From the NCBI GenBank assembly GCA_017554235.1, contig JAFZIV010000035.1, forward strand, positions 1-64,000: a stretch of DNA of 64,000 bases, read 5' to 3'. Positions 1 through 64,000 of the stretch are shown here, piece after piece. The position numbers and the translations under genes were made by a program. Source of the stretch: Selenomonadaceae bacterium. Its GTDB lineage: Bacteria; Bacillota; Negativicutes; Selenomonadales; Selenomonadaceae. The notes below the pieces were generated by a model. It was not told where the DNA came from. It searched no databases and saw nothing but the letters and a program-made list of their open reading frames with translations. The first letter of the stretch is position 1. The number at the start of each line of letters is the position of its first letter.

Positions 1-132
1 ATGCCTGTTGAGGCGTCGGTTCAATCTCTACCTTATAACCTCTCTGCATATTTATTCGTCCTTTTTATCTACTTTTGTACATAATGGTCTATATTTTAAG
101 CTACTGTTAATAACTCCCTTCGGTCGTTTTTA

Positions 133-163
133 AGTGATCAGTGATCAGTTGTCAGTGGTCAGT
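133..163. repeat. Degenerate word repeat, left arm flanking the Avd/S23-like gene
   Basis: Built from near-copies of AGTGATCAGTG and TTGTCAGTGGTCAGT. It is the inverted counterpart of the array at 550-575. The stop codon of the four-helix-bundle gene (TGA on the minus strand, 145-147) and its last four residues (TTDN) are encoded inside this repeat. Related arrays lie at 9281-9344, 51154-51217 and 57722-57801. Confidence 0.75.
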
Positions 164-522
164 TTATTTTTCAATTTGCTAATGAACACGTTCAACATTT
201 TATTCACTTCGTCACATAATCCAAACGCAATTTGCAATTTTTCCGCTGAAATATAATTTAATCTTTCACAAATTTGCAGTTGCGTTTCCAACTCAGCTTG
301 CGAACCTCTCGCTATAGACAGAAACCGCAGAAAATCACGTGTAGAATTTCTTTCTTGACCTTCAGCGATATTTGACGGTATTGAAACTACCGCGCGACGC
401 ATTTGATCTGCTAATGCATAGGTTTCTTCTTTGGGCAACAATTTAACCAATTGGTAAACTTCAACGGTTAAATCCATAGACTTCTGCCATACAGTCAAGT
501 CTTTGTAACTGCGAATATGCAT
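145..522 (-). CDS. Four-helix-bundle protein (S23 / Avd-like family)
   Basis: A 125-residue protein of the family first named for ORFs in 23S rRNA intervening sequences, which is related to the Avd accessory protein of diversity-generating retroelements. The family signature is visible: YKDLTVWQKSMDL near the start, then VSIPSNIAEGQER, then FLSIARGSQAELETQL. ATG at 522 is chosen because GAGGGTG precedes it at good distance; an upstream ATG at 567 would translate the flanking repeat. The gene sits exactly between inverted repeats (133-163 and 550-575), and no reverse transcriptase or variable repeat is nearby. Family members form pentameric basic barrels; the function of standalone copies is not established. 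The family call is firm, the role is unknown. Confidence 0.88.
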   Translation of the reverse strand: MHIRSYKDLTVWQKSMDLTVEVYQLVKLLPKEETYALADQMRRAVVSIPSNIAEGQERNSTRDFLRFLSIARGSQAELETQLQICERLNYISAEKLQIAFGLCDEVNKMLNVFISKLKNKLTTDN

Positions 523-549
523 AAATTTAGTTTCACCCTCTGATACTAT

Positions 550-575
550 CCACTGACCACTGATCACTGACCACT
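550..575. repeat. Degenerate word repeat, right arm flanking the Avd/S23-like gene
   Basis: CACTGACCACTGATCACTGA-type words, the reverse complement of the array at 133-163. The last codons of the gntR-type gene (Ser-Gly-Gln-stop) are read from this array, so the repeat has supplied that gene's stop codon. Confidence 0.75.
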
Positions 576-1250
576 TTTACGACTTTTACGCAAAGCTTTA
601 AGCAAAGTTTTTTCTGCGCGTTCCATATGATGTTCAGCAGCATCACGTGCGGCACTGACATCACCGTTTGCAATAGCCTCTACCATTTCGGAATGTTCCT
701 CTAAAGTTTCCTGCAAGCGTCCGGGATATGACATTGACAGCGTACGAAAACGCGCTAACTGCTCTTTTAAATTACTGATAATACCTACAAGGCGTTCATT
801 GCGGCTGACTTGATACAGCAATCCGTGAAATTTTATATCCGTCTCTACAATTTTTTCAATATCATTTTTCCTAATGTAGCCTTCAATTTCGACGAGATAA
901 CTTTCAAGCGTCTTAAGTTCTTCAGGTTCAATACGAAGTGCGGCAAGTCCTGTTGCAAGCCCTTCAAGTGCCGAGCGAATCTCAAAAATTTCTTTAACGT
1001 CACTTTCCGAAACGTCCGCAACATATGTACCGCGTCTCGGCATCATTATAACGTAACCTTCCTGTTCAAGTTTACGAATTGCCTCACGTACCGGCGTGCG
1101 ACTTATGCCTAATTCGTCGGCAACCTGCACTTCCATAAGCCTTTCGCCCGGTTCCAAAATTCCTTTACGTATCGCGTCGCGTAAAGCTTCGCAGACCACC
1201 TCTCTAAGCGGTTGATATGTATCTAAATTTATCGGTTGAAGTTTGCCCAT
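564..1250 (-). CDS. GntR-family transcriptional regulator, FadR/FCD type
   Basis: A 228-residue regulator. The N-terminal winged helix-turn-helix covers about residues 12-78 (ADELGISRTPVREAIRKLEQ is the recognition region). The C-terminal all-helical FCD ligand domain covers about 85-215 and carries the usual acidic/His positions (FHGLLYQVS, EEHSEMVEAI, AEHHME). FCD regulators bind small organic acids, often through a metal; the ligand cannot be told from sequence. ATG at 1250 follows TAAGGAGC. It is 13 bp downstream of ispE and probably in the same transcript, though functional linkage to isoprenoid synthesis is not implied. The C-terminal end is encoded by the intergenic repeat at 550-575. 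Confidence 0.93.
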   Translation of the reverse strand: MGKLQPINLDTYQPLREVVCEALRDAIRKGILEPGERLMEVQVADELGISRTPVREAIRKLEQEGYVIMMPRRGTYVADVSESDVKEIFEIRSALEGLATGLAALRIEPEELKTLESYLVEIEGYIRKNDIEKIVETDIKFHGLLYQVSRNERLVGIISNLKEQLARFRTLSMSYPGRLQETLEEHSEMVEAIANGDVSAARDAAEHHMERAEKTLLKALRKSRKSGQ

Positions 1251-1263
1251 AAATGCTCCTTAT

Positions 1264-2130
1264 TTAAAAAATTTGTGTAACAAAAATCTGAACAGGTAAA
1301 TTTTCAATGCTTGCAACAATTTTGTCAACATCAACTTTATCAGCAAGTGCAAAAATCGTTGGACCGCTCCCACTCATCAACGCAACTTTCGCCCCCGCTT
1401 CTATCAATTTTGCTTTGTAACTTTCAAGTTCAGGAAAAACTTTTTGTGCGACAGGTTCAAGCACATTCCCAAAAACTTTGAAGGCGGAATCAAAATCTCT
1501 TGCGCGAAAATATTCGATAATCCTGTAAGTTGGCGGATGATGAATCGAATCAGTCGGCAATTCGTCAAAAGTCTTATAAGCCCAAGCCGTAGAAATTTCT
1601 AAATGCGGCTTTAACAATATAACGGCATAACTTTTAAACGGCGCAAGTTGATACAAATTTTCACCGCGACCTCTTGCAAGCCAAGTACCTTCGACAACAC
1701 AGAAAGGAACGTCTGAACCAATTTTCGCTCCAATTTTACAAAGTTCCTCAATGCTTAAGTTTAAATCGTAAAGCCAATTTATACCGCGAAGAACAGCCGC
1801 CGCATCAGCACTTCCACCGCCTAATCCTGCCGCCACAGGAATTTTTTTGCGTAGATTTATCACTACACCAAAATCTTTTCCGCAATGTTCACGCATTGCC
1901 AAAACTGCGCGGTAAGCCAAATTTTTTTCATCAGTCGGAATATTTTCTCCGCCTTCAATTTGCGACGTGTCCACGCTAAATTCAATTCCGCTTTTTATTC
2001 GGGTAAGTTCAACTTCATCGGCAAGTTCAAGCGTCTGCATTATCATTTCGACTTCGTGAAATCCGTCCTCGCGCAGTTTCAAAATATCCAGCGTCAAATT
2101 TATTTTTGCTCTAGCAAGTTCTACTATCAT
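1264..2130 (-). CDS. ispE: 4-diphosphocytidyl-2-C-methyl-D-erythritol kinase
   Basis: A 288-residue GHMP-family kinase of the non-mevalonate (MEP) isoprenoid pathway. It phosphorylates CDP-methylerythritol at the 2-position. The N-terminus ARAKINLTLDILKLREDGFH holds the substrate-binding Lys, the ATP loop is PVAAGLGGGSADAAAVLRG (about residues 93-111), and the C-terminal GHMP motif is ALMSGSGPTIFAL. Length is normal for the family. It starts 11 bp after the upstream glycosyltransferase gene and runs into the GntR gene, so the three are probably co-transcribed. Confidence 0.97.
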   Translation of the reverse strand: MIVELARAKINLTLDILKLREDGFHEVEMIMQTLELADEVELTRIKSGIEFSVDTSQIEGGENIPTDEKNLAYRAVLAMREHCGKDFGVVINLRKKIPVAAGLGGGSADAAAVLRGINWLYDLNLSIEELCKIGAKIGSDVPFCVVEGTWLARGRGENLYQLAPFKSYAVILLKPHLEISTAWAYKTFDELPTDSIHHPPTYRIIEYFRARDFDSAFKVFGNVLEPVAQKVFPELESYKAKLIEAGAKVALMSGSGPTIFALADKVDVDKIVASIENLPVQIFVTQIF

Positions 2131-2141
2131 AACAAATTTTC

Positions 2142-3767
2142 CTATGAAAGTCTGCCGGTGTCAGTCTTCTCACCGTAATAACGCGGCGGCAAATCAATCT
2201 TGTAATCGTTATACAAAGAATGCGCAACCGCTTCCATAGTTTTTTCCAAAGTTACAAGTTCTTCGCCCTCGTAATTTGCTTGAAATGCATGTACCAGACG
2301 CAATGACGCGCTGTAAAGCCAATTTATAAGGCTGTAACGAAATTCCCTTTCATTATGTATAAACGCCTTCTTTTCCCAAGCCGTTTTAAAAATTCGTGCC
2401 CAACTCGTTTCAAAAACTGCACCGTTGCCGGCCCAATTTGTAACCTGTTTGGCATGACGACGGAACGCACTCAACGGCTGATCTTGTATCCAAAACAGAT
2501 TCCCTTGCGTCAAGAGTTGACACCAAGTCGAAATGTCCACCAGCGAATAGAAACCGTCCTCTTCTTCCGTCCAACACATATCATTATTGCGCAAAAACTT
2601 TTTACGAATCAAAGCTGTTGTAGGTTCACCAATATAATTTTTTCCGGTATGGAACATCATACGACCCGCGTCATCGCCGGAAACTTTCATTGTTCTGTTA
2701 AGTGCTTCAGGTTGAGGCATTCTCTGCGGCACAACGCGCCCGTCAACGTCAATAACATCTCTAACCGAAGTGACAAGCGAAACGTCGGGATTGTTGCGAT
2801 AAATTTCCACCATAACTTCAATTTTGCGCGGATAAAATAAATCATCGTCCATAAGCCAATTAAGATATTCAGCCTTAGGGTTATCGTAATGACGCGCCCA
2901 ATTCCAATTATCATTTGCAGTAAAATCTTTGTGACGAAAATATTTTATTCGAGAATCTTTTTGAAGATATTCCTGCATAAGATTTTCCGTATCATCTTCA
3001 GTCGAATTATCGCTGACCACGACTTCAATATTTCTGTAAGTCTGATTGAGCGCGGACTCTAAAGCAAGCCTAAAATAATGCGGACGATTGAAAGTTGGAA
3101 TCATAATTGTAACGAGCGGGAAAAGTTCCTGCGAATATTCATTCAAGAAATTTTCACGGCTAGTACCGTCAATCATCCACTTATCTTGATTGAACCAAAT
3201 AGTTGGCTCATCAGTATTCATTACGACAACTTTGTAACCTTTGCGCCGAAATTCAAGACACTGCGCATTATCGCCGAAAGAATTTGAATGGAAAAGATCT
3301 TCGCGCCATTCTAAATCATATTGCGTCGCCATTAAAAATCCGTCTACAGATTCAACTTCTTGGTAATCACTTTTAATGTCGCCCCAGTTGACTAATTTTT
3401 TTTCAGAACCCATGAAAACTTTTCCGCAACGTTTAGCCGAATCAAGACAAACTCCGTGCGTTGAAAAATTTATTGCGCCACTTACACCTATGACGCCAAT
3501 TTTTTTATCTGCTTTGAATAACTTCATGATATTTTGAAGAAGATTTTTGTCGAGCAAAGAAACTTTTTCGTCAATGTAAATTTTAAATTTGGCGTCAGAT
3601 TTTTTCATTCCTTCGTTGTAGGCGGCAAATTTTTCTTCACCTTCAACGGGCAAAATATCAAGCGTACAACCTTTCGGCACAACAAGATTTTTTATCGACG
3701 AAACCAGTTGGTTATAAACATCTTCTTCTGTTCTGTAAATAATGACAGCAATTTTTTTCCAATTCAC
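2142..3767 (-). CDS. Family 2 glycosyltransferase, two-part
   Basis: A protein of about 541 residues. The second half is a clear GT-A/GT2 domain: MIPTFNRPHYFRLALESALN, then VVVSDNSTEDD, and the metal-binding LMDDD. The first ~200 residues look like a second, degenerate glycosyltransferase-type domain (KIAVIIYRTEEDVYNQL; FGDNAQCLEFRRKGYKVVVM) without an obvious DxD. It probably acts on cell-surface glycans; donor and acceptor are unknown. GTG at 3767 is preferred because GAGGTG sits six bases upstream; a GTG at 3776 lies within that Shine-Dalgarno. A second copy of the SD-plus-start sequence lies about 50 bp upstream (near 3818-3832). Confidence 0.9.
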   Translation of the reverse strand: MNWKKIAVIIYRTEEDVYNQLVSSIKNLVVPKGCTLDILPVEGEEKFAAYNEGMKKSDAKFKIYIDEKVSLLDKNLLQNIMKLFKADKKIGVIGVSGAINFSTHGVCLDSAKRCGKVFMGSEKKLVNWGDIKSDYQEVESVDGFLMATQYDLEWREDLFHSNSFGDNAQCLEFRRKGYKVVVMNTDEPTIWFNQDKWMIDGTSRENFLNEYSQELFPLVTIMIPTFNRPHYFRLALESALNQTYRNIEVVVSDNSTEDDTENLMQEYLQKDSRIKYFRHKDFTANDNWNWARHYDNPKAEYLNWLMDDDLFYPRKIEVMVEIYRNNPDVSLVTSVRDVIDVDGRVVPQRMPQPEALNRTMKVSGDDAGRMMFHTGKNYIGEPTTALIRKKFLRNNDMCWTEEEDGFYSLVDISTWCQLLTQGNLFWIQDQPLSAFRRHAKQVTNWAGNGAVFETSWARIFKTAWEKKAFIHNEREFRYSLINWLYSASLRLVHAFQANYEGEELVTLEKTMEAVAHSLYNDYKIDLPPRYYGEKTDTGRLS

Positions 3768-3846
3768 GAAATTCACCTCATAAATTTTTTTAAAGTGGGT
3801 AGAAATTTTTTATCAACTCACGAAATTTACCTCTAAAAATAAAAAT

Positions 3847-3883
3847 TGGACAGTGATAGCGTCAAATTAACTTTCACCGTCCA
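3847..3883 (-). terminator. Terminator of the divIC-ftsH operon
   Basis: TGGACaGTGA pairs with TTCACcGTCCA. On the minus strand the stem is followed by a T-rich run (TTTTTATTTTTAG). It lies just past the ftsH stop codon. Confidence 0.75.
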
Positions 3884-3906
3884 TTTCTTTATGATTATAA
3901 ACTTTT

Positions 3907-5823
3907 TTAAACCGGCGTAGGATTAGAGCCGCTTGAATCGAAAATCGGCGTTGAAATTTGCGTCACATTTTTAGGTAAATCATTTTCTATTTCGCCTTTA
4001 CTTAAGTTTACCGCCGAATCTGAACCGCTTTTCTCCTCACCGAAAACCATTGCCTTAAGCTCCGCCGCCGTCAAAGTTTCCTTCTCAATTAATGCCTTAG
4101 CAATCGCATCAAGCTCTGCGCGGTGTTCGTTTATAATGTCCCTGCAAGCTTGATAGGCTTCATCCATATACTTATGAACTTCCTTGTCAATTTCGCCCGC
4201 AACTTCCTCCGAATAATTACGGGGATTTTGTCCGAAATATTGTTGCGTCTGATCTCCGCCATAAGCAACGGGACCAAGTACATCGCTCATACCGTATTGC
4301 ATAATCATTGAACGCACAATACGGCTTGCCTGCTGAATATCCTGCGATGCGCCCGTAGAAATTTCATTAAGAACAATTTCTTCGGCAACGCGTCCACCCA
4401 TTGCAACTTTCAATCTGTCTAAAAGTTCGGAACGTGTCGCGTAACTTCTGTCCTCTTTAGGCAACATCAATGTATAGCCGCCTGCCCGACCGCGCGGAAT
4501 TATCGTAACCTTGTGGACGGGATCAGCGTGTTTAAGCATCATACCTACAAGCGCGTGACCGCCTTCGTGATAAGCCGTAAGTTTTTTTTCATCATCATTC
4601 ATAACTTTTGACTTTCGCTCCGGACCAGCCATAACTCGTTCGATAGATTCTTCCAACTCAATCATATTAATTTCGTGTTTGTCACGCCTTGCTGCAAGTA
4701 ACGCCGCTTCGTTGACAAGGTTAGCCAAATCCGCGCCCGTAAATCCCGGCGTGCGACGCGCCAAAACGTCCATATCAACATCATTGGCAATCGGTTTACC
4801 TTTTGAGTGAACCTGCAAAATTGCAATGCGCCCTTTAACGTCAGGCTTATCGACGACAATTTGTCTGTCAAAACGTCCCGGTCTCAAAAGTGCTTGGTCT
4901 AAAATGTCAGGGCGATTCGTAGCCGCAATGATTATAATCCCTTCATTCGCCGCAAAGCCGTCCATTTCAACCAGCAACTGATTCAAAGTTTGTTCGCGTT
5001 CATCATGTCCGCCGCTAAAACCTGCGCCGCGTTGACGACCTACCGCGTCAATTTCGTCAATGAAAATTATGCACGGCGAATTTTTCTTAGCCTGCGCGAA
5101 TAAATCACGAACCCTTGACGCACCAACGCCGACAAACATTTCTACAAAGTCAGAACCGCTGATTGAGAAAAAAGCTACGCCTGCTTCTCCTGCAACCGCT
5201 TTCGCTAAAAGAGTTTTCCCTGTACCGGGCGGACCGTATAACAAAACGCCTTTAGGTATACGTGCACCCAAGTCGTTAAACTTTTTCGGATGCTTAAGAA
5301 ATTCTACAACCTCTTGAAGTTCCTCTTTAGCTTCGTCCGCGCCTGCCACGTCGTTAAATGTTACCTTAACTTTATCGCCGCTTGAAAGCCTTGCGCGACT
5401 TTTGCCGAAAGACATTACCTTACTGCCTGAACCCTGCGTCTGATTCATTATGAAGAACCATACGCCGATTAAAATTATTATTGGCAGGAAGGAAGAAAGG
5501 AGCGTCATCCACCACGGCGGCTCTTTAGGATTTTGCGCGGTTATCTCGACGCCCTTTGCCTCCAATTTGCCGACAAGTGATTCATCGCCTATTGGGGAGT
5601 CTGGCGCGATTGTTGTAAATTCTGTGCCGTCTTTCTTTGTTGCCTTTATTGCATTTTTCGTCAGAACAACTTTTGAAACTTCCCCTTCATCGACTCTTTG
5701 CAAAAACTGCGAATAACTCGTCTCTTCAACGGTCTGCGGCTTTACCGAAAAGTAATCGTATGCAGTTATTGCCACGAATATCACCAGTAAGTAAAAGCCG
5801 ACATTTCGCAAAAAACTATTCAA
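3907..5823 (-). CDS. ftsH: ATP-dependent zinc metalloprotease FtsH
   Basis: A 638-residue membrane AAA+ protease that degrades misfolded or regulatory membrane and soluble proteins. Two transmembrane segments (about residues 5-23 and 105-128) flank an extracytoplasmic loop. Then come Walker A GPPGTGKT, Walker [16 protein letters not shown], the second region of homology [20 protein letters not shown], and the zinc site HEGGH (HEXXH; most homologues have HEAGH). The C-terminal tail is Ser/Asn rich. It is the last gene of the divIC-S1-tilS-hpt-ftsH operon, a classic Firmicute order. Confidence 0.98.
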
Positions 5824-5842
5824 ATAAAACGCTCCTTTTTTT

Positions 5843-5916
5843 AGGGACTAGGGATTAGGGAACAGGAATTAAGGGTAAATTTTTCTAATCCCTTTTCCCT
5901 ATTCCCCTTTCCCTCA
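5843..5916. repeat. Intergenic inverted word repeat (TAGGGATTAGGGA type)
   Basis: AGGGACTAGGGATTAGGGAACAGG is followed after a short A/T spacer by the inverted words CTAATCCCTTTTCCCTATTCCCC, giving a long imperfect hairpin between hpt and ftsH. It has the same architecture as the TGATCAGTG arrays but different words. The hpt stop codon falls in its right edge. Confidence 0.7.
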
Positions 5917-6477
5917 TTTAGAATAGACACTACGCTTTAAAATGCCGAGATACGGTAAATTTCTGTAATGTTGCGCGAAGTCAAGCCCGTAACCGACAAT
6001 AAATTCGTCGGGAATTTCAAATCCGCGATAATCAATTTGTACTTCAACTTTACGGCGCGAAGGCTTATCTAACAACGCACAAACTTTTACGCTTGCCGCA
6101 CCTTTATCTTTGAAGTAATCCATAAGATATTTCATCGTCGTGCCGGAGTCAATAATATCTTCGACTAAAAGAATATCGCGCCCTCTGGGATCGTTGTCAA
6201 GATTTTTGAGGATATTAACCTTGCCGCTGGTGTGCGTGTTGGCGTCGTAGCTGGACGCAATCATAAAGTCGAAGTGGACGGGAATCGTAATGCGTCTGAC
6301 TAAATCAGTATAAAACATTACCGCGCCATTCAAAATTCCCACCGTCAACAGCGGCTTGGAAATGTCTTTGTAATCTTCGCTGATTTTCGCGCTAAGTTCT
6401 TTTACGCGAGCGGCAATTTGCTCCTCTGTGTAGAGTACGCGCTCGATGAAATCTTCTTTCGTTCTCAAGTTAATCAT
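5914..6477 (-). CDS. hpt: Hypoxanthine phosphoribosyltransferase
   Basis: 187 residues. It salvages hypoxanthine (and usually guanine) to the nucleotide using PRPP. The PRPP-binding motif ILLVEDIIDSGTTMKYL lies at about residues 100-116, and the purine-contacting region DFIVG-like DEFIVGYGLDFAQHYRNLP is near the C-terminus. It lies 11 bp after tilS in the divIC-ftsH operon. In Bacilli the same tilS-hpt-ftsH order is conserved. Confidence 0.96.
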   Translation of the reverse strand: MINLRTKEDFIERVLYTEEQIAARVKELSAKISEDYKDISKPLLTVGILNGAVMFYTDLVRRITIPVHFDFMIASSYDANTHTSGKVNILKNLDNDPRGRDILLVEDIIDSGTTMKYLMDYFKDKGAASVKVCALLDKPSRRKVEVQIDYRGFEIPDEFIVGYGLDFAQHYRNLPYLGILKRSVYSK

Positions 6478-6487
6478 AACCTTTCTA

Positions 6488-7486
6488 TTAAATATTTTTT
6501 CTTATTGTTAATTTACCTTTTTGCAAATCTGCGCGGAATTTGTGAGGAAGTTCAACGCCTGATAAACCGTTTACCAAAACTTTTCTGACTGCCTCGAAGT
6601 GGACGAATCCAAAATCTTCAATGCCTGTAACGCCTGCTAAAAATTTTTTAATTACAGCGCGTTGCGTTGCCTTATGCAAACTTAAAAAATCATCGCGTAC
6701 TATTGCGTATTCTTTTGAAGGAAGCCTTTTTGTCACATAGGGTAAAACTTCTTCCGCGTCCTCGTCAATAAAGTCAGCTTCATCCGCCGTAACTTCGCCC
6801 AACCTGCAAAGAGTTTCCACAATGTTTGGATTAAACTTTTCAAGTGCGGGTAAAAGTTCCCACCGAATTTTATTTCTTGTGGCGTCGGTTTCAAAATTTG
6901 TTGCGTCTATTCGCGGAACAAGTCCATGTAGTGCGCAGTAACTTTCCAACTCAACTTTTCTGAAACGTAGCAACGGACGAAGTAACGTACCGTAATCATC
7001 AGTCTCAACGATAAATTTCATTGCTGAAAGTCCTGCTGACGTTGCGCCGCGCAGAAGTCTCATTAAAATTGTCTCCGCCTGATCGTCAGCGTGATGTGCA
7101 AGAGCTATCGCGTCGAAATCTAAATCTTCCCTAACTCTGTTCAAAAAATTATATCGAAGTTTACGCGCCGCTGTTTCAATCGAAATTTTATTTTCCGCCG
7201 CAAACTTTTTAACGTCGCCGTGTTCGCAGAAAAATTTTACGCCGAGATTTTTGGCAAATTCTTCAACAAAAGCCGCGTCATCAAGGGAATCTTGACCGCG
7301 TAAACCGTGTTCGTAATGCGCGATACAAAGTTGCAGTTTAAAGCGTTGACGCACATTGTAAAGCAAATCCGCCAGTGCAAGTGAATCTGCGCCGCCTGAT
7401 ACTGCCACAACAATTTTCTGCGCGGGAGCAAAATCGTCATAAAAAATATTTTCAGATTGACAAAAATCAATAAACTTTTTTATCAA
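6488..7486 (-). CDS. tilS: tRNA(Ile)-lysidine synthetase
   Basis: About 332 residues. It converts the wobble cytidine of tRNA-Ile(CAU) to lysidine with ATP, so AUA is read as Ile. The PP-loop motif VAVSGGADSLALADLL is near residue 25, followed by HHADDQAETILMRLLRG. The TTG at 7486 is chosen: AGAGGTG lies six bases before it and gives MIKKFIDFCQ; the longer reading from 7510 would translate the Shine-Dalgarno. The protein is shorter than the B. subtilis or E. coli enzymes, so the C-terminal substrate-binding extension is reduced, more like the compact Aquifex form. Confidence 0.94.
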   Translation of the reverse strand: MIKKFIDFCQSENIFYDDFAPAQKIVVAVSGGADSLALADLLYNVRQRFKLQLCIAHYEHGLRGQDSLDDAAFVEEFAKNLGVKFFCEHGDVKKFAAENKISIETAARKLRYNFLNRVREDLDFDAIALAHHADDQAETILMRLLRGATSAGLSAMKFIVETDDYGTLLRPLLRFRKVELESYCALHGLVPRIDATNFETDATRNKIRWELLPALEKFNPNIVETLCRLGEVTADEADFIDEDAEEVLPYVTKRLPSKEYAIVRDDFLSLHKATQRAVIKKFLAGVTGIEDFGFVHFEAVRKVLVNGLSGVELPHKFRADLQKGKLTIRKNI

Positions 7487-7514
7487 AAAATCACCTCTGC
7501 CGAATTGCAAAGGG

Positions 7515-7934
7515 TTAGTCCGAACGACGAGAACCGCGACCGCCGCGTTTTGAATCAGTTTTTCTCTTCAAGTCGGTCAATCTTTCGTCACTGTCCTTCA
7601 AAAATTTTGACAGCTTATCCTCAAATGACGCTGAAAGTTTTTTTTGCGGTTTAGGCTTATTATTTGCACGTGTCGGTTTTTCCGTCTCTTGAACAGGCGG
7701 CTTCATTCTTTTCAAAGACAATGCGACTTTACCGTTGTTGGGATCAATGCTTACAACTTTTGCCTGTACCGTTTCGCCCTCGTGTAAAAAATCGCTAATG
7801 TCGTTGACGTATTCATTGGCAACTTCTGAAATGTGAATCAAGCCGGACTTATCGTCTTCAAGCTCCACGAAAGCACCAAAATTTGTAATCCTCGTAATTT
7901 TTCCTTCGACTACGCTACCTACTTCAATAGCCAA
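7515..7934 (-). CDS. S1 RNA-binding domain protein (YabR-like)
   Basis: About 139 residues with one S1/OB fold in the first 75 (VGSVVEGKITRITNFGAFVE, SGLIHISEVA, VSIDPNNGKVALSLK). A charged, Lys/Arg-rich tail without predicted fold follows (KRKTDSKRGGRGSRRSD). The start is TTG at 7934, because AGGAGG lies eight bases upstream; reading from 8000 would overlap divIC. The position between divIC and tilS matches the YabR/general-stress-protein-13 gene of Bacilli, whose precise role is not settled. Confidence 0.92.
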   Translation of the reverse strand: MAIEVGSVVEGKITRITNFGAFVELEDDKSGLIHISEVANEYVNDISDFLHEGETVQAKVVSIDPNNGKVALSLKRMKPPVQETEKPTRANNKPKPQKKLSASFEDKLSKFLKDSDERLTDLKRKTDSKRGGRGSRRSD

Positions 7935-7959
7935 AATTTTTCCTCCTGAAAATTCTTTA

Positions 7960-8235
7960 CTACCGCGCAGGTTGATAGGGCATTTCTCCATTTTTCGCAA
8001 GCCCTAAATCTTCCCGCGCTATCCTCTCAATATTATTTAAATCTTGCAATTCATCTAACTGTTTATGAAGTTTTCTATTCTCCTCCTGCGCCGCTTCAAG
8101 TCTTTTATCCGCAATTCTTTTACTTTCGCCGACGTGCGACAAATGAACTTGTTGAGAAACTAAAACTGTTGTGAAATATGCGACGACCACAAACATTAAC
8201 ACGAAGAACCAGTTAATTCCTTTTCGCTTTTGCAT
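7960..8235 (-). CDS. divIC: Septum formation initiator, DivIC/FtsB family
   Basis: A 91-residue bitopic membrane protein. A short cytoplasmic stretch is followed by one transmembrane helix (about residues 9-27), a coiled coil (about 38-70), and the family end motif NNIERIAREDLGLAKNGE. Such proteins form part of the FtsB-FtsL-FtsQ type divisome complex. It is the first gene of the operon that ends with ftsH; GGAGGA precedes the ATG. Confidence 0.93.
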   Translation of the reverse strand: MQKRKGINWFFVLMFVVVAYFTTVLVSQQVHLSHVGESKRIADKRLEAAQEENRKLHKQLDELQDLNNIERIAREDLGLAKNGEMPYQPAR

Positions 8236-8260
8236 ATGTCGTCCTCCAAGAATTTTTGCT

Positions 8261-8289
8261 ATAATACCAGTTTATTTGACATTTAGCAA
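8261..8289 (-). promoter_or_regulatory. Sigma-70-type promoter for divIC operon
   Basis: On the minus strand TTGCTA, a 17-bp spacer and TATTAT lie about 30 bp before the divIC start. Confidence 0.65.
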
Positions 8290-8382
8290 GTTGTCTGAAA
8301 TAGTCTAACAATTTTACCGTCAGCTTCGCGTTTAAAGTTGCGTAGGCGACATTTCATCGACGGAAAGAATTTTCTTTTTAGC

Positions 8383-8610
8383 CTACTTTTCTTCCGGCGG
8401 CAAATCAAAAACGTCATAATAGCCGGTGTTCAAAAGTTCACGATAGAAAACGCCGCAGTCATCGCAAATTTGACGAGGCAAAGCACTTTCCATATCAACT
8501 TTGCCGTCTTTAACTTTTACGGTGCCGCCCGCGTCATAGCGCATTTCTTTGCCGCATTTTGGACAAATAAATTTTTTGTCAGCATTTTTTTCAAGCTTTG
8601 TTAATGCCAT
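8383..8610 (-). CDS. Small zinc-ribbon protein
   Basis: About 75 residues (MALTKLEKN start at 8610, after GGTGG). Two CxxC knuckles, CPKC and CDDC, are about 33 residues apart, consistent with one zinc ribbon. The C-terminus is acidic (DLPPEEK). It was not recognised as a named family and may bind nucleic acid or a protein. It is probably monocistronic, downstream of the adenosyltransferase gene. Confidence 0.7.
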   Translation of the reverse strand: MALTKLEKNADKKFICPKCGKEMRYDAGGTVKVKDGKVDMESALPRQICDDCGVFYRELLNTGYYDVFDLPPEEK

Positions 8611-8686
8611 ACTTACCACCAATTTTTTTCAAAGTAAATTTTGTCCTGCCTAATTCCACAAAGATTTTAATTTTTCCTGCCGCGCA

Positions 8687-9223
8687 TTAAAATTCAATGC
8701 CGCGTTGTGCCTTTATTCCGCGTTGGAAGGGATGTTTTATTAATTTCATTTCGGTTACCAAATCTGCCGCGTCAATTAAAATTTGTGGAGCGTCGCGTCC
8801 CGTCAAGACTAAATGCAATTTCGGCGAACGAATTTTTATCAGCTCCAAAACTTTTTCAACGTCCAGCAATCCGAATTTCACGCAATAAATTATTTCGTCC
8901 AAAATTATTAAATCCCACGTGTCTGATAAAATTTCTGCGCGGGCAATTTCAAACGATGATTCTGCCGCCTGTTTATGTTCATCAAAATTATTTTTGTCGA
9001 TAAATCCTAAACCGCATTGGCGAATTTCAATTTTGTTATCAGCTGGAATTTTTGAGAGCAATTCCAAAGCTTTTAATTCGCCGGAAATTTTTTTACCCTT
9101 AATGAATTGCATAATTAAGACGTTAAGTCCTGCGCCATATGAACGAAGAGCCAATCCAAATGCCGCCGTAGATTTTCCTTTGCCGTTGCCTGTATGAATT
9201 ATTGTAAGTCCTTGTGTGTCCAA
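8687..9223 (-). CDS. cobO: Cob(I)alamin adenosyltransferase, CobO/BtuR type
   Basis: About 178 residues. It transfers the adenosyl group of ATP to reduced corrinoids to make adenosylcobalamin. The P-loop HTGNGKGKSTAAFGLALRS is at the N-terminus, then LNVLIMQFIKG, and WDLIILDEI; the end motif HPFQRGIKAQRGIEF is typical. TTG at 9223 follows GGAGG with an eight-base gap. It agrees with cobD at 30 kb and the B12-type radical SAM gene at 41 kb in suggesting B12 use. Confidence 0.95.
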   Translation of the reverse strand: MDTQGLTIIHTGNGKGKSTAAFGLALRSYGAGLNVLIMQFIKGKKISGELKALELLSKIPADNKIEIRQCGLGFIDKNNFDEHKQAAESSFEIARAEILSDTWDLIILDEIIYCVKFGLLDVEKVLELIKIRSPKLHLVLTGRDAPQILIDAADLVTEMKLIKHPFQRGIKAQRGIEF

Positions 9224-9280
9224 AATTTTTCCTCCAAAAAAAAATCTGCAGTCCAATTTGAACTACAGAAAAGTGTTGTT

Positions 9281-9344
9281 TAGTGAATAGTTGATAGTAA
9301 ATAGTTAATAGTACTATTCACTGACAACTGATCACTATTCACTA
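9281..9344. repeat. Intergenic inverted word repeat after groEL
   Basis: AGTGAATAGTTGATAGTAAATAG and its inverted counterpart CTATTCACTGACAACTGATCACTATTCACT form a long hairpin directly after the groEL stop codon. It shares words with the arrays at 133-163, 51154-51217 and 57722-57801. It may double as a transcription terminator. Confidence 0.7.
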
Positions 9345-9348
9345 ATTT

Positions 9349-10977
<1,629 letters not shown>

Positions 10978-11016
10978 TTAAAAAATTTACCTCCAAATTT
11001 ATTCTAAGACAGTGGA

Positions 11017-11298
11017 TTAAATAATCGCTAAAATATCACTTTCGCGAATGATGAGATAATCTTTTTCGTCAACTTTGACTTCACTGCCGGCATACTTATT
11101 GAAAATAATTTCGTCGCCAACTTTGACTTCGGGAACTGCGCGGCTGCCGTTATCAAGAAGTTTTCCTGTACCGACGGCAATAACTTTACCTTTTTGCGGT
11201 TTTTCTTTTGAAGTTTCAGGCATAATAATGCCACTCTTTGTTTTAAGTTCAACTTCGGCGACTTCAATAACAACTCTGTCACCAAGCGGTTTAATCAT
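11017..11298 (-). CDS. groS: 10 kDa chaperonin GroES
   Basis: 93 residues. The co-chaperonin lid for GroEL. It starts [17 protein letters not shown] at 11298 after GGGAGGC. The mobile-loop region is [19 protein letters not shown]. The gene heads the groES-groEL operon. Confidence 0.98.
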
Positions 11299-11400
11299 GA
11301 TAAAATTTGCCTCCCAAATATTATTTCTCAACTAAAGCCCAAAGCTCTGCACTTAATGCTAAAGCTTAAAAGCCAAAAGCTGATTTTCAACACGCGGCAT

Positions 11401-11429
11401 ATAATAATCCCTTATTGTCAAAATGTCAA
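11401..11429 (-). promoter_or_regulatory. groESL promoter
   Basis: On the minus strand TTGACA, a 17-bp spacer and TATTAT. No CIRCE inverted repeat (TTAGCACTC-N9-GAGTGCTAA) is found between it and groES, so HrcA control is not visible. Confidence 0.75.
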
Positions 11430-11460
11430 TAGGCAAAATATCAAATTTATGCAATTTCAA

Positions 11461-11488
11461 AAAAAATCGCGCCCACAATAGCGCGAAG
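11461..11488 (-). terminator. Minus-strand terminator with no upstream ORF
   Basis: TCGCGC-TATTGTGG-GCGCGA followed by eight T on the minus strand. It points toward groES and ends transcription coming from the ORF-free 11.5-11.9 kb stretch. Confidence 0.75.
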
Positions 11489-11569
11489 GGAAAATTTTTC
11501 TTGCCGTTTAATTGTGTTTGTTGTAAAATAATTTTCGCGTGGTCGATTGTCGACTTCCTCTCGTCAACT

Positions 11570-11717
11570 ACCCCACGAATAAATTCAGGGGCTTGCAGTT
11601 AGCTTAAGCCACCGCGTTCGGCTGGTTGACGACAGCCCTGCAAATATTTCTATTTGCAGCATTGAGGTTTCCCAAATCGGGTGCCTTTAAGCCTTAGCTA
11701 CAACCGTTTCCCCGATA
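11570..11717 (-). ncRNA. Predicted structured RNA inside element copy A (omega-RNA-like)
   Basis: Begins just downstream of a -35/-10 pair. Predicted helices include AUCGGG pairing with CCCGAU, CUGCAA-N-UUGCAG, GGCUG-N8-CAGCC, and the end stem CCCC...GGGG. The last stem has different loop-side sequence in the two copies but still pairs. No reading frame is kept. The resemblance to TnpB right-end guide RNAs is an inference. Confidence 0.5.
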
Positions 11718-11722
11718 TTCGT

Positions 11723-11751
11723 AGTTTAAGCTATAGGAAAAATTTTTGTAA
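11723..11751 (-). promoter_or_regulatory. Promoter of the element-borne RNA, copy A
   Basis: On the minus strand TTACAA, a 17-bp spacer and TAAACT. The same spacing and the same -10 occur in copy B (44786-44814), although the spacer sequences differ. Confidence 0.6.
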
Positions 11752-11895
11752 GTTTTTTGTGCCTTATCCCCCCTAATGCCTAAAAACGGGGTTTCTCGGT
11801 GTAATTTAGTAAGCACGACTTCCAAAAATTTATCAACACAATCAGTTTTTAGAGGAAGTCGACGCGTAAAAATCGACCACTCTTTTAGTAACTAA

Positions 11896-11924
11896 ATTAT
11901 AATTCATAAAAAAATTTTTTGCAA
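11896..11924 (-). promoter_or_regulatory. Outer minus-strand promoter toward the 11.5-11.9 kb element
   Basis: TTGCAA, 17 bp, TATAAT on the minus strand, facing away from ilvB. TATAAT also reads on the plus strand (11898-11903), so part of this region may serve ilvB instead. Confidence 0.45.
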
Positions 11925-11941
11925 TAATGGAGGGAATTTTT

Positions 11942-13624
11942 TTGAAGATGAATGGAGCGAAAGCACTTTTAGAAAGCTTAAAGAAAGAAGGCGTTGATTT
12001 AGTTTTCGGATATCCCGGCGGCGTCGTACTCAAACTTTATGACGAAATTTATAAAATGAACTTCCCCAACATTTTGACGGGGCACGAACAGGGCGCGGTA
12101 CATGCGGCGGACGGTTATGCGCGTGCGTCGGGAAAAGTCGGCGTTGTCATTGCGACTTCAGGACCCGGCGCGGCTAATCTTGTAACCGGCATTGCAACCG
12201 CAAATATGGATTCAATTCCGCTTGTCTGCATTACGGGACAGGTTGCCAATCGCGGTATTGGCAAAGATACTTTTCAGGAAGTCGACGTTTGCGGTATCAC
12301 CACGCCGATTACAAAGCACAACTATCTTGTAAGAGACGCTAACGAATTGCCGCGCGTCGTTAAGGAAGCTTTTTTCATTGCACGGACGGGCAGACCTGCT
12401 CCCGTTTGTATTGATATTGCAGCGGACGTTTTCAACACGGAAATTGAATTTGAATATCCCGAAAAAATTAATCTGCGCGGGTACACGGATAAAAATCCCG
12501 TTGATGAAAAATCTGTCGACGAAGTTGTAACGGCGATTAAAAATTCTCAACGCCCATTAATTTTTGCAGGCGGCGGCGTAATTTCTTCTGAAACATCAAA
12601 TGTTCTTCGCGAAATTTTAGATATTCTCGGCTGTCCCTCAACGTCGACGATGATGGGCATTGGCGCGATTGAACCAGACCGCGAAGGTTACTTGAGTTTC
12701 GCCGGAATGCACGGCTCTTACGGTGCAAATATGGCGATTCAAAATTGCGATTTACTTTTGGCTATAGGAATGAGATTTAGCGACAGGGTAACGGGTAAAG
12801 TTGCTGAATTTGCTCCGCACGCTAAGATTGTTCACTTTGAACTTGACCCAGCCGAAGTTAATAAAAATGTCCAAGTCGATTACAAAGTTTTGGGTGACTT
12901 AAAAAATTCTCTTCCGATTCTGCGCGATAAGCTTAAGGAGTCGGGAATAAATTTTGTCGATAAATTCAGCGGCTGGACGAATCAAACTTTGGCGGAAGGT
13001 TTAAAACATCTTTTCAGTTACAAATCGGAAGGCGACGTAATTAAACCCGGCGCACTTATCACGAAAATCAGCGAACTTGCCGACGAAAATACAATAGCAG
13101 TTACGGACGTTGGTCAACATCAAATGTGGGCGGCGCAATTTTTTAAGGCACGCGCTCCACGTCAATTTTTGACAAGCGGCGGACTTGGTACAATGGGATT
13201 CGGACTTCCTGCTGCAATGGGTGCTAAACTTGCCTGCCCTGATAAAAATGTTATTCTCTTCACCGGCGACGGTTCAATTATGATGAATATTCAAGAGTTG
13301 GCGACGATTGCCGATAATAATATTGACGTTAAAGTTGTTATTGTTCACAATTTTATTTTGGGAATGGTCGGACAATGGCAACGGCTTTTCTACAATCATC
13401 ATTATTCGGCGTCTGAATTAAATCTTAAGCGTGACTTGGTAAAAATCGCTCAAGCTATGGGCGTTCGTGCATACAGATTGACGAAGGCTGAAGAACTTGA
13501 AACGGAATTGCCGGAGATTTTATTTTCAAAAGGCGCGGCAGTTATCGACGTTTATGTACCGCAAGATGAAAATGTTCTGCCAATGGTACCGGGCGGAAAG
13601 CGACTTGACCAAATGGTTTTGTGA
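11942..13624 (+). CDS. ilvB: Acetolactate synthase, large (catalytic) subunit
   Basis: About 560 residues. A ThDP- and FAD-dependent enzyme joining two pyruvate (or pyruvate and 2-oxobutyrate) in Val/Leu/Ile synthesis. Visible are the N-terminal GYPGGVVLKLYDEI, the catalytic Glu in LTGHEQGAVHAADGYARASG, and the ThDP motif GDGSIMMNIQELATI with VVIVHN. GGAGGG lies before TTG 11942; ATG 11948 is the alternative. The ATG at 11927 lies inside the Shine-Dalgarno. No small subunit (ilvN) follows, since the next gene is a chemoreceptor. No T-box leader was found upstream. Confidence 0.95.
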   Translation: MKMNGAKALLESLKKEGVDLVFGYPGGVVLKLYDEIYKMNFPNILTGHEQGAVHAADGYARASGKVGVVIATSGPGAANLVTGIATANMDSIPLVCITGQVANRGIGKDTFQEVDVCGITTPITKHNYLVRDANELPRVVKEAFFIARTGRPAPVCIDIAADVFNTEIEFEYPEKINLRGYTDKNPVDEKSVDEVVTAIKNSQRPLIFAGGGVISSETSNVLREILDILGCPSTSTMMGIGAIEPDREGYLSFAGMHGSYGANMAIQNCDLLLAIGMRFSDRVTGKVAEFAPHAKIVHFELDPAEVNKNVQVDYKVLGDLKNSLPILRDKLKESGINFVDKFSGWTNQTLAEGLKHLFSYKSEGDVIKPGALITKISELADENTIAVTDVGQHQMWAAQFFKARAPRQFLTSGGLGTMGFGLPAAMGAKLACPDKNVILFTGDGSIMMNIQELATIADNNIDVKVVIVHNFILGMVGQWQRLFYNHHYSASELNLKRDLVKIAQAMGVRAYRLTKAEELETELPEILFSKGAAVIDVYVPQDENVLPMVPGGKRLDQMVL

Positions 13625-13661
13625 TAATGCGTAATTAAAATTTTTCAAAGGAGCGTAAGTT

Positions 13662-15647
13662 ATGGGATTCAGAGACATTAGCATTAGAAAAAAATTCATA
13701 ATTTTAACAGGTGTCGTGACAGTTTTTATGTTGCTCATCTCCTTTGTAGGATATATTACTGCTTCACGGGAACTTAACGAAAGTTTAAATATCGAAGTCA
13801 ACACAACTATGAAACACGCCGCCGCTGATATGGATGGCTGGATGGCTAAACGAATTTCAATAGCGCAATCACAAGCTGCACTTTACAGCCATTTTAACGG
13901 AGATTTTACCAGAATTAAAGCTAAAGACACTATGTCGCTTTCAACTTATGACAAAGAAGTTATCGATATGGGCGTTGGTCTTGAAGACGGCACGTTTACG
14001 AGTTACATACATGGATTAACTTCACTTGATCCGCGTCAACGTCCTTGGTATTTAAGCGTTAAGGATACGGGAAAAGATTATTTTGTAACGTCACCTTACG
14101 AAGACCTTAACACTCATCAAATTTTAGTGTCGATTGTTACTCCCGTAAGGAATGGAACTACTTTCGTCGGAGCTGTTTGTGAAGATATTGGGCTTGACAT
14201 TTTAGGAGAAAAAGCTAACGGCATTAAATATCGCGGCGTCGGTTATGCAACTTTTATGGACGCGGAAGGCGTTATAATTGCAACAAATGATCCCGCGCTT
14301 AAAGGTGTTGAAAATATTAGCGGCATTATCGACACGCCGGAACATCTTAACACAATTTTATCTAATGATTCTGGAAATATAATTTGTACTGTCGGCGGCG
14401 ACGATTATGTTTTTGGTTACGCTAAACTGCCCAGTGTAGGTTGGATTGTCGGGCTTGCTATTCCGTATAACGAAGTTTTCGGCATACTCAATCAAATTAA
14501 AATTATGTTCGCAGTTATTACGTTGGTGTGTTTGGTCGTTATTACTTTGTTTTGCACAAAAATTTCCAATGCGATTACAGAGCCTGTCCTTAAGCTTGAG
14601 GAACATGCTAAACAAATGGCGAATGGAAATTTGCGTATGCAGGAAATTCCCATTGAAGGCACGGACGAAATTGGAGTTTTGACGAGTGAATTTAATATTA
14701 TGTGCAAAAACCTGCGCGGCTTGATAACTAAAATGTTGACGACTTCAGAGCAACTTGCGGCGTCCAGTGATGAATTAATGGCAAGTTCAACGCAATCTGC
14801 AAATACTTCAGTAACAATTGCCGAAACGGTTTCAGAAGTCGGCGGAGAAATTACCAAGCAAATGCAAGATATTGATGCCGTTAAAAAAAGTATCGACGTT
14901 GTATCCGGCGATATTCAAATTGTTTCCGATAAAGCTTTAAACGTTGCTGACACTTCCGAAAGAACAGCTAAAGCCGCGCTGACTGGTGAAGACCTTATGC
15001 AGGTTGCTATTGAGAAAATGCGCAGTATTGAAAAGAGCGTTACGGCAAGTGCTGAAGTCGTTGAACGTCTCGGAGAAAGTTCAAAACAAATCGGGCAAAT
15101 TGTTGAGGCTATTGCAGAAATTTCAGATCAAACAAACCTGCTTGCACTTAACGCCGCTATTGAGGCTGCCCGCGCAGGTGAACACGGCAGAGGATTTACC
15201 GTCGTGTCGGAGGAAGTTCGTAAATTGGCAACGGCATCGCAAGAATCAGCTGAAAAAATTCGTGCAAGAATCGAATCAATTCAAGCATCGACAGAAGAAG
15301 CCGTTCAATCTATGAAGAGCGGAACTGCGGACGTTGCTGAAGGTACAAACGCAATTCGTGAAGTCGGCGTTCAGTTTGAAGAAATTATGCGTATGGTTGA
15401 CGGCATTAAAAAAGAAATCACGGGTATAAATCAATCTGTCAAGACTGTATCGGACGGCACGGAAAAAATTGTCGCCGCAACAAATTCTATTGACAAGGCA
15501 AGCCAAGTTACAAATGGGCGTACGCAATCTATTTCTTCTGCGACGGAAACTCAATCTGCGTCCAATGAAGAAATTGCGGCGGCGGCTCAAGCTTTGTCAA
15601 ATTTGGCGGCTGATATGCAAGATGCTATCGGAAGGTTTAAGGTTTAG
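13662..15647 (+). CDS. Methyl-accepting chemotaxis protein with dCache sensor
   Basis: 661 residues. A transmembrane helix (about 15-35) is followed by an extracytoplasmic dCache-type sensor (about 36-275, with [16 protein letters not shown] typical of the membrane-distal module). A second helix (about 280-302), a HAMP linker and a long MA coiled coil follow. The hairpin tip [20 protein letters not shown] binds CheA/CheW. No che or flagellar operon is next to it. It is preceded by AAAGGAGCG. Confidence 0.96.
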
Positions 15648-15670
15648 TAAATAGTGAGTAGGGATTAGTA

Positions 15671-17032
15671 ATGCGTGTTGTAATTATAGGCGCGGGGAAG
15701 TTGGGCTACACTATCGCCGAACTTTTAAGCAGTGAACAAATTGAAGTTATCGTCGTCGACAAAGACGAAAATCAACTTACCGCCGTTAAAGAAACTCTCG
15801 ACGTTATGACTATTAATAAAAGCGGCACTAATCCCACCACGCTTGACGATCCCGACATTAACCGCGCAGAAGTTTTTATCGCTGTTACCGATATTGACGA
15901 AGTTAATATGGTTGCGTGTTTCCTTGCCAAAAAGCACGGCATTAAACACACAATCGCTCGTATTCGTGATATGCAATTTATGGGCGAGGCGCGCGAATAC
16001 GTCAAGCAACATTTTGATATTGACTTAATGGTAAATCCCGAACTGATTGCCGCCAATGAAATTTACCGAATTTTGATGACTCCTGCCGCGTTAAACGTTG
16101 ATGATTTTGCGGGCGGGAAGATTCGGCTTTTTGAAACAAAAGTCAGTAAACGAAGTAAGCTTGCAAATATTCCGCTGAAAGATTTAAAATTACCTGCGGG
16201 AGTTTTGGCAGGATTGATTCACAGAGATCACCGAATGATTATTCCGCACGGCGATGATTTTTTGCAAGTTCATGATAACGCATATTTTATCGGCTTTCCT
16301 GATGCGATTGAAAAATTTAGTTCCAATTTAGTACGTCAAGATTCGCGTCCGCTGGAAAAAGTTTTGATAATAGGTGCGGGCAGGATAGCACGAACTTTGG
16401 CAGTAAAGTTAATTGACGCGGAAGTTTCCGTCAAGGTTATTGAAAAAAACAAAGAACGTTGCGAGCAGATGGCGGAACTTTTGACTGGAAATAGCATAGC
16501 GATTTACGGCGACGGTACTAACGTTGACTTATTGGCGGAAGAAGGGATTGCGTCCGCTGACGTGATAGTTTGCTTGACGGAAGATGACAGATTAAATTTG
16601 ATGATGGCATTGCTTGCTAAACATATGGGCGCGAAAAAAACTGTTGTCCGCGTTTATCGAACTGAATATGTTGAACTGATTGAAAAAGTTGGCGTTGACG
16701 TGGTAATATCTGCTCGGCTTTTATCGGCAAGTGAAGTTTTAGCATTTGTGCGACGCGGCGGCGTTACGCGCGTTTCGATTTTGGAAGGTGCGAAGGCTGA
16801 AGCGGTTGAAGTTATTGTCCAAAAAGGTGCAAAGGTCGAAGGAAAAAAATTAATGGATGTCAGATTGCCAAAGTCGTGTTTGGTCTGCGCATATGTAAGA
16901 AAAGGTGTAGCCGCAATTCCTAACGGTCATACGATACTTTTGGATGGTGACAAGATAATTTTATTCTGTCTTCGCGGAAGTGCAAAGGAAGTTGTCAGCT
17001 GGTTTACGAATGAGCAAAGATTTGTAGTTTAA
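15671..17032 (+). CDS. trkA: Trk potassium uptake regulator TrkA
   Basis: 453 residues in two RCK_N-RCK_C repeats. Each RCK_N is a Rossmann fold beginning MRVVIIGAGKLGYTIAELL (residue 1) and EKVLIIGAGRIARTLAVKLI (about 231), the first followed by the NAD-contacting VDKDENQL. It gates a TrkH-type potassium channel in response to nucleotides; trkH is not in the window. The short gap after the chemoreceptor gene carries the words TAGTAAATAGTGAGTAGGGATTAG, one arm of the intergenic repeat family. Confidence 0.96.
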   Translation: MRVVIIGAGKLGYTIAELLSSEQIEVIVVDKDENQLTAVKETLDVMTINKSGTNPTTLDDPDINRAEVFIAVTDIDEVNMVACFLAKKHGIKHTIARIRDMQFMGEAREYVKQHFDIDLMVNPELIAANEIYRILMTPAALNVDDFAGGKIRLFETKVSKRSKLANIPLKDLKLPAGVLAGLIHRDHRMIIPHGDDFLQVHDNAYFIGFPDAIEKFSSNLVRQDSRPLEKVLIIGAGRIARTLAVKLIDAEVSVKVIEKNKERCEQMAELLTGNSIAIYGDGTNVDLLAEEGIASADVIVCLTEDDRLNLMMALLAKHMGAKKTVVRVYRTEYVELIEKVGVDVVISARLLSASEVLAFVRRGGVTRVSILEGAKAEAVEVIVQKGAKVEGKKLMDVRLPKSCLVCAYVRKGVAAIPNGHTILLDGDKIILFCLRGSAKEVVSWFTNEQRFVV

Positions 17033-17078
17033 ATGAGAATTGGTTTACCTTAAATTTTTTCGACGGGAGGCGTTATCT

Positions 17079-17657
17079 ATGATAAATGAAGCGTTAAATC
17101 GCGATTACGAAATTATTGGGGGGAAAAAATTTATGTCACCTGCACCTATTCTTGGACATAGTAATATCGTTACAGAAATTTTAACCAGTATAAATAATTA
17201 TCTTAGGATTCGCCATTGTGGGTACGTCTTCGCGGACGATACCGATGTTCATTTGCCGGACGGAAATTTGTTTAAGCCCGACGTGGTTGTAGTCACTAAA
17301 GAAAATGCCAATATTATGAATTGGGGCGGCGCAATTTACGGCGTTCCAGATATGGTCGTCGAAGTTATTTCCCCTTCTACACGTGTAAAAGATTTAACGG
17401 TTAAGAAGTATGCTTACGAGGCTAACGGCATCAAAGAATATTGGATTGTCGATCCTTATATTAAAACTGTTGACGTTTATCTTTTACGCAACAGCAAATA
17501 CGAACTTGATTCATCTTACGTAAAATACAGTGATTATGATTGGCAAAATTTAAGCGACGAAGAAAAAGCCGCTTACCGGTCTGAAATTAAAGTTTCGATT
17601 TTTGAAGATTTATTTATCAAGGTTGACGATATTTTTTCTTGGGGTTATGATTTTTAA
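17079..17657 (+). CDS. Uma2-family (DUF820) restriction-endonuclease-fold protein
   Basis: 192 residues. PD-(D/E)xK-fold family, often present in many copies in cyanobacteria and in some Firmicutes. Core motifs: FKPDVVVVTKENANI (catalytic Asp), PDMVVEVISPSTRVKDLTVK (Glu and Lys) and YEANGIKEYWIVDP. ATG 17079 follows GGGAGGCG. The biological role of the family is unproven; nuclease activity is inferred from the fold. Confidence 0.92.
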   Translation: MINEALNRDYEIIGGKKFMSPAPILGHSNIVTEILTSINNYLRIRHCGYVFADDTDVHLPDGNLFKPDVVVVTKENANIMNWGGAIYGVPDMVVEVISPSTRVKDLTVKKYAYEANGIKEYWIVDPYIKTVDVYLLRNSKYELDSSYVKYSDYDWQNLSDEEKAAYRSEIKVSIFEDLFIKVDDIFSWGYDF

Positions 17658-17682
17658 AAAATCTTAGAAGGAGACTTTCACG

Positions 17683-18693
17683 TTGAAGACAGAATCTCTA
17701 AAGAGAGTAGCCGCGATATTTGATCAAATAAAAGGCACTTTTAGCCGCAATAAGCTGAAAAAAATTATTTCGCTGATTATGTCAATATCGCTTTGGGTTT
17801 ACGTAATGGGTGCGCAAAATCCTGTGATTGAAGACAGCTACCGCGTGAAAGTCAACATCAAAAATAATAATTCGTCCAAATACAGTGCTGATTACACGGA
17901 GAATGACGCAAAAATTATTTTGAGTGCGCCACGTTCATACTTCATTGATTACAGTGAAAATGATATGCGTGCTTATATAGATGTTACGGACTACGGCGAA
18001 GGAGAATTTGACGTTCCGATTGAGGCGACTTACCCAAAAGGCTTTGAATTAATCAGAATTTCGCCGGAGAATATTCACGTTAAGGTTGAACCGATTATCG
18101 AGCATCAAATGGAATTGCAAGTTATTTTGAGCGGTTCTCCTAAACCTAACGCCGTAGTAAAAAGCATTGACGCTCCTAAAACTGTTACTATCGTGGGTGC
18201 AAAAAATTTCGTCGAAAGTGTTACAAAAGTTGTCGGTTACGTAGGTATCGCCGGTGAAGATGATGATTTTGAATTGAATGTTCCGATGACTGCCATTGAC
18301 GAGAACGGACGCGAAGTTAAAGAAGTGCGAGTTGTCCCTGCGTCGGTAAATGTTTTTGTCGACATTGAAAAGGGTGCAAAAAAAACCGTACCGATTGTTG
18401 CGGACATTACCGCGCCAGACGGCAGGGAAATTTCTAAAATTACAATCAATCCCGCCACGATTGAAATTGACGGAGTTGAAGGATATATAAACGCTATTGA
18501 TTCATTGAGTACAGAAAGCGTTACAATTCCTGACGGGCAGGATACTTATAAAAATTATTTGAATTTGAAAGTACCTGAAGGTGTCGTGAAACTTGATGCC
18601 GAAAGAATTTTTGTTACCGTCGAATTAAAACCGTTGCCTGTTACGAATAAAACTGAAACCGTTAATGACTCCAACGATAGTGAACAAAATTAA
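17683..18693 (+). CDS. YbbR-domain protein (CdaR-like)
   Basis: 336 residues. An N-terminal cytoplasmic stretch and one membrane anchor (ISLIMSISLWVYVMGAQ) are followed by about three YbbR beta repeats, with typical PKGFELIRISPENIHVKVEP and TVPIVADI segments. In Firmicutes CdaR regulates the diadenylate cyclase CdaA and usually follows it; here cdaA is 38 kb away at 55.8 kb. TTG 17683 follows AGAAGGAGAC. Confidence 0.88.
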   Translation: MKTESLKRVAAIFDQIKGTFSRNKLKKIISLIMSISLWVYVMGAQNPVIEDSYRVKVNIKNNNSSKYSADYTENDAKIILSAPRSYFIDYSENDMRAYIDVTDYGEGEFDVPIEATYPKGFELIRISPENIHVKVEPIIEHQMELQVILSGSPKPNAVVKSIDAPKTVTIVGAKNFVESVTKVVGYVGIAGEDDDFELNVPMTAIDENGREVKEVRVVPASVNVFVDIEKGAKKTVPIVADITAPDGREISKITINPATIEIDGVEGYINAIDSLSTESVTIPDGQDTYKNYLNLKVPEGVVKLDAERIFVTVELKPLPVTNKTETVNDSNDSEQN

Positions 18694-19931
18694 TTTTCGC
18701 GCATAACTATAGCATTCTCTACAGCTGAAAGTCCTGTGGAGAATTTTTTTAATGCCGCAACCGCCTCATCAAAACTTTCCGCTAAAACTAATTCTACACG
18801 ATTGCCCAAAAGTTTTTTCGCCTGTTGGAAAACTAATTTATAGTCGGGACTTGATGACACTAAAACATAACTTGACGCTAAATCCGAATGTGCCGCACCG
18901 ACAATTTCAGAAACAGACGGCGAAGATTCTTCACTGCCTGATACTAAAATTGACGCGCCCGAATTTTGCAACTTTTGCGCCTCGTCAGCATTTCGTGCAA
19001 CCGCCAATGCCGCAACTTTCATTAACGCATCATGAGCGGGCAAGACGTGACTTTCACTCATATTCGTAATTTTTACGTCGCGCAAAGGTCCCCAACCCAA
19101 CGCTTGATCTATCGCCTTGCCAACGTGATCCGTATGCAAATGAACATCAATCATTCCGCTGGTACGTTCGACGATTGAAAAACTGCTGAAATCTTTCATA
19201 CGCTGTTCAAATTCATAAACGTTAGCTTTAGAATTTTTTACGCGCAAATGCACACAATAAGGGCGCACTCTGTCTTTGCGCGGATCAGGCATATTTTTAT
19301 GCGTTCCTAATCCCAATGACAAACTTACGGCGGGCGATACAAAATTTCCGTCAAGCCCTTTTAAGCAACCTTTGAGAAAGCTAAACATTATATGCGCTCC
19401 CGCGTCATTATGTCCTGACTGTTCGACGGCTTCTTCACCTGTGCTAATCGCCTTTTCCAAAATTTCAGAAATGGGCATACCGTCACGAACTGCATGATAA
19501 GCACCTTTAGCAACCGCCTTTGCAACATATATGAAGGGACTTTCTTTTTTATCAGGCATAATCCTCTGCGCGTACAAAATTCCATATTGAAACGCCTTGC
19601 CAAATTCTGAACCCGTTGCCTCATACTTGCCGATTAAACCCGTAGCAATTCCGCGAAACATTTGAGCCAAAACTACGCCCGCATTTCCGCGAGCTCCAAA
19701 TACAGCCGCCGTTGCTACCCTCCGACTTAAGCCGCCGATACTGTCATCTTTCGCATCTGCCAGCGGCAAAACAGCAGCTCCCATCGTCCGCAAAATGTGC
19801 GTGCCGGGTAGAGTTCCCGCTCCTTCCTGCGAATTTATATTTTCATACTCCAACAAAAATTCACTGTATGCGCCGGAAACCATTCTCTTAAAATCTCCGC
19901 CCGTGATAACTTCTCTGCTTCCCGTCATCAT
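18690..19931 (-). CDS. FakA-like DAK2-domain protein lacking the catalytic motif
   Basis: 413 residues, resembling the fatty-acid kinase FakA/YloV family. The N-terminal GGDFKRMVSGAYSEFLLEYE aligns with the family start, and GARGNAGVVLAQMFRGIA matches the usual ARGNSGVILSQ motif. The C-terminal DegV/EDD-like part follows. The nucleotide/metal motif PxPDGDTGTN expected at about residue 40 is replaced by QEGAGTLPGTHI, so phosphoryl transfer is doubtful. Its stop overlaps that of the convergent ybbR gene by four bases. Possibly a regulatory pseudoenzyme. Confidence 0.8.
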   Translation of the reverse strand: MMTGSREVITGGDFKRMVSGAYSEFLLEYENINSQEGAGTLPGTHILRTMGAAVLPLADAKDDSIGGLSRRVATAAVFGARGNAGVVLAQMFRGIATGLIGKYEATGSEFGKAFQYGILYAQRIMPDKKESPFIYVAKAVAKGAYHAVRDGMPISEILEKAISTGEEAVEQSGHNDAGAHIMFSFLKGCLKGLDGNFVSPAVSLSLGLGTHKNMPDPRKDRVRPYCVHLRVKNSKANVYEFEQRMKDFSSFSIVERTSGMIDVHLHTDHVGKAIDQALGWGPLRDVKITNMSESHVLPAHDALMKVAALAVARNADEAQKLQNSGASILVSGSEESSPSVSEIVGAAHSDLASSYVLVSSSPDYKLVFQQAKKLLGNRVELVLAESFDEAVAALKKFSTGLSAVENAIVMREN

Positions 19932-19976
19932 TTCACCGCCTTTGTTAATGCGTAATTAAAAATTTATATCGATTCT

Positions 19977-20036
19977 GAATAAGTGAGGCGCACAAGGACG
20001 TTTAAACTTTTGCGCCAAAAGAAAAGTAGATTTAAA
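19977..20036. repeat. Partial copy of dispersed hairpin element
   Basis: GTGAGGCGCACAAGGACGT followed by TTTGCGCCAAAAGAAAAGTA. The same blocks occur at 54913-55018, where a G+C-rich hairpin separates them. Here the middle is missing. Confidence 0.65.
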
Positions 20037-20115
20037 AACTTAAATCTAAAAAAGGATTATTTTATATAATTCGCGAAATAAACCTAATAACCTTTTTAAG
20101 TGGAGGGAAAATTAT

Positions 20116-22686
20116 ATGCCCGAAATCGAATCTGAAGATAAAGTAAAAGATTCTGATGTTGTAACCGTTGACGCTGATAAAATTCCTGTTGTTGAAGAGA
20201 AACCTAAACGTACTCGTAAGAAAAAATCTGACGCGGAAGTTAGTCAAGATAAACCGCCTGCTAAAGAAAAACCTAAGCGCACTCGTAAGAAAAAAGTTGA
20301 CGCGTCTGCAGATAAAATTCCTGAAGTAGAAGAAAAAATCCCAGCCGTCGAAAATAAAATTCCTGTGCCTGAAAAAAAAGTTCCTAAGCAAAGTTATAAA
20401 AATGACGAACGCGAAAAAGTTTTTGCACTCGATATTGGGACGCGTAGCGTTATTGGTATCGTTGCTCTGCGCGATAAGAAGGGTAACCTTGAAGTTATCG
20501 CCACGACACGTGAGGAACATACTACCCGCGCCATGCTTGACGGGCAAATTCACGACGTGCCGCAGGTTGCTGAAGTTATCGAAAAAGTTCGTGACAAATT
20601 ATCAAGGGAAGTCGGACAGCTTACAAACGCCGCAGTTGCCGCCGCAGGTCGCGCCCTTTACACGATGACTGCTGATGTTGAAATGGAAATGCACGGCGTC
20701 ATAAGTGAAGAGCAACAAAGTAATTTGAATTTTACGGGCGTGCAAGTTGCGCAGTCAAAGCTCGTCGAATCAAATGTTATTGACGACAGGACAAGTTATT
20801 GTTGCGTAGGTTTTAGCGTTATCAGTTACGAATTGGACGGCGTTCCGCTGAAAATTTTGGTTGGACAACGCGGACGTCATGCTCGGGCGAAAATTATTGC
20901 AACATTTCTGCCGCGTCAAGTTATCGACTCAATGCAGACCGCTTTAAACTACACAGGAATGGAAATGCGTGCGTTGACTCTTGAACCTATTGCCGCGATA
21001 AATGTTTTGATTCCGCAAACTATGCGCCATTTAAATTTGGTGCTGGTAGATATTGGCGCAGGAACTTCTGACGTTGCCATTACGAAAAACGGCGCGGTCG
21101 TCGCTTATGGAATGGTGCCGATTGCCGGCGATGAAATTACGGAAGCTTTATCGCAAAAATTTTTATTGGACTTCAACGTTGCGGAAGCGGTTAAACGTAA
21201 AGCGGCGATGGGCGAAGGCGCAACTTTTTCTGACATTTTGGGCGAAGAATATAATTTGACGGCTGAAGAAATTGTAGCTCCGATTGCCGAAACGATTTCT
21301 ACTTTAGCAACGGCGATTTCAAATTCAATTATGGAACTTAACGGCGGTGAACTTCCTCAAGCTGTAATTTTGGTAGGCGGCGGTTCACTTACTCCTAAGC
21401 TTGCCGAATATGTTTCAGATTCGCTGAAAATTCCCGCGCAGAGGGTTAGAGTTCGGACGCCTGAAAATGTCGAAGGTATGACGAATATTCCTAAGGAACT
21501 TTGCAAGCCCGATGCCGTAACGCCGCTGGGCATTTTGAAAATCGCGTCGAGTAATACTTTGCATTTCTTGACGGTTTACGTTAATGAAGAGGAATACAGC
21601 CTTTTCCATTTCCGCGAATTAAATGTCAGTGACGCGCTTTTAAGTGCGGGAATACAACTTCGTAAATGGAATGGTAAACCGGGCTTAGGATTAATGGTCG
21701 TCATCAATGGCGAAAAGAAAATTTTTCCCGGCAGTATGGGGACAATAGCTAAATTGACGCTTGACGGTCAACCTGCGACGCTTGAAACGATTATTAAAAA
21801 TGACAGTCGCATTAAAATTGAACACGGCATTGACGGGCGCACACCTAAGCTTAGAGTTGCTGACGTTGTAACTGTTTCGCCGAATTTCTACGTAAAAATT
21901 AACGGCGTCGAAGAACCTGTCACGCCAAAACTTTTGGTAAACAATGAAGACAGTTTGCCCAATCGCCTTTTGCATGACGGTGACGAAATTGACACCAATT
22001 CACTGCGTACTGTCGGAGAAGTTTTGAATATCGCGGGCTATCCTCCTGAAGGGCGGCAGATTAATTACACGCTTAACGAGCAAAAATTTTTGTACAGTTG
22101 CGTGCCGAAAATTTCGCTTAACGATATTGAAACGAAACTTGATGAACCTGTTCGCCCCAATGATAGAATTGAATACATTGATTCGCCAAGCCCGAAGGTT
22201 GCAGACATTATCAGCTACATTGGCATTAATGCTTATATAAAAATTCATTACGAGGGGCAGGTAGTAAAAATTCCTACAATGTCAAGTCTTGAATTAAAAG
22301 TTAATGGGCGTCCGTCGAATTTGAATACGATTGTTGATGACGGCGCGGAAATTGTCTGCAAAAAAACTTCCCGCAAATCCGTAACCGTTAGTGACGCATT
22401 GCTTGCCGTGAAATTTAATCCGCCTAATCCTAAAAGCCGCTTGAGTTTTGAAATTCGGTTAAACGGTCATCCCGCAGATTTTACAGATTCGGTTACGGAA
22501 AATGACAAATTAGAAATTGTTTTGCGTACACCAGAAGGCAAGGAAATTTCCTCGTCTAACAGCTTGAAGGCGGCGTTGAAAGAATTTGATGAATTGTCAT
22601 CAAGTTTGCCGTCAAACAGCACACCAATGCGTGAGCTTAAGACGCAACGCAAGCTTACCATTCAAGATTTTATTCGCAACGATTGA
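20116..22686 (+). CDS. Enlarged FtsA-like actin-fold protein
   Basis: 856 residues, about twice the size of ordinary FtsA. Residues 1-95 are a Lys/Pro/Glu-rich tail with three KPKRTRKKK-like units. Residues about 97-475 form an FtsA-type ATPase: phosphate-1 VFALDIGTRSVIGIVAL, phosphate-2 LVLVDIGAGTSDVAITKNG and the adenosine motif VILVGGGSLTPKLAEYV. The remaining ~380 residues hold repeated beta-rich units (KVNGRPSNLNTIVDDGAEI; LDGQPATLETIIKNDSRIKI). No C-terminal amphipathic helix of the FtsA type is obvious, and ftsZ is not adjacent. A divisome or cytoskeletal role is inferred. Confidence 0.85.
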   Translation: MPEIESEDKVKDSDVVTVDADKIPVVEEKPKRTRKKKSDAEVSQDKPPAKEKPKRTRKKKVDASADKIPEVEEKIPAVENKIPVPEKKVPKQSYKNDEREKVFALDIGTRSVIGIVALRDKKGNLEVIATTREEHTTRAMLDGQIHDVPQVAEVIEKVRDKLSREVGQLTNAAVAAAGRALYTMTADVEMEMHGVISEEQQSNLNFTGVQVAQSKLVESNVIDDRTSYCCVGFSVISYELDGVPLKILVGQRGRHARAKIIATFLPRQVIDSMQTALNYTGMEMRALTLEPIAAINVLIPQTMRHLNLVLVDIGAGTSDVAITKNGAVVAYGMVPIAGDEITEALSQKFLLDFNVAEAVKRKAAMGEGATFSDILGEEYNLTAEEIVAPIAETISTLATAISNSIMELNGGELPQAVILVGGGSLTPKLAEYVSDSLKIPAQRVRVRTPENVEGMTNIPKELCKPDAVTPLGILKIASSNTLHFLTVYVNEEEYSLFHFRELNVSDALLSAGIQLRKWNGKPGLGLMVVINGEKKIFPGSMGTIAKLTLDGQPATLETIIKNDSRIKIEHGIDGRTPKLRVADVVTVSPNFYVKINGVEEPVTPKLLVNNEDSLPNRLLHDGDEIDTNSLRTVGEVLNIAGYPPEGRQINYTLNEQKFLYSCVPKISLNDIETKLDEPVRPNDRIEYIDSPSPKVADIISYIGINAYIKIHYEGQVVKIPTMSSLELKVNGRPSNLNTIVDDGAEIVCKKTSRKSVTVSDALLAVKFNPPNPKSRLSFEIRLNGHPADFTDSVTENDKLEIVLRTPEGKEISSSNSLKAALKEFDELSSSLPSNSTPMRELKTQRKLTIQDFIRND

Positions 22687-22698
22687 AAGGAAAATTTT

Positions 22699-24027
22699 AT
22701 GGTTCAAATTTATTACGGTGTTAAAAATAAACCTCGACATTCCGTAATTGAAAACATCACTACCTCTTCCGACCAAAAATTTAACGACAGCATGATTCAT
22801 GTTTGTTTTGGTCTTTACGACAAAGACGGTCGTTATTCCAAATTTACGGGGACTGCTATGTTGTCAATTTTTGAAAATACCACTTCAAAAATTACGGTAC
22901 ACATTTTGCACGACAACACTTTAACGCAGGATAATCGTGATAAATTTATTTACCTTGCGGGATGTTACGGACAAACTATCAAATTCTACAACGTTGGGGA
23001 AATCTGCGCAGAAAAAATCAAAACCTTTAAAGAGAAAATTCCGGCAATTAATTCGGCTAGAGTCACTATCGGAACACTGTACAGCCTTTTAGTTTCAGAA
23101 GTTATTCCAAATGATATAGAAAAAATTCTTTATATTGATTCAGATATGATAGTCAACCTCGATATAAATGATTTGTGGCAAATAAAATTTGGCGATAAAT
23201 CGATTGCATCCGTTCCTGAATGTGAAGCAGATACTGTATTTTTTAAAAAAGTTTCGAAGTTACATTACCTTATAAATGAAAAAATCGTAACCTACGAAAA
23301 TTATTTTAACGCAGCTATCATTTTTATGAATTTGAAACGTCTTAGGAATGAGCAGGAAATCTTATCTAAAGGTATAAAGTGGCGGATAGAGCATTCTCAA
23401 TGTATTTGCTTTGACCAAGACATTTGGAATTACTGTTATGCAAATGATTATGTACATCTTCCGAATCGTTTTGACAGATTTGTAACCAGCGAGCGTGCAG
23501 AAAAGCAACCTATAAGAGATGTAATTTATCATTTTACGGGACCGAATCCGACGTTGGATTTTAGCGATGAACTTAACAGACTTTACTTTCAATATTTTGC
23601 TAAAACTCCTTGGTTTACGAAAGACATTATTAAAAGATTAGGTGAAAGCGTTAAAAAAATTTTAACAGAAAAAACTGCGGAATTAAGAATTCTTGCTTTG
23701 CAGATGACTACATTAATGTCAGGAAAAACACGCGCATTTTTTATACCGGCGAACACTTTAGATATTGTTAAAATTGTTTTTAAAATTAAAGAATACGAAG
23801 ATATAATTCAGGAGAATCAGGAATCATATAATGATTTATTAGAATCAATGGAATCATCTCGTGATAAAAAAGTTTTCTTCATACTTTTTGAAGATTATTA
23901 CAAACTTCGTGAGATATTGATACAAGCGGGATTTGTCGAGGGATGCGACTTCATTAACGCAATGATGTTTCTGCCGGACACAAACGGCGTAGAGCTGAAT
24001 ACTTATGAATTGGTTAGGAATATGTGA
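22699..24027 (+). CDS. Family 8 glycosyltransferase
   Basis: 442 residues. The GT8 GT-A domain spans about residues 35-300, with ISxFENTTSKITVHILHDN-like start, the metal site ILYIDSDMIV, NAAIIFMNLKRLR and the late His in IYHFTGPNPT. The ~140 C-terminal residues are a helical extension not assigned. It is probably involved in lipopolysaccharide or protein glycosylation. It overlaps or abuts the next glycosyltransferase gene, so the pair is co-translated. Confidence 0.93.
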   Translation: MVQIYYGVKNKPRHSVIENITTSSDQKFNDSMIHVCFGLYDKDGRYSKFTGTAMLSIFENTTSKITVHILHDNTLTQDNRDKFIYLAGCYGQTIKFYNVGEICAEKIKTFKEKIPAINSARVTIGTLYSLLVSEVIPNDIEKILYIDSDMIVNLDINDLWQIKFGDKSIASVPECEADTVFFKKVSKLHYLINEKIVTYENYFNAAIIFMNLKRLRNEQEILSKGIKWRIEHSQCICFDQDIWNYCYANDYVHLPNRFDRFVTSERAEKQPIRDVIYHFTGPNPTLDFSDELNRLYFQYFAKTPWFTKDIIKRLGESVKKILTEKTAELRILALQMTTLMSGKTRAFFIPANTLDIVKIVFKIKEYEDIIQENQESYNDLLESMESSRDKKVFFILFEDYYKLREILIQAGFVEGCDFINAMMFLPDTNGVELNTYELVRNM

Positions 24028-24032
24028 TTAGC

Positions 24033-25040
24033 ATGAAAATTTCTGTTTGTTACATTGTTAAGAATGAAGAAAAGAATTTGCGGCAATCTCTTGAAAGTTT
24101 GAATAATGCCGCTGATGAAATTATTGTCGTCGATACCGGTTCGACTGATAAAACTTTAAATGTTGCTGAAAATTTCGGGGCAAAAATTTTTAATGAAACT
24201 TGGCAAGATGATTTTTCCGCACCTCGTAATGTTGCACTTAGTCACGCAACGGGCGATTGGATAATTTTTTTGGATGCGGACGAATATTTTACGGAAGATA
24301 CTTCTAAAAATATTCGGATTGTGATTGAAAAATTCGACAAAACCAAAATGAATGGTTTGCTGACTTATCTTGTCAACGTTGATGAAGACAAAGATAATCA
24401 AATTCTTGACTCAACTTTCCTTTTGAGGATTTTCAGAAATCTGCGCGGGCTTGCCTACGTCGGTAAAATTCATGAAGAGTTACGTCTTAACGGAAAAGAA
24501 TTGACGAACTTATTTGCGTTGCCTCCAAAATTTTTAACTTTAATTCATACCGGTTACTCCGATTCTCTGAATAAGTCAAAGGCGAAACGTAATTTGAAAA
24601 TGCTTTTATCTGAAATAGAAAGTACAGACGAGCCGCAAAAATTTTATGGCTATATCGCACAATGTTATAACGGGCTTGATGATTTTAAGAAAGCGAAAAA
24701 ATATGCCAAACTTGACATTGAGTTTGGAGCAAATCGTTCAACTTTTTCAAGCAGTTCATACAGGATTTTGTTAGACATTTTGTCACGCGATAAATCAAAA
24801 CTTCATAAGCGCACAAAAATAGCCCGACAAGCCGCAGAAAAATTCTGTGACCAGCCGGACTTTCACGCCGAGCTTGCTGAATGTCTTGCCGCGCAGGGTA
24901 ACATCGAATCAGCTATTGAATCAATGACGACTGCACTTGAAAAATATAAAACCTACAACGGCATTGAGACTTCCATATTTAACGATGAACTTGCTATCGT
25001 TGCAAGAGAGCGTATAAATTCTTGGCGTGCAATGCTTTAA
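24033..25040 (+). CDS. Family 2 glycosyltransferase with TPR-like tail
   Basis: About 335 residues. The GT2 domain (about 1-210) is of the SunS/WaaE-like type: ISVCYIVKNEEKNLRQSLES, EIIVVDTGSTDKT and metal-binding IIFLDADEYF. The C-terminal ~120 residues are helical repeats with TPR character (YIAQCYNGLDDFKKAKKYAK). ATG 24033 is used; GTG 24024 is possible and would overlap the preceding gene's end. It pairs with the GT8 gene upstream. Confidence 0.93.
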   Translation: MKISVCYIVKNEEKNLRQSLESLNNAADEIIVVDTGSTDKTLNVAENFGAKIFNETWQDDFSAPRNVALSHATGDWIIFLDADEYFTEDTSKNIRIVIEKFDKTKMNGLLTYLVNVDEDKDNQILDSTFLLRIFRNLRGLAYVGKIHEELRLNGKELTNLFALPPKFLTLIHTGYSDSLNKSKAKRNLKMLLSEIESTDEPQKFYGYIAQCYNGLDDFKKAKKYAKLDIEFGANRSTFSSSSYRILLDILSRDKSKLHKRTKIARQAAEKFCDQPDFHAELAECLAAQGNIESAIESMTTALEKYKTYNGIETSIFNDELAIVARERINSWRAML

Positions 25041-25045
25041 AAATT

Positions 25046-25080
25046 TTGGTTATCCCTTCCGATTAGAGGGGATTTTTTAT
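25046..25080 (+). terminator. Terminator after the glycosyltransferase pair
   Basis: ATCCC(TTCCGATTAGA)GGGGAT stem followed by TTTTTTATTTT on the plus strand, between convergent genes. Confidence 0.7.
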
Positions 25081-25421
25081 TTTGATTTTATAATCAGCGC
25101 GATAAATTTTAAATTTTCGTCCCCAATGGCTTCAATTCCGTGCGATTCGCCGTCCGCGCAGAAAGTTGTATCGCCCGCCTTAACTTCGTAAGTTTTTTCG
25201 TTATCAGTATAAAGAGCTTTTCCGCTCAAAATGTGATAAGTTTCAGTGTTACCGTTGTGCGTATGGTTACCGATTGACGAACCGGCAGGAATTACGACGC
25301 TGGCAAACATTTGACAACCGTCATTGGGATAATTTGCCGGAAGAAGATGCGTTATATAAATTTCACCTTTTCCACCGGCTTTATTTTTTGCCGTAACTGT
25401 TTTACTTTCAATAGTAGGCAT
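25077..25421 (-). CDS. Cupin-domain protein
   Basis: 114 residues, a single beta-barrel cupin. The metal-site motif is GSSIGNHTHNGNTETYHILS (cupin motif 1 with two His and a Glu), and motif 2 is TTFCADGESHGIEAIG. ATG 25421 follows AGGAG. The substrate is unknown; such small cupins include isomerases and regulators of sugar metabolism. Confidence 0.9.
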   Translation of the reverse strand: MPTIESKTVTAKNKAGGKGEIYITHLLPANYPNDGCQMFASVVIPAGSSIGNHTHNGNTETYHILSGKALYTDNEKTYEVKAGDTTFCADGESHGIEAIGDENLKFIALIIKSK

Positions 25422-25437
25422 AAATTTCTCCTGAAAA

Positions 25438-26097
25438 TTAAATAAGTTCGCTGACAATTTTGTTGATGTAACCGTCGCGGGCTATAAAAGTATATTTGCG
25501 CGTCTTATTTTTATTAAAGTATTTGTAATCTGCGCCATTGCTCTTTACGTCAACTTCATCAGCTGTTGCATAAGTGGTATTTAAAATTACATCTTTCATA
25601 TCGACGGCAACACCTTCAGGCGTAACAATTTCGCCGCTGATAACGCTAATTTTTTTAACAATATTTGTCGCGCTGTCAACCTCAACCGTCAAGCCGTTAT
25701 CAAAAGTAAAAAAGTCTCCGCGATCAATCGGTTCGCCGAAAAATGCAACCATTTTGCTGAACGCAATGCCCGGCAATACTCCCGCAAGCGTAATGTCACG
25801 AGAAATGCTGAACAATTTTGTAGACGCATCAATAATGTCAACGTTTTCCTGTACAGCAGACGGAGCAACGGCTGCAGCAACGGTTGGAGTTGCTGAAGGT
25901 TTAGGAGGCGGAGCCGCCGGAGGTTTAACTGACGGTTTAGCCGATGAATTATTTTGAGCTTCGTTGGCAGCCTTATTACTCTGATTAGCAAGTGCCGCCG
26001 CTATGCCCGACAATCCTGTTTTCTTCGGAGCTTCTTCAGTTTTTTTGCCCTGATTTGCAAGTGCATCTGCAATACCTGACAATCCAAATTTTGCCAT
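25438..26097 (-). CDS. Hypothetical protein with GLSGIA(D/A)ALANQ repeats
   Basis: 219 residues, not recognised. The N-terminus has two copies of a 13-residue unit (GLSGIADALANQGKK and GLSGIAAALANQSNK). A Pro/Ala linker follows (about 60-85: SVKPPAAPPPKPSATPTVAA). The C-terminal ~125 residues look like a small beta-rich domain (VAFFGEPIDRGDFFTFDNGL). There is no signal peptide, so it is probably cytoplasmic. It ends 16 bp before the cupin gene and is likely co-transcribed with it. The amphipathic repeats suggest a short docking motif; this is an inference. Confidence 0.75.
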   Translation of the reverse strand: MAKFGLSGIADALANQGKKTEEAPKKTGLSGIAAALANQSNKAANEAQNNSSAKPSVKPPAAPPPKPSATPTVAAAVAPSAVQENVDIIDASTKLFSISRDITLAGVLPGIAFSKMVAFFGEPIDRGDFFTFDNGLTVEVDSATNIVKKISVISGEIVTPEGVAVDMKDVILNTTYATADEVDVKSNGADYKYFNKNKTRKYTFIARDGYINKIVSELI

Positions 26098-26178
26098 AAA
26101 AACTTCTCCTTTTCAATTTGAATTCAATGTGAATATTACAAAAAATTTTAATAAATTGCAAGCAGATTTTTAATCAGA

Positions 26179-26616
26179 TTATTCTATCAATGGTGTCATT
26201 GCCGATTCTGTTAAAAGTTCGTTCGTCTGTTTGAGAGTGTAGCATTTATTTAACGCAAAAATTATTACGGCGTCCCAATCGTCTTTCGCGTAAAGTTTTT
26301 TGGCATTAGCATAATATAAAAGTCGGTTAGTTTCCTGCACAGAAAGTTTCATTGCAAAGGCAAGAGCTAAAATTTTTTGACGGGAATTATTTCTTTTTTC
26401 GCCTGAAAAAATTTTATAAGCATAATTTCCAATCTGCGAATTTTTTACGACTTCCGCTTTTTCAAGATTTTTATCAGCAAGAAGAAAATTTAAGTATTCT
26501 GCAAGCGTAAAGTCCGGAAAATTTTCTTCGTTATCCACCAAAAATTTTTTTAACTCTTCTTTAGTATTTGCGTTTATAATTTCGTTTTCCATTTCGGTGG
26601 TATCTTTATTTATCAT
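26179..26616 (-). CDS. HTH protein of the type found beside Ser/Thr kinases
   Basis: 145 residues. The layout matches small Firmicute proteins usually encoded next to Hanks-type Ser/Thr kinases: TLAEYLNFLLADKNLEKAEV, IGNYAYKIFSGEKRNNSRQK, then ALAFAMKLSVQETNRLLYYA and DAVIIFALNKCYTLKQTNELL. The central part looks like an Xre-like helix-turn-helix. ATG 26616 follows GGGGAGA. No kinase gene is adjacent here. Family recognition rests on memory of similar proteins, so it is less certain than an enzyme call. Confidence 0.6.
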   Translation of the reverse strand: MINKDTTEMENEIINANTKEELKKFLVDNEENFPDFTLAEYLNFLLADKNLEKAEVVKNSQIGNYAYKIFSGEKRNNSRQKILALAFAMKLSVQETNRLLYYANAKKLYAKDDWDAVIIFALNKCYTLKQTNELLTESAMTPLIE

Positions 26617-26639
26617 TTTTTCTCCCCTCGAGGTGGATA

Positions 26640-26929
26640 ATATTTGAATTTAAATTTTATAAACAAAAATAATGATATAGGACAATCTATGAATAACCGA
26701 CTTATGAAGCAGGAATGACAGACCACCTTTAGGATGTGGCTGAAGCTTAGTTTTCAGTTCCGTTATCAGTAAATCAATTAGTCCCACAAGCAATTCGGGA
26801 AAGACACTATAACGTTATGTTAGGTGGTTGTAGTAGAAGTAAAAAGTAGTTCGAAAATTTATACAATCGGATAGAGTGGTGTAGTACACCGGAGAGTTTA
26901 TCCTCTCAGATGTGTTTGCTTAGCTTTTT
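26640..26929. other. ORF-free stretch with possible TnpB-type right-end relic
   Basis: No gene. GAAGCAGGAATGACAGACC followed by the stem CCAC-CTTTAGGAT-GTGG (about 26708-26752) resembles the right end of an IS200/IS605-type element. A stem GAGAG-N-CTCTC lies near 26892-26908. No intact structure of a known RNA was recognised. Confidence 0.35.
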
Positions 26930-27437
26930 TGACTATGGTAAATGCAACTATTTGTTAAATCCAATTTTTCATAAAGCTGATGAACACTTTGACTGTCGTG
27001 TACATTCCCCGCTACCACTTCATATCGCAAGCTGTTTGACTGCTATAGGCAGAACAACGTTCGTGTTCACCTTTGACGAAAAGTCCGCTGTCGGGGGTCT
27101 ATTGTTGAAATTTTGTTCTCCACCTCGCAGTGTCGAAAAGAAATTTTTTACCTTCCGAAAGACGTTGCGCGTTTATTTCATTCTTATATGAGTAGAGACG
27201 ATAAAAATCTCACTTGCGTCCACATATCCTCCTGACTTTTGAATATCCGCGTGAAAATATCGCTGTCAGCAAACCTTCGCACATAATTTTTTCCGAAAGT
27301 TGAAAATCCGAACAAATATTGAATGAAGACAAGCTTATGGGGTCAATGCTGAGACGATCTTTGTCGATGTATAAATCTTATATTTCGTCATCGTCATATT
27401 TTCCTTTTGAAGTTGCCCGTCTTTTCTGCGATACATA
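26930..27437 (-). pseudogene. Relic of an IS1182-type transposase
   Basis: A start with a strong Shine-Dalgarno (GGGAGG then ATG at 27437) reads MYRRKDGQLQKEN, the kind of N-terminus seen in IS1182 transposases. Further down, in other frames, come SGLFVKGEHER and VVAGNVHDSQSVHQLYEKL, which match the DDE-domain signature of that group (typically TAGNVHDS...LYE). Several frameshifts and stops separate the pieces, so the gene is dead. The left end of the element is not resolved. Confidence 0.6.
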
Positions 27438-27500
27438 AAAAAACCTCCCTATTGAGATTATACTCTACCGAGAGATTTTTTCCTTTTTGTCTACAGTCTG

Positions 27501-27542
27501 AGGTCTGTAACTCGTATTGAGTAACAGACCTAATTTTTTTTT
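27501..27542 (+). terminator. Strong plus-strand terminator without a plus-strand gene
   Basis: AGGTCTGTAACTC-GTATT-GAGTAACAGACCT is a 13-bp stem with one mismatch, followed by nine T on the plus strand. The neighbouring genes on both sides are on the minus strand. Confidence 0.75.
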
Positions 27543-27567
27543 CCAGCTTAGCTAAAAATTTTTAGAA

Positions 27568-29295
27568 TTACGCTTTGGGAATTGTGTCAAGATATTTTTT
27601 AATTTCGTCGCCGTCTTCCATTTCCATAACTTTATCAAGAATCTTTTTAGCTTCAGTCATAGTGATGTTACGGATACGCTCTTTAACTTTCGGAATTGAA
27701 GGTGCGCTCATGGAAAGTTCTTTGATACCCATAGCCATCAAAATAATTGCCGCATTAGGATCGGATGCCATTTCGCCGCACATACCTGCCCATTTGCCTT
27801 CCGCGTTAGCAGATTCGATAGTACGTTTGATAAGACGAAGGACAGCAGGGTTAAAGTGGTTGTACAGGTAAGAAATTTGCGCGTTGCCTCTGTCAACCGC
27901 CAGTGTGTACTGTACGAGGTCGTTAGTACCGATGCTGAAGAAGTCAACATATTTTGCAAGGATAGGAGCCATAACAGCCGCCGCAGGAGTTTCAACCATG
28001 ATACCGACTTGAACGCTGTCAGAGTATTCTTTACCCTCTTGAACAAGTTCGCGTTTTGCCTCTTCAACAAATTCTTTCGCGTCGAGGAATTCTTTTACGT
28101 TGATAACCATCGGGAACATGATAGCGGCTTTACCGAATTTACCTGCGCGGAGGATAGCTTTAAGTTGCGGCAGGAAAAGGTCACGGCGTTGCAAGCTGAT
28201 ACGAATTGCACGATAGCCCAAGAAGGGATTTTCTTCTTCGCCGACTTGAATGTAGGGCAGAGGTTTATCGCCGCCGATGTCCATTGTACGAATAACGCAG
28301 AGACCTTCGCCGTGCGTAACGGTAGCGCATTTTTCGACAGCTGCTTTATATTCTTTAAATTGATCTTCCTCTTTCGGAATATCCTGTTTGCCCATGAAAA
28401 CAAATTCAGAGCGGAACAGTCCGACGCCGGTTGCACCAAAGTTTTTGATAGCGGCATCAGCATCATCAGGCGAACCGATATTAGCGACGAGTTCAACTTC
28501 AACGCCGTCTTGAGTTTTAGCGGGCAAAGCTTTAAGTTGTGCGTAGTGTGCTCTAAGTTCTTCCTGCTTTTTAATCTTTGCGTTGTAGCTGGCGCGTTCT
28601 TCATCAGTAGGACGAATCAAAATTTCGCCGGTTTCGCCGTCGAGGATAGCGGGATCGCCGTCAGCCATTTGGTCAATACCGTTACCGACACCAACGACCG
28701 TAGGAATTGCACGAGTTTTTGCGATAATGACAGCATGCGCGGTGGTTGAACCTGCACCGAGAATAACACCGGCGATTTTATCTGTGGGAAGTCCTGCGAT
28801 AACAGACGGTTCAATTTCTTTACCGGCTACGATAACTTTGCCGACGATTTCGGGATCTTTAATGCCGAGTAAGAATTTTGCAATACGTTTACCAACGTCG
28901 CGCATATCGACGGCGCGTCCTCTGAAATATTCATCTTCCATCGCTTCAAAAAGTTGCGCGTTGGATTCGTAAGCATTGAGAACAGCTTTCGGAGCGTTGC
29001 CGGTAGCTTCGATTTCTTCTTCAACTTTTTCGCTGATAGCGGGGTCTTCAATCAACAGACGATGCGCCTCAAGGATACCTGCCTGTTCCTTAAGACCTTT
29101 TGAAGTGTAATCGTCAATCGTCGCTTTGAGATTTTCGGCGACTTTTACGAGAGCCTGTGCAGCTTTTTTCTTTTCAGCGGCTTTCGTGCCGGGCTGATAG
29201 TTTACGAGATAGCCGTCAAGATTTTGTCCTGCGAGCAAAATAGTACCGACTGCGACGCCGGAAATTACGCCTTTACCTTTAATTTTATCTGCCAT
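27568..29295 (-). CDS. ptsI: Phosphotransferase system enzyme I
   Basis: 575 residues. It autophosphorylates with PEP and passes the phosphate to HPr. The phosphorylated His is in GAGSTTAHAVIIAKTRAIPT, the PEP-binding part includes GLFRSEFVFMG and MVETPAAAV, and the C-terminal Cys site is GMCGEMASDPNA. The start MADKIKGKGVISG at 29295 follows GAGGTAAAACCG; an in-frame extension upstream is rejected. It is downstream of ptsH with a terminator-like hairpin between. Confidence 0.98.
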   Translation of the reverse strand: MADKIKGKGVISGVAVGTILLAGQNLDGYLVNYQPGTKAAEKKKAAQALVKVAENLKATIDDYTSKGLKEQAGILEAHRLLIEDPAISEKVEEEIEATGNAPKAVLNAYESNAQLFEAMEDEYFRGRAVDMRDVGKRIAKFLLGIKDPEIVGKVIVAGKEIEPSVIAGLPTDKIAGVILGAGSTTAHAVIIAKTRAIPTVVGVGNGIDQMADGDPAILDGETGEILIRPTDEERASYNAKIKKQEELRAHYAQLKALPAKTQDGVEVELVANIGSPDDADAAIKNFGATGVGLFRSEFVFMGKQDIPKEEDQFKEYKAAVEKCATVTHGEGLCVIRTMDIGGDKPLPYIQVGEEENPFLGYRAIRISLQRRDLFLPQLKAILRAGKFGKAAIMFPMVINVKEFLDAKEFVEEAKRELVQEGKEYSDSVQVGIMVETPAAAVMAPILAKYVDFFSIGTNDLVQYTLAVDRGNAQISYLYNHFNPAVLRLIKRTIESANAEGKWAGMCGEMASDPNAAIILMAMGIKELSMSAPSIPKVKERIRNITMTEAKKILDKVMEMEDGDEIKKYLDTIPKA

Positions 29296-29431
29296 CGGTT
29301 TTACCTCACTATTTTTATTAATGGGGCGGGAAGTTGCATTTTCCTTTTCGCCCTTATCTTTAGTTTTATTAGCCACGAAAATCACCTGAAACAGCCGAAT
29401 TTATATAAAAATTCAGCTTGCCCCTTCTAAA

Positions 29432-29516
29432 TTAGATCGCTAGCAACTAAACTAACGATCTAAGTCTGCTTGATACCAAAAAGGGAGGGGGATAAAAAAA
29501 TTTTCTCCTCCTCCCC
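29432..29516 (-). terminator. Hairpins between ptsH and ptsI
   Basis: On the minus strand GGGGAGGAGG pairs with CCCCCTCCC and TTTTT follows (29479-29516), a terminator or attenuator after ptsH. A second stem, TTAGATCGCTAG with CTAACGATCTAA (29432-29462), lies nearer ptsI and has no T-run. Confidence 0.6.
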
Positions 29517-29544
29517 AAACAAAAATTGCGGCGTAAAATAATTT

Positions 29545-29811
29545 TTACTCTTCGCCGAACTTATCGTCAACGAGCTTCTTCAAAGTTGCTACAGCGTCTG
29601 CTTCGTCCGGTCCGTCAGCCGAAAGAGTGATTTCCGTACCTTTGGTCAAGCCCATGCTCATGATCATGAGAATGCTTTTAGCGTCAACGGTTTTGCCCTT
29701 CGCCTTGATCTGAACTTTGGATTTGAACTTCGACGCGGTCTGCACGAACACAGATGCGGGGCGCGCATGAATACCGGTTTTGTTTTCGATAGTGGTTGTT
29801 GCTTCAGTCAT
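29545..29811 (-). CDS. ptsH: Phosphocarrier protein HPr
   Basis: 88 residues. It carries phosphate from enzyme I to sugar-specific IIA domains. His-15 is in NKTGIHARPASVFV. The Firmicute regulatory Ser is in KSILMIMSMG, implying HPr kinase/CcpA-type control. The gene precedes ptsI. Confidence 0.97.
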   Translation of the reverse strand: MTEATTTIENKTGIHARPASVFVQTASKFKSKVQIKAKGKTVDAKSILMIMSMGLTKGTEITLSADGPDEADAVATLKKLVDDKFGEE

Positions 29812-29950
29812 TAAAAACCAACTCCATTCTTTTAAAACAATTTATTTAGACGGTTGCACTGGGCAACTTTTTCTATGCTTTCAATTATTCGCCGTCCTTT
29901 TAAATGTTCCTTCTTTTCAGAAAAATTACATTAAAAATTTTTTGAAAACT

Positions 29951-30991
29951 TTACGCACCCTTAATTTCTTCGATGAGACGTATATTTTCGGCACGTTTCC
30001 TTATTGCCAGCCTTAAAAATCTTTCGTCCAACCCTACGAAATTTTCGCAACTCCTGATAAAAATTTTTTTCTCACGCAATTTTTTTACAAGGTCATTCGC
30101 AATTTTTTCTGAAGGAAATTTTATCAGCACGAAATTTACTGACGGTTCAAAAATTTTTACGTCAGGCAATTCTTTCAAACGTTGGACAAAATATTTTTTT
30201 TCTTCCTCAAGCCAAGTTCGCGTGTCACTCAAAAATTTTTTATCAGACAATGCCGCAACTCCCGCTTTTTGCGCTAAAAAATTTACGTTCCATACATCCT
30301 TCGACGCATTTAACTTTTCTGCAAAATTTTTTTCAACGACTGCAAATCCCAACCTTAAACCGGGTATCGCAAAAATTTTTGTAAGGGATTGTACAACGCA
30401 AATTTTTTCGTTTACGAGTTGCCGCGCAGATTCGACATTCAAAAAATCTATAAATGATTCGTCAACCAAAATATTTACCGCGCTGGAAAGTTTTTTTATG
30501 GCGTCGAGAGAAATTAAGTTGCCGGTAGGATTATTGGGACGACCAATTATAAGGCATTCAAATTTTTTCGCGGTGATTCTTTCAAAAAGTTTTTCAAGGT
30601 CAAGCTGAAAATTATCCTCTTCGCGCAGAAAAAAATATTCAACCTCTGCGCTGATACTCCGCGCCGCCCTTTCGTATTCTGAAAAACTTGGCACAGGAAT
30701 TATTACCCGCGCAGGTTTAGCGACGTTGCAGTAAAGATAAAAAAATTCTGCCGCGCCGTTAAGCAAAACTAAATTTTCTTGCGGCACATTATAAAATTTT
30801 GAAATAGAATTTTTTAATTCCGTCGCCGCAGGGTCTGGATAATGAACAATGTCACTAAGATTTTCAATCAACGCCTGTAATACCGAAAATGGCAAGCCCA
30901 AAGGATTTATATTCGCGCTGAAGTCCAACTGAAAATCTATCTGCCCGTCCGCATTGTAAACTTGTCCGCCGTGCTGAAAATTTTGATTCAA
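29951..30991 (-). CDS. cobD: Threonine-phosphate decarboxylase-like PLP enzyme (CobD)
   Basis: About 346 residues, fold-type I aminotransferase. The opening HGGQVYNADG...DFSANINPLGLP is characteristic of CobD, which makes aminopropanol phosphate for the cobalamin nucleotide loop. PLP-Lys is in VVQSLTKIFAIPGLRLGFA; substrate-phosphate Arg in FLRLAIRKRAEN. Histidinol-phosphate aminotransferase (hisC) is the close alternative. TTG 30991 follows AGGTG. No other cob genes adjoin it. Confidence 0.85.
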   Translation of the reverse strand: MNQNFQHGGQVYNADGQIDFQLDFSANINPLGLPFSVLQALIENLSDIVHYPDPAATELKNSISKFYNVPQENLVLLNGAAEFFYLYCNVAKPARVIIPVPSFSEYERAARSISAEVEYFFLREEDNFQLDLEKLFERITAKKFECLIIGRPNNPTGNLISLDAIKKLSSAVNILVDESFIDFLNVESARQLVNEKICVVQSLTKIFAIPGLRLGFAVVEKNFAEKLNASKDVWNVNFLAQKAGVAALSDKKFLSDTRTWLEEEKKYFVQRLKELPDVKIFEPSVNFVLIKFPSEKIANDLVKKLREKKIFIRSCENFVGLDERFLRLAIRKRAENIRLIEEIKGA

Positions 30992-31080
30992 AAAAATCAC
31001 CTGCCTATAATTTTTATTTTATCAGAAAAATTTTGGATAAACAATTCGTAAAATTTTTTATGACAGAATTTTTTTCAATC

Positions 31081-31109
31081 TTGTAAAGCCTCGCGCAAAA
31101 TGTTAAAAT
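31081..31109 (+). promoter_or_regulatory. rnj promoter
   Basis: TTGTAA, 17 bp, TAAAAT, 65 bp before the rnj start. Confidence 0.65.
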
Positions 31110-31173
31110 TTCAAAGATATTAGTGATCGGACAAATATTTTTTCTGTATTCAAAAATTACGGAGGTGTTTTTA

Positions 31174-32850
31174 TTGTTTAGAACCGAACAAAGGAGCGAC
31201 CAAAAACTACAGATAATCCCGTTGGGCGGTATGGGCGAGATTGGAAAAAATATGACCGTGATACGTTGCGGCGATGAAATGATTTTAATTGACGCGGGGC
31301 TGATGTTTCCTGAAAACGATATGCTCGGTGTTGATCTCGTAATACCCGATATATCTTATTTAATCGAAAACGAAAAATGTTTGAAGGCAATTTTTTTGAC
31401 GCATGGACATGAAGACCATATTGGCGCGTTGCCATATATTTTGAAAAGGCTTTCCGTTCCCGTTTACGGCACTCGTTTAACGCTTGGGATTTTGGAAGGG
31501 CGGCTTAAAGAAAACGGCGTTGACTCTGGCAACCTGCGCGTAGCCACGCAAGGCGAAATTGTTACTACAGGATGTTTCAGCGTCGGATTTATTCGCGTCA
31601 ATCATTCAATCCCAGATTCCGTCGGCTTGTCGATAAAAACTCCCGTCGGCATGATTGTTCATACGGGCGATTTTAAATTTGACTACACGCCGATTGATGG
31701 CAAGATGACTGACTTTCGCAAGCTTGCCGATTTGGGAAATAAGGGCGTCCTCGTGTTAATGGCTGATTCAACCAATTCCGAAAATGACGGACATACTCCC
31801 AGCGAAAAAACTGTCGGCGTTGCCTTCAACCGCGAATTTCAAAACGCGCAGGGCAGAATTATTGTTGCGACTTTTTCTTCAAACGTTCACAGGATTCAGC
31901 AGGTAATTGATACGGCGGTTAGGTATCGTCGCCGCGTGGCAATTTTGGGACGCAGTATGGTAAACGTCGTAAATATTTCATTGGAGTTGGGATACATTCA
32001 CGCGCCCGAAGGCGTCATCATTGACGTTGAAGAAATTATGAATTATCCCGCAAATAAAATTGTCATCATCACGACGGGAAGTCAAGGCGAACCAATGAGC
32101 GCGTTGACTCGTATGGCTCTTTCAGACCACAGACAAGTTGACATTATTCAAGGTGATACGGTTATAATTTCTGCAACGCCAATTCCCGGCAATGAAAAAC
32201 TTGTAGCTAAGACCGTCGATAATCTTTTGAGACTCGGCGCAAATGTGGTTTACAGTCGCAAAGACGGCATTCACGTTTCCGGACACGCTTCACGCGAAGA
32301 ATTAAAACTTATGCACAACTTGATACGTCCGAAATTTTTTATTCCCGTTCATGGTGAACTTCATCACTTGCACGCACACGCTAAACTTGCCGTTGAACTT
32401 GGTATGACGAAGGATCATATTTTGTTGGGCGAAAACGGAACGATTTTTGAATTTACGAAAGAGCGCGGAAAAATTGTCGGGCGTGTCAACTGGGGCGTCG
32501 TAATGGTTGACGGGCTCGGCGTTGGTGACGTTGGCAATATTGTACTTCGCGACAGGCGGCAACTTTCGCAGGACGGAATTTTAATTGTTGTCCTTACGAT
32601 TAATCGCTACACAGGAAAAATTGTTGCAGGTCCTGACATTGTATCGCGCGGCTTTGTTTATGTTCGCGAATCAGAAGAACTTATGGACGGGGCTAAGGCG
32701 AAAATTAATCACGCGTTAAAATTCTGCGCGGAAGAACAAATTACAGATTGGTCAACGATTAAAATTCAAGTTAAAGACGCATTGTCGCAATATCTTTTCG
32801 ATCAAACTCGACGCCGCCCGATGATTTTACCGATTATCATGGAAGTTTAA
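31174..32850 (+). CDS. rnj: Ribonuclease J
   Basis: About 558 residues. A metallo-beta-lactamase/beta-CASP ribonuclease with 5'-exo and endo activity in mRNA turnover and rRNA maturation. The zinc motif is FLTHGHEDHIGALPYIL, with later HTGDFKFD, and the beta-CASP motif IIVATFSSNVHRIQQVID. GGAGGTG with a six-base gap favours TTG 31174; the upstream ATG at 31123 would read through the Shine-Dalgarno. Only one RNase J copy is seen in this window. Confidence 0.97.
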   Translation: MFRTEQRSDQKLQIIPLGGMGEIGKNMTVIRCGDEMILIDAGLMFPENDMLGVDLVIPDISYLIENEKCLKAIFLTHGHEDHIGALPYILKRLSVPVYGTRLTLGILEGRLKENGVDSGNLRVATQGEIVTTGCFSVGFIRVNHSIPDSVGLSIKTPVGMIVHTGDFKFDYTPIDGKMTDFRKLADLGNKGVLVLMADSTNSENDGHTPSEKTVGVAFNREFQNAQGRIIVATFSSNVHRIQQVIDTAVRYRRRVAILGRSMVNVVNISLELGYIHAPEGVIIDVEEIMNYPANKIVIITTGSQGEPMSALTRMALSDHRQVDIIQGDTVIISATPIPGNEKLVAKTVDNLLRLGANVVYSRKDGIHVSGHASREELKLMHNLIRPKFFIPVHGELHHLHAHAKLAVELGMTKDHILLGENGTIFEFTKERGKIVGRVNWGVVMVDGLGVGDVGNIVLRDRRQLSQDGILIVVLTINRYTGKIVAGPDIVSRGFVYVRESEELMDGAKAKINHALKFCAEEQITDWSTIKIQVKDALSQYLFDQTRRRPMILPIIMEV

Positions 32851-32851
32851 A

Positions 32852-33259
32852 TTATTCACTCGTTGTAGCTATGGAAACGTGACGTGCGCCGGATTTTTTC
32901 AGCAAGTCCAACACAGTTACGACGCTTTCATATCGCGCAGATTTATCCCCGCGCAGAAGGAACACCGTATTAGAATTTGATTCTAAGGTTGCGTGAACTT
33001 TCTGCGCTAAATTTTCATTTGGGACGGAATCATTTTCGTAAAGCACTTCACCCGTTGCCATAACTGTAATTGAAATTAAATTTGGGCGCGTCTCAACATT
33101 TCCGTTAGCCGCCTTCGGTAATGTAACCTGCAAAGTATTTGTCTGTACCATGTAAATTGTACTTATCATAAAAAATACCAGCAGAAACAACATTATATCA
33201 ATCATCGGAATTATCATAACTAGCGGCTGTTTATTTTCGCGAAAGTCACGACGTTTCAT
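32852..33259 (-). CDS. exbD: Biopolymer transport protein ExbD/TolR
   Basis: 135 residues. One transmembrane helix (IPMIDIMLFLLVFFMISTIY), whose Asp carries protons, then a periplasmic domain (TVFLLRGDKSARYESVVTVL). It works with ExbB to energise outer-membrane uptake or envelope integrity. Overlaps exbB by four bases. No tonB or tolB follows. Confidence 0.94.
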   Translation of the reverse strand: MKRRDFRENKQPLVMIIPMIDIMLFLLVFFMISTIYMVQTNTLQVTLPKAANGNVETRPNLISITVMATGEVLYENDSVPNENLAQKVHATLESNSNTVFLLRGDKSARYESVVTVLDLLKKSGARHVSIATTSE

Positions 33260-33867
33260 AAATCTTTCCTCCTGCTGAATGCGCCTAATACTATCGACGC
33301 AGTTTTATCAAGTTTCGTCAGCATTTCGTCAAGTTTTTGAGCAAAATATGTATGGACAATCAGCGCGAAAATTGCTACACAAAGTCCCGTCGCCGTAGCT
33401 ATCAAAGCCTCGCCTATGCCGCCGGTTATTGCTAAAGGTTGTCCTGCCTGCACGCTGAAAATATTAAATGATTCAATCATTCCCGCGATTGTTCCCAACA
33501 ATCCTAAAAGCGGGGCTAATGTTACAATCATTGACAGATAATTTAAACGGGCGCGAAGGTTCATTGCAATTTCTTCGTAGGCTATGTCCAATGCAACTTC
33601 TACATTTTCGCCATTGATTGCCGCTTGAATGCCGGAGCTTGCAATTTCGCTTAAGGCATTTTTTTCTTGTCGACAATAATTCAAAACTTCTTCAGCGGTC
33701 TGCGCGTGTAACCTGCCGCGTAAATTGTGCAGAAAATCTTCACTGCCGCTCCCAACGTGAATGTAAAATCTAAGTCTTTCAATTCCGATTACGGCAACGG
33801 CTATTGAAGTAACCAGCAATAAATACATTACCGGTCCGCCTTTAGTGAATAATTCCATTAATTCCAA
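33256..33867 (-). CDS. exbB: MotA/TolQ/ExbB proton channel protein
   Basis: 203 residues. Three transmembrane helices (about 12-33, 105-130, 148-172) and the conserved channel segment APLLGLLGTIAGMIESF. Partner of the ExbD gene that overlaps its end. Presence of this pair supports a diderm envelope. Confidence 0.94.
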   Translation of the reverse strand: MELMELFTKGGPVMYLLLVTSIAVAVIGIERLRFYIHVGSGSEDFLHNLRGRLHAQTAEEVLNYCRQEKNALSEIASSGIQAAINGENVEVALDIAYEEIAMNLRARLNYLSMIVTLAPLLGLLGTIAGMIESFNIFSVQAGQPLAITGGIGEALIATATGLCVAIFALIVHTYFAQKLDEMLTKLDKTASIVLGAFSRRKDL

Positions 33868-33923
33868 AATAAATTCGCTCCTAAAAATTTTTATTTAACA
33901 AATTATATCACAAAAATTTTTTA

Positions 33924-33952
33924 TTGTAGAATATTCTTTGACGTAGTAAAAT
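33924..33952 (+). promoter_or_regulatory. Promoter of the 33986 gene
   Basis: TTGTAG, 17 bp, TAAAAT. It lies in a 118-bp divergent region; a minus-strand TATAAT at 33902-33907 may serve exbB. Confidence 0.55.
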
Positions 33953-33985
33953 GTGCTTTAAATTTTATTTGAGGAGGGGATTCGT

Positions 33986-34294
33986 ATGAAAAAGATTCCG
34001 CGCGGCTTGACGGATAAGGATATGATAAAAAATTATGTCGAGGAACAATCCGTTGAAGCGCAAATGTTGGCGGCGGCTAAAAAGGCTGAAAAACTTCGTC
34101 GTGTCGAAGAGGCAGAAGCACCGCCTGAACCTTTAGCGAAGGCAGGTTTCACGAAAGAATTAACAGAACAGCTCGGCATGGAACTTCTTGCGTTGAAAAT
34201 TGAACTCGGCGCGTCCGGCGTAAAAAGTTACAACTTCAAAGTTAAACGCGACGGCGAAAAAATTATCCTGACCGTTATCGACAAAAAATCTTAA
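33986..34294 (+). CDS. Hypothetical protein, 102 residues
   Basis: Not recognised. The charged helical N-terminal half (IPRGLTDKDMIKNYVEEQSV, then an Ala/Lys/Glu-rich segment around residues 30-48) is followed by a small domain of about 50 residues with VKSYNFKVKRDGEKIILTVI, which looks like a beta hairpin. There is no signal peptide or membrane segment. GAGGAGGGG precedes the ATG and a promoter lies at 33924-33952, so expression is likely. It lies 50 bp upstream of a transporter gene. Confidence 0.75.
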   Translation: MKKIPRGLTDKDMIKNYVEEQSVEAQMLAAAKKAEKLRRVEEAEAPPEPLAKAGFTKELTEQLGMELLALKIELGASGVKSYNFKVKRDGEKIILTVIDKKS

Positions 34295-34344
34295 GGCAGT
34301 TAAAATATGACAATTAACCATAACGGAAGGGGTAAATTTTTTTA

Positions 34345-35625
34345 ATGGACATGACAACGGTAGCGGTAATAATTTTTGTTGCCGCCTACGCGCTGATAAT
34401 TTCCGAAAAAGTTCATAGGACAATCGTCGGAATTGTCGGCGCAATGCTGATGATAATTTTCGGCATAATCTCGCAGGAAACCGCGATACATCACATTGAC
34501 TTCAACACGCTGGGACTTTTAATGGGTATGATGATAATCGTAAACATTACCAGCGAAACGGGATTATTTAACTTCTTGGCAATTTGGTCTGCAAAAAAAG
34601 TTGGAGCGCATCCCGTCAAATTACTTGTCGCTTTAAGTGTACTTACGGCGGTTTGTTCCGCACTTTTGGATAATGTCACGACAGTTTTATTGACTGTGCC
34701 GATAACTTTTAACATTGCCGCGCAGTTGAAAGTTGACGTTAAACCGTTTCTTATGGCGCAAATTATCAGCTCCAATATAGGCGGAACGGCAACGCTTGTA
34801 GGTGACCCGCCAAATATTATGATTGGATCGGCGGTCGGGTTAAGCTTTATGGATTTTATCTACAACTTAACACTGCCCGCCATTATAATTTTTGTAGTAA
34901 CGGTTGCGATAATGGTTGCAATGTACGGCTCAAAACTCCATACGCATAAGGAACTGCAGGATAAAGTTATGAGGCTTAACGAAAAAAGCCAAATTACAGA
35001 TCCTGTCCTTCTTAAAAAATGTTTGGCAGTATTAGCCGTCACAATGTCGCTGTTTGTTTTGCACAACACTTTACACCTTGAAACGGCAACGGCGGCACTT
35101 ACTGGCGCGGGTTTACTTTTGCTGGTAACTTACACGCACAACGAAGCGATGATTGCAAAAGTTTTGAGTAAAATCGAATGGCTTGCAATATTCTTCTTCG
35201 CAGGATTGTTTGTACTTGTCGGTGCACTCGTTGAAATGGGCGTAATAAAAGCAATGGCGGCAGAAGCTCTTGAGGCAACGGGCGGCAATGTTACAGCGGT
35301 AGCACTTTTAATCTTATGGATGAGTGCTTTGGCGTCGGCATTTATCGACAACATACCATTCGTTGCAACATTAATTCCGTTAATCCTCAATATGGGCGAA
35401 ATGGGATTGTCCAACTTAGACCCGATGTGGTGGAGTTTAGCTTTAGGCGCGTGCTTGGGCGGCAACGGAACATTAATAGGCGCGAGTGCCAACGTTGTAG
35501 TTGCATCAATGGCGGCACAACGCGGCAGACCAATTTCATTTATTGACTTTATGAAAACGGCATTTCCGCTGATGATTTTATCAATAATAATTTCGACTGC
35601 TTACGTTTATATCAGATACTTGTAA
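34345..35625 (+). CDS. ArsB/NhaD-type ion transporter
   Basis: 426 residues and about ten or eleven membrane helices. The family marks are LDNVTTVLLTVPITFNIA, GGTATLVGDPPNIMIG and, in the second half, FIDNIPFVATLIPLI and GGNGTLIGASANVV. These two inverted halves are typical of the ion transporter superfamily that includes ArsB and NhaD/P-protein. The substrate (Na+/H+, arsenite or an organic anion) cannot be fixed from sequence. It lies 8 bp before trxB. Confidence 0.9.
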   Translation: MDMTTVAVIIFVAAYALIISEKVHRTIVGIVGAMLMIIFGIISQETAIHHIDFNTLGLLMGMMIIVNITSETGLFNFLAIWSAKKVGAHPVKLLVALSVLTAVCSALLDNVTTVLLTVPITFNIAAQLKVDVKPFLMAQIISSNIGGTATLVGDPPNIMIGSAVGLSFMDFIYNLTLPAIIIFVVTVAIMVAMYGSKLHTHKELQDKVMRLNEKSQITDPVLLKKCLAVLAVTMSLFVLHNTLHLETATAALTGAGLLLLVTYTHNEAMIAKVLSKIEWLAIFFFAGLFVLVGALVEMGVIKAMAAEALEATGGNVTAVALLILWMSALASAFIDNIPFVATLIPLILNMGEMGLSNLDPMWWSLALGACLGGNGTLIGASANVVVASMAAQRGRPISFIDFMKTAFPLMILSIIISTAYVYIRYL

Positions 35626-35633
35626 GGTGACTT

Positions 35634-36572
35634 ATGGAGAAAAAAATTGTTCATAAAGACGTTGTGATAATCGGCGCAGGTATGGCGGGATTGACGGCGG
35701 CACTTTACTGCGGGCGTATGAATCTTGACACTTTAGTTTTGGAAAATGGGATTATCGGCGGACAAATTGCCAATGCCGTCAGCATAGAAAATTATCCCGG
35801 CTTTGAAAGTGTCAGCGGCGGCGAATTGATAGCGACGGTGCAAAGTCAAGCTGAAAAATTCGGCGCGGTGATTGATGAATTTGACAGCATTGTTAAAGTT
35901 ACGTTGAAGTCGAATCCAAAAATTGTTGAGACGGAAGAAAAAATTTATCAATGCGACGTTGTAATAATTGCGTCGGGTATGAATCGGCGTAAACTTCCTT
36001 TGCCGGAGGAAAGAAAATTTGCCGGACGCGGTGTCCATTACTGCGAACTTTGCGATGGGCATATGTATCAAGACAAAATTATTGCGGTAATGGGCGGCGG
36101 CAATGCGGCTGTCGACGCGGCTAATTTCTTGACAAAGTACGCGAAAAAGTTATACTTGATTCATCGTTCAGAGTTCCGCGCAGATGAAGTTTCTCAAAAA
36201 CGTTTGCGGCAAAATGATAAAGTCGAAATTATGTTGCAGACGGAAGTTAAAAAACTTAACGGCGATAAACGCTTGCAAAGTGTTGACGTATTTGATAAAA
36301 ATTCCGGTGAAATGAAAAATATTTTGGTTGACGGAATTTTTGTAAACATAGGCGTCGATCCCAACACGCAACTTTTCAAAGACGAAATTAATTTGAGTGC
36401 GAGCGGCAGGATAATTGCCGGTGAAGATTGTCGGACGAACATTGACGGCGTATTTGCGGCTGGTGACGTCCGCGAAAAGGAAATTCGCCAACTTACAACT
36501 GCGGCGTCTGACGGTACAACTGCGGCGTTGCTTGCCGAAAAATATTTATCTAAATTGAAAGGAGAAAATTAA
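35634..36572 (+). CDS. trxB: Thioredoxin reductase
   Basis: 312 residues. An FAD/NADPH flavoenzyme that reduces thioredoxin-like partners. FAD site VVIIGAGMAGLTAALYCGRM; redox pair CELC (in HYCELCDGHMY; most homologues have CATC); NADPH site VMGGGNAAVDAANFL; C-terminal FAD motif GVFAAGDVREKEIRQL. It is followed two bases later by a glutaredoxin gene, so the two probably form one redox unit. Confidence 0.96.
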   Translation: MEKKIVHKDVVIIGAGMAGLTAALYCGRMNLDTLVLENGIIGGQIANAVSIENYPGFESVSGGELIATVQSQAEKFGAVIDEFDSIVKVTLKSNPKIVETEEKIYQCDVVIIASGMNRRKLPLPEERKFAGRGVHYCELCDGHMYQDKIIAVMGGGNAAVDAANFLTKYAKKLYLIHRSEFRADEVSQKRLRQNDKVEIMLQTEVKKLNGDKRLQSVDVFDKNSGEMKNILVDGIFVNIGVDPNTQLFKDEINLSASGRIIAGEDCRTNIDGVFAAGDVREKEIRQLTTAASDGTTAALLAEKYLSKLKGEN

Positions 36573-36573
36573 A

Positions 36574-36804
36574 TTGCTTAAGGTATATTCGTTTCAGGCG
36601 TGTCCTTGGTGTGACAAGGTAAAAAAATATCTCAAGTCAAAGAATGTCGAATTTGAAGTTCACGATATTGAGTTGAATGAAGAAGATGCTATCGCTTGTG
36701 AAAAACTTTCCGGCGATACTATGGTTCCTGTTATCACGGCGGACGACGTTCATTACGTTGTTGGTTTCGATAAGGCGAAGATTGACGCGTTGCTTGGCAT
36801 TTAA
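36574..36804 (+). CDS. Glutaredoxin-like protein
   Basis: 76 residues, single thioredoxin fold. CPWC active site (FQACPWCDKVKKYLKSK), cis-Pro in GDTMVPVITADD. TTG start at 36574 after AAAGGAGA. It lies directly downstream of trxB and upstream of gpx, suggesting it takes electrons from that reductase and may feed the peroxidase. Confidence 0.93.
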   Translation: MLKVYSFQACPWCDKVKKYLKSKNVEFEVHDIELNEEDAIACEKLSGDTMVPVITADDVHYVVGFDKAKIDALLGI

Positions 36805-36822
36805 AATTTAGGAGAAAGATTT

Positions 36823-37368
36823 ATGGGCATTTACGATTTTACCGTTAAGACTAATCGCGGCGTTGAAAAAAATCTCGGCGAATACAAAGGAAAAGTCCTG
36901 CTGATTGTCAACACCGCCAGCAAATGTGGCTTTACTCCGCAGTTCAAAGAGTTGCAGGAACTTTACGACAAGTACAAAGATCGCGGTCTTGAAATTCTCG
37001 GCTTTCCGTGCAATCAGTTTGCGGGACAAGAACCCGGCTCAAATGATGAAGTTCAAAGTTTTTGCCGACTCAATTACGGCGTAAAGTTTCAGATTTTCGA
37101 CAAAGGCGACGTTCGCGGCGAAAATGCGCAACCGCTTTTCAAATATTTAACCGCGCAGAAAAAGTTTGAAGGCTTTGATGAATCGCACCCGATAGCTAAA
37201 CCGCTTATGGAAGCTCTGAAAAAAAATTTCCCTGAATATCTTGAAGGCGACGGAATTAAATGGAACTTCACTAAATTTTTGATTGACAGGGAAGGAAATG
37301 TTGTGGCGCGTTTTGAACCGACAACTAATCCTTCGGCAATAGCGGGCGACATTGAAAAATTGCTTTAA
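36823..37368 (+). CDS. Glutathione peroxidase family protein
   Basis: 181 residues. Thiol peroxidase with catalytic Cys in [16 protein letters not shown], Gln in [13 protein letters not shown] and Trp-Asn in [14 protein letters not shown]. Bacterial members generally use thioredoxin-type donors rather than glutathione. Third gene of the trxB-grx-gpx run. Confidence 0.95.
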
Positions 37369-37377
37369 AGTTTTTTC

Positions 37378-37406
37378 TTGCAATTTTTCTTAAGCTGTGC
37401 TAAACT
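37378..37406 (+). promoter_or_regulatory. rpsT promoter
   Basis: TTGCAA, 17 bp, TAAACT, 35 bp before the rpsT start. Confidence 0.65.
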
Positions 37407-37440
37407 TCCCTCTATCAAAATTTAAGGGAGGTTTGATGGT

Positions 37441-37704
37441 TTGCCGAATATTAAATCATCTAAGAAAAGCGTAAAACTCGATGCGAAACGTCATGAGCGT
37501 AACGTTTTTGAAAAAACACGTATGAAGAAAGCTCAGAAACTCGTGTTGGCGGCAGTCGCGGAAAATAATGCTGTTGAAGCTCAAAAACTTCTGCCCGCCG
37601 CTCATAAAGCGATAGATCAAGCCGCTGCTAATAATACTATTCATAAAAATGCCGCTGCGCGCAAAAAATCTAAGCTTACATTGAAGGTCAACGCGATTTC
37701 TTAA
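37441..37704 (+). CDS. rpsT: 30S ribosomal protein S20
   Basis: 87 residues, Lys/Ala-rich three-helix protein of the small subunit (PNIKSSKKSVKLDAKRHERN; ends in KSKLTLKVNAIS). TTG start at 37441 after GGGAGG. Monocistronic, with promoter and terminator recognisable on either side. Confidence 0.97.
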   Translation: MPNIKSSKKSVKLDAKRHERNVFEKTRMKKAQKLVLAAVAENNAVEAQKLLPAAHKAIDQAAANNTIHKNAAARKKSKLTLKVNAIS

Positions 37705-37719
37705 TAAATTTTTTGTCCA

Positions 37720-37749
37720 AGTTCACTCCAAAGGGTGGGCTTTTTTGTT
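37720..37749 (+). terminator. rpsT terminator
   Basis: CACTC-CAAAG-GGTG stem followed by GGCTTTTTTG, immediately after rpsT. Confidence 0.6.
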
Positions 37750-37805
37750 AGTAAAAAAAATTTTTTCGCCATGTAACCTTTTATGAAAATAAATTGAAAA
37801 AACTC

Positions 37806-37835
37806 TTTACAAAATGCCAAAGGGTGTGTTAGAAT
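37806..37835 (+). promoter_or_regulatory. sepF promoter
   Basis: TTTACA, 18 bp, TAGAAT, about 115 bp before the sepF start. Confidence 0.6.
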
Positions 37836-37896
37836 AGCGACACAATAAATTAAGCTGATTAGTGAATAGTAAATAAACGGAAAAAATTTTCATAGA

Positions 37897-37948
37897 AAGG
37901 GAGTGACGGCGCGGGTTCACAACGTATGGAACACGCCGCGCGACAATT
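37897..37948 (+). promoter_or_regulatory. sepF leader: distant Shine-Dalgarno and hairpin
   Basis: AAAGGGAG lies about 42 bases before the sepF ATG. Between them GGCG(CGG)GTTC pairs with GAAC(A)CGCC (about 37911-37944). No closer Shine-Dalgarno is seen. The stem would bring the ribosome site near the start codon. Confidence 0.45.
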
Positions 37949-38524
37949 ATGGCTGTTATGGATTGGGTAAAGAAAGTCACAGATTTGATTATGCCTTTGG
38001 AGCCTGCTGAAGAAGAGTACGAGGAAGAAAGAAAGCAGGAAACTAAAAAGGAAGAGCAAAAGGCTCAAACTGTGCAAGAAGTTAAAGAGGTTCGTCGTGC
38101 GGCAGGTGGCGGCGGGGCTGCTTATACGGCGAAAATGAATACTTCAGAAAGCGGTACAATGTCAGTTGGCGGCAAGCGTTATTCGGCTTACGAAACGGCT
38201 GTACCTGATACGGAAGATCGTCCCAACTTGAAAGTTGTCAAGTCCCCCGAATTTTCCGTCAAGATTTATCATTCTGTCAACGGTAGTCAAGTCTGCGCGG
38301 TTGCGGATGATATTCTTAGCAGAAAAGCGGCTGTTGTCAATTACGAGGCACTTGACGAAGCAGAGCAACGCAGAATTTGCGATTTCATTAACGGCGTTTG
38401 CTATGCGGCTGACGGTTCAGTTCGTATGATTTCCGACAGAATTTTCCTCTATGTCCCCGCAGGTATAAACGCTGAAGATATTGCTATGGCGGCGGCATCG
38501 GTATACGCACATGGTCACAGATAA
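37949..38524 (+). CDS. sepF: Cell division protein SepF
   Basis: 191 residues. FtsZ-binding membrane anchor of Firmicutes and Actinobacteria. N-terminal amphipathic helix MAVMDWVKKVTDLIMPLEPA, acidic/Lys linker, then the SepF domain (about 95-185) with VNYEALDEAEQRRICDFING. ATG 37949 or 37958 could start it; neither has a close ribosome site (see leader). Stand-alone here, not next to ylmE or ftsZ as in Bacilli. Confidence 0.93.
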   Translation: MAVMDWVKKVTDLIMPLEPAEEEYEEERKQETKKEEQKAQTVQEVKEVRRAAGGGGAAYTAKMNTSESGTMSVGGKRYSAYETAVPDTEDRPNLKVVKSPEFSVKIYHSVNGSQVCAVADDILSRKAAVVNYEALDEAEQRRICDFINGVCYAADGSVRMISDRIFLYVPAGINAEDIAMAAASVYAHGHR

Positions 38525-38553
38525 AATTTTATTAGAAATTATGAGATAAAATT

Positions 38554-38586
38554 AAACGGGTACTCTTTCAGGGTATCCGTTTTAAA
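38554..38586 (+). terminator. sepF terminator
   Basis: AAACGGgTACtCT-TTC-AGgGTAtCCGTTT followed by TAAATTT. Confidence 0.55.
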
Positions 38587-38599
38587 TTTACAAAAAAGC

Positions 38600-38628
38600 T
38601 TGCCGATAAATCAATAACCGCTTAAAAT
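38600..38628 (+). promoter_or_regulatory. Promoter of the CorC-like gene
   Basis: TTGCCG, 17 bp, TAAAAT. Confidence 0.55.
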
Positions 38629-38669
38629 ATCACGCATAATTTAATTTGAAAATTTCGGAGGGAATAATT

Positions 38670-39977
38670 TTGACAGCGTTAATTTTGCCGATAACGCTAA
38701 TAATTTTTTTGGCGATTATGAGCGGCTATTTTTCGTTAATGGAAACGTCACTCAACGAAGCGCGGCATGGCAGACTTGAAAAACTTGCGCAGGACGGTGA
38801 CAAAGACGCCGAAGCCGCTTTAAAAATTTTAGATTCGCCGCTAAATGCTTTGTACACCGCGCAGATTGGCATAACCGTAACGGGAATTTTATCCGGCTGT
38901 TCATCAATCTTGCTTTCAGAATTTATCTTAATTGAAATAAATTCTTTGCCGCATGTAGACATTGTATCTCATGTAGAAATTATATCTCTGGTAATTTCCT
39001 TTGCCGTCGTGATATTTATAATGCTTATATTTGGAAGTTTTTTACCTGCGCGGATAGCTCAACAGTCACCGGAAAATTTTTTGATGAACCACCATAAAAG
39101 TATTCGCGTTATAGTATTTTTGATGATGCCGCTCGTTTATGTGTTCGATAAAATTTCCGGCGGCTTGATGATGCTTTTCGGAATGAATCCCGAAACTACC
39201 GATACCGTAACCGAAGATGAAGTAAAAGAGTTAATCGAACAAGGGACGGAGGACGGAACTTTTGAGGAATTTGAACGCGAGACCGTCGACAAAATTTTTC
39301 AACTTAGCGACGAAACGGTTTATGCACTGATGACGCCGCGTCTTCATATGAGTTGGCTTAATATTACTGATGACGTTGAAAAAAATTTGAAAATTATTCG
39401 CGAAACAAATCAAACAATTTTTCCCGTCGGTGAAGGAAGTCTTGACGAGTTTAAGGGAGTGATTTACGCAAAAGATTTATTGGACGCCGTTTTAAATCTC
39501 CAGCCCGATGAAAAATTAGACTTGACAACTCTGTTAAAAAAGCCCGTGTTTGTACCGCGTACTATGGAAATTTTTAGGCTCGTCGATAAATTTAAGGTTA
39601 GCGGAGCATCTGCCGCGATTGTGAATGGTGAATACGGCGGAGTTATAGGATTCGTGACGCTTGACGATATTGCGGGCGAAATTGTCGGCACTAATGAAGA
39701 TGAACCGCGCGAAAAACAATTTCTTCAAAAAGATAATTCCTACATTGTTGACGGGCTTTGTGACATTGACGATTTTAAAAGCCAATTTAATATTGAAACT
39801 TTGCCGGACGAGGAACACGAATATTTTCACACTATGGGCGGCTTTTTAACTTCGCTGTTCGGATATATTCCTAAGACCGGCGAAACTTACGATTGGAACG
39901 GCTTACGCTTTGAAGTCATAAAAATGGACAAGGCTCGTATCGCTAAGATTCGTATTACTGAAATATCCCAATTATGA
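38670..39977 (+). CDS. CNNM/CBS transporter-like protein (HlyC/CorC family)
   Basis: About 435 residues. N-terminal DUF21/CNNM membrane domain of three to four helices (about 1-185, with SGYFSLMETSLNEARHGRLE), a CBS pair (about 200-330; YALMTPRLHMSWLNITDD, FRLVDKFKVSGASAAIV), and a C-terminal CorC/HlyC domain (GFLTSLFGYIPKTGE). Family members are linked with magnesium or cobalt export. TTG 38670 follows GGAGGG; reading from 38646 would run through it. Confidence 0.94.
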   Translation: MTALILPITLIIFLAIMSGYFSLMETSLNEARHGRLEKLAQDGDKDAEAALKILDSPLNALYTAQIGITVTGILSGCSSILLSEFILIEINSLPHVDIVSHVEIISLVISFAVVIFIMLIFGSFLPARIAQQSPENFLMNHHKSIRVIVFLMMPLVYVFDKISGGLMMLFGMNPETTDTVTEDEVKELIEQGTEDGTFEEFERETVDKIFQLSDETVYALMTPRLHMSWLNITDDVEKNLKIIRETNQTIFPVGEGSLDEFKGVIYAKDLLDAVLNLQPDEKLDLTTLLKKPVFVPRTMEIFRLVDKFKVSGASAAIVNGEYGGVIGFVTLDDIAGEIVGTNEDEPREKQFLQKDNSYIVDGLCDIDDFKSQFNIETLPDEEHEYFHTMGGFLTSLFGYIPKTGETYDWNGLRFEVIKMDKARIAKIRITEISQL

Positions 39978-40003
39978 AAATTATCGGGAGGTTATCAGAA
40001 GTA

Positions 40004-40032
40004 TTTACAAAAATTGAAAACTAGATTAAAAT
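40004..40032 (+). promoter_or_regulatory. rodZ promoter
   Basis: TTTACA, 17 bp, TAAAAT. Confidence 0.6.
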
Positions 40033-40103
40033 GCTTAACGATTTAATTTTAGAAATTGGGAAATTTAGAAAAATGTGTTATCAATAGAAAGGAGACGATT
40101 TTA

Positions 40104-40910
40104 TTGGTAGGCGATATTTTACGCAAAGAGCGCGAGAAACAAAGGATGACTATTTCAGAAGTTGAAGAAGGCACAAGTATTCGTGCCTCGTACATAGAAG
40201 CTATTGAAAGCGGTGCATACGATAAAATGCCCGGGCGCGTTTACGCAAAAGGGTTTATAAAAAATTACGCTAACTTTTTAAATTTAAACGGCGAAGAAAT
40301 TGTAAAGCAATTTATGTCGGAAGTTGCTCCCGCTGTCGAACCCGTCGAGGTTGAGGACGTAGCGGAAGAATCTAAAAATAAAGGTAAAACGTTTAGCGTA
40401 AGCGGCAGACGTTTAGAGGAAGTTGGAAGTAAAATTTCTGGCAATCACCTTGTAGCGGCAATTATGGTTATTGCTTTGCTTATCGGCGGATTTTTTTACT
40501 TCAACAGTTCGAGCGGTGTAGAAGTCGCGCAGGTTGAAACTACTAAGCCGCAGGAAATTACTACAACGCAAACTGAAACAGTTACGCCCGCGCCTGAAAC
40601 TGCAACTGCCTCCGCGCCCGTAACTGAAAGTGTTGTAACTACTCCTGTATCTGCCGCTCCTGCGCCGCAAGTTGACGGTGTAAACCTTCAAGCAACTTTT
40701 TCAGGCGATTGCTGGATGTCGGTTACGGTTGACGGTGCGGTTGTCTACGAAGGTATGATGAACGCGGGACAAGTTATGGATTGGAAAGGCAATCAAAATG
40801 TTACTGTTCGCGTCGGCAATGCAGGGGCTGTTGATTTTGTGATGAACGGTCAAAATTTTGGAAAGCTCGGCGGCGACGGTGATGTTGTTGACAGAAACTT
40901 TACGCGCTAA
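40104..40910 (+). CDS. rodZ: RodZ-like cell-shape protein
   Basis: About 268 residues. An N-terminal HTH (VGDILRKEREKQRMTISEVE, YIEAIESGAYDKMPGRVYAK) is followed by a linker, one membrane helix (about 125-146, LVAAIMVIALLIGGFFYF), a Thr/Pro-rich outer stretch and a DUF4115 beta domain (CWMSVTVDGAVVYEGMMNAG). RodZ links MreB to the envelope. TTG 40104 follows AAAGGAG. Confidence 0.93.
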   Translation: MVGDILRKEREKQRMTISEVEEGTSIRASYIEAIESGAYDKMPGRVYAKGFIKNYANFLNLNGEEIVKQFMSEVAPAVEPVEVEDVAEESKNKGKTFSVSGRRLEEVGSKISGNHLVAAIMVIALLIGGFFYFNSSSGVEVAQVETTKPQEITTTQTETVTPAPETATASAPVTESVVTTPVSAAPAPQVDGVNLQATFSGDCWMSVTVDGAVVYEGMMNAGQVMDWKGNQNVTVRVGNAGAVDFVMNGQNFGKLGGDGDVVDRNFTR

Positions 40911-40916
40911 TTTTAG

Positions 40917-40969
40917 ACGATAGCTTGTAGTTGGTAGCTTGTAGTTTTTCTCTATCGGCTATCAGCTAT
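40917..40969. repeat. Intergenic inverted word repeat (GTAGCTTGTAGTTG type)
   Basis: TAGCTTGTAGTTGGTAGCTT is followed by the inverted words CGGCTATCAGCTA after a T-rich loop. Same architecture as the other arrays, different words. Confidence 0.6.
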
Positions 40970-40986
40970 TTTTTTGAGGAAAATTT

Positions 40987-42621
40987 ATGACGTGGCGGCA
41001 AGTATCAGAATTAAAATCTATTTTGGCTAAAGAATCGGGCTACACGATTAAGGGCGGACAATTCAAATTTGCGTTGACGTATCCGAATTTTTATAACGTC
41101 GGTATGTCTAACTTGGGGCTGCACATAATTTATCAGCTTTTAAATTCGCGGGCAGAAATTTCCTGCGAAAGATTTTTTCTGCCGGACGAAAAAATTATTG
41201 CCGAAATTGAACGCGACAATTCAAGTTTAATGAGTATCGAAACGCAGACGCCGCTGAAAAATTTTAACGTTGTGGCATTTTCAATTTCATTTGAACAGGA
41301 TTATTTCAACGTTGTAAAAATTCTTAAGCTTGGAAAAATTAATCCTCTTGCCTCTGCGCGGACAAAATTTGATCCTATACTGATTGCGGGCGGACCTTGT
41401 GCGACGTTTAATCCTGCGCCGTTATCGTCAATCTTCGACGCCTTTGTTATCGGCGAAGGTGAAGTTGTATTGCCGCCGCTTGTGGACGTGTTGACAGCTG
41501 ATGAAAATATTTCTCGCGCAGAGTTGCTTGAAAAACTTTCCAACGTTGAAGGCGTTTACGTTCCCGCGTTTCCTAAAAAAAATATTAAGCGGCAGTTTGT
41601 AAAAAATCTTGACGAATATCCTGCGCACTCGGTTATAATTACTGACAGCACCGAATTTAATATGTATCTGCTGGAAACTGCGCGGGGTTGCGGGCGTCAT
41701 TGTCGATTTTGTATGGCGGGATATTGTTTCCGCAGACCTCGTAACCGTTCACTGAAAACTTTGCAAGCCGCCATTGATGACGCTAAATCTTTTAACAAAA
41801 AATTGGGATTAATGGGCGCGGCGATTTCCGATTACCCGCAGATTAATGAACTTTGTAAATTTATTCTCGATAACAATCTGAAAATGTCCGTTGCGTCATT
41901 CCGCGCAGATTCTGTAACTGCTGAACTTGTCAACGCGCTAGCTAAAAGCGGCTTAAAGACTTTGACGATTGCCCCTGAAGTCGGCAGTGAAAAAATGCGC
42001 CGCGTTACTAACAAAGGCATTACCGAAGAAAATATTTTTAACGCCGTCAAGCTCGGTATAAACGCAGGAATTAAAAATTTCAAGCTGTACTTTATGATTG
42101 GCTTGCCGTTTGAGGAAATGTCAGACGTTGACGCGATAGCCGAATTGGTCATAAAGTTGAAAAATTTTTTGCCGGACGGAAAATTTACTTTAAGCGTCAA
42201 TCCCTTCATACCTAAACCGTTTACGCCTTTTCAGTGGGCGGCAATGGCTGATAAAAAATATTTGAATGCGGCGTTGAAAAATCTGCGTGCAGGTTTAAAA
42301 AAATTTCGCGACGTGGAAATAATTTCCGAATCTTTGAAATCTGCGCGGGTACAAGCTATACTTTCACGCGGCGATGAAAAACTTGCAGACATTGTAGCGC
42401 AGTCAGATTCTCCGCAAAAGTTTATGGAGCTTTTCAAGGCGGCAAGTCTTGACGAAAAATTTTACACGCAACGCGAAAGAAATTTCGATGAAATTTTTGC
42501 TTGGGACATCATCAATCAAGGTGTCACGAAAAAATATTTGTGGCAAGAATATCAACGCGCTAAGGAGTTTAAATATACGCCGCGCTGTTTTGACGGCTGT
42601 AAACGTTGCGGCATATGTTAG
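40987..42621 (+). CDS. B12-binding-type radical SAM protein
   Basis: 544 residues. The N-terminal part (about 25-215) has a cobalamin-binding-like alpha/beta fold (FDPILIAGGPCATFNPAPLS). The radical SAM cluster is RGCGRHCRFCMAGYCFRRP (CxxxCxxC, about residue 235). The C-terminus ends with a Cys cluster, CFDGCKRCGIC. It belongs to the family often encoded as the front half of TIGR03960/TIGR03936-type fusions; no DUF2344 partner follows here. The substrate is unknown; an RNA modification role has been suggested for relatives. Confidence 0.88.
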   Translation: MTWRQVSELKSILAKESGYTIKGGQFKFALTYPNFYNVGMSNLGLHIIYQLLNSRAEISCERFFLPDEKIIAEIERDNSSLMSIETQTPLKNFNVVAFSISFEQDYFNVVKILKLGKINPLASARTKFDPILIAGGPCATFNPAPLSSIFDAFVIGEGEVVLPPLVDVLTADENISRAELLEKLSNVEGVYVPAFPKKNIKRQFVKNLDEYPAHSVIITDSTEFNMYLLETARGCGRHCRFCMAGYCFRRPRNRSLKTLQAAIDDAKSFNKKLGLMGAAISDYPQINELCKFILDNNLKMSVASFRADSVTAELVNALAKSGLKTLTIAPEVGSEKMRRVTNKGITEENIFNAVKLGINAGIKNFKLYFMIGLPFEEMSDVDAIAELVIKLKNFLPDGKFTLSVNPFIPKPFTPFQWAAMADKKYLNAALKNLRAGLKKFRDVEIISESLKSARVQAILSRGDEKLADIVAQSDSPQKFMELFKAASLDEKFYTQRERNFDEIFAWDIINQGVTKKYLWQEYQRAKEFKYTPRCFDGCKRCGIC

Positions 42622-42629
42622 GAGAAAAT

Positions 42630-43463
42630 ATGAGTTATCTTTTAAGACGTACAGAAGAAAATTTATTTCACGGGAAATTTACAACCTTCCCTGACGATTT
42701 AGTTACGCACGCAATTTCTACGCGAATAGGCGGGACAAGCGATAAACCTTTTAACAGTTTAAATTTGGCGTTACACGTCGGCGACGATGCAGAAAAAGTT
42801 TTGGCTAATCGAAAAATTTTTGCAAGCTCACTTGGCTTTAAACTTGAAGATATTGTTACGCCTAATCAAGTTCACGGCGAAAATATTTTCCGTGTCGAAG
42901 AAGTTCACAGAGGGCGCGGCAGTCAATCTTACGACGATTCGATTAAGGAAACGGACGCGCTGATTACCAACGTTAAAAATTTGCCGTTAATGCTGTGTTT
43001 CGCTGATTGTGTACCGATTATGTTTGTTGATATTGAAAACGGAGCGGTAGGAATTGCACACGGCGGTTGGAAAGGAACGCTTAAGAAAATCGCCGCGAAA
43101 ACTTTTTGGGCAATGAAAGAAAATTTCGGTACGACAGCTGAAAATTGTTTGGTAGGGATTGGACCTTCAATAGGCGCGTGTTGCTATGAAGTCGGCGAAA
43201 ATGTTGTCGAAACCTGCGCGGAAATTTTTCCAAATAATGTTGACGAATTGATTATCAAGCGCGACGGGAAAAATTTTTTGGATTTGTGGGCGGCAAATAA
43301 AATTCAGCTTATGGAAGTCGGCTTACCCGCACAGAATATTGACGTTGCAGGCGAATGTACTTGTTGCAATGCGAATTGGTATTTTTCATATCGTGACGCG
43401 CGAAAAAATAATTTGACGGAGACGGGCAGGATTGCGGCATTAATAGCTTTGAAAGGAATTTAA
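42630..43463 (+). CDS. pgeF: Purine nucleoside phosphorylase PgeF/LACC1-type (laccase domain)
   Basis: About 277 residues, YfiH/Cu-oxidoreductase fold. Metal site: HGGWKGTLKKIAAK, with VTPNQVHGENIF and the Cys in ADCVPIMF. The C-terminal GECTCCNANWYFSYRD completes it. Members were first called polyphenol oxidases; E. coli YfiH edits peptidoglycan precursors and human LACC1 acts on purine nucleosides. ATG 42630 follows AGGAG, eight bases after the radical SAM gene. Confidence 0.94.
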   Translation: MSYLLRRTEENLFHGKFTTFPDDLVTHAISTRIGGTSDKPFNSLNLALHVGDDAEKVLANRKIFASSLGFKLEDIVTPNQVHGENIFRVEEVHRGRGSQSYDDSIKETDALITNVKNLPLMLCFADCVPIMFVDIENGAVGIAHGGWKGTLKKIAAKTFWAMKENFGTTAENCLVGIGPSIGACCYEVGENVVETCAEIFPNNVDELIIKRDGKNFLDLWAANKIQLMEVGLPAQNIDVAGECTCCNANWYFSYRDARKNNLTETGRIAALIALKGI

Positions 43464-43464
43464 A

Positions 43465-44634
43465 ATGGCAGGATTTTTAGAAACACCATACGGCACAAGA
43501 GATTTTTTGCCGAAAGAAGCGGCGGCTAAACGCGAAATTGAAAATAGATTGGCTAAACTTTTCGCAAGTTATGGCTACGAAGAAGTTGTAACGCCGACAA
43601 TGGAATTTTTAGAGACGCTGAAAATGTCAGGCGGCACTGTCGAGCAAAATTTATTTAAAATGTTCGACCAAAAAAATAGGACGCTGGCACTTCATCATGA
43701 AATGACAACTCCTATAGCACGGTTATTTGTGAGTCGTTTTAAAGATTTAGAATTGCCGCTGAAACTTTCCTACAACACGAGCGTTTTCAGATTCAGACAG
43801 AATCAACCTCAACGTCAATGTGAATTTTATCAAGCCGGCGTTGAACTTTTAGGCGTGTCTAATGCCTTTGCGGACGCGGAAATTATTTCGCTTGCCGCGC
43901 AGAGTTTGAAAATTTCCGGATTGAAGGAATTTAAAATTTGTTTAGGTCAAGTCGAATTTGCCAACGGCTTAATGGAAGAATTTAAATTGCCGCTCGACGT
44001 TCAGAATAAAATTAAAAATGCGCTTGAATGCCACGACGTAGTTGAATTGGAAAAAATTGTTGACGGCATTGATAACGAAAAAGCAAAAGTTTTGAAAGAA
44101 ATTCCAAAGTTGCATGGCGGCGCGGAGGTTTTAAAACGTGCCGGAAGAATTATTGATAACAAAAAATCTTTTACGGCGTTGAATAATTTGGTAGACATTT
44201 ACAATTTGGCGGATATGTACGGCGACTCGGATAAAATTATTTTTGACTTGGGCATAATTCGCGACTTTGAATATTATACGGGCATGGTGTTTGAAGTTTA
44301 CGCGCCAAATGTCGGCTACTCTTTAGCTGGCGGCGGGCGTTACGATCATATGCTGAAAGATTTTGGCATAGCTTGTCCTGCGACGGGTTTTGCGGTAGGT
44401 ATCGAAAGAATTTTGCAAGCGCGAGAACTTCAAGGTATTACGGAAAATTTTTCTGCGCGGGACGTTTATATTGGCTATCATGAAGCGCAGGTTGAAGACG
44501 CGATTAAAAAGGCGGCTGAACTTCGGGCGGCAGGTAAAATTGTAGAATTGGCACTTATGCCGCAGACTTTTGAAGACGCTACTAAGTCGGGCATGGCAAA
44601 AAATTTTGATGAGATGATTTATTTTGGTCAATAA
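43465..44634 (+). CDS. hisZ: ATP phosphoribosyltransferase regulatory subunit
   Basis: 389 residues, a class II HisRS-like paralogue. Motif 1 region YGTRDFLPKEAAAKREIENRL; motif 2 region SVFRFRQNQPQRQCEFYQAG; motif 3-like GGGRYDHMLKDFG. It partners the short form of HisG in histidine synthesis. A HisG gene would be expected next, but the 236-bp element copy B begins at its last codons, and the neighbouring gene is an HD protein. The final Gln-stop lies inside the element's TTGAC end. A tRNA synthetase (hisS) is excluded by the missing anticodon domain. Confidence 0.9.
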   Translation: MAGFLETPYGTRDFLPKEAAAKREIENRLAKLFASYGYEEVVTPTMEFLETLKMSGGTVEQNLFKMFDQKNRTLALHHEMTTPIARLFVSRFKDLELPLKLSYNTSVFRFRQNQPQRQCEFYQAGVELLGVSNAFADAEIISLAAQSLKISGLKEFKICLGQVEFANGLMEEFKLPLDVQNKIKNALECHDVVELEKIVDGIDNEKAKVLKEIPKLHGGAEVLKRAGRIIDNKKSFTALNNLVDIYNLADMYGDSDKIIFDLGIIRDFEYYTGMVFEVYAPNVGYSLAGGGRYDHMLKDFGIACPATGFAVGIERILQARELQGITENFSARDVYIGYHEAQVEDAIKKAAELRAAGKIVELALMPQTFEDATKSGMAKNFDEMIYFGQ

Positions 44635-44780
44635 CCCCACGCTACGGCGGGGCTTGCAGTTAGATTTTCATCCACCGCGTTCGGCTGATTGACGACAGCC
44701 CTGCAAATATTTCTACTTGCAGCATTGAGGTTTCCCAAATCGGGTGCCTTTAAGCCTTAGCTACAACCGTTTCCCCGATA
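44634..44780 (-). ncRNA. Predicted structured RNA inside element copy B
   Basis: The counterpart of the copy A RNA, with two substitutions in the ~110-nt core. Transcription past the element's end would run antisense into the 3' end of hisZ. If it works like a TnpB guide RNA, that flank would be the guide. Confidence 0.5.
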
Positions 44781-44785
44781 TTTTT

Positions 44786-44814
44786 AGTTTAGCATACAGA
44801 AAAAGCATTTGCAA
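44786..44814 (-). promoter_or_regulatory. Promoter of the element-borne RNA, copy B
   Basis: TTGCAA, 17 bp, TAAACT on the minus strand, placed as in copy A. Confidence 0.6.
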
Positions 44815-44896
44815 GAAAATTCGCGCCTTACCTCCCCATGACTGAAGGCAGGGGATTCTCGGCGCACGAAGGTGAATAACCGAAAGGAATTTTGGA

Positions 44897-45403
44897 TTGA
44901 TATTCAAACGGATTAGACAATTTTTCCGAGCGTTGACAGCACGAATTACGCCGGACGACGGAAAATATTTAGCGACGCATTTGAATGCAGAGGAACAGAG
45001 ATTATTTTTCGCGATGAGTACCGCCGACCAATATCACAGTCTGCGGACAGCTTACACCATTGAAAGGCTTGTGATTCAAGATAAACAGGGCATTGACCGC
45101 GAATTTTTGATACGTTGCGCGTTATTGCACGACATTGGGCGCGTCAAGGGTGATATGGGAATTTTCGGCAAAATTTTTACTGTGCTTGTTTCGGAACTTG
45201 CGCCGAGTCTTGCTGACAGACTTGAACTTAAAGGCAATCATTTAATGTTTGTGTATCGTCATCACGCGGAAATGAGCGGACGTAAACTTCAGCAAATAGG
45301 ATTGTTTAAAGAAGCTAAAATTGTTGCTAAACATCATGCGAAACCGACTCCCGACGATCCCTACGAATTGAAACTTTTAAGACTTGCCGACGAGGCTAAT
45401 TAG
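44897..45403 (+). CDS. HD-domain phosphohydrolase
   Basis: 168 residues. The HD metal motif is LLHDIGRVKGDM (about residue 75), preceded by a His in ADQYHSLRTAYTIE and followed by RHHAEMSG and AKHHAKP. This set is enough for a metal-dependent phosphohydrolase; the substrate is unknown. Start TTG 44897 after AAAGGA. It lies just beyond the element copy B, 263 bp after hisZ. Confidence 0.88.
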   Translation: MIFKRIRQFFRALTARITPDDGKYLATHLNAEEQRLFFAMSTADQYHSLRTAYTIERLVIQDKQGIDREFLIRCALLHDIGRVKGDMGIFGKIFTVLVSELAPSLADRLELKGNHLMFVYRHHAEMSGRKLQQIGLFKEAKIVAKHHAKPTPDDPYELKLLRLADEAN

Positions 45404-45445
45404 TGATAAAATCCTTTCACTTAATATTTTTTGGAGGGATTGCCT

Positions 45446-45872
45446 TTGAAAATTTTGTGTCATCGTGGTGCTTGGAGCGTCGACGTTGAAAAAAATTCTT
45501 TATCAGCAATGAAAAAAGCTGTTGCGCTTGGCTACGGCTTTGAAAGTGACATTAGAGATTATCGCGGCAATTTGGTTATTTCCCATGACATTGCAGACGA
45601 AAAATCTCCTCTAGCTGAGGAAGTGTTTAAAGTTTTGTCTACCCCCCCCCTTTGCGGAGGTTAACGCTTATTTTGCTATAAACATTAAAGCTGACGGATT
45701 AGTTGTCGGCTTAAAGGCGTTGCTCGAAAAATACGCCGTCCGTAATTATTTTGTATTTGATATGTCCTTACCGCAGATGCTTAGCTATCGTGCGGCTGGG
45801 CTTATTTTTTTTACACGACAAAGCGAATTTGAAAAATTTGTATTCATAGAGGAAAAATTTTATGAATTTTAA
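45446..45872 (+). pseudogene. GDPD-like gene with a frame-shifting C9 tract
   Basis: Starts MKILCHRGAWSVDVEKNSLS, the N-terminal signature of glycerophosphodiester phosphodiesterase (HRG, then E-N-S and SDIRDYRGNLVISHD). The frame stops at 45664 just after a run of nine C (45652-45660). With eight C it would continue as PPFAEVNAYFAINIKADGLV and LLEKYAVRNYFVFDMSLPQM to a stop at 45870-45872, giving about 141 residues. The tract may be a phase-variation switch rather than fixed decay. The protein is shorter than true GDPD enzymes. TTG start after GGAGGG. It overlaps the next gene's start by 11 bases in the restored frame. Confidence 0.8.
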
Positions 45873-46692
45873 GGGTTATTCTGGTTGCAAGTTAAAATTA
45901 ATTGAAGATGAACAAAAAAATTATGTAAAAAAATTATCTGTGAGTAAAGATTACAATTCGCGTTTAGAGTCTCAATGTTTAAAGCAGTCTGCAGTTTTTT
46001 TGAACGGGTTCAATAAATGTAATATTTATGATTCGGGATTTCAGGATGGGCTTTTTTACTTTACAATGGAATACGTTCAAGGCAAAACGTTAGCGGAAAA
46101 AATGTTTGATATCAACCTTTATGAAATCGAATTTTTTACATATAAATTGTTACTTCATGCCACAAACTACGAAAAAATAAATTTTGGTGCGGATTCAATA
46201 TTTCAAGCTAAAATTGAGGATTTACAAAAGAAATTATTTAATCGTGTAAAGTTAAATGAAATTTTTAATATCCTTAAAAATTTTTCTTGGCAATACGTTA
46301 TACATTCAAAATGTCACGGAGATTTAACGTTAGAAAATATCATAGTGAGTGGAGAAAAATTGACGCCAATCGATTTTTTAGATTCATTTTATGATTCGTG
46401 GATGATTGACGCCGCAAAAATTCTTCAAGACGTCGACGTTATGTGGTCATATCGTCATATATTGCCAAATAGTAATTTGTTGGTTCGTTTGACGATTATG
46501 CGTGATTTTATTGTACAAAAAATTCGTCATATGTTTATGGGCGATAAAATGATTGAGACTGTCTACATGATTTTGCTTTTAAATTTGATTAGGATATTTC
46601 CTTACGTAAAGGATAGTTTTACAGAGAATTTTCTTTCTGTAAAAATTCCTTACATCGTTGATAAAATAAAAAATCATAAATGGGAGGATTGA
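45862..46692 (+). CDS. Phosphotransferase of the aminoglycoside/choline kinase fold
   Basis: 276 residues. Catalytic loop HSKCHGDLTLENIIVSG (Brenner-type HGD.x4.N) and metal-binding LTPIDFLDSFYDSW. N-lobe has FYFTMEYVQGKTLAEKM, a hinge-like segment. Its neighbours are a GDPD-like gene and a nucleotidyltransferase, so it probably phosphorylates a sugar or amino-alcohol destined for a surface polymer. ATG 45862 after GAGGAAAAATTTT. Base composition is more A+T rich than the core genes. Confidence 0.82.
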   Translation: MNFKGYSGCKLKLIEDEQKNYVKKLSVSKDYNSRLESQCLKQSAVFLNGFNKCNIYDSGFQDGLFYFTMEYVQGKTLAEKMFDINLYEIEFFTYKLLLHATNYEKINFGADSIFQAKIEDLQKKLFNRVKLNEIFNILKNFSWQYVIHSKCHGDLTLENIIVSGEKLTPIDFLDSFYDSWMIDAAKILQDVDVMWSYRHILPNSNLLVRLTIMRDFIVQKIRHMFMGDKMIETVYMILLLNLIRIFPYVKDSFTENFLSVKIPYIVDKIKNHKWED

Positions 46693-46766
46693 TTATGTCA
46701 ACCTTGATAGTTCCCTGTGCCGGACGCTCTACGCGCTTTCCCGGTATGCGTCCTAAATGGATGCTT

Positions 46767-47636
46767 GGGCGTGTTGAATAAGTCTAAATTTGAATCTGTA
46801 CGGCGGCGAGAGTAACAAAATTCAAAAAACAAATGGAAAGTTTATCATAGCGGGTGGCAATGTGGCGGAAGTTTTTGATACGCTGACAAAATCTTTCTAT
46901 GATGTTGCGTGATTTATAAAGTTCATGGTCAAAGTCGTGACGACGAACAGCATTTGACTTATCAGGAATACAAGCAACCGCTTTTTGCTGAAAAATAAAA
47001 TCGCGAATTTCTTCGGAGCAAAAAGCTTTGTCAGCCAAAACTTTTTTGCCGACAAGAGTAATTTTACTCAGCAATTTTATAGCCATCTCGCTGTCATGGA
47101 GATTTCCACTGCTTAACTCAAGAGCGACAAGCTGAAAATATTCGTTTACAAGGGCGTGAATTTTGGTGGTTTTTCCTCCACGCGACACTCCGATATTCTG
47201 ATTTCCGAGAATCTTTCTTGCACCGGCAGCGTGTTGATGTACTTTGCAAAAAGTCGAATCAATCTCGATGAGATAGTAATTTTGGCACTCCGACACGATG
47301 GATTGTAATATTCTTTCAAATACGCCTTGTTCAAGCCATTGACGAAATTTGTGATAAATACTGTTCCAATTTCCGTATTCAGTGGGCAAATCTCTCCAAG
47401 CCGCTCCACTTCCCAATATCCATAAAATTGCATTGAAAACAGTTCGTGGATTTAAGCACGGACGACCTGTGGACTTTGACTTTGGCAAATGCGGTTCAAT
47501 AATTTTCCATTGCTCGTTTGTAACTGAATAACGTCCGTGATAGAATGTGTTCGACACAGGCATTTTCCTTTCTGGTTTTTTTTCTCAAACATATTTTATC
47601 AGAAAGCCTGTGTTTTTTGAGTTTATCAACACGCCC
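46767..47636 (-). mobile_element. IS5-family insertion sequence
   Basis: About 870 bp with inverted ends GGGCGTGTTGAATAA / GGGCGTGTTGATAAA. One intact transposase on the minus strand. Flanked by CTT on the left and TAG on the right; no clear target duplication beyond one T. Confidence 0.88.
46784..47563 (-). CDS. IS5-family transposase
   Basis: 259 residues. N-terminal DUF4096-type segment (VTNEQWKIIEPHLPKSKSTG, GAAWRDLPTEYGNWNSIYHK). The DDE residues appear in LIEIDSTFCKVHQHA, KKVLADKAF and RNIIERFCQRIKNFRHIATR. A single full-length frame, apparently intact. Confidence 0.93.
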   Translation of the reverse strand: MPVSNTFYHGRYSVTNEQWKIIEPHLPKSKSTGRPCLNPRTVFNAILWILGSGAAWRDLPTEYGNWNSIYHKFRQWLEQGVFERILQSIVSECQNYYLIEIDSTFCKVHQHAAGARKILGNQNIGVSRGGKTTKIHALVNEYFQLVALELSSGNLHDSEMAIKLLSKITLVGKKVLADKAFCSEEIRDFIFQQKAVACIPDKSNAVRRHDFDHELYKSRNIIERFCQRIKNFRHIATRYDKLSICFLNFVTLAAVQIQI

Positions 47637-48456
47637 TAGCTATCCTGACGGAAAAATTATGCTTGAAAAATCCATTGAAGGATTGGACTTAAATTATTTT
47701 GATAAAGTGATTATTACAATAGTCAAGGAACATGCTGAAAAATTTTTTGCGGACAAAATTTTGGAAGATATTTTCCATTTTCAAACTTCCGAAAAATTTC
47801 ATCTTTGTATTTTGGACGATTTTACTTCTTGTCAAGCCGAAACGATTCATAAAACTTTAAAATTGTGTGACGTTACTGGAGATTTTGCTGTCAAAGATTC
47901 AGACAATTACATAAAAATTTCTATTCCGTGTCTTGAAAAAAGAAATTTTGTAACAGGAATAAATATAGAAACCTTTCCGCATGAAATAAGGCGGCTTGGT
48001 TCCAAAAGTTTTATTACGGTTAATGAGCAAAATGTTATTCTGGATATTATCGAAAAGAAAATTAAATCTGGAAATATAAGCGTTGGTTTATACGGATTTG
48101 ACGATGCTGAACTTTTTCATGGGGCGTATCTTCATCTTAATTCCACAAGCGTTCCACATCATGAAATTTATCTCAGTCATATCATTTCATATCTTATAGG
48201 TATAGGACAAGCTATTTACCAGTATTTGGAAGCTGAAGATTATGAAGATTGGGGAACGATTCAAGATTGGGATATTGTATTGAAGAAAAAATCTTCTATA
48301 ATAATTTTGGCGGACGAATTACTTTTTCATTGTGACAAAGAAAATTTTATAACGCCAATTAACGAGAATTTAAATGCCATTAAAAAGTTGTATGACGAAG
48401 GTGCGCAGATTATTGTAATGACTTCATTGCCAAATGAATTTAAAAGTTTAATTAAC

Positions 48457-49482
48457 CCGTTGTGCTAGTTGAAAAATGAAGAAACTTCAAAACAAATGTG
48501 CTATACTACAAATAGAAAGACCAGTAGGAGGCACAAAAAAATGATGAAGTTTCAAGAAAATTATACCATAAAACATCAATCCTTTGAAGATTTTATTTTA
48601 TTGATTTTCGTTTTAACAGATGATTTGTATAAGAAAATCGCACCAGATGTTGTAAAGTGCAGAGCTAATATTGAAAAAGCCCTTTTGAGTGATTCTGAAA
48701 TTATCACCATTGCTATTTGTGGAGAAATTATCGGCATTGACTCTGAAAAAGCGTGGTTTAACTTTGTTCAGAAAAATTATCGCCATCTGTTTCCACAAAT
48801 GTGCGATCGTACTCGATTTAATCGCACGCGTCGAAATTTACAACAAGTGAAGAACCTTATTTTTAGTGAACTTTCCACTTATCTCAAAGATGAATTTTTG
48901 ATAGCCGACAGTTTTCCGCTTGAAGTGTGTAAATTCGGACGCGCTCATTTTTGTAAATCCTTCAAATATGACGGAGCAATCTACGGTTACTGTGCCGCTA
49001 AAAAACAAACTTATTTCGGCTATAAGGTTCACGCTCTTACTACCATTGACGGTGCAGTTATGATTTTTGAGATAACTCCTGCAAATATTGATGACAGGAA
49101 AGGACTTCGAGATATGATTTCTGATTTCACTGATTTTTACTCAATTTTTGGTGATAAAGGTTATGTGGATAAAAACTTGGAAATGGAATTGAAACAGCGC
49201 GGACAAAGACTTCTTGCCTTGCAACGTGATAATTCAAAAATAATTTGGTCTGACATAGGGCGTAAATTTATTCTGAAATACCGCAAACGAATTGAAACAG
49301 TGTTTTCGCAACTTACAGAGCAATTTAATGCGGGGCGTGTGTTGGCTAAATCTTTTCGTGGGCTTTCTGTCAGACTCTTAACCAAAATTCTCGCGTTTAA
49401 TTTATGCCTTTTTATCAATAAAATTTATAAACTTGATTTTTCTATGGTTAAATCTTTGCTTTTTTAAAGCTAGCACAACGAG
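48457..49482 (+). mobile_element. IS982-family insertion sequence
   Basis: About 1026 bp. Inverted ends CGTTGTGCTAG (left) and CTAGCACAACG (right). TTAAC at both outer edges may be a target duplication, although it could also be part of the ends. Confidence 0.85.
48541..49467 (+). CDS. IS982-family transposase
   Basis: About 308 residues. DDE domain with IADSFPLEVCKFGRAHF, SIFGDKGYVDKNLE and RIETVFSQLTEQFNAGRV, typical of the IS982 group. ATG 48541 follows AGGAGGCAC; translation from 48469 would give an unrelated N-terminus. Intact. Confidence 0.92.
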   Translation: MMKFQENYTIKHQSFEDFILLIFVLTDDLYKKIAPDVVKCRANIEKALLSDSEIITIAICGEIIGIDSEKAWFNFVQKNYRHLFPQMCDRTRFNRTRRNLQQVKNLIFSELSTYLKDEFLIADSFPLEVCKFGRAHFCKSFKYDGAIYGYCAAKKQTYFGYKVHALTTIDGAVMIFEITPANIDDRKGLRDMISDFTDFYSIFGDKGYVDKNLEMELKQRGQRLLALQRDNSKIIWSDIGRKFILKYRKRIETVFSQLTEQFNAGRVLAKSFRGLSVRLLTKILAFNLCLFINKIYKLDFSMVKSLLF

Positions 49483-49546
49483 TTAACTACAAAGATGAAG
49501 ACGAATAAAAAACCGCCGAACATTAAGCCGACGGTTAAAAATTTGC

Positions 49547-49572
49547 GCGGAGGAAAATCTCCGCATTTTTTT
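49547..49572 (+). terminator. Terminator after the nucleotidyltransferase gene
   Basis: GCGGAG-GAAAAT-CTCCGC followed by ATTTTTTTA. A second imperfect stem, AACCGCCG...CGACGGTT, precedes it. It lies between convergent genes and may also serve scrB. Confidence 0.8.
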
Positions 49573-49574
49573 AT

Positions 49575-51134
49575 TTAAGCGTAATTTAATTTGCCGAGCT
49601 GCCAAATTTTGCCGGAAACATTTTCAATAGGTTTATCAGCAGAAATTTCAAGCTTAGGTTGAACGTTGCTTTCAGGATAAACAAGCATACTTGCCGCTTC
49701 TTCGCCGTCCTGCATGAAAATTTCAATAGCGGAATGGTCGACGAACATACGAAGTTGCAAAGTTTCATCAGCGTAAAGTTTAAATTTGCGAATGCCAATA
49801 TTGACATCGGTGTTTTTGCCGTCACTGAAGGGGCGAATACCTTTGCCGCCAAGTTTCATACCGTTGCGGTCAATAGTCATAAGTTGAGTTGCACGCTCGT
49901 AGGAAATGGCAATTTTTTCATCGCCATAATTAAGATCGATTGCAACTTTCTGCGCGTCGCCAAATTTAATTGTAATATCAGTTTCTGTACCGTCGCCGAG
50001 TTGTTCAGAAATATTTTGCGCGTTGCTTACGTTGACTTCTTTGCAAGATTGACGGAGATTTTCAATTTCTTTAACAGGCGCGGAATAAATATGACCTTGT
50101 TTAAGAGTCAATTCACGCGGCATTGTCAAGCAGTACAGCCAACCATTTTCAGCGGAAGCAACCGTATCTGTAAGGTCGGGCATACCAATCCAGCCAACTA
50201 AAATTTGTCTCTTGCCGTCATTGAAAACTTGCGGAGAATAGAAATCAAATCCTCTGTCCAATTCTTGGAAGACACTGGGCAACATTTCAAGACTGTCAAC
50301 GGAGAAATGTCCTACGAAGTAACCTGCCAAGCAGTGATTCTGATATTTAAATTCTTGATGCGGAACGCCTTGCGGACATACAATCAAAACGTCCGTGTCG
50401 TCGAAACGCAACAGATTCGGACATTCCCACATATAACCGAAGTCGTAGTAATCGGTCTTGACTTCGCCTAAAAGTTCAAACTCATTCTTTTTGTCGGTCT
50501 CTCTGTAAATCAAAGTTGTGCCGTTAGTCGGACGAGAACTTTTTGCGGGATAGTCACTCATACGTTGCGCCGCCATTGCAAAATAGCGTTTGCCGCGACG
50601 ATAGAAGAAATTAGGATCTCTAAAGTGAGCCGTGTAACCTTCGGGATTGCCCCTTACAATAATTTCTTCTTTAACAACGCTTCCGTCGTCCTGCAAAGTG
50701 CCGTAACGTTGAACTACTGAACGTCTATACTCTTCATCACGAGCATTTGCGGTATAGAATACGCGGACTTTGCCGTCTTCAACGAAACCGCAACCGCTGT
50801 GACAACCGTCTTTGTCGTACTCGTCGCCGGGCCACAAAGAAAGTTCGGGATAAGAATAATTGATGAAGTCGCGCGTTTTAACGTGCATCCAAGATTTATT
50901 TTTGTGCCAGTTCTGATTCTGCGGAACGGGATTCCACTGACAGAAAATGTGATAAACGCCGTCGCAAAAGCAAAGACCGTTAGGGTCGCTTATCAAAGAA
51001 AAAGGCGCGTCAATGTGGAAGTTATTATGCCACTTGTCGGTAAACGGCATGGCTTTTTTTACATTTTCGTCAACAGCCTGTTTGTTAAAACGAAGTTTAA
51101 TTTCTTCTAACTTTTCGCCGGATTTTTTTGCCAT
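49575..51134 (-). CDS. scrB: GH32 sucrose-6-phosphate hydrolase / invertase
   Basis: About 519 residues. Five-bladed propeller with nucleophile in FSLISDPNGLCFCDGVYHIF, stabiliser in AHFRDPNFFYRRGKR and acid/base in MWECPNLLRF. A C-terminal beta sandwich follows (LRMFVDHSAIEIFMQDGEE). The exact substrate (sucrose-6-phosphate, sucrose or fructan) is not certain. ATG 51134 after GGGAG. No PTS permease or regulator is adjacent. Confidence 0.92.
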   Translation of the reverse strand: MAKKSGEKLEEIKLRFNKQAVDENVKKAMPFTDKWHNNFHIDAPFSLISDPNGLCFCDGVYHIFCQWNPVPQNQNWHKNKSWMHVKTRDFINYSYPELSLWPGDEYDKDGCHSGCGFVEDGKVRVFYTANARDEEYRRSVVQRYGTLQDDGSVVKEEIIVRGNPEGYTAHFRDPNFFYRRGKRYFAMAAQRMSDYPAKSSRPTNGTTLIYRETDKKNEFELLGEVKTDYYDFGYMWECPNLLRFDDTDVLIVCPQGVPHQEFKYQNHCLAGYFVGHFSVDSLEMLPSVFQELDRGFDFYSPQVFNDGKRQILVGWIGMPDLTDTVASAENGWLYCLTMPRELTLKQGHIYSAPVKEIENLRQSCKEVNVSNAQNISEQLGDGTETDITIKFGDAQKVAIDLNYGDEKIAISYERATQLMTIDRNGMKLGGKGIRPFSDGKNTDVNIGIRKFKLYADETLQLRMFVDHSAIEIFMQDGEEAASMLVYPESNVQPKLEISADKPIENVSGKIWQLGKLNYA

Positions 51135-51153
51135 TAAAATTTCTCCCTTCACA

Positions 51154-51217
51154 TTAGTGGTCAGTGATCAGTGGTCAGTGGTCAGAAATTTTTCACTGAT
51201 TACTTTTCACTGATCAC
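51154..51217. repeat. Intergenic inverted word repeat (AGTGGTCAGTGATCAG type)
   Basis: Three to four AGTG(G/A)TCAGTG words, then the inverted TTTCACTGATTACTTTTCACTGATCACTT. The TGA of TGATCAGTG is the stop codon of the hybrid kinase gene on the minus strand (51214-51216). Confidence 0.75.
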
Positions 51218-54009
51218 TTTGCCCTTAAACCTATATATTCTGCCAGCGTCTCGTACAAATGTTCAGGTTCAACGGGTTTAGTTAAATGCGCATTCATACC
51301 CGCCTGCAAACTTCTTTGTACATCTTCGTCAAAAGCATTCGCCGTAAGCGCGATTATCGGAACTGTTTTAGCGTCTTTTCTGTCCAATGCACGAATTTTT
51401 TCAGTTGCCGTCAATCCGTCCATTATGGGCATACGAATATCCATTAAAACCGCGTCATAATAATTCAGCGGCGACTTCTCAAACATTTCAACAACCTGCT
51501 TACCATTTTCACCATGCTCAACCTCCATGTCCTGCATTTTCAAAATCTCCTTGATAATCTCCGCGTTTACGAACATATCTTCAGCCAATAAAATTCGTTT
51601 ACCCGTCAAATCGACAGGTTCTTTTTCCGTACCAAGTAAAATCTTCTTTTGTTCAAGTGCTTGACCGAATTCTTCCATAACCGTCGTGGTGAAAAGAGGT
51701 TTTGACATAAAACGATCAACGCCGGCTTTCAACGCCTCATCCATCACCTCCTCCCAACTGTATGAAGTCAAAATGATAATCGCAGATTCATCGCCGATAA
51801 TTTCGCGTACTCTGCGAGTTACTTCTATACCATCAAGCTCGGGCATTCGCCAATCAATTAAAAGCAAATTATAGGAGTCCTGCCGCGCCTGATGAATTTT
51901 AACCATTTCTATGGCTTCCTTGCCGCTTAATGTAGTTTCAACCGAAATTCCTAAGTCTTCCAAAATTAATTTGGCATGTTCGCAAGCTATTGCGTCGTCG
52001 TCTACTACCAAAACTTTTAAGTCTTTTGCTCTGATACTTTTAGCGTCTAAACGTATTCTGTCAGATTTGCGCAAAGTTATATTGACGATAAATTCCGAGC
52101 CGACACCTTTTTGAGACTTGACGGAAATATTTCCGTTCATCATCTCGACGATATTTTTTGTAATGGGCATTCCTAAACCCGTGCCGCCGTAAGCATTATG
52201 GGACGATGAATCTTCTTGACTGAATACGTCAAAAATTTTCGGCAAGTAACTTTCGTCCATGCCAATTCCTGTGTCCTTAATGATAAAGCGTAAGGTCGTT
52301 TTATTTTCAAAATACGCTGTTTTTTCGACTGTGAAAGTAATTTTGCCTTTGTGCGTGAACTTAACGGCATTACCCAAAATATTTATCAGAACTTGTTTAA
52401 GTTTTGTCGAGTCTCCGATATAAAATTCATCGATTTTACCGATAACATTGCAGTCATACTCTATACCTTTTACGGCGCATTGATTGCCAAACATTGTATT
52501 AATCTGTTCAAGCAAGGTGCTGAAAGAAAATTCTTCATTCTTAAGCGTCATACGTCCGCTTTCAATGCGGCTCATATCTAAAATATCATTTATCAAGCTA
52601 AGTAAATGCCGAGCACTTTCGCCAATTTTTGTTAAATGACTGCGCGTCTTTTCGGGAAGATTCGGCTCTTTCAACGCAATACTGTCAAGACCAATAATCG
52701 CATTCATCGGCGTGCGCATTTCGTGACTCATGCTTGACAAAAACGCCGTCTTAGCAACGTTGGCTTGATTTGCAGTGTCGAGAGCCTCTTTCAACTGTGC
52801 ATTGCGCGTAATTTGTTCGCGTTGCAATTCGGTAGTGTCAGATTTAAGAAGGATATAAAATTTTGCTTCCTTATTTACCAAATAAAATACGAATCGCTTA
52901 TAAAAAATTTCTCCGCCAATTTTGCAGGAAATAGTTACTTCATAAGGTTCATTTTTTTCCAGACTGCGTTCAATGCGTTTTAAATTGAGTAATTCAAGAT
53001 ATTTTTTCGTTTCTTTTTCAGTTCCGCTTAAAACGGGTTTAACTTGCTCTTCAATGTATTTTGTGTAACTGCCGGTCTTTTCTTTCGGGAAAATACTTCC
53101 GCCGGTAACTTTATCTGCTTCGCCGATAATAACTCCGTAAACATCATCGACAATATAAGTTATCATATCGTATTGTTCAACGAGTGCTTTATTTAAAATC
53201 GCATCATTGACCATTTCTTTGTTACAGTTGCGTTCGGTAATAAACGCCATAATGTCGCCGGTAGAAGGATTTCTGCTAAGTGTGACATTGTAATTGACGA
53301 AACATTTTTGCCCGTCAGTCAGTTGGCAGAAAAAAATATCTGACAAATTTGTAATTCCGTTTTGATAAGCGATTAAAAGTTTTTTTGTGTTGAAATTTCT
53401 TTTAAAGCGTTTTTTGTCTCGTTCCAGCGGAAAATATTCCAAATTTTTTTCAAAAGTTTCAGCAACCGTCATTCTGAAAAATTCTTTTCCGTCCAAGCTA
53501 TGTCCGTGACAATCCTCGACAATTCCTTCAGTCAAATTCAGACGAATTGAAAGTAAGCTGTCACTTGAAATATTTTCTAATTCACTGCGAATACCTTCAT
53601 AAAGATTTTTTGCACGCTGTTCATTTTCTCTAATTGAAGTTACATCAAAGTAAAGGCAATACGCATACCAAATACCGTCTTCCTCGACGAAAGAATAATG
53701 GATATTTACCCAAATCCAATTTCCTTTGATTGTGTGCTTACGAATATTTAAACTGTTTGTGCCGGACTTCGTGACATGATGTAGAAAAAGATAGGCAACC
53801 TCTGCGCGGTCGTTAGGGTGGATACTGTTCATAGATCCGCCGCTTTCCAACTCAATAAATTCTTCCTCTGTTCCTTCCATCATTTTAAGAAATTCTTCCG
53901 AACACCATATCGGAAAATATTTTCCGTCTGATTCTACGCGCATTAAAACAGCGTTGGTATCCAACGAATTGAAAATTTTTTCGTAAAAATTCGGTTTAAA
54001 ATTTTGCAT
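51214..54009 (-). CDS. Cytoplasmic hybrid histidine kinase with two receiver domains
   Basis: 931 residues. A PAS domain (about 20-135; SIHPNDRAEVAYLFLHH), a second sensory region (about 140-400), HisKA with H in SSMSHEMRTPMNAIIG (about 430), HATPase with NAVKFTHKGKITF and DTGIGMDESYLP and YGGTGLGMPI, receiver 1 (LKVLVVDDDAIACEH, LLLIDWRMPELDGIEV) and receiver 2 (KRILLAEDMFVNAEI, AVLMDIRMPIMDGLTA). No membrane segments. Target output is unknown; no partner regulator is adjacent. ATG 54009. Stop codon lies in the repeat at 51154-51217. Confidence 0.95.
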   Translation of the reverse strand: MQNFKPNFYEKIFNSLDTNAVLMRVESDGKYFPIWCSEEFLKMMEGTEEEFIELESGGSMNSIHPNDRAEVAYLFLHHVTKSGTNSLNIRKHTIKGNWIWVNIHYSFVEEDGIWYAYCLYFDVTSIRENEQRAKNLYEGIRSELENISSDSLLSIRLNLTEGIVEDCHGHSLDGKEFFRMTVAETFEKNLEYFPLERDKKRFKRNFNTKKLLIAYQNGITNLSDIFFCQLTDGQKCFVNYNVTLSRNPSTGDIMAFITERNCNKEMVNDAILNKALVEQYDMITYIVDDVYGVIIGEADKVTGGSIFPKEKTGSYTKYIEEQVKPVLSGTEKETKKYLELLNLKRIERSLEKNEPYEVTISCKIGGEIFYKRFVFYLVNKEAKFYILLKSDTTELQREQITRNAQLKEALDTANQANVAKTAFLSSMSHEMRTPMNAIIGLDSIALKEPNLPEKTRSHLTKIGESARHLLSLINDILDMSRIESGRMTLKNEEFSFSTLLEQINTMFGNQCAVKGIEYDCNVIGKIDEFYIGDSTKLKQVLINILGNAVKFTHKGKITFTVEKTAYFENKTTLRFIIKDTGIGMDESYLPKIFDVFSQEDSSSHNAYGGTGLGMPITKNIVEMMNGNISVKSQKGVGSEFIVNITLRKSDRIRLDAKSIRAKDLKVLVVDDDAIACEHAKLILEDLGISVETTLSGKEAIEMVKIHQARQDSYNLLLIDWRMPELDGIEVTRRVREIIGDESAIIILTSYSWEEVMDEALKAGVDRFMSKPLFTTTVMEEFGQALEQKKILLGTEKEPVDLTGKRILLAEDMFVNAEIIKEILKMQDMEVEHGENGKQVVEMFEKSPLNYYDAVLMDIRMPIMDGLTATEKIRALDRKDAKTVPIIALTANAFDEDVQRSLQAGMNAHLTKPVEPEHLYETLAEYIGLRAK

Positions 54010-54078
54010 AAGCCTTTCCTTACTACTAGTTTTTAAATTTTTATGCTAAAATAAATCCATTGGAAGGAGGAAAAAATT

Positions 54079-54810
54079 TTGAAAGATTTACTTGACGTGC
54101 ATACGCACACAACTGCGAGCGGTCACGCTTACGGATCGCTTTATGAAAATATTTCTGCGGCTAAAGCTAAAGGTCTTGAACTTGTCGGAATATCAGATCA
54201 CGCGCCGAAAATGCCGGGAACTTCGCATGAGATTTACTTTTTGAACTTCAGAGTAATTCCCCGCGAAATTAACGGAATCAAAGTTGTAATGGGCGCGGAA
54301 CTGAATATTTTGGATTATTACGGCAGTACCGATTTACCCGCGCAGATTTTAAAATGTTTGGACTACGCGATTGCAAGTTTACACGATGTTTGTATAAATG
54401 CCGGAACTGTTGCTGAAAATACTTCTGCGTTAATCGGCGCGATGAAAAATCCTCATGTCGTGATAATCGGTCACCCTGATAATCCGAAATATCCCGTTGA
54501 CTTTGACGCGCTTGCTAAGGCGGCGGCTGACAATAAAGTTTTGCTGGAAATTAATAATAGTTCCTACAAATCTTTTGGCTACCGCGCAGGTTCGCGTGAA
54601 AATGCCCAAATTATGCTTGCCGCTTGCAAAAAGTATGGCGCAAAAGTCATTATGGGCAGTGACGCCCACATTGATTCAGATGTCGGCAATCACGAACTTT
54701 CCAAAGAAATTCTTACCGAAAATAATTTTCCGCCTGAACTCGTCATCAATAACAGCGTTGAAAAATTTTTCGACTGTGTGAATTTTAGAAAATCCTTAAC
54801 GAATATTTAA
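54079..54810 (+). CDS. PHP-domain phosphoesterase (YcdX-like)
   Basis: 243 residues. PHP metal motifs: DVHTHTTASGHAYGSLYENI, GISDHAPKMPG, GAELNILD, VIIGHPDNP and GSDAHIDSDVG. These fit the YcdX-type trinuclear phosphatase branch; histidinol phosphatase is an alternative but has a different layout. TTG 54079 follows GGAAGGAGG. Confidence 0.92.
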   Translation: MKDLLDVHTHTTASGHAYGSLYENISAAKAKGLELVGISDHAPKMPGTSHEIYFLNFRVIPREINGIKVVMGAELNILDYYGSTDLPAQILKCLDYAIASLHDVCINAGTVAENTSALIGAMKNPHVVIIGHPDNPKYPVDFDALAKAAADNKVLLEINNSSYKSFGYRAGSRENAQIMLAACKKYGAKVIMGSDAHIDSDVGNHELSKEILTENNFPPELVINNSVEKFFDCVNFRKSLTNI

Positions 54811-54912
54811 TTTGCCATAATTGCAAATTTACCTTCAAACTTTAAAAAAAAAATCTCAAAAAATTTATCGATTGAAATTCTATAAGGTGTTTGCAAAGTC
54901 AACATTGGTATA

Positions 54913-55018
54913 GGTGAGGCGCACAAGGACGTGCGCCCGCCCGCACCCTGAGCGTGATGCGAAGGTTGCGGGCTGTTTCTCTTTTGTTACTTTTCTCTTT
55001 GCGCCAAAGAGAAAAGTA
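54913..55018. repeat. Dispersed double-hairpin element
   Basis: GTGAGGCGCACAAGGACGT, then a G+C-rich stem GCCCGCA-N-TGCGGGC, then a perfect 14-bp stem TACTTTTCTCTTTG-CGC-CAAAGAGAAAAGTA (54988-55018). A shortened copy lies at 19977-20036. Confidence 0.75.
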
Positions 55019-55087
55019 TATTCAAAAATGTAAAATTTTTTTCAACTTGGAATTTACCAACTGCCCCTAAGTTTTTTCGCAAATTTC

Positions 55088-55116
55088 TTTACAAACTTTT
55101 TTTCTTTTGGTACAAT
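55088..55116 (+). promoter_or_regulatory. Promoter of the YvyF-like gene
   Basis: TTTACA, 17 bp, TACAAT, 17 bp before the ATG at 55133. Confidence 0.65.
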
Positions 55117-55132
55117 CGACACGGTGATTGAT

Positions 55133-55660
55133 ATGCTAAGACCAAAGCGAAAACCTCAAGGAAAGTTGGCGTACTGTCAGAAATGCGGCAAACTTTTTAC
55201 GTCTTTACACGGCGAAAATCTTTGTCCTCCTTGCAATGCGGAAGATCGTGCGGCTAAAGAAAAAATTAAAGATTATATGCGCGAAAATCCTAAAGCATCG
55301 TTAAAGGAAGCGGCAGACGCAACTGGCGCACCTTCGGGCAGTGTCAGACGTTTAACTATGGAAATTATGTCGGCTAAATTAAATGCCAATAAAAATATCG
55401 ATTCCGTACATCCTTGCGCGAATTGCGGGACGATGATTAAAACCGGCACTTACTGCCCTGCTTGCGCTGTAGAATTGCAGAAGAAAGCTCAACAAAATGC
55501 CGTCGAAATTTCTTCTGTTTCGCAGCCGAATACTCCGAAACCTGCCGCCGATACTCCTACGGTTAAGGGATTGGACGAAGACTTTAATAAGTCTCTTAAA
55601 GAAAAGCCCGCAAGGCGCAGAATGTATCAAAGCGTTATCGAAGAGCGGCGCGGTAAATAG
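55133..55660 (+). CDS. Zinc-ribbon protein resembling flagellar-operon YvyF
   Basis: About 175 residues. An N-terminal zinc knuckle pair (LAYCQKCGKLFTSLHGENLC, PPC), a helix-turn-helix-like middle (YMRENPKASLKEAADATGAP, SVRRLTMEIM) and a second ribbon (CANCGTMIKTGTYCPAC). The first part matches the layout of the YvyF/TIGR03826 family in flagellar operons. Its tail is Ser/Pro/Lys rich. No flagellar genes adjoin it. The call is tentative; a DNA-binding role is plausible. Confidence 0.6.
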   Translation: MLRPKRKPQGKLAYCQKCGKLFTSLHGENLCPPCNAEDRAAKEKIKDYMRENPKASLKEAADATGAPSGSVRRLTMEIMSAKLNANKNIDSVHPCANCGTMIKTGTYCPACAVELQKKAQQNAVEISSVSQPNTPKPAADTPTVKGLDEDFNKSLKEKPARRRMYQSVIEERRGK

Positions 55661-55796
55661 TACGTTTAAACTTTATTTTGAGGAAAAATTTTTAAAGGTT
55701 CATCCCGCATTTGTGGTGATGAATTTTTTTAACTTTTGATAAAAAATTTTTAATATTTCCTTAAAAAATTCGACTTTATATTAGGGAGGTGTTTTT

Positions 55797-56645
55797 ATGA
55801 ACTCGGATTTATACTGGCCCGAAAAATTACATGGTTTAATCAGAACTATAAATGCTTCAGACATTTTAGAAATTATTTTAGTTGCAGTCATCATTTACAA
55901 ACTTTACAGAATGATCGAAGGAACTCGCGCAGTTACTCTAGTCAAGGGCATTTTTGTTTTATTTATGGTAAGTCTTTTCTGCAACATCATGCACTTACAT
56001 TTACTTTCGTGGATTTTTGAAAAAGTTATGACTTGGTCATTCGTAGTCTTGCCGATAGTTTTTCAGCCTGAATTGCGTCGAACTCTTGAACGTCTCGGCG
56101 AAGGAAGATTTTTATTTGAAGATAGAGCAACACTTGATGAAGAAGAGGCAACAAAAGTTGTCCGAGAAATTGTCGTTGCCGCAAAAGAACTTTCGCGAAC
56201 AAAAACCGGCGCGTTACTCGTTATTGAACGCGAAATGGGCTTGAACGACATCAGCGACACCGGAATTAAAATTGATGGTCTTATTACTACTGAATTTCTT
56301 TTAAATGTTTTTATCGTAAATACTCCACTTCATGACGGCGCGGCTATTATTCGCGGCAAAAGATTAATTTCTGCCGGTTGCTTGTTACCGCTCACTGAAC
56401 GACGCGGCTTGCCTAAAGAATTGGGAACTCGTCATCGCGCGGCTATCGGTATTTCCGAACAATGCGACGCTTTAGTTTTAATCGTCAGCGAAGAAACGGG
56501 GACAATTTCCATTGCTGATAACGGAAGATTGACGCGCAGATTTGACGAAGAAACTTTAGCCGCCGCTTTACGTCCCGCCTTCATAAAATCACCACAAAAA
56601 GGTATTCGCGGTTTATTTTCTAAATGGAAGACTGCTAAAGAATAA
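55797..56645 (+). CDS. cdaA: Diadenylate cyclase CdaA
   Basis: 282 residues. Three N-terminal membrane helices (about 20-80), then a DisA_N domain with the catalytic DGA (VNTPLHDGAAIIRG) and RHR (GTRHRAAIGISEQ) motifs. It makes c-di-AMP, which controls potassium and osmotic balance. In most Firmicutes the order is cdaA-cdaR-glmM; here an RND adaptor follows and the YbbR gene is at 17.7 kb. TrkA at 15.7 kb is a plausible c-di-AMP-related partner. Confidence 0.97.
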   Translation: MNSDLYWPEKLHGLIRTINASDILEIILVAVIIYKLYRMIEGTRAVTLVKGIFVLFMVSLFCNIMHLHLLSWIFEKVMTWSFVVLPIVFQPELRRTLERLGEGRFLFEDRATLDEEEATKVVREIVVAAKELSRTKTGALLVIEREMGLNDISDTGIKIDGLITTEFLLNVFIVNTPLHDGAAIIRGKRLISAGCLLPLTERRGLPKELGTRHRAAIGISEQCDALVLIVSEETGTISIADNGRLTRRFDEETLAAALRPAFIKSPQKGIRGLFSKWKTAKE

Positions 56646-56665
56646 ATTTGTACGGAGCGATATTC

Positions 56666-57724
56666 GTGAAAAAATTTTTTGTATTGTGCTTGATACCGAC
56701 AATTTTAGTTTCTGCTGGTTGCGGCAATGAAGAAGTTAAAACGCCGCCGCCGCCAATGGTTAAAACAATTTTGGTAAGTCAAGCAGGGAATATTTCTTCA
56801 GAAACTTATCCCGGCGTCGTCAAGGGGCGTTACGAATCCAATTTGGCTTTTCAGACGAGCGGGCGTATTCTTTCACGTGAAGTTCAAAAAGGCAGTTTTG
56901 TTTATGCGGGAGATGTTTTGATGACGATTGATGACCGTGACGCCATTCAGCAAGTCAACGCCGGTGAAGCTCAAGTCGCGCAGGCTCAATCGCAATTAAA
57001 CCTTGCAAAATCTAATTTGGAGCGTTACACGCAACTTTATAATGAAAACGCTGTTGCCGCCGCAACTCTTGACCAGTATCGCACAAATTACGAAAATGCC
57101 GTTGCGAATTATAATGCCGCCGTCGCAAAAGCTGAACAAACTAAAAATGTTTTGAACTACACAAATTTAACTGCCAATGATAACGGTGTAATTTCCGCCG
57201 TCAATGCTGAAGTCGGGCAAGTCGTTTCGGCTGGGCAAACTGTTTTAACTTTAATTCAGACTGATGAATTGGAAGTTGAAATTAACGTGCCGGAAAATCA
57301 TTTAAAAGACGTAACCATTGGCAAAAATGCTGACGTAAAATTTTGGGCTGTCAACGGAAATTCTAATGGCGTTGTTCGTGAAATTGCTCCTATGGCTGAT
57401 GAATCTGCGCGGACTTATAAAGTTAGACTTTCTTTGACGAATCCTCCTCCCAATCTTCAACTTGGTATGACTGCGGAAATTATTTTGCATTCTAGTGAAG
57501 TTTCTCCCAATACTTTTATTTTGCCGCTCTCCGCAATTTATCAGACAGGCGACTCCGCGCAGGTTTGGATTGTTACGAAGGATAATAAAGTTGCGCTTAA
57601 AAATGTTCGCGTAGAAAATTTCAGCGGCAATGAAGTTAAAGTTCAGGGGCTTTCACCGCAGGACAGAGTTATTACGGCGGGTGTTCATAAACTGCGCGAA
57701 GGTCAAGAAGTCAGGACGGATTAG
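56666..57724 (+). CDS. RND efflux adaptor lipoprotein (membrane fusion protein)
   Basis: About 352 residues. GTG 56666 (after ACGGAGC) gives a lipoprotein signal: KKFFVLCLIPTILVSAGCGN with the lipobox Cys about residue 19. Then barrel-sandwich hybrid halves (RYESNLAFQTSGRIL; LTANDNGVISAVNAEVGQ) flank an alpha hairpin (AQVAQAQSQLNLAKSNLERY), followed by a beta barrel and the C-terminal domain. It would dock an RND pump; the pump gene begins only at 63424, after an inserted island. Confidence 0.95.
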   Translation: MKKFFVLCLIPTILVSAGCGNEEVKTPPPPMVKTILVSQAGNISSETYPGVVKGRYESNLAFQTSGRILSREVQKGSFVYAGDVLMTIDDRDAIQQVNAGEAQVAQAQSQLNLAKSNLERYTQLYNENAVAAATLDQYRTNYENAVANYNAAVAKAEQTKNVLNYTNLTANDNGVISAVNAEVGQVVSAGQTVLTLIQTDELEVEINVPENHLKDVTIGKNADVKFWAVNGNSNGVVREIAPMADESARTYKVRLSLTNPPPNLQLGMTAEIILHSSEVSPNTFILPLSAIYQTGDSAQVWIVTKDNKVALKNVRVENFSGNEVKVQGLSPQDRVITAGVHKLREGQEVRTD

Positions 57725-57801
57725 TATTCAGTGATCAGTATTCAGTGTTCAGTGAAGAGTGAAAAAATTACTGACCACTGACCACTTTTCACTGACCACT
57801 T
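57722..57801. repeat. Intergenic inverted word repeat at the island's left edge
   Basis: ATTCAGTGATCAGTATTCAG and AGTGTTCAGTGAAGAGTGAA followed by inverted words CTGACCACTGACCACTTTTC. Shares words with the arrays at 133-575, 9281-9344 and 51154-51217. Confidence 0.75.
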
Positions 57802-57817
57802 ATAAAGGAGACTAATT

Positions 57818-58924
57818 ATGGCGAAAAACGAAAATTTAAACTCTGCCGCTAAAAATAAAAATGACGAATTTTATACGCAATTTGATGATATTCAGCGCGA
57901 ATTGAATTGCTATCTCGACTACGACAAAAATGTTTTCCGCGATAAAACTATTTTACTTCCCTGCGACGATCCCGTTTACAGCAACTTTACTAAATTTTTC
58001 GCGCTAAATTTTGATTTTTACGGCTTGAAAAAATTAATCTCCACAAGTTACGCGCCCAACAGTAAAAAATTTATTTTTCAACCTATGGCTAATCTTTTCG
58101 ACGAAGAAAGCCCGGTTTTTGACGCGTCTAAGGAAAATTCTCACGGCAAACTTTATACTCTCGATCGCGAATCTATTAAAACTAAACCTTATCCAGTCGA
58201 CGCCGTGAAGTTGGACAGATACCTTGACGGCGACGGCGATTTCCGCTCAAAGGAAGTCAGCAAACTTCGCGACGAAGCCGACGTTATCATTACCAATCCT
58301 CCTTTCAGTCTTTTTCGACAATTTTTAAAATGGATTATGGACGCGAATAAAAAATTTTTAATTATCGGCAACATAAATTGCATTACTTACAGTGAAGTTT
58401 TTCCGCTCATTAAAGAAAATAAAATTTGGTTAGGACACGGTATGGGCAGATGGATTTCCGGCTTTATCGTTCCTGAAGGCTATGAACTTTACGGGACGGA
58501 GGCTCGTATAAACAAATACGGCGAAAGAATTGTTGCAACGAATCAATGTTTATGGTTGACAAATCTGGAACAAGGAAAGCGTCATAGACCGATAACTTTT
58601 AACACAATGGCGGAAAATATTAAGTTCTGCAGACACAAAGACGTTAAGGGCAAAAGTATTCTCTACGCAAAATACGACAACTACGACGCTATCGAAGTTC
58701 CTTATACTGATTTAATTCCGTGTGATTACGAAGGAGTAATGGGCGTTCCGATAACTTTTCTTGATAAATATTGCCCTGAACAATTTGAAATTGTCGGTGC
58801 TACTGAAAGTGAAGGCAAAGGATTTTCTAACGGATTATGGGATTCTGATTCAACATCTGCACAAGCAACAGTCAACGGTAAAAAAGTTTACAAAAGAATT
58901 TTCATTAGGCATAGGCAGAAATAA
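57818..58924 (+). CDS. Adenine-specific methyltransferase, EcoRI family
   Basis: 368 residues. The opening NKNDEFYTQFDDIQREL and the catalytic IITNPPFSLFRQFLKW (NPPF, adenine-N6) match the EcoRI-methylase family. A VGATESEGKGFSNGLW-type C-terminal segment follows. The cognate EcoRI-type nuclease is absent. A DUF262-HNH nuclease gene lies 3.3 kb downstream. First gene of the island; GGAGACTAAT precedes the ATG. Confidence 0.93.
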   Translation: MAKNENLNSAAKNKNDEFYTQFDDIQRELNCYLDYDKNVFRDKTILLPCDDPVYSNFTKFFALNFDFYGLKKLISTSYAPNSKKFIFQPMANLFDEESPVFDASKENSHGKLYTLDRESIKTKPYPVDAVKLDRYLDGDGDFRSKEVSKLRDEADVIITNPPFSLFRQFLKWIMDANKKFLIIGNINCITYSEVFPLIKENKIWLGHGMGRWISGFIVPEGYELYGTEARINKYGERIVATNQCLWLTNLEQGKRHRPITFNTMAENIKFCRHKDVKGKSILYAKYDNYDAIEVPYTDLIPCDYEGVMGVPITFLDKYCPEQFEIVGATESEGKGFSNGLWDSDSTSAQATVNGKKVYKRIFIRHRQK

Positions 58925-58956
58925 TTACGCATTACGAATTAGAAAGGAGTTTGGAA

Positions 58957-59658
58957 ATGTACGGATTGACAAAAAAACAATTTGAAACATTGATGAAAAT
59001 TTTATCGTCGCACAAAGAAAAAATTTCTAAAGTAAAATTGTTTGGCTCACGGGCTCGCGGTGATTACCGAAAGACTTCGGACGTTGATATTGCGGTAGAA
59101 TTTTTGAGACCTATTCAAGGAATTTTGGCAGATGATTTTGAAGAGAGCGACTTTCCGTACAATGTTGACGTAGTAGATTTGGGAACTGCGAGTAAAGATT
59201 TGCTTGAAAATATTGAGCGCGACGGTAAATTAATATTTTTGACCAAAGAAGGTTGTGTTGTTATGACGCTCGAACAAGTTAAAGCCAAGCACGAAGATTT
59301 TGAAAAAGCGTTGAAAAAATTGCAAATTGCGCTGAAAAAAAATATTGAAGATGATGAACTTTATCTTGACGGCTTGATTCAGCGATTTGAACTTTGTTTT
59401 GAACTTGCTTGGAAAGTTATGCAGATTTTTTTATCTTACGAAGGATTTTCGGTAAACAGTCCGCGCAGTGCAATTAGAAAATCATTTGAATCAGAAATTA
59501 TTTCAGATGTTGAAGGCTGGATTAATATGTTGGAAAGCAGAAATCTTTCTACGCATACATATGATGAGGATACGGCAAGAAAAATTTATAAAACTGTTAT
59601 TGAAAAATATATTTTTTTACTTGAGAATTTTAATGAAACGATGAAAAATCAATTTTAA
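58957..59658 (+). CDS. Fused MNT nucleotidyltransferase-HepT-like protein
   Basis: About 233 residues. The N-terminal ~100 are a minimal nucleotidyltransferase (VKLFGSRARGDYRKTSDVDI, the GSx9DxD motif). The C-terminal ~125 are a HepT/HI0074-like four-helix domain with the HEPN motif RNLSTHTY (R-x4-H-x-Y). In type VII toxin-antitoxin systems these are separate proteins, the MNT AMPylating the Tyr of the HEPN toxin. Here both occupy one ORF. ATG 58957 follows AAAGGAG. Confidence 0.9.
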   Translation: MYGLTKKQFETLMKILSSHKEKISKVKLFGSRARGDYRKTSDVDIAVEFLRPIQGILADDFEESDFPYNVDVVDLGTASKDLLENIERDGKLIFLTKEGCVVMTLEQVKAKHEDFEKALKKLQIALKKNIEDDELYLDGLIQRFELCFELAWKVMQIFLSYEGFSVNSPRSAIRKSFESEIISDVEGWINMLESRNLSTHTYDEDTARKIYKTVIEKYIFLLENFNETMKNQF

Positions 59659-59682
59659 TTCTCAAGCGGCGGTGAGAAAATT

Positions 59683-59972
59683 TTGAAATATGATTTAAAA
59701 GAAAAAGTCGAAAATTTTATAAAGATGACTGCGGAAAAATTTAATTTGTCGAAAGTGATTTTGTTCGGAAGTCGTGCACGTGGAGACAATTCGCCGCACA
59801 GTGATATAGATTTGGCGGTTAAGGGCGGCAACGTGCGGGATTTTCGCTTTACAATGGAAGAAGAATCACTACGCTTTTATTTTTTGACGTTATAGATTTG
59901 TCGGAAAAATTGAATGAAAAATTTTTGGCAGAAATTGAACGCGACGGAGTAATTTTGTATGAAAAAGTTTGA
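59683..59972 (+). pseudogene. Frameshifted MNT antitoxin gene
   Basis: Starts like a second MNT (SKVILFGSRARGDNSPHSDI, DLAVKGG). Its frame ends at 59895. A one-base shift near 59860, in a GAAGAAGAA tract, restores TTLLFFDVIDLSEKLNEKFL and IERDGVILYEKV up to a stop at 59970-59972, which overlaps the HepT start (59959) as expected for a coupled pair. Probably inactive. Confidence 0.8.
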
Positions 59973-60163
59973 AAATTTTTGTAGTGCGCTTGGAAATTTG
60001 GAAGTCGGATTAAATCTTCCGGAACCTTTAAATATTGCAGAAGAAACGGGCTTGATAGCAATGTTTGAAATTTGTTTTGAGCAGACGTGGAAAGTTTTAA
60101 AAGCAGTTTTGGAAAATGAAGGCTACAGAGAAGCAAAAACAGGTTCGCCGCGCCAAATTTTAC

Positions 60164-61421
60164 CGAAAATCGGCGAAAAGCCCCCTGCTTTAGCTGTGGG
60201 GATGAATTCAAAAAAATGAGAGGAAGGACAATGATGAAAACCTACCGCTTTAAGCTTTATAAATCAGAACGTAATGAAAAACTGCATAAACAGATAAACG
60301 CGGCAGGTCTCATCTATAATCATTGTATCGCTCTTCATAAACGCTACTACAAGATTTTTGGCAGATATTTAAATAAAAATAACCTGCAGAAACATCTCGT
60401 AAAGCTTAAGAAAAGAGGTAAATTTAGTTATATCAAAGAAATAGGTTCGCAAGCAGTTCAAGACATAACCGACAGAATAGACAGAGCATATCAATTATTT
60501 TTCAATAACTTAAAAAGAAAGGTAAGGTGTTCGCCGCCAAATTTTAAGAAGGTTAGAAAATATAAGTCTTTCACGTTGAAAGAAAAAGCAGGTTGGAAAT
60601 TAGATGAGAACACACATACTTTAAAAGTGAATGGACAGAATTATAGATATTTCCAATCGCGAAGAATCAGCGGTAAAGTTAAAACAGTAACGATAAAGCG
60701 AGACAGTTTAGGAGATATTTATGTCTGCATAGTCACGGACGCAAAAGATTTTGTAGTTGAAACGCGAACAGGTGAAAGAGTCGGTTTCGACTTCGGATTA
60801 AAAACTTTCTTAACAGCGTCAGACGGAGACGACATAATCAGTCCAATGTTCTTTGCCCAAAATTCAGTTGCGATAAAAAAAGCGTGCAAAAATCTTTCCC
60901 ACAAAAAGAAAGATTCAAACAATCGGAGAAAATTAGTTTTAAAACTTGCAAGACTGTACAAAAAATCAGCGAATCAACGACACGACTTTCACTTTAAGTT
61001 GGCGCGTCAACTCTGCTTAAAGTACGAAACAATTTGTATAGAAGACTTAAACGTAAAAGGAATGCAAAGGCTGTACGGAAAGAAGATAGGAGATTTGGCG
61101 TTCAGTGAGTTTGTAAATATTCTAAGGTATACGGCGTCAAAGTTTGGAGTAAATGTCGTTGAAGTAGACAGATATTTTGCTTCAAGTCAAATATGTCATA
61201 GTTGCGGCTATAAAAATTCAGAATTAAAAGATTTGAAAATAAGAGATTGGATATGTCCAAAATGTGGTGAAAAACACGACAGAGATAGAAACGCCGCGAT
61301 AAACATATTAAAATATGGGTTGGGGCATCGACCCATGCAGTAGACCTTGTAAGACCTCTTTTTTGAGGCATTGGTTGATGATAGCAGAATCCCCCGCCTT
61401 TAGGCGTCGGGAGTATGTCAA
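60164..61421 (+). mobile_element. IS200/IS605-type TnpB-only transposon
   Basis: Left end hairpin CCCCCTGCTTTAGCTGTGGGG (from about 60180), right end hairpin CCCCCGCCTTTAGGCGTCGGG (61391-61411), ending GTATGTCAA. It lies directly after TTTAC, which resembles the target/TAM sequence of this superfamily. No target duplication, as expected. No TnpA gene. Confidence 0.85.
60231..61343 (+). CDS. tnpB: RNA-guided nuclease TnpB (OrfB)
   Basis: About 370 residues, complete. RuvC residues: Asp in RVGFDFGLKTFLTASDG, Glu in ICIEDLNVKGMQRL, Asp in HDRDRNAAINILKYG. The zinc finger is CHSCGY...CPKCGE. N-terminal bridging region YRFKLYKSERNEKLHKQINA. ATG 60231 follows GAGAGGAAGG. The guide (omega) RNA would come from the 3' end of the gene and the right end (about 61250-61421); its guide would read into 61422 onward, the HepT fragment. 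Confidence 0.93.
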   Translation: MMKTYRFKLYKSERNEKLHKQINAAGLIYNHCIALHKRYYKIFGRYLNKNNLQKHLVKLKKRGKFSYIKEIGSQAVQDITDRIDRAYQLFFNNLKRKVRCSPPNFKKVRKYKSFTLKEKAGWKLDENTHTLKVNGQNYRYFQSRRISGKVKTVTIKRDSLGDIYVCIVTDAKDFVVETRTGERVGFDFGLKTFLTASDGDDIISPMFFAQNSVAIKKACKNLSHKKKDSNNRRKLVLKLARLYKKSANQRHDFHFKLARQLCLKYETICIEDLNVKGMQRLYGKKIGDLAFSEFVNILRYTASKFGVNVVEVDRYFASSQICHSCGYKNSELKDLKIRDWICPKCGEKHDRDRNAAINILKYGLGHRPMQ

Positions 61422-61620
61422 AGTTAGCGTACAGTGCAAGAATGTTATCTGATGAAGAAGTTTGGCTGGAAATTTTGAGAGCCAGAAATATTTTGTCACA
61501 CGTTTATGATTCCGGCAAAGCTAAAAATACTATTGTAGATATAAGAGAAAAATATTTGACGGCATTTAAAGATTTGCGAAAAAATCTTGAGGAAAATTGG
61601 ATTATCGGCGGTGAATAATT

Positions 61621-62226
61621 TTGACGCTGAAAAATAAATTGGGCATTGAAAATCAGGTTGAACTTGCTCACGTCGAAGAAAAAATCAGTAAGCAAAACGC
61701 AATTAAACTTTGGAACAGCGCGGAATTTAAAGAAATGTCTGCAGGAACTTTTGAGACGCTTGCAAAAATTCATAAGGCATTGTTTGAAGAAATTTACGAC
61801 TTTGCTGGAAAACTGCGCGGCGAAAATATATCAAATGGAAATTTCAGATTTGCCTCCGCGCTTTATCTGCGTGATGCGGTGTTGACGGTTGAGAAAATGC
61901 CGCAGAAAAATTTTAACGAGATTGTAGAAAAATATGTTGAAATGAATGTTGCGCACCCATTTCGCGAAGGCAACGGCAGAAGTATGCGACTTTGGCTTGA
62001 CCATATTTTTAAGAGTGAGTTAAAAAAAGTAATTGATTGGAGCAACGTTGACAAAAATTTTTATCTGCAAGCAATGGAGCGCAGTCCGATTAACGATTCA
62101 GCAATAAAAAAACTTCTTGCCGCCGCGTTGACTGATAAGGTTGACGACAGAGAAATTTTTATGAATGGCTTAGACGCAAGTTATTTTTATGAGAATTATT
62201 TTGCGTATAGGAGTGAAGATTTGTGA
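61621..62226 (+). CDS. fic: Fic-domain protein AMP-transferase
   Basis: 201 residues. The catalytic motif is [16 protein letters not shown] (complete). An antitoxin-like inhibitory helix (S/TxxxEG) is not obvious within the protein, so a separate antitoxin may once have been nearby. TTG 61621 follows GGCGGTGAA, two bases after the HepT stop. The stop overlaps the start of the nuclease gene by four bases (TTGTGA), so the two are translationally coupled. Confidence 0.93.
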
Positions 62227-63413
62227 AAGCGACACTACTTGAAGGCGTGACGGTAAAAGAAATTTGCGAAGGATTTGAATATAGCGAATTGGAAGGCAAA
62301 GGGCTTTACGGTTGGTCTGGGAAGTTGACGATACAGCCGGAATATCAGCGGAATTATCTTTACTCGGAAAATGATGGCGAAAAAGAAAAAGCGGTAATCG
62401 AATCGGTGTTGAAAGGCTATCCCATAGGGCTGTTATATTTTAATAAAGTCGGCGACAGGTACGAAGTTTTAGACGGACAACAGCGAATTACAAGCTTGGG
62501 CAGATATTTGAAAAATTTATTTTCGGTAAAAGATTTGACGGGAAATTCACATTATTTCAAGTCGATTGATGAAACGGACAAACAAAAAATTCTTGATACT
62601 AAGCTGACGATTTACATTTGTGAAGGCACGGAGACGGAAATAAAAGAATGGTTCAAAACGATAAATATAGTTGGGATACCGTTAAATAAGCAGGAAATTT
62701 CAAATTCGATTTACAGCGGGTCTTTCGTGACGCTGGCTAAGGCAGAGTTCAGCAATAGTCAAAATAATCGGCTAAATGTTTGGAGGGCATACGTAAAAGG
62801 AAATGTGAAACGTCAAGAAATTTTGAGGACGGCACTTGAATGGGTTGCGAAAAATTCTTATGATGTGGCGGTTGATGAATATATGAGTTTTCACCGCTAT
62901 GACACGAATATTGACGAATTGAAAAATTATTTTGAACAGGTTATAACGTGGATTAATGAAACTTTTACGAAAACTTACGACGAAATGTGCGGACTTGAAT
63001 GGGGCAGGCTTTACGAAGAATATCACGAAGAAAATTTTGATAAAGAAAAACTTGCCGCTGAATTAGAGAAACTTTATTACGACGGTTATGTTACGAATAA
63101 GAACGGAATTTTTGAATACGTGTTGAAATTTTTGGCTACAGGTGATAAGGATACAAAACTTTTGCACGTAAGATTTTTTGGACCTAATGAAAAACGCAGA
63201 GCTTACGACGAACAAACGAAGGAAGCAAAAAATTTGGACAGGTCGAATTGTCCTGACTGTGTTTTGGAAAAACGACGTAATGCGAAAAAAATTTGGAAGT
63301 TCAGCGAAATGGAAGCGGATCACGTTACGGCGTGGAGTAAAGGTGGCGCGACGGATTTAAAAAATTGTCAAATGTTGTGCAAATATCACAATCGATTGAA
63401 GGGAAATTTTTAG
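62223..63413 (+). CDS. DUF262-HNH protein (GmrSD-like nuclease)
   Basis: 396 residues. The N-terminal DUF262/ParB-like domain (about 20-190) carries [17 protein letters not shown], the DGQQR motif. The C-terminal HNH domain has CPDC...[33 protein letters not shown]. The same two-domain plan is found in phage-defence nucleases of the GmrS/GmrD group, usually of type IV restriction. GTG start 62223. Last gene of the island, directly before the RND pump gene. Confidence 0.9.
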
Positions 63414-63423
63414 TAAAGTTACG

Positions 63424-64000
63424 ATGAGAAATTTAACGGAAGTGTCGCTGAATAATCGCGTGTTGGTGTGGTACTTCATCATAATCACGGCGATTGGCGG
63501 AATTTTTTCATACATAAAACTTGGGCGAATGGAAGACCCGACTTTCACGATTCGCCAAATGATAGTTAGTGCGGTGTGGTTAGGCGCGTCTGCAGAGGAA
63601 ATGCAAAATCAAGTTACCGATAAGCTTGAAAAAAAAATTCAGGATGTACCTAATTTAAAAAAAGTTCGCAGTGAAACCCGCGCAGGTCAAACTATAATTT
63701 ACGTTGAGCTTGATGACGATATGCCGAAAGAAAATATTCGTCCGACTTGGCGCGATGTCAGAAATTTTTGCGAAGACGTTAAGAAAGATTTTCCGAACGG
63801 TGTTTACGGACCTTTTTACAATGACAGATTTGACGACGTTTTCGGTTCAGTCTACGCGATAACGGGCGACGGTTACAGCTATGAAGAAATGCGCCAAAAA
63901 GCGGAGGAAGTGCGGCAACATCTTCTGCAAATTCCGACTGTCCAAAAAGTCACGTTGCTTGGCGAACAGCCGGAAAAAATTTATGTTGAGATTGAAAGCG
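63424..64000 (+). CDS. RND efflux pump, N-terminal part (truncated by the window)
   Basis: The visible 192 residues start MRNLTEVSLNNRVLVWYFII and include the first membrane helix and the start of the pore domain (LGRMEDPTFTIRQMIVSAVW, YGPFYNDRFDDVFGSVYAIT). The gene runs past the end of the window. A close ribosome site is not seen (AAGTTACG only). Its natural partner is the adaptor gene ending at 57724. Confidence 0.93.
   Translation, partial: MRNLTEVSLNNRVLVWYFIIITAIGGIFSYIKLGRMEDPTFTIRQMIVSAVWLGASAEEMQNQVTDKLEKKIQDVPNLKKVRSETRAGQTIIYVELDDDMPKENIRPTWRDVRNFCEDVKKDFPNGVYGPFYNDRFDDVFGSVYAITGDGYSYEEMRQKAEEVRQHLLQIPTVQKVTLLGEQPEKIYVEIES

Follow-up and report, generated by a model that had tools for sequence, protein, structure and literature searches.

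A gene-less IS200/IS605-type element that probably carries a standalone TnpB guide RNA in a Selenomonadaceae bacterium

Results

Two copies of an element without a gene

The stretch analysed here (the window) comprises the first 64,000 nt of contig JAFZIV010000035.1 of a Selenomonadaceae bacterium (assembly GCA_017554235.1). It contains two copies of a short element in the same orientation, as a first-pass annotation made from the sequence alone had claimed (Table 1). Element boundaries were set by the insertion-motif junctions, i.e., the terminal GTTGAC and, for copy 1, the TTAC motif beside the left end. This gives lengths of 246 bp and 245 bp, which replace the 236 bp (11563-11799) proposed before. 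Read on the minus strand, an insertion motif is followed by a left-end hairpin, a promoter-like sequence, a structured RNA, a right-end hairpin, GUUGAC and the flank. The longest ATG-initiated ORF inside either copy has 25 codons, confirming that the element lacks a substantial reading frame, and no tnpB in cis was found inside the 246-bp or the 245-bp element. The TnpB encoded in the window, at 60216-61343, is of another type.

On the minus strand, the region from ATATCGGGG to GCGGTGG forms 110 alignment columns with 2 differences between the copies, as read from the alignment, whereas the stretch covering left end and promoter is identical at 49 of 90 positions in a pairwise alignment. The earlier estimate of approx. 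110 nearly invariant base pairs with two differences is therefore correct, and both differences are compatible with pairing. One converts an A-U into a G-U pair within a stem; the other is a C to U change in GUCAAC, compensated by a G to A change in the terminal GUUGAC, 57 nt downstream. The statement that the element is present twice applies to the window, but the genome as a whole, when searched with the DNA sequence, holds four close copies and one decayed copy of approx. 70% identity, besides a 69-nt stretch that matches a tnpB gene on contig C24 at its 3′ end. A degenerate DNA pattern gave no matches over the genome's contigs. Cargo of a phage or plasmid was rejected as an explanation, since no match was found in the phage and plasmid collections searched.

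Concerning the surroundings, the presumed guide of copy 2 is located in the 3′-terminal part of a histidyl-tRNA synthetase-like gene. The last codon and the stop of this ORF (43465-44634) are supplied by the element (44626-44634); thus, the insertion seems to have altered the end of the gene. Copy 1 is flanked by perfect 13-nt inverted repeats, GTCGACTTCCTCT and AGAGGAAGTCGAC (11549-11561 and 11851-11863), one arm of which falls inside the presumed guide. These repeats give the impression of an older palindrome into which the element was inserted.

Table 1. Positions of the features described in the text, in window coordinates or, for copies behind tRNA genes, in locus coordinates.
Feature	Position	Strand	Remark
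Element copy 1	11563..11808	minus	left end 11808, right end 11563
Element copy 2	44627..44871	minus	left end 44871, right end 44627; empty sites in relatives
TTAC beside left end, copy 1 (variant of TCAC)	11809..11812	minus	
TCAC insertion motif, presumed TAM, copy 2	44872..44875	minus	
Left-end hairpin region, copy 1	11760..11808	minus	same arrangement as at the C24 tnpB element's left end
Left-end hairpin region, copy 2	44822..44871	minus	
Promoter-like TTACAA-17-TAAACT, copy 1	11723..11751	minus	not reported by simple scan
Promoter-like TTGCAA-17-TAAACT, copy 2	44786..44814	minus	not reported by simple scan
Putative standalone omega-RNA scaffold, copy 1	11563..11717	minus	R1 match 1-158, E=5.0e-44 (copy included in model)
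Putative standalone omega-RNA scaffold, copy 2	44627..44780	minus	R1 match 1-158, E=2.5e-39 (copy included in model)
Presumed guide, copy 1	11543..11562	minus	flank just 3′ of GUUGAC; by analogy with the TnpB reRNA in passages of PMC8612924
Presumed guide, copy 2	44607..44626	minus	flank 3′ of element
Terminator-like hairpin 3′ of copy 1 guide	11467..11486	minus	1 found, 0.5 expected by chance
Putative standalone omega-RNA behind tRNA (G075)	L025:1392-1716		between tRNA-Val(GAC) and tRNA-Val(CAC)
Putative standalone omega-RNA behind tRNA (G087)	L032:1399-1738		between tRNA-Val(GAC) and tRNA-Val(CAC)
Putative standalone omega-RNA behind tRNA (G104)	L035:1482-1732		behind tRNA-Ser(GGA)
Putative standalone omega-RNA behind tRNA (G051)	L063:1440-1691		behind tRNA-Ser(GGA)

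Transposon ends, insertion motif and empty sites

Inspection by eye found TCAC beside the left end in 14 of the 15 copies with a recognizable left end, the remaining one being copy 1 with TTAC; L031, L037 and L060, which have a vestigial left end and are not part of this count, carry TCAC as well. At the other end, similarity among the copies stops at GUUGAC or variants thereof, and the flanks differ in 26 of 26 cases. Both ends of the standalone elements recur in the tnpB element on contig C24, whose left end likewise follows TCAC. All eight relatives examined for an empty site of copy 2 have both flanks, 11-215 nt apart, and no element. In one of them (G058), TCAC directly precedes the sequence that is the guide in copy 2, with 17 of 20 positions identical; this is the one site of the eight in which the TCAC junction is readable, and the absence of a target duplication rests on it. 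Hence, what is expected of a gene-less IS200/IS605 element was observed as regards hairpin ends common with a full element, insertion at a fixed motif and the missing target duplication. A Y1 transposase (PF01797) able to move the element had no match in this 94% complete draft genome, so present mobility is unsupported. Among the copies, L005 and L064 are decayed and L061 is internally deleted.

RNA structure and strand

We extracted 26 standalone copies from this genome and its relatives; partial, deleted or N-containing copies (L033, L055, L057, L058, L061, L062, L064) were kept apart. For the alignment, 24 copies were used, leaving out L005 (decayed) and L037 (long insertion). RNAalifold predicted 35 pairs, 15 of which show two-sided changes. 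In a 41-pair structure including a pseudoknot, 96.9% of the 962 pair cells are standard, and copies keeping the sequence but not the pairing, named in the first-pass annotation as possible evidence against a conserved RNA, are absent among the 24. Both sides have changed in 20 pairs, compared to 8.7 in shuffled alignments, and none of 500 shuffles reached any of five covariation measures, which rules out chance repeats; related sequences may beat shuffles without structure, though seldom on measures that count pairs or types. Sliding the partner strand lets the pairing fall to 23-41%.

The pseudoknot joins the loop of the GGCUG hairpin (GUCAAY) to the last six bases (RUUGAC), i.e., to the 3′ end of the scaffold. 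It is paired in 24 of 24 copies, with double changes in three of the six pairs. Alternatively, the GUCAAC/GUUGAC pairing could be kept for a transposase at the DNA level. Regarding the strand, the pair cells comprise 93 G-U against 16 A-C when read on the window's minus strand, which is therefore taken as the functional one. Folding z-scores of the two window copies are −3.1 and −2.6 on the minus strand versus −2.3 and −0.3 on the plus strand.

Homology to the 3′ end of tnpB

A covariance model, R1, was built from the 24 standalone copies, with no tnpB locus included. In this genome, it finds the tnpB gene on contig C24 (G000:C24) with E=2.7e-23, the match lying at the 3′ end of the gene and the right end of its element. 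Applied to 52 loci, it detected 12 of 12 tnpB loci of this type (called P0001 after the C24 protein), and all 29 standalone loci (24 of which are in the model), and gave no match in eleven further TnpB or IscB loci. The twelve include C24 itself, and several of them were first found by DNA similarity to the element, four by protein; a thirteenth locus (G097:C24) is cut before the 3′ end and was not counted. The eleven were taken from a total of 15 further PF07282/RRXRR loci in this genome. These results support the earlier proposal of a noncoding, mobile RNA that might be a guide RNA of the TnpB type, with its protein encoded elsewhere. The same proposal had called the window's own TnpB no obvious partner, rightly so: this gene (L010) is among the eleven without an R1 match and was ruled out.

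At C24, the match (L007:1652-1787) begins within the tnpB frame and shares 95 nt with its end, the stop codon ending at 1746; an overlap of this kind is usual for TnpB omega-RNAs. The reservation that the block might be coding in a known IS thus holds for this overlap, but the 5′ domain of the standalone RNA has no counterpart there. Judging from the alignments, only the 3′ half of the standalone RNA is homologous to the 3′ end of the tnpB transcript; the 5′ part of the R1 alignment in tnpB is a fit to an unrelated hairpin and no homology.

R1 matches occur in 26 of 189 genomes of the family, all of one genus, and the sample drawn at order level consists of the same 189 genomes. At class level, 27 of 380 genomes match, of which 26 belong to this genus and the remaining one is weak (E=5e-6). 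Further, 61 of 74 loci that encode relatives of the P0001 TnpB in named genomes were searched. Fifteen matched at E<1e-5, in every case at the tnpB 3′ end and in the orientation of the gene. Eight are from the same genus and mostly repeat earlier loci; seven are distant and spread over several phyla, with titles naming Bacillota, Clostridia, Caldilineaceae, Latescibacterota, Proteobacteria, Persephonella and Methanosarcina. No R1 match was obtained in the remaining 46 of these 61 more or less related TnpB loci and, consequently, the scaffold is not common to all of them.

When 41 RNAs were placed in a midpoint-rooted tree, one clade (support 0.975) comprised the 12 tnpB-borne RNAs and no standalone one. 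This indicates that recent deletion in the observed tnpB copies is not how the standalone RNAs arose. The latter do not form a clade of their own in this tree; the sister of the tnpB clade is L034.

Promoter and 5′ domain

Both window copies carry a promoter-like sequence at the same place, as had been claimed before, with TTACAA or TTGCAA and a spacing of 17 nt to TAAACT. These are weak matches, fitting the consensus at no more than 8 of 12 positions, and a standard promoter scan reports neither. Relatives carry TTGATT-17-TATAAT at the corresponding place. An exact TATAAT directly precedes the RNA at the same offset in 12 of the 26 copies (shifted by a base in one), and TAAACT or TAAAAT in five more, including all four close copies of this genome; 15 of those 17 copies have a hexamer beginning with TTG 16-17 nt upstream. 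The tally was made by eye from a scan taking the best site per copy, and its informative part is the offset. In L026, L036 and L060, which stem from different genomes, a hairpin GTTGGCAG..CTGCYGTAAAAANCAACG or a variant of it lies just before the RNA and replaces the usual promoter.

The first 46 nt of the RNA were searched for separately. A pattern derived from standalone copies, AAACGGTT-N5-35-AAGGCACYCG, has 31 matches in 66 genomes of the genus and one in the reversed control. R1 matches overlap 27 of the 31, and the other four are at contig starts; none of the 31 occurrences of the domain (AAACGGUU..AAGGCACYCG) is at a tnpB locus. Looking for its source, we also ran a profile of the 5′ domain on the 12 tnpB loci, where nothing better than E=0.5, i.e., no credible match, was found; of three positive controls, two were clear and one, the decayed L005, reached only E=0.1. 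The 5′ domain thus resembles a module that was added to the RNA and not a part derived from tnpB.

Candidate partner protein and distribution in the genus

The candidate partner is the C24 TnpB (P0001). Its frame is open, it has the Pfam domains TNB and OrfB, and it matches solved TnpB and Cas12f chains. Residues D181, E263 and D352, which we take to be the RuvC residues, and four zinc-ribbon cysteines are invariant in seven of seven aligned sequences. Close relatives of P0001 (E≤1e-60) are found in 11 of the 189 genomes, all of the same genus and all with R1 matches.

Genomes with R1 matches of E≤1e-10 that are not at tnpB were counted as carriers of a standalone RNA (tally by eye, G113 not inspected). 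There are 17 among the 66 genomes of the genus, six with and eleven without a P0001-type TnpB. The association of RNA and TnpB within the genus is modest (counts 6, 5, 11 and 44; Fisher p=0.026, uncorrected for relatedness). Five of the eleven have protein matches at 28-34% identity only, and six have none at E≤1e-12. Several of the eleven are incomplete, fragmented assemblies and the copies are often at contig ends; in G068, which is 100% complete and has one copy, the RNA clearly occurs in the absence of its partner TnpB. G090 is a further genome that has many copies but apparently no such TnpB.

Copies behind tRNA genes

Four copies in relatives, lacking left end and promoter, directly follow tRNA genes. 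The start of the guide fits the tRNA sequence right after TCAC for 14 nt in L032, for 9 nt in L063 and for 8 nt, followed by a mismatch, in L025; the L035 guide has no tRNA match after TCAC. L025, L032 and L063 are the only three of the 26 copies whose best guide match within the locus follows TCAC. By length, matches of 8 and 9 nt are within chance (at least 9 nt in 24 of 520 shuffles), and the match of 14 nt exceeds all 520. The tRNA-linked scaffolds differ in sequence, yet keep their pairing. These copies look like old insertions into tRNA genes, in which the tRNA was later rebuilt and the guide RNA left behind, and they would be transcribed from the tRNA promoter.

Discussion

TnpB is the ancestor of Cas12, and the TnpB guide RNA is known as a by-product of the protein's own messenger RNA. 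We consider it likely that the element described here is a non-autonomous one of the IS200/IS605 type (tnpB-only type), which has lost tnpB, has kept both ends, the promoter and the omega-RNA, and would borrow a transposase as well as the C24 TnpB in trans. Its anatomy, homology, structure, strand and ends, and the insertion next to TCAC or TTAC, appear directly from sequence comparison. Among the properties of an omega-RNA, we found homology to the 3′ end and right end of tnpB, in the 3′ part only (12/12 against 0/11 loci), a pseudoknot with the 3′ end of the scaffold, and a scaffold ending at the transposon end with the flank as guide, whose use we infer; encoding in cis with tnpB was not found.

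Passages of the ISDra2 study describe an RNA of approx. 150 nt from the right end with approx. 16 nt of the flank as guide, cleavage by TnpB beside the insertion motif, which serves as target motif (TAM), and a proposed restoration of the transposon at the empty donor site (PMC8612924). Processing of its own messenger RNA into guide RNA by TnpB is reported in parts of a further study (PMC10278001), and sections of another describe a gene drive on plasmids, in which TnpB favours its IS by cutting copies that lack it (PMC11870625). By analogy, transcription, TnpB binding, cleavage and retention of the element may proceed as follows. The standalone RNA would be transcribed from its own promoter, with the flanking 16-20 nt serving as its guide, and would be bound in trans by the C24 TnpB. 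The complex would cut copies of the site that are free of the element (TCAC plus target), and repair would restore the element. The element would then be a guide-RNA-only hitchhiker on a borrowed transposase and a borrowed TnpB nuclease; as it would supply nothing but the guide RNA, the nuclease would protect the site of the hitchhiker, too.

The known kinds to which this belongs are the TnpB omega-RNA and gene-less IS200/IS605 elements (PATEs). As in the ISDra2 reRNA, so far as described in the passages cited, an RNA of approx. 150 nt ends at the right end, the guide is derived from the flank and the 5′ TAM is the insertion motif. In contrast to it, tnpB is absent in cis, a promoter is at a fixed place and a 5′ domain is added. 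Likewise, TnpB is in cis in the gene drive as outlined in those sections of PMC11870625, whereas here the nuclease would be borrowed. PATEs are introduced, in the parts of the source used, as short palindromic IS200/IS605 ends without genes that are said often to move with a transposase in trans, and in a PATE-like sequence of Halanaerobium, the final 58 nt of tnpB have been retained together with the right end (PMC7290912). Gene-less IS200/IS605 ends are shared with the present element. Unlike PATEs as presented there, it conserves a promoter and a covarying RNA; a count in the main text of that paper gave no words beginning with “RNA”. Thus, what differs from the known kinds is a stable separation from tnpB, namely the promoter at a fixed place, the added conserved domain and the covariation among copies without tnpB. 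Among the literature matches listed, no title or abstract opening refers to a TnpB RNA as orphan, standalone, non-autonomous or acting in trans. TnpB guide RNAs that are encoded in trans, have a promoter and an extra domain and are present in many species of a genus would represent the sort of intermediate in which guide and nuclease become separated, as happened later in CRISPR.

Which other explanations fit? Rfam reports no family at gathering score over the window, and for copy 1 at a relaxed threshold only a weak plus-strand match to HEARO, besides an unrelated weak match nearby. One could read this as an IscB-type (HEARO) omega-RNA that lies on the plus strand, has a 5′-terminal guide and serves an IscB-like protein of the genome. 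Indeed, HEARO is the best Rfam match of copy 1 (22.7 bits, E=0.012), the genome has five RRXRR loci, three of them with HEARO RNAs above gathering score, the HEARO 5′ end at L018 is 96% identical to copy 2 over the first 26 nt of the latter, and folding of copy 1 is better than that of shuffles on the plus strand, too (z −2.3). However, the score is far under the gathering score of 83 and the match covers the transposon end only, R1 matches none of the four IscB loci tested, both the G-U counts and the folding energies point to the minus strand, and the interior homology of the element is to tnpB. The 26 common nucleotides would be accounted for if IscB and TnpB elements share a transposon end in opposite orientation. 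We rejected this reading, which can hardly be correct. More weight, although still unlikely, has the view that all copies are dead remnants, i.e., deletion derivatives of tnpB elements with idle transcripts, whose conserved block reflects a recent common origin or DNA bound by TnpA. Decay in L005 and L064, the internal deletion in L061, the lack of a Y1 TnpA in the genome and of the cognate TnpB in 11 of 17 carrier genomes would be in line with it. What it leaves unexplained are compensatory changes in helices far from the ends, in 24 copies from many species, and the divergence of left end and spacer (49/90) next to an RNA block that has hardly diverged (108/110). The promoter at a fixed offset, the clade of 12 tnpB RNAs (0.975) free of standalone RNAs, and the promoterless tRNA-linked copies, which change in sequence and keep the fold, speak against it as well.

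TldR-type repressors use TnpB-derived guides, and the RNA might similarly have been recruited by the host for regulation rather than for retention of a transposon. Copies without left end are found in the same tRNA neighbourhoods in two genome pairs (L025/L032 and L035/L063) with the fold kept, as such a role would predict. Nevertheless, host recruitment is very unlikely, given that the only matching TnpB retains the RuvC residues, the guides differ across the 26 copies and most copies keep the mobile ends. The borrowed-TnpB element proposed above could be taken one step further: it is conceivable, if rather doubtful, that the RNAs constitute a selfish, guide-RNA-only lineage with its own promoter and 5′ domain, which acts as a homing drive with TnpB in trans and was captured in places into tRNA units, where the Val-tRNA neighbours trim it to a guide of 14-15 nt. 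If true, the copies between tRNA-Val(GAC) and tRNA-Val(CAC) would represent a natural tRNA-guide RNA-tRNA array, and a nuclease-based transposon drive could itself be parasitised.

Standalone IscB omega-RNAs reportedly exist in Ktedonobacter. With these and with HEARO (RF02033), the present RNA has in common that it is a mobile guide RNA and that one transposon end is shared; it differs from HEARO in having the guide at the other end, the other strand and another fold. Two left ends of IscB/HEARO elements of this genome resemble the TnpB-type right end in reverse complement (window positions 44624-44656), L018:1378-1353 at 96% over 26 nt and L020:2335-2301 at 83% over 35 nt, and a search with simple patterns for a matching other end between IscB/HEARO and TnpB elements found none. 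Finally, a group I intron (Rfam RF00028, 65.5 bits) is located at L017:78-409 (G000:C16) upstream of another TnpB ORF, presumably an IStron-like arrangement.
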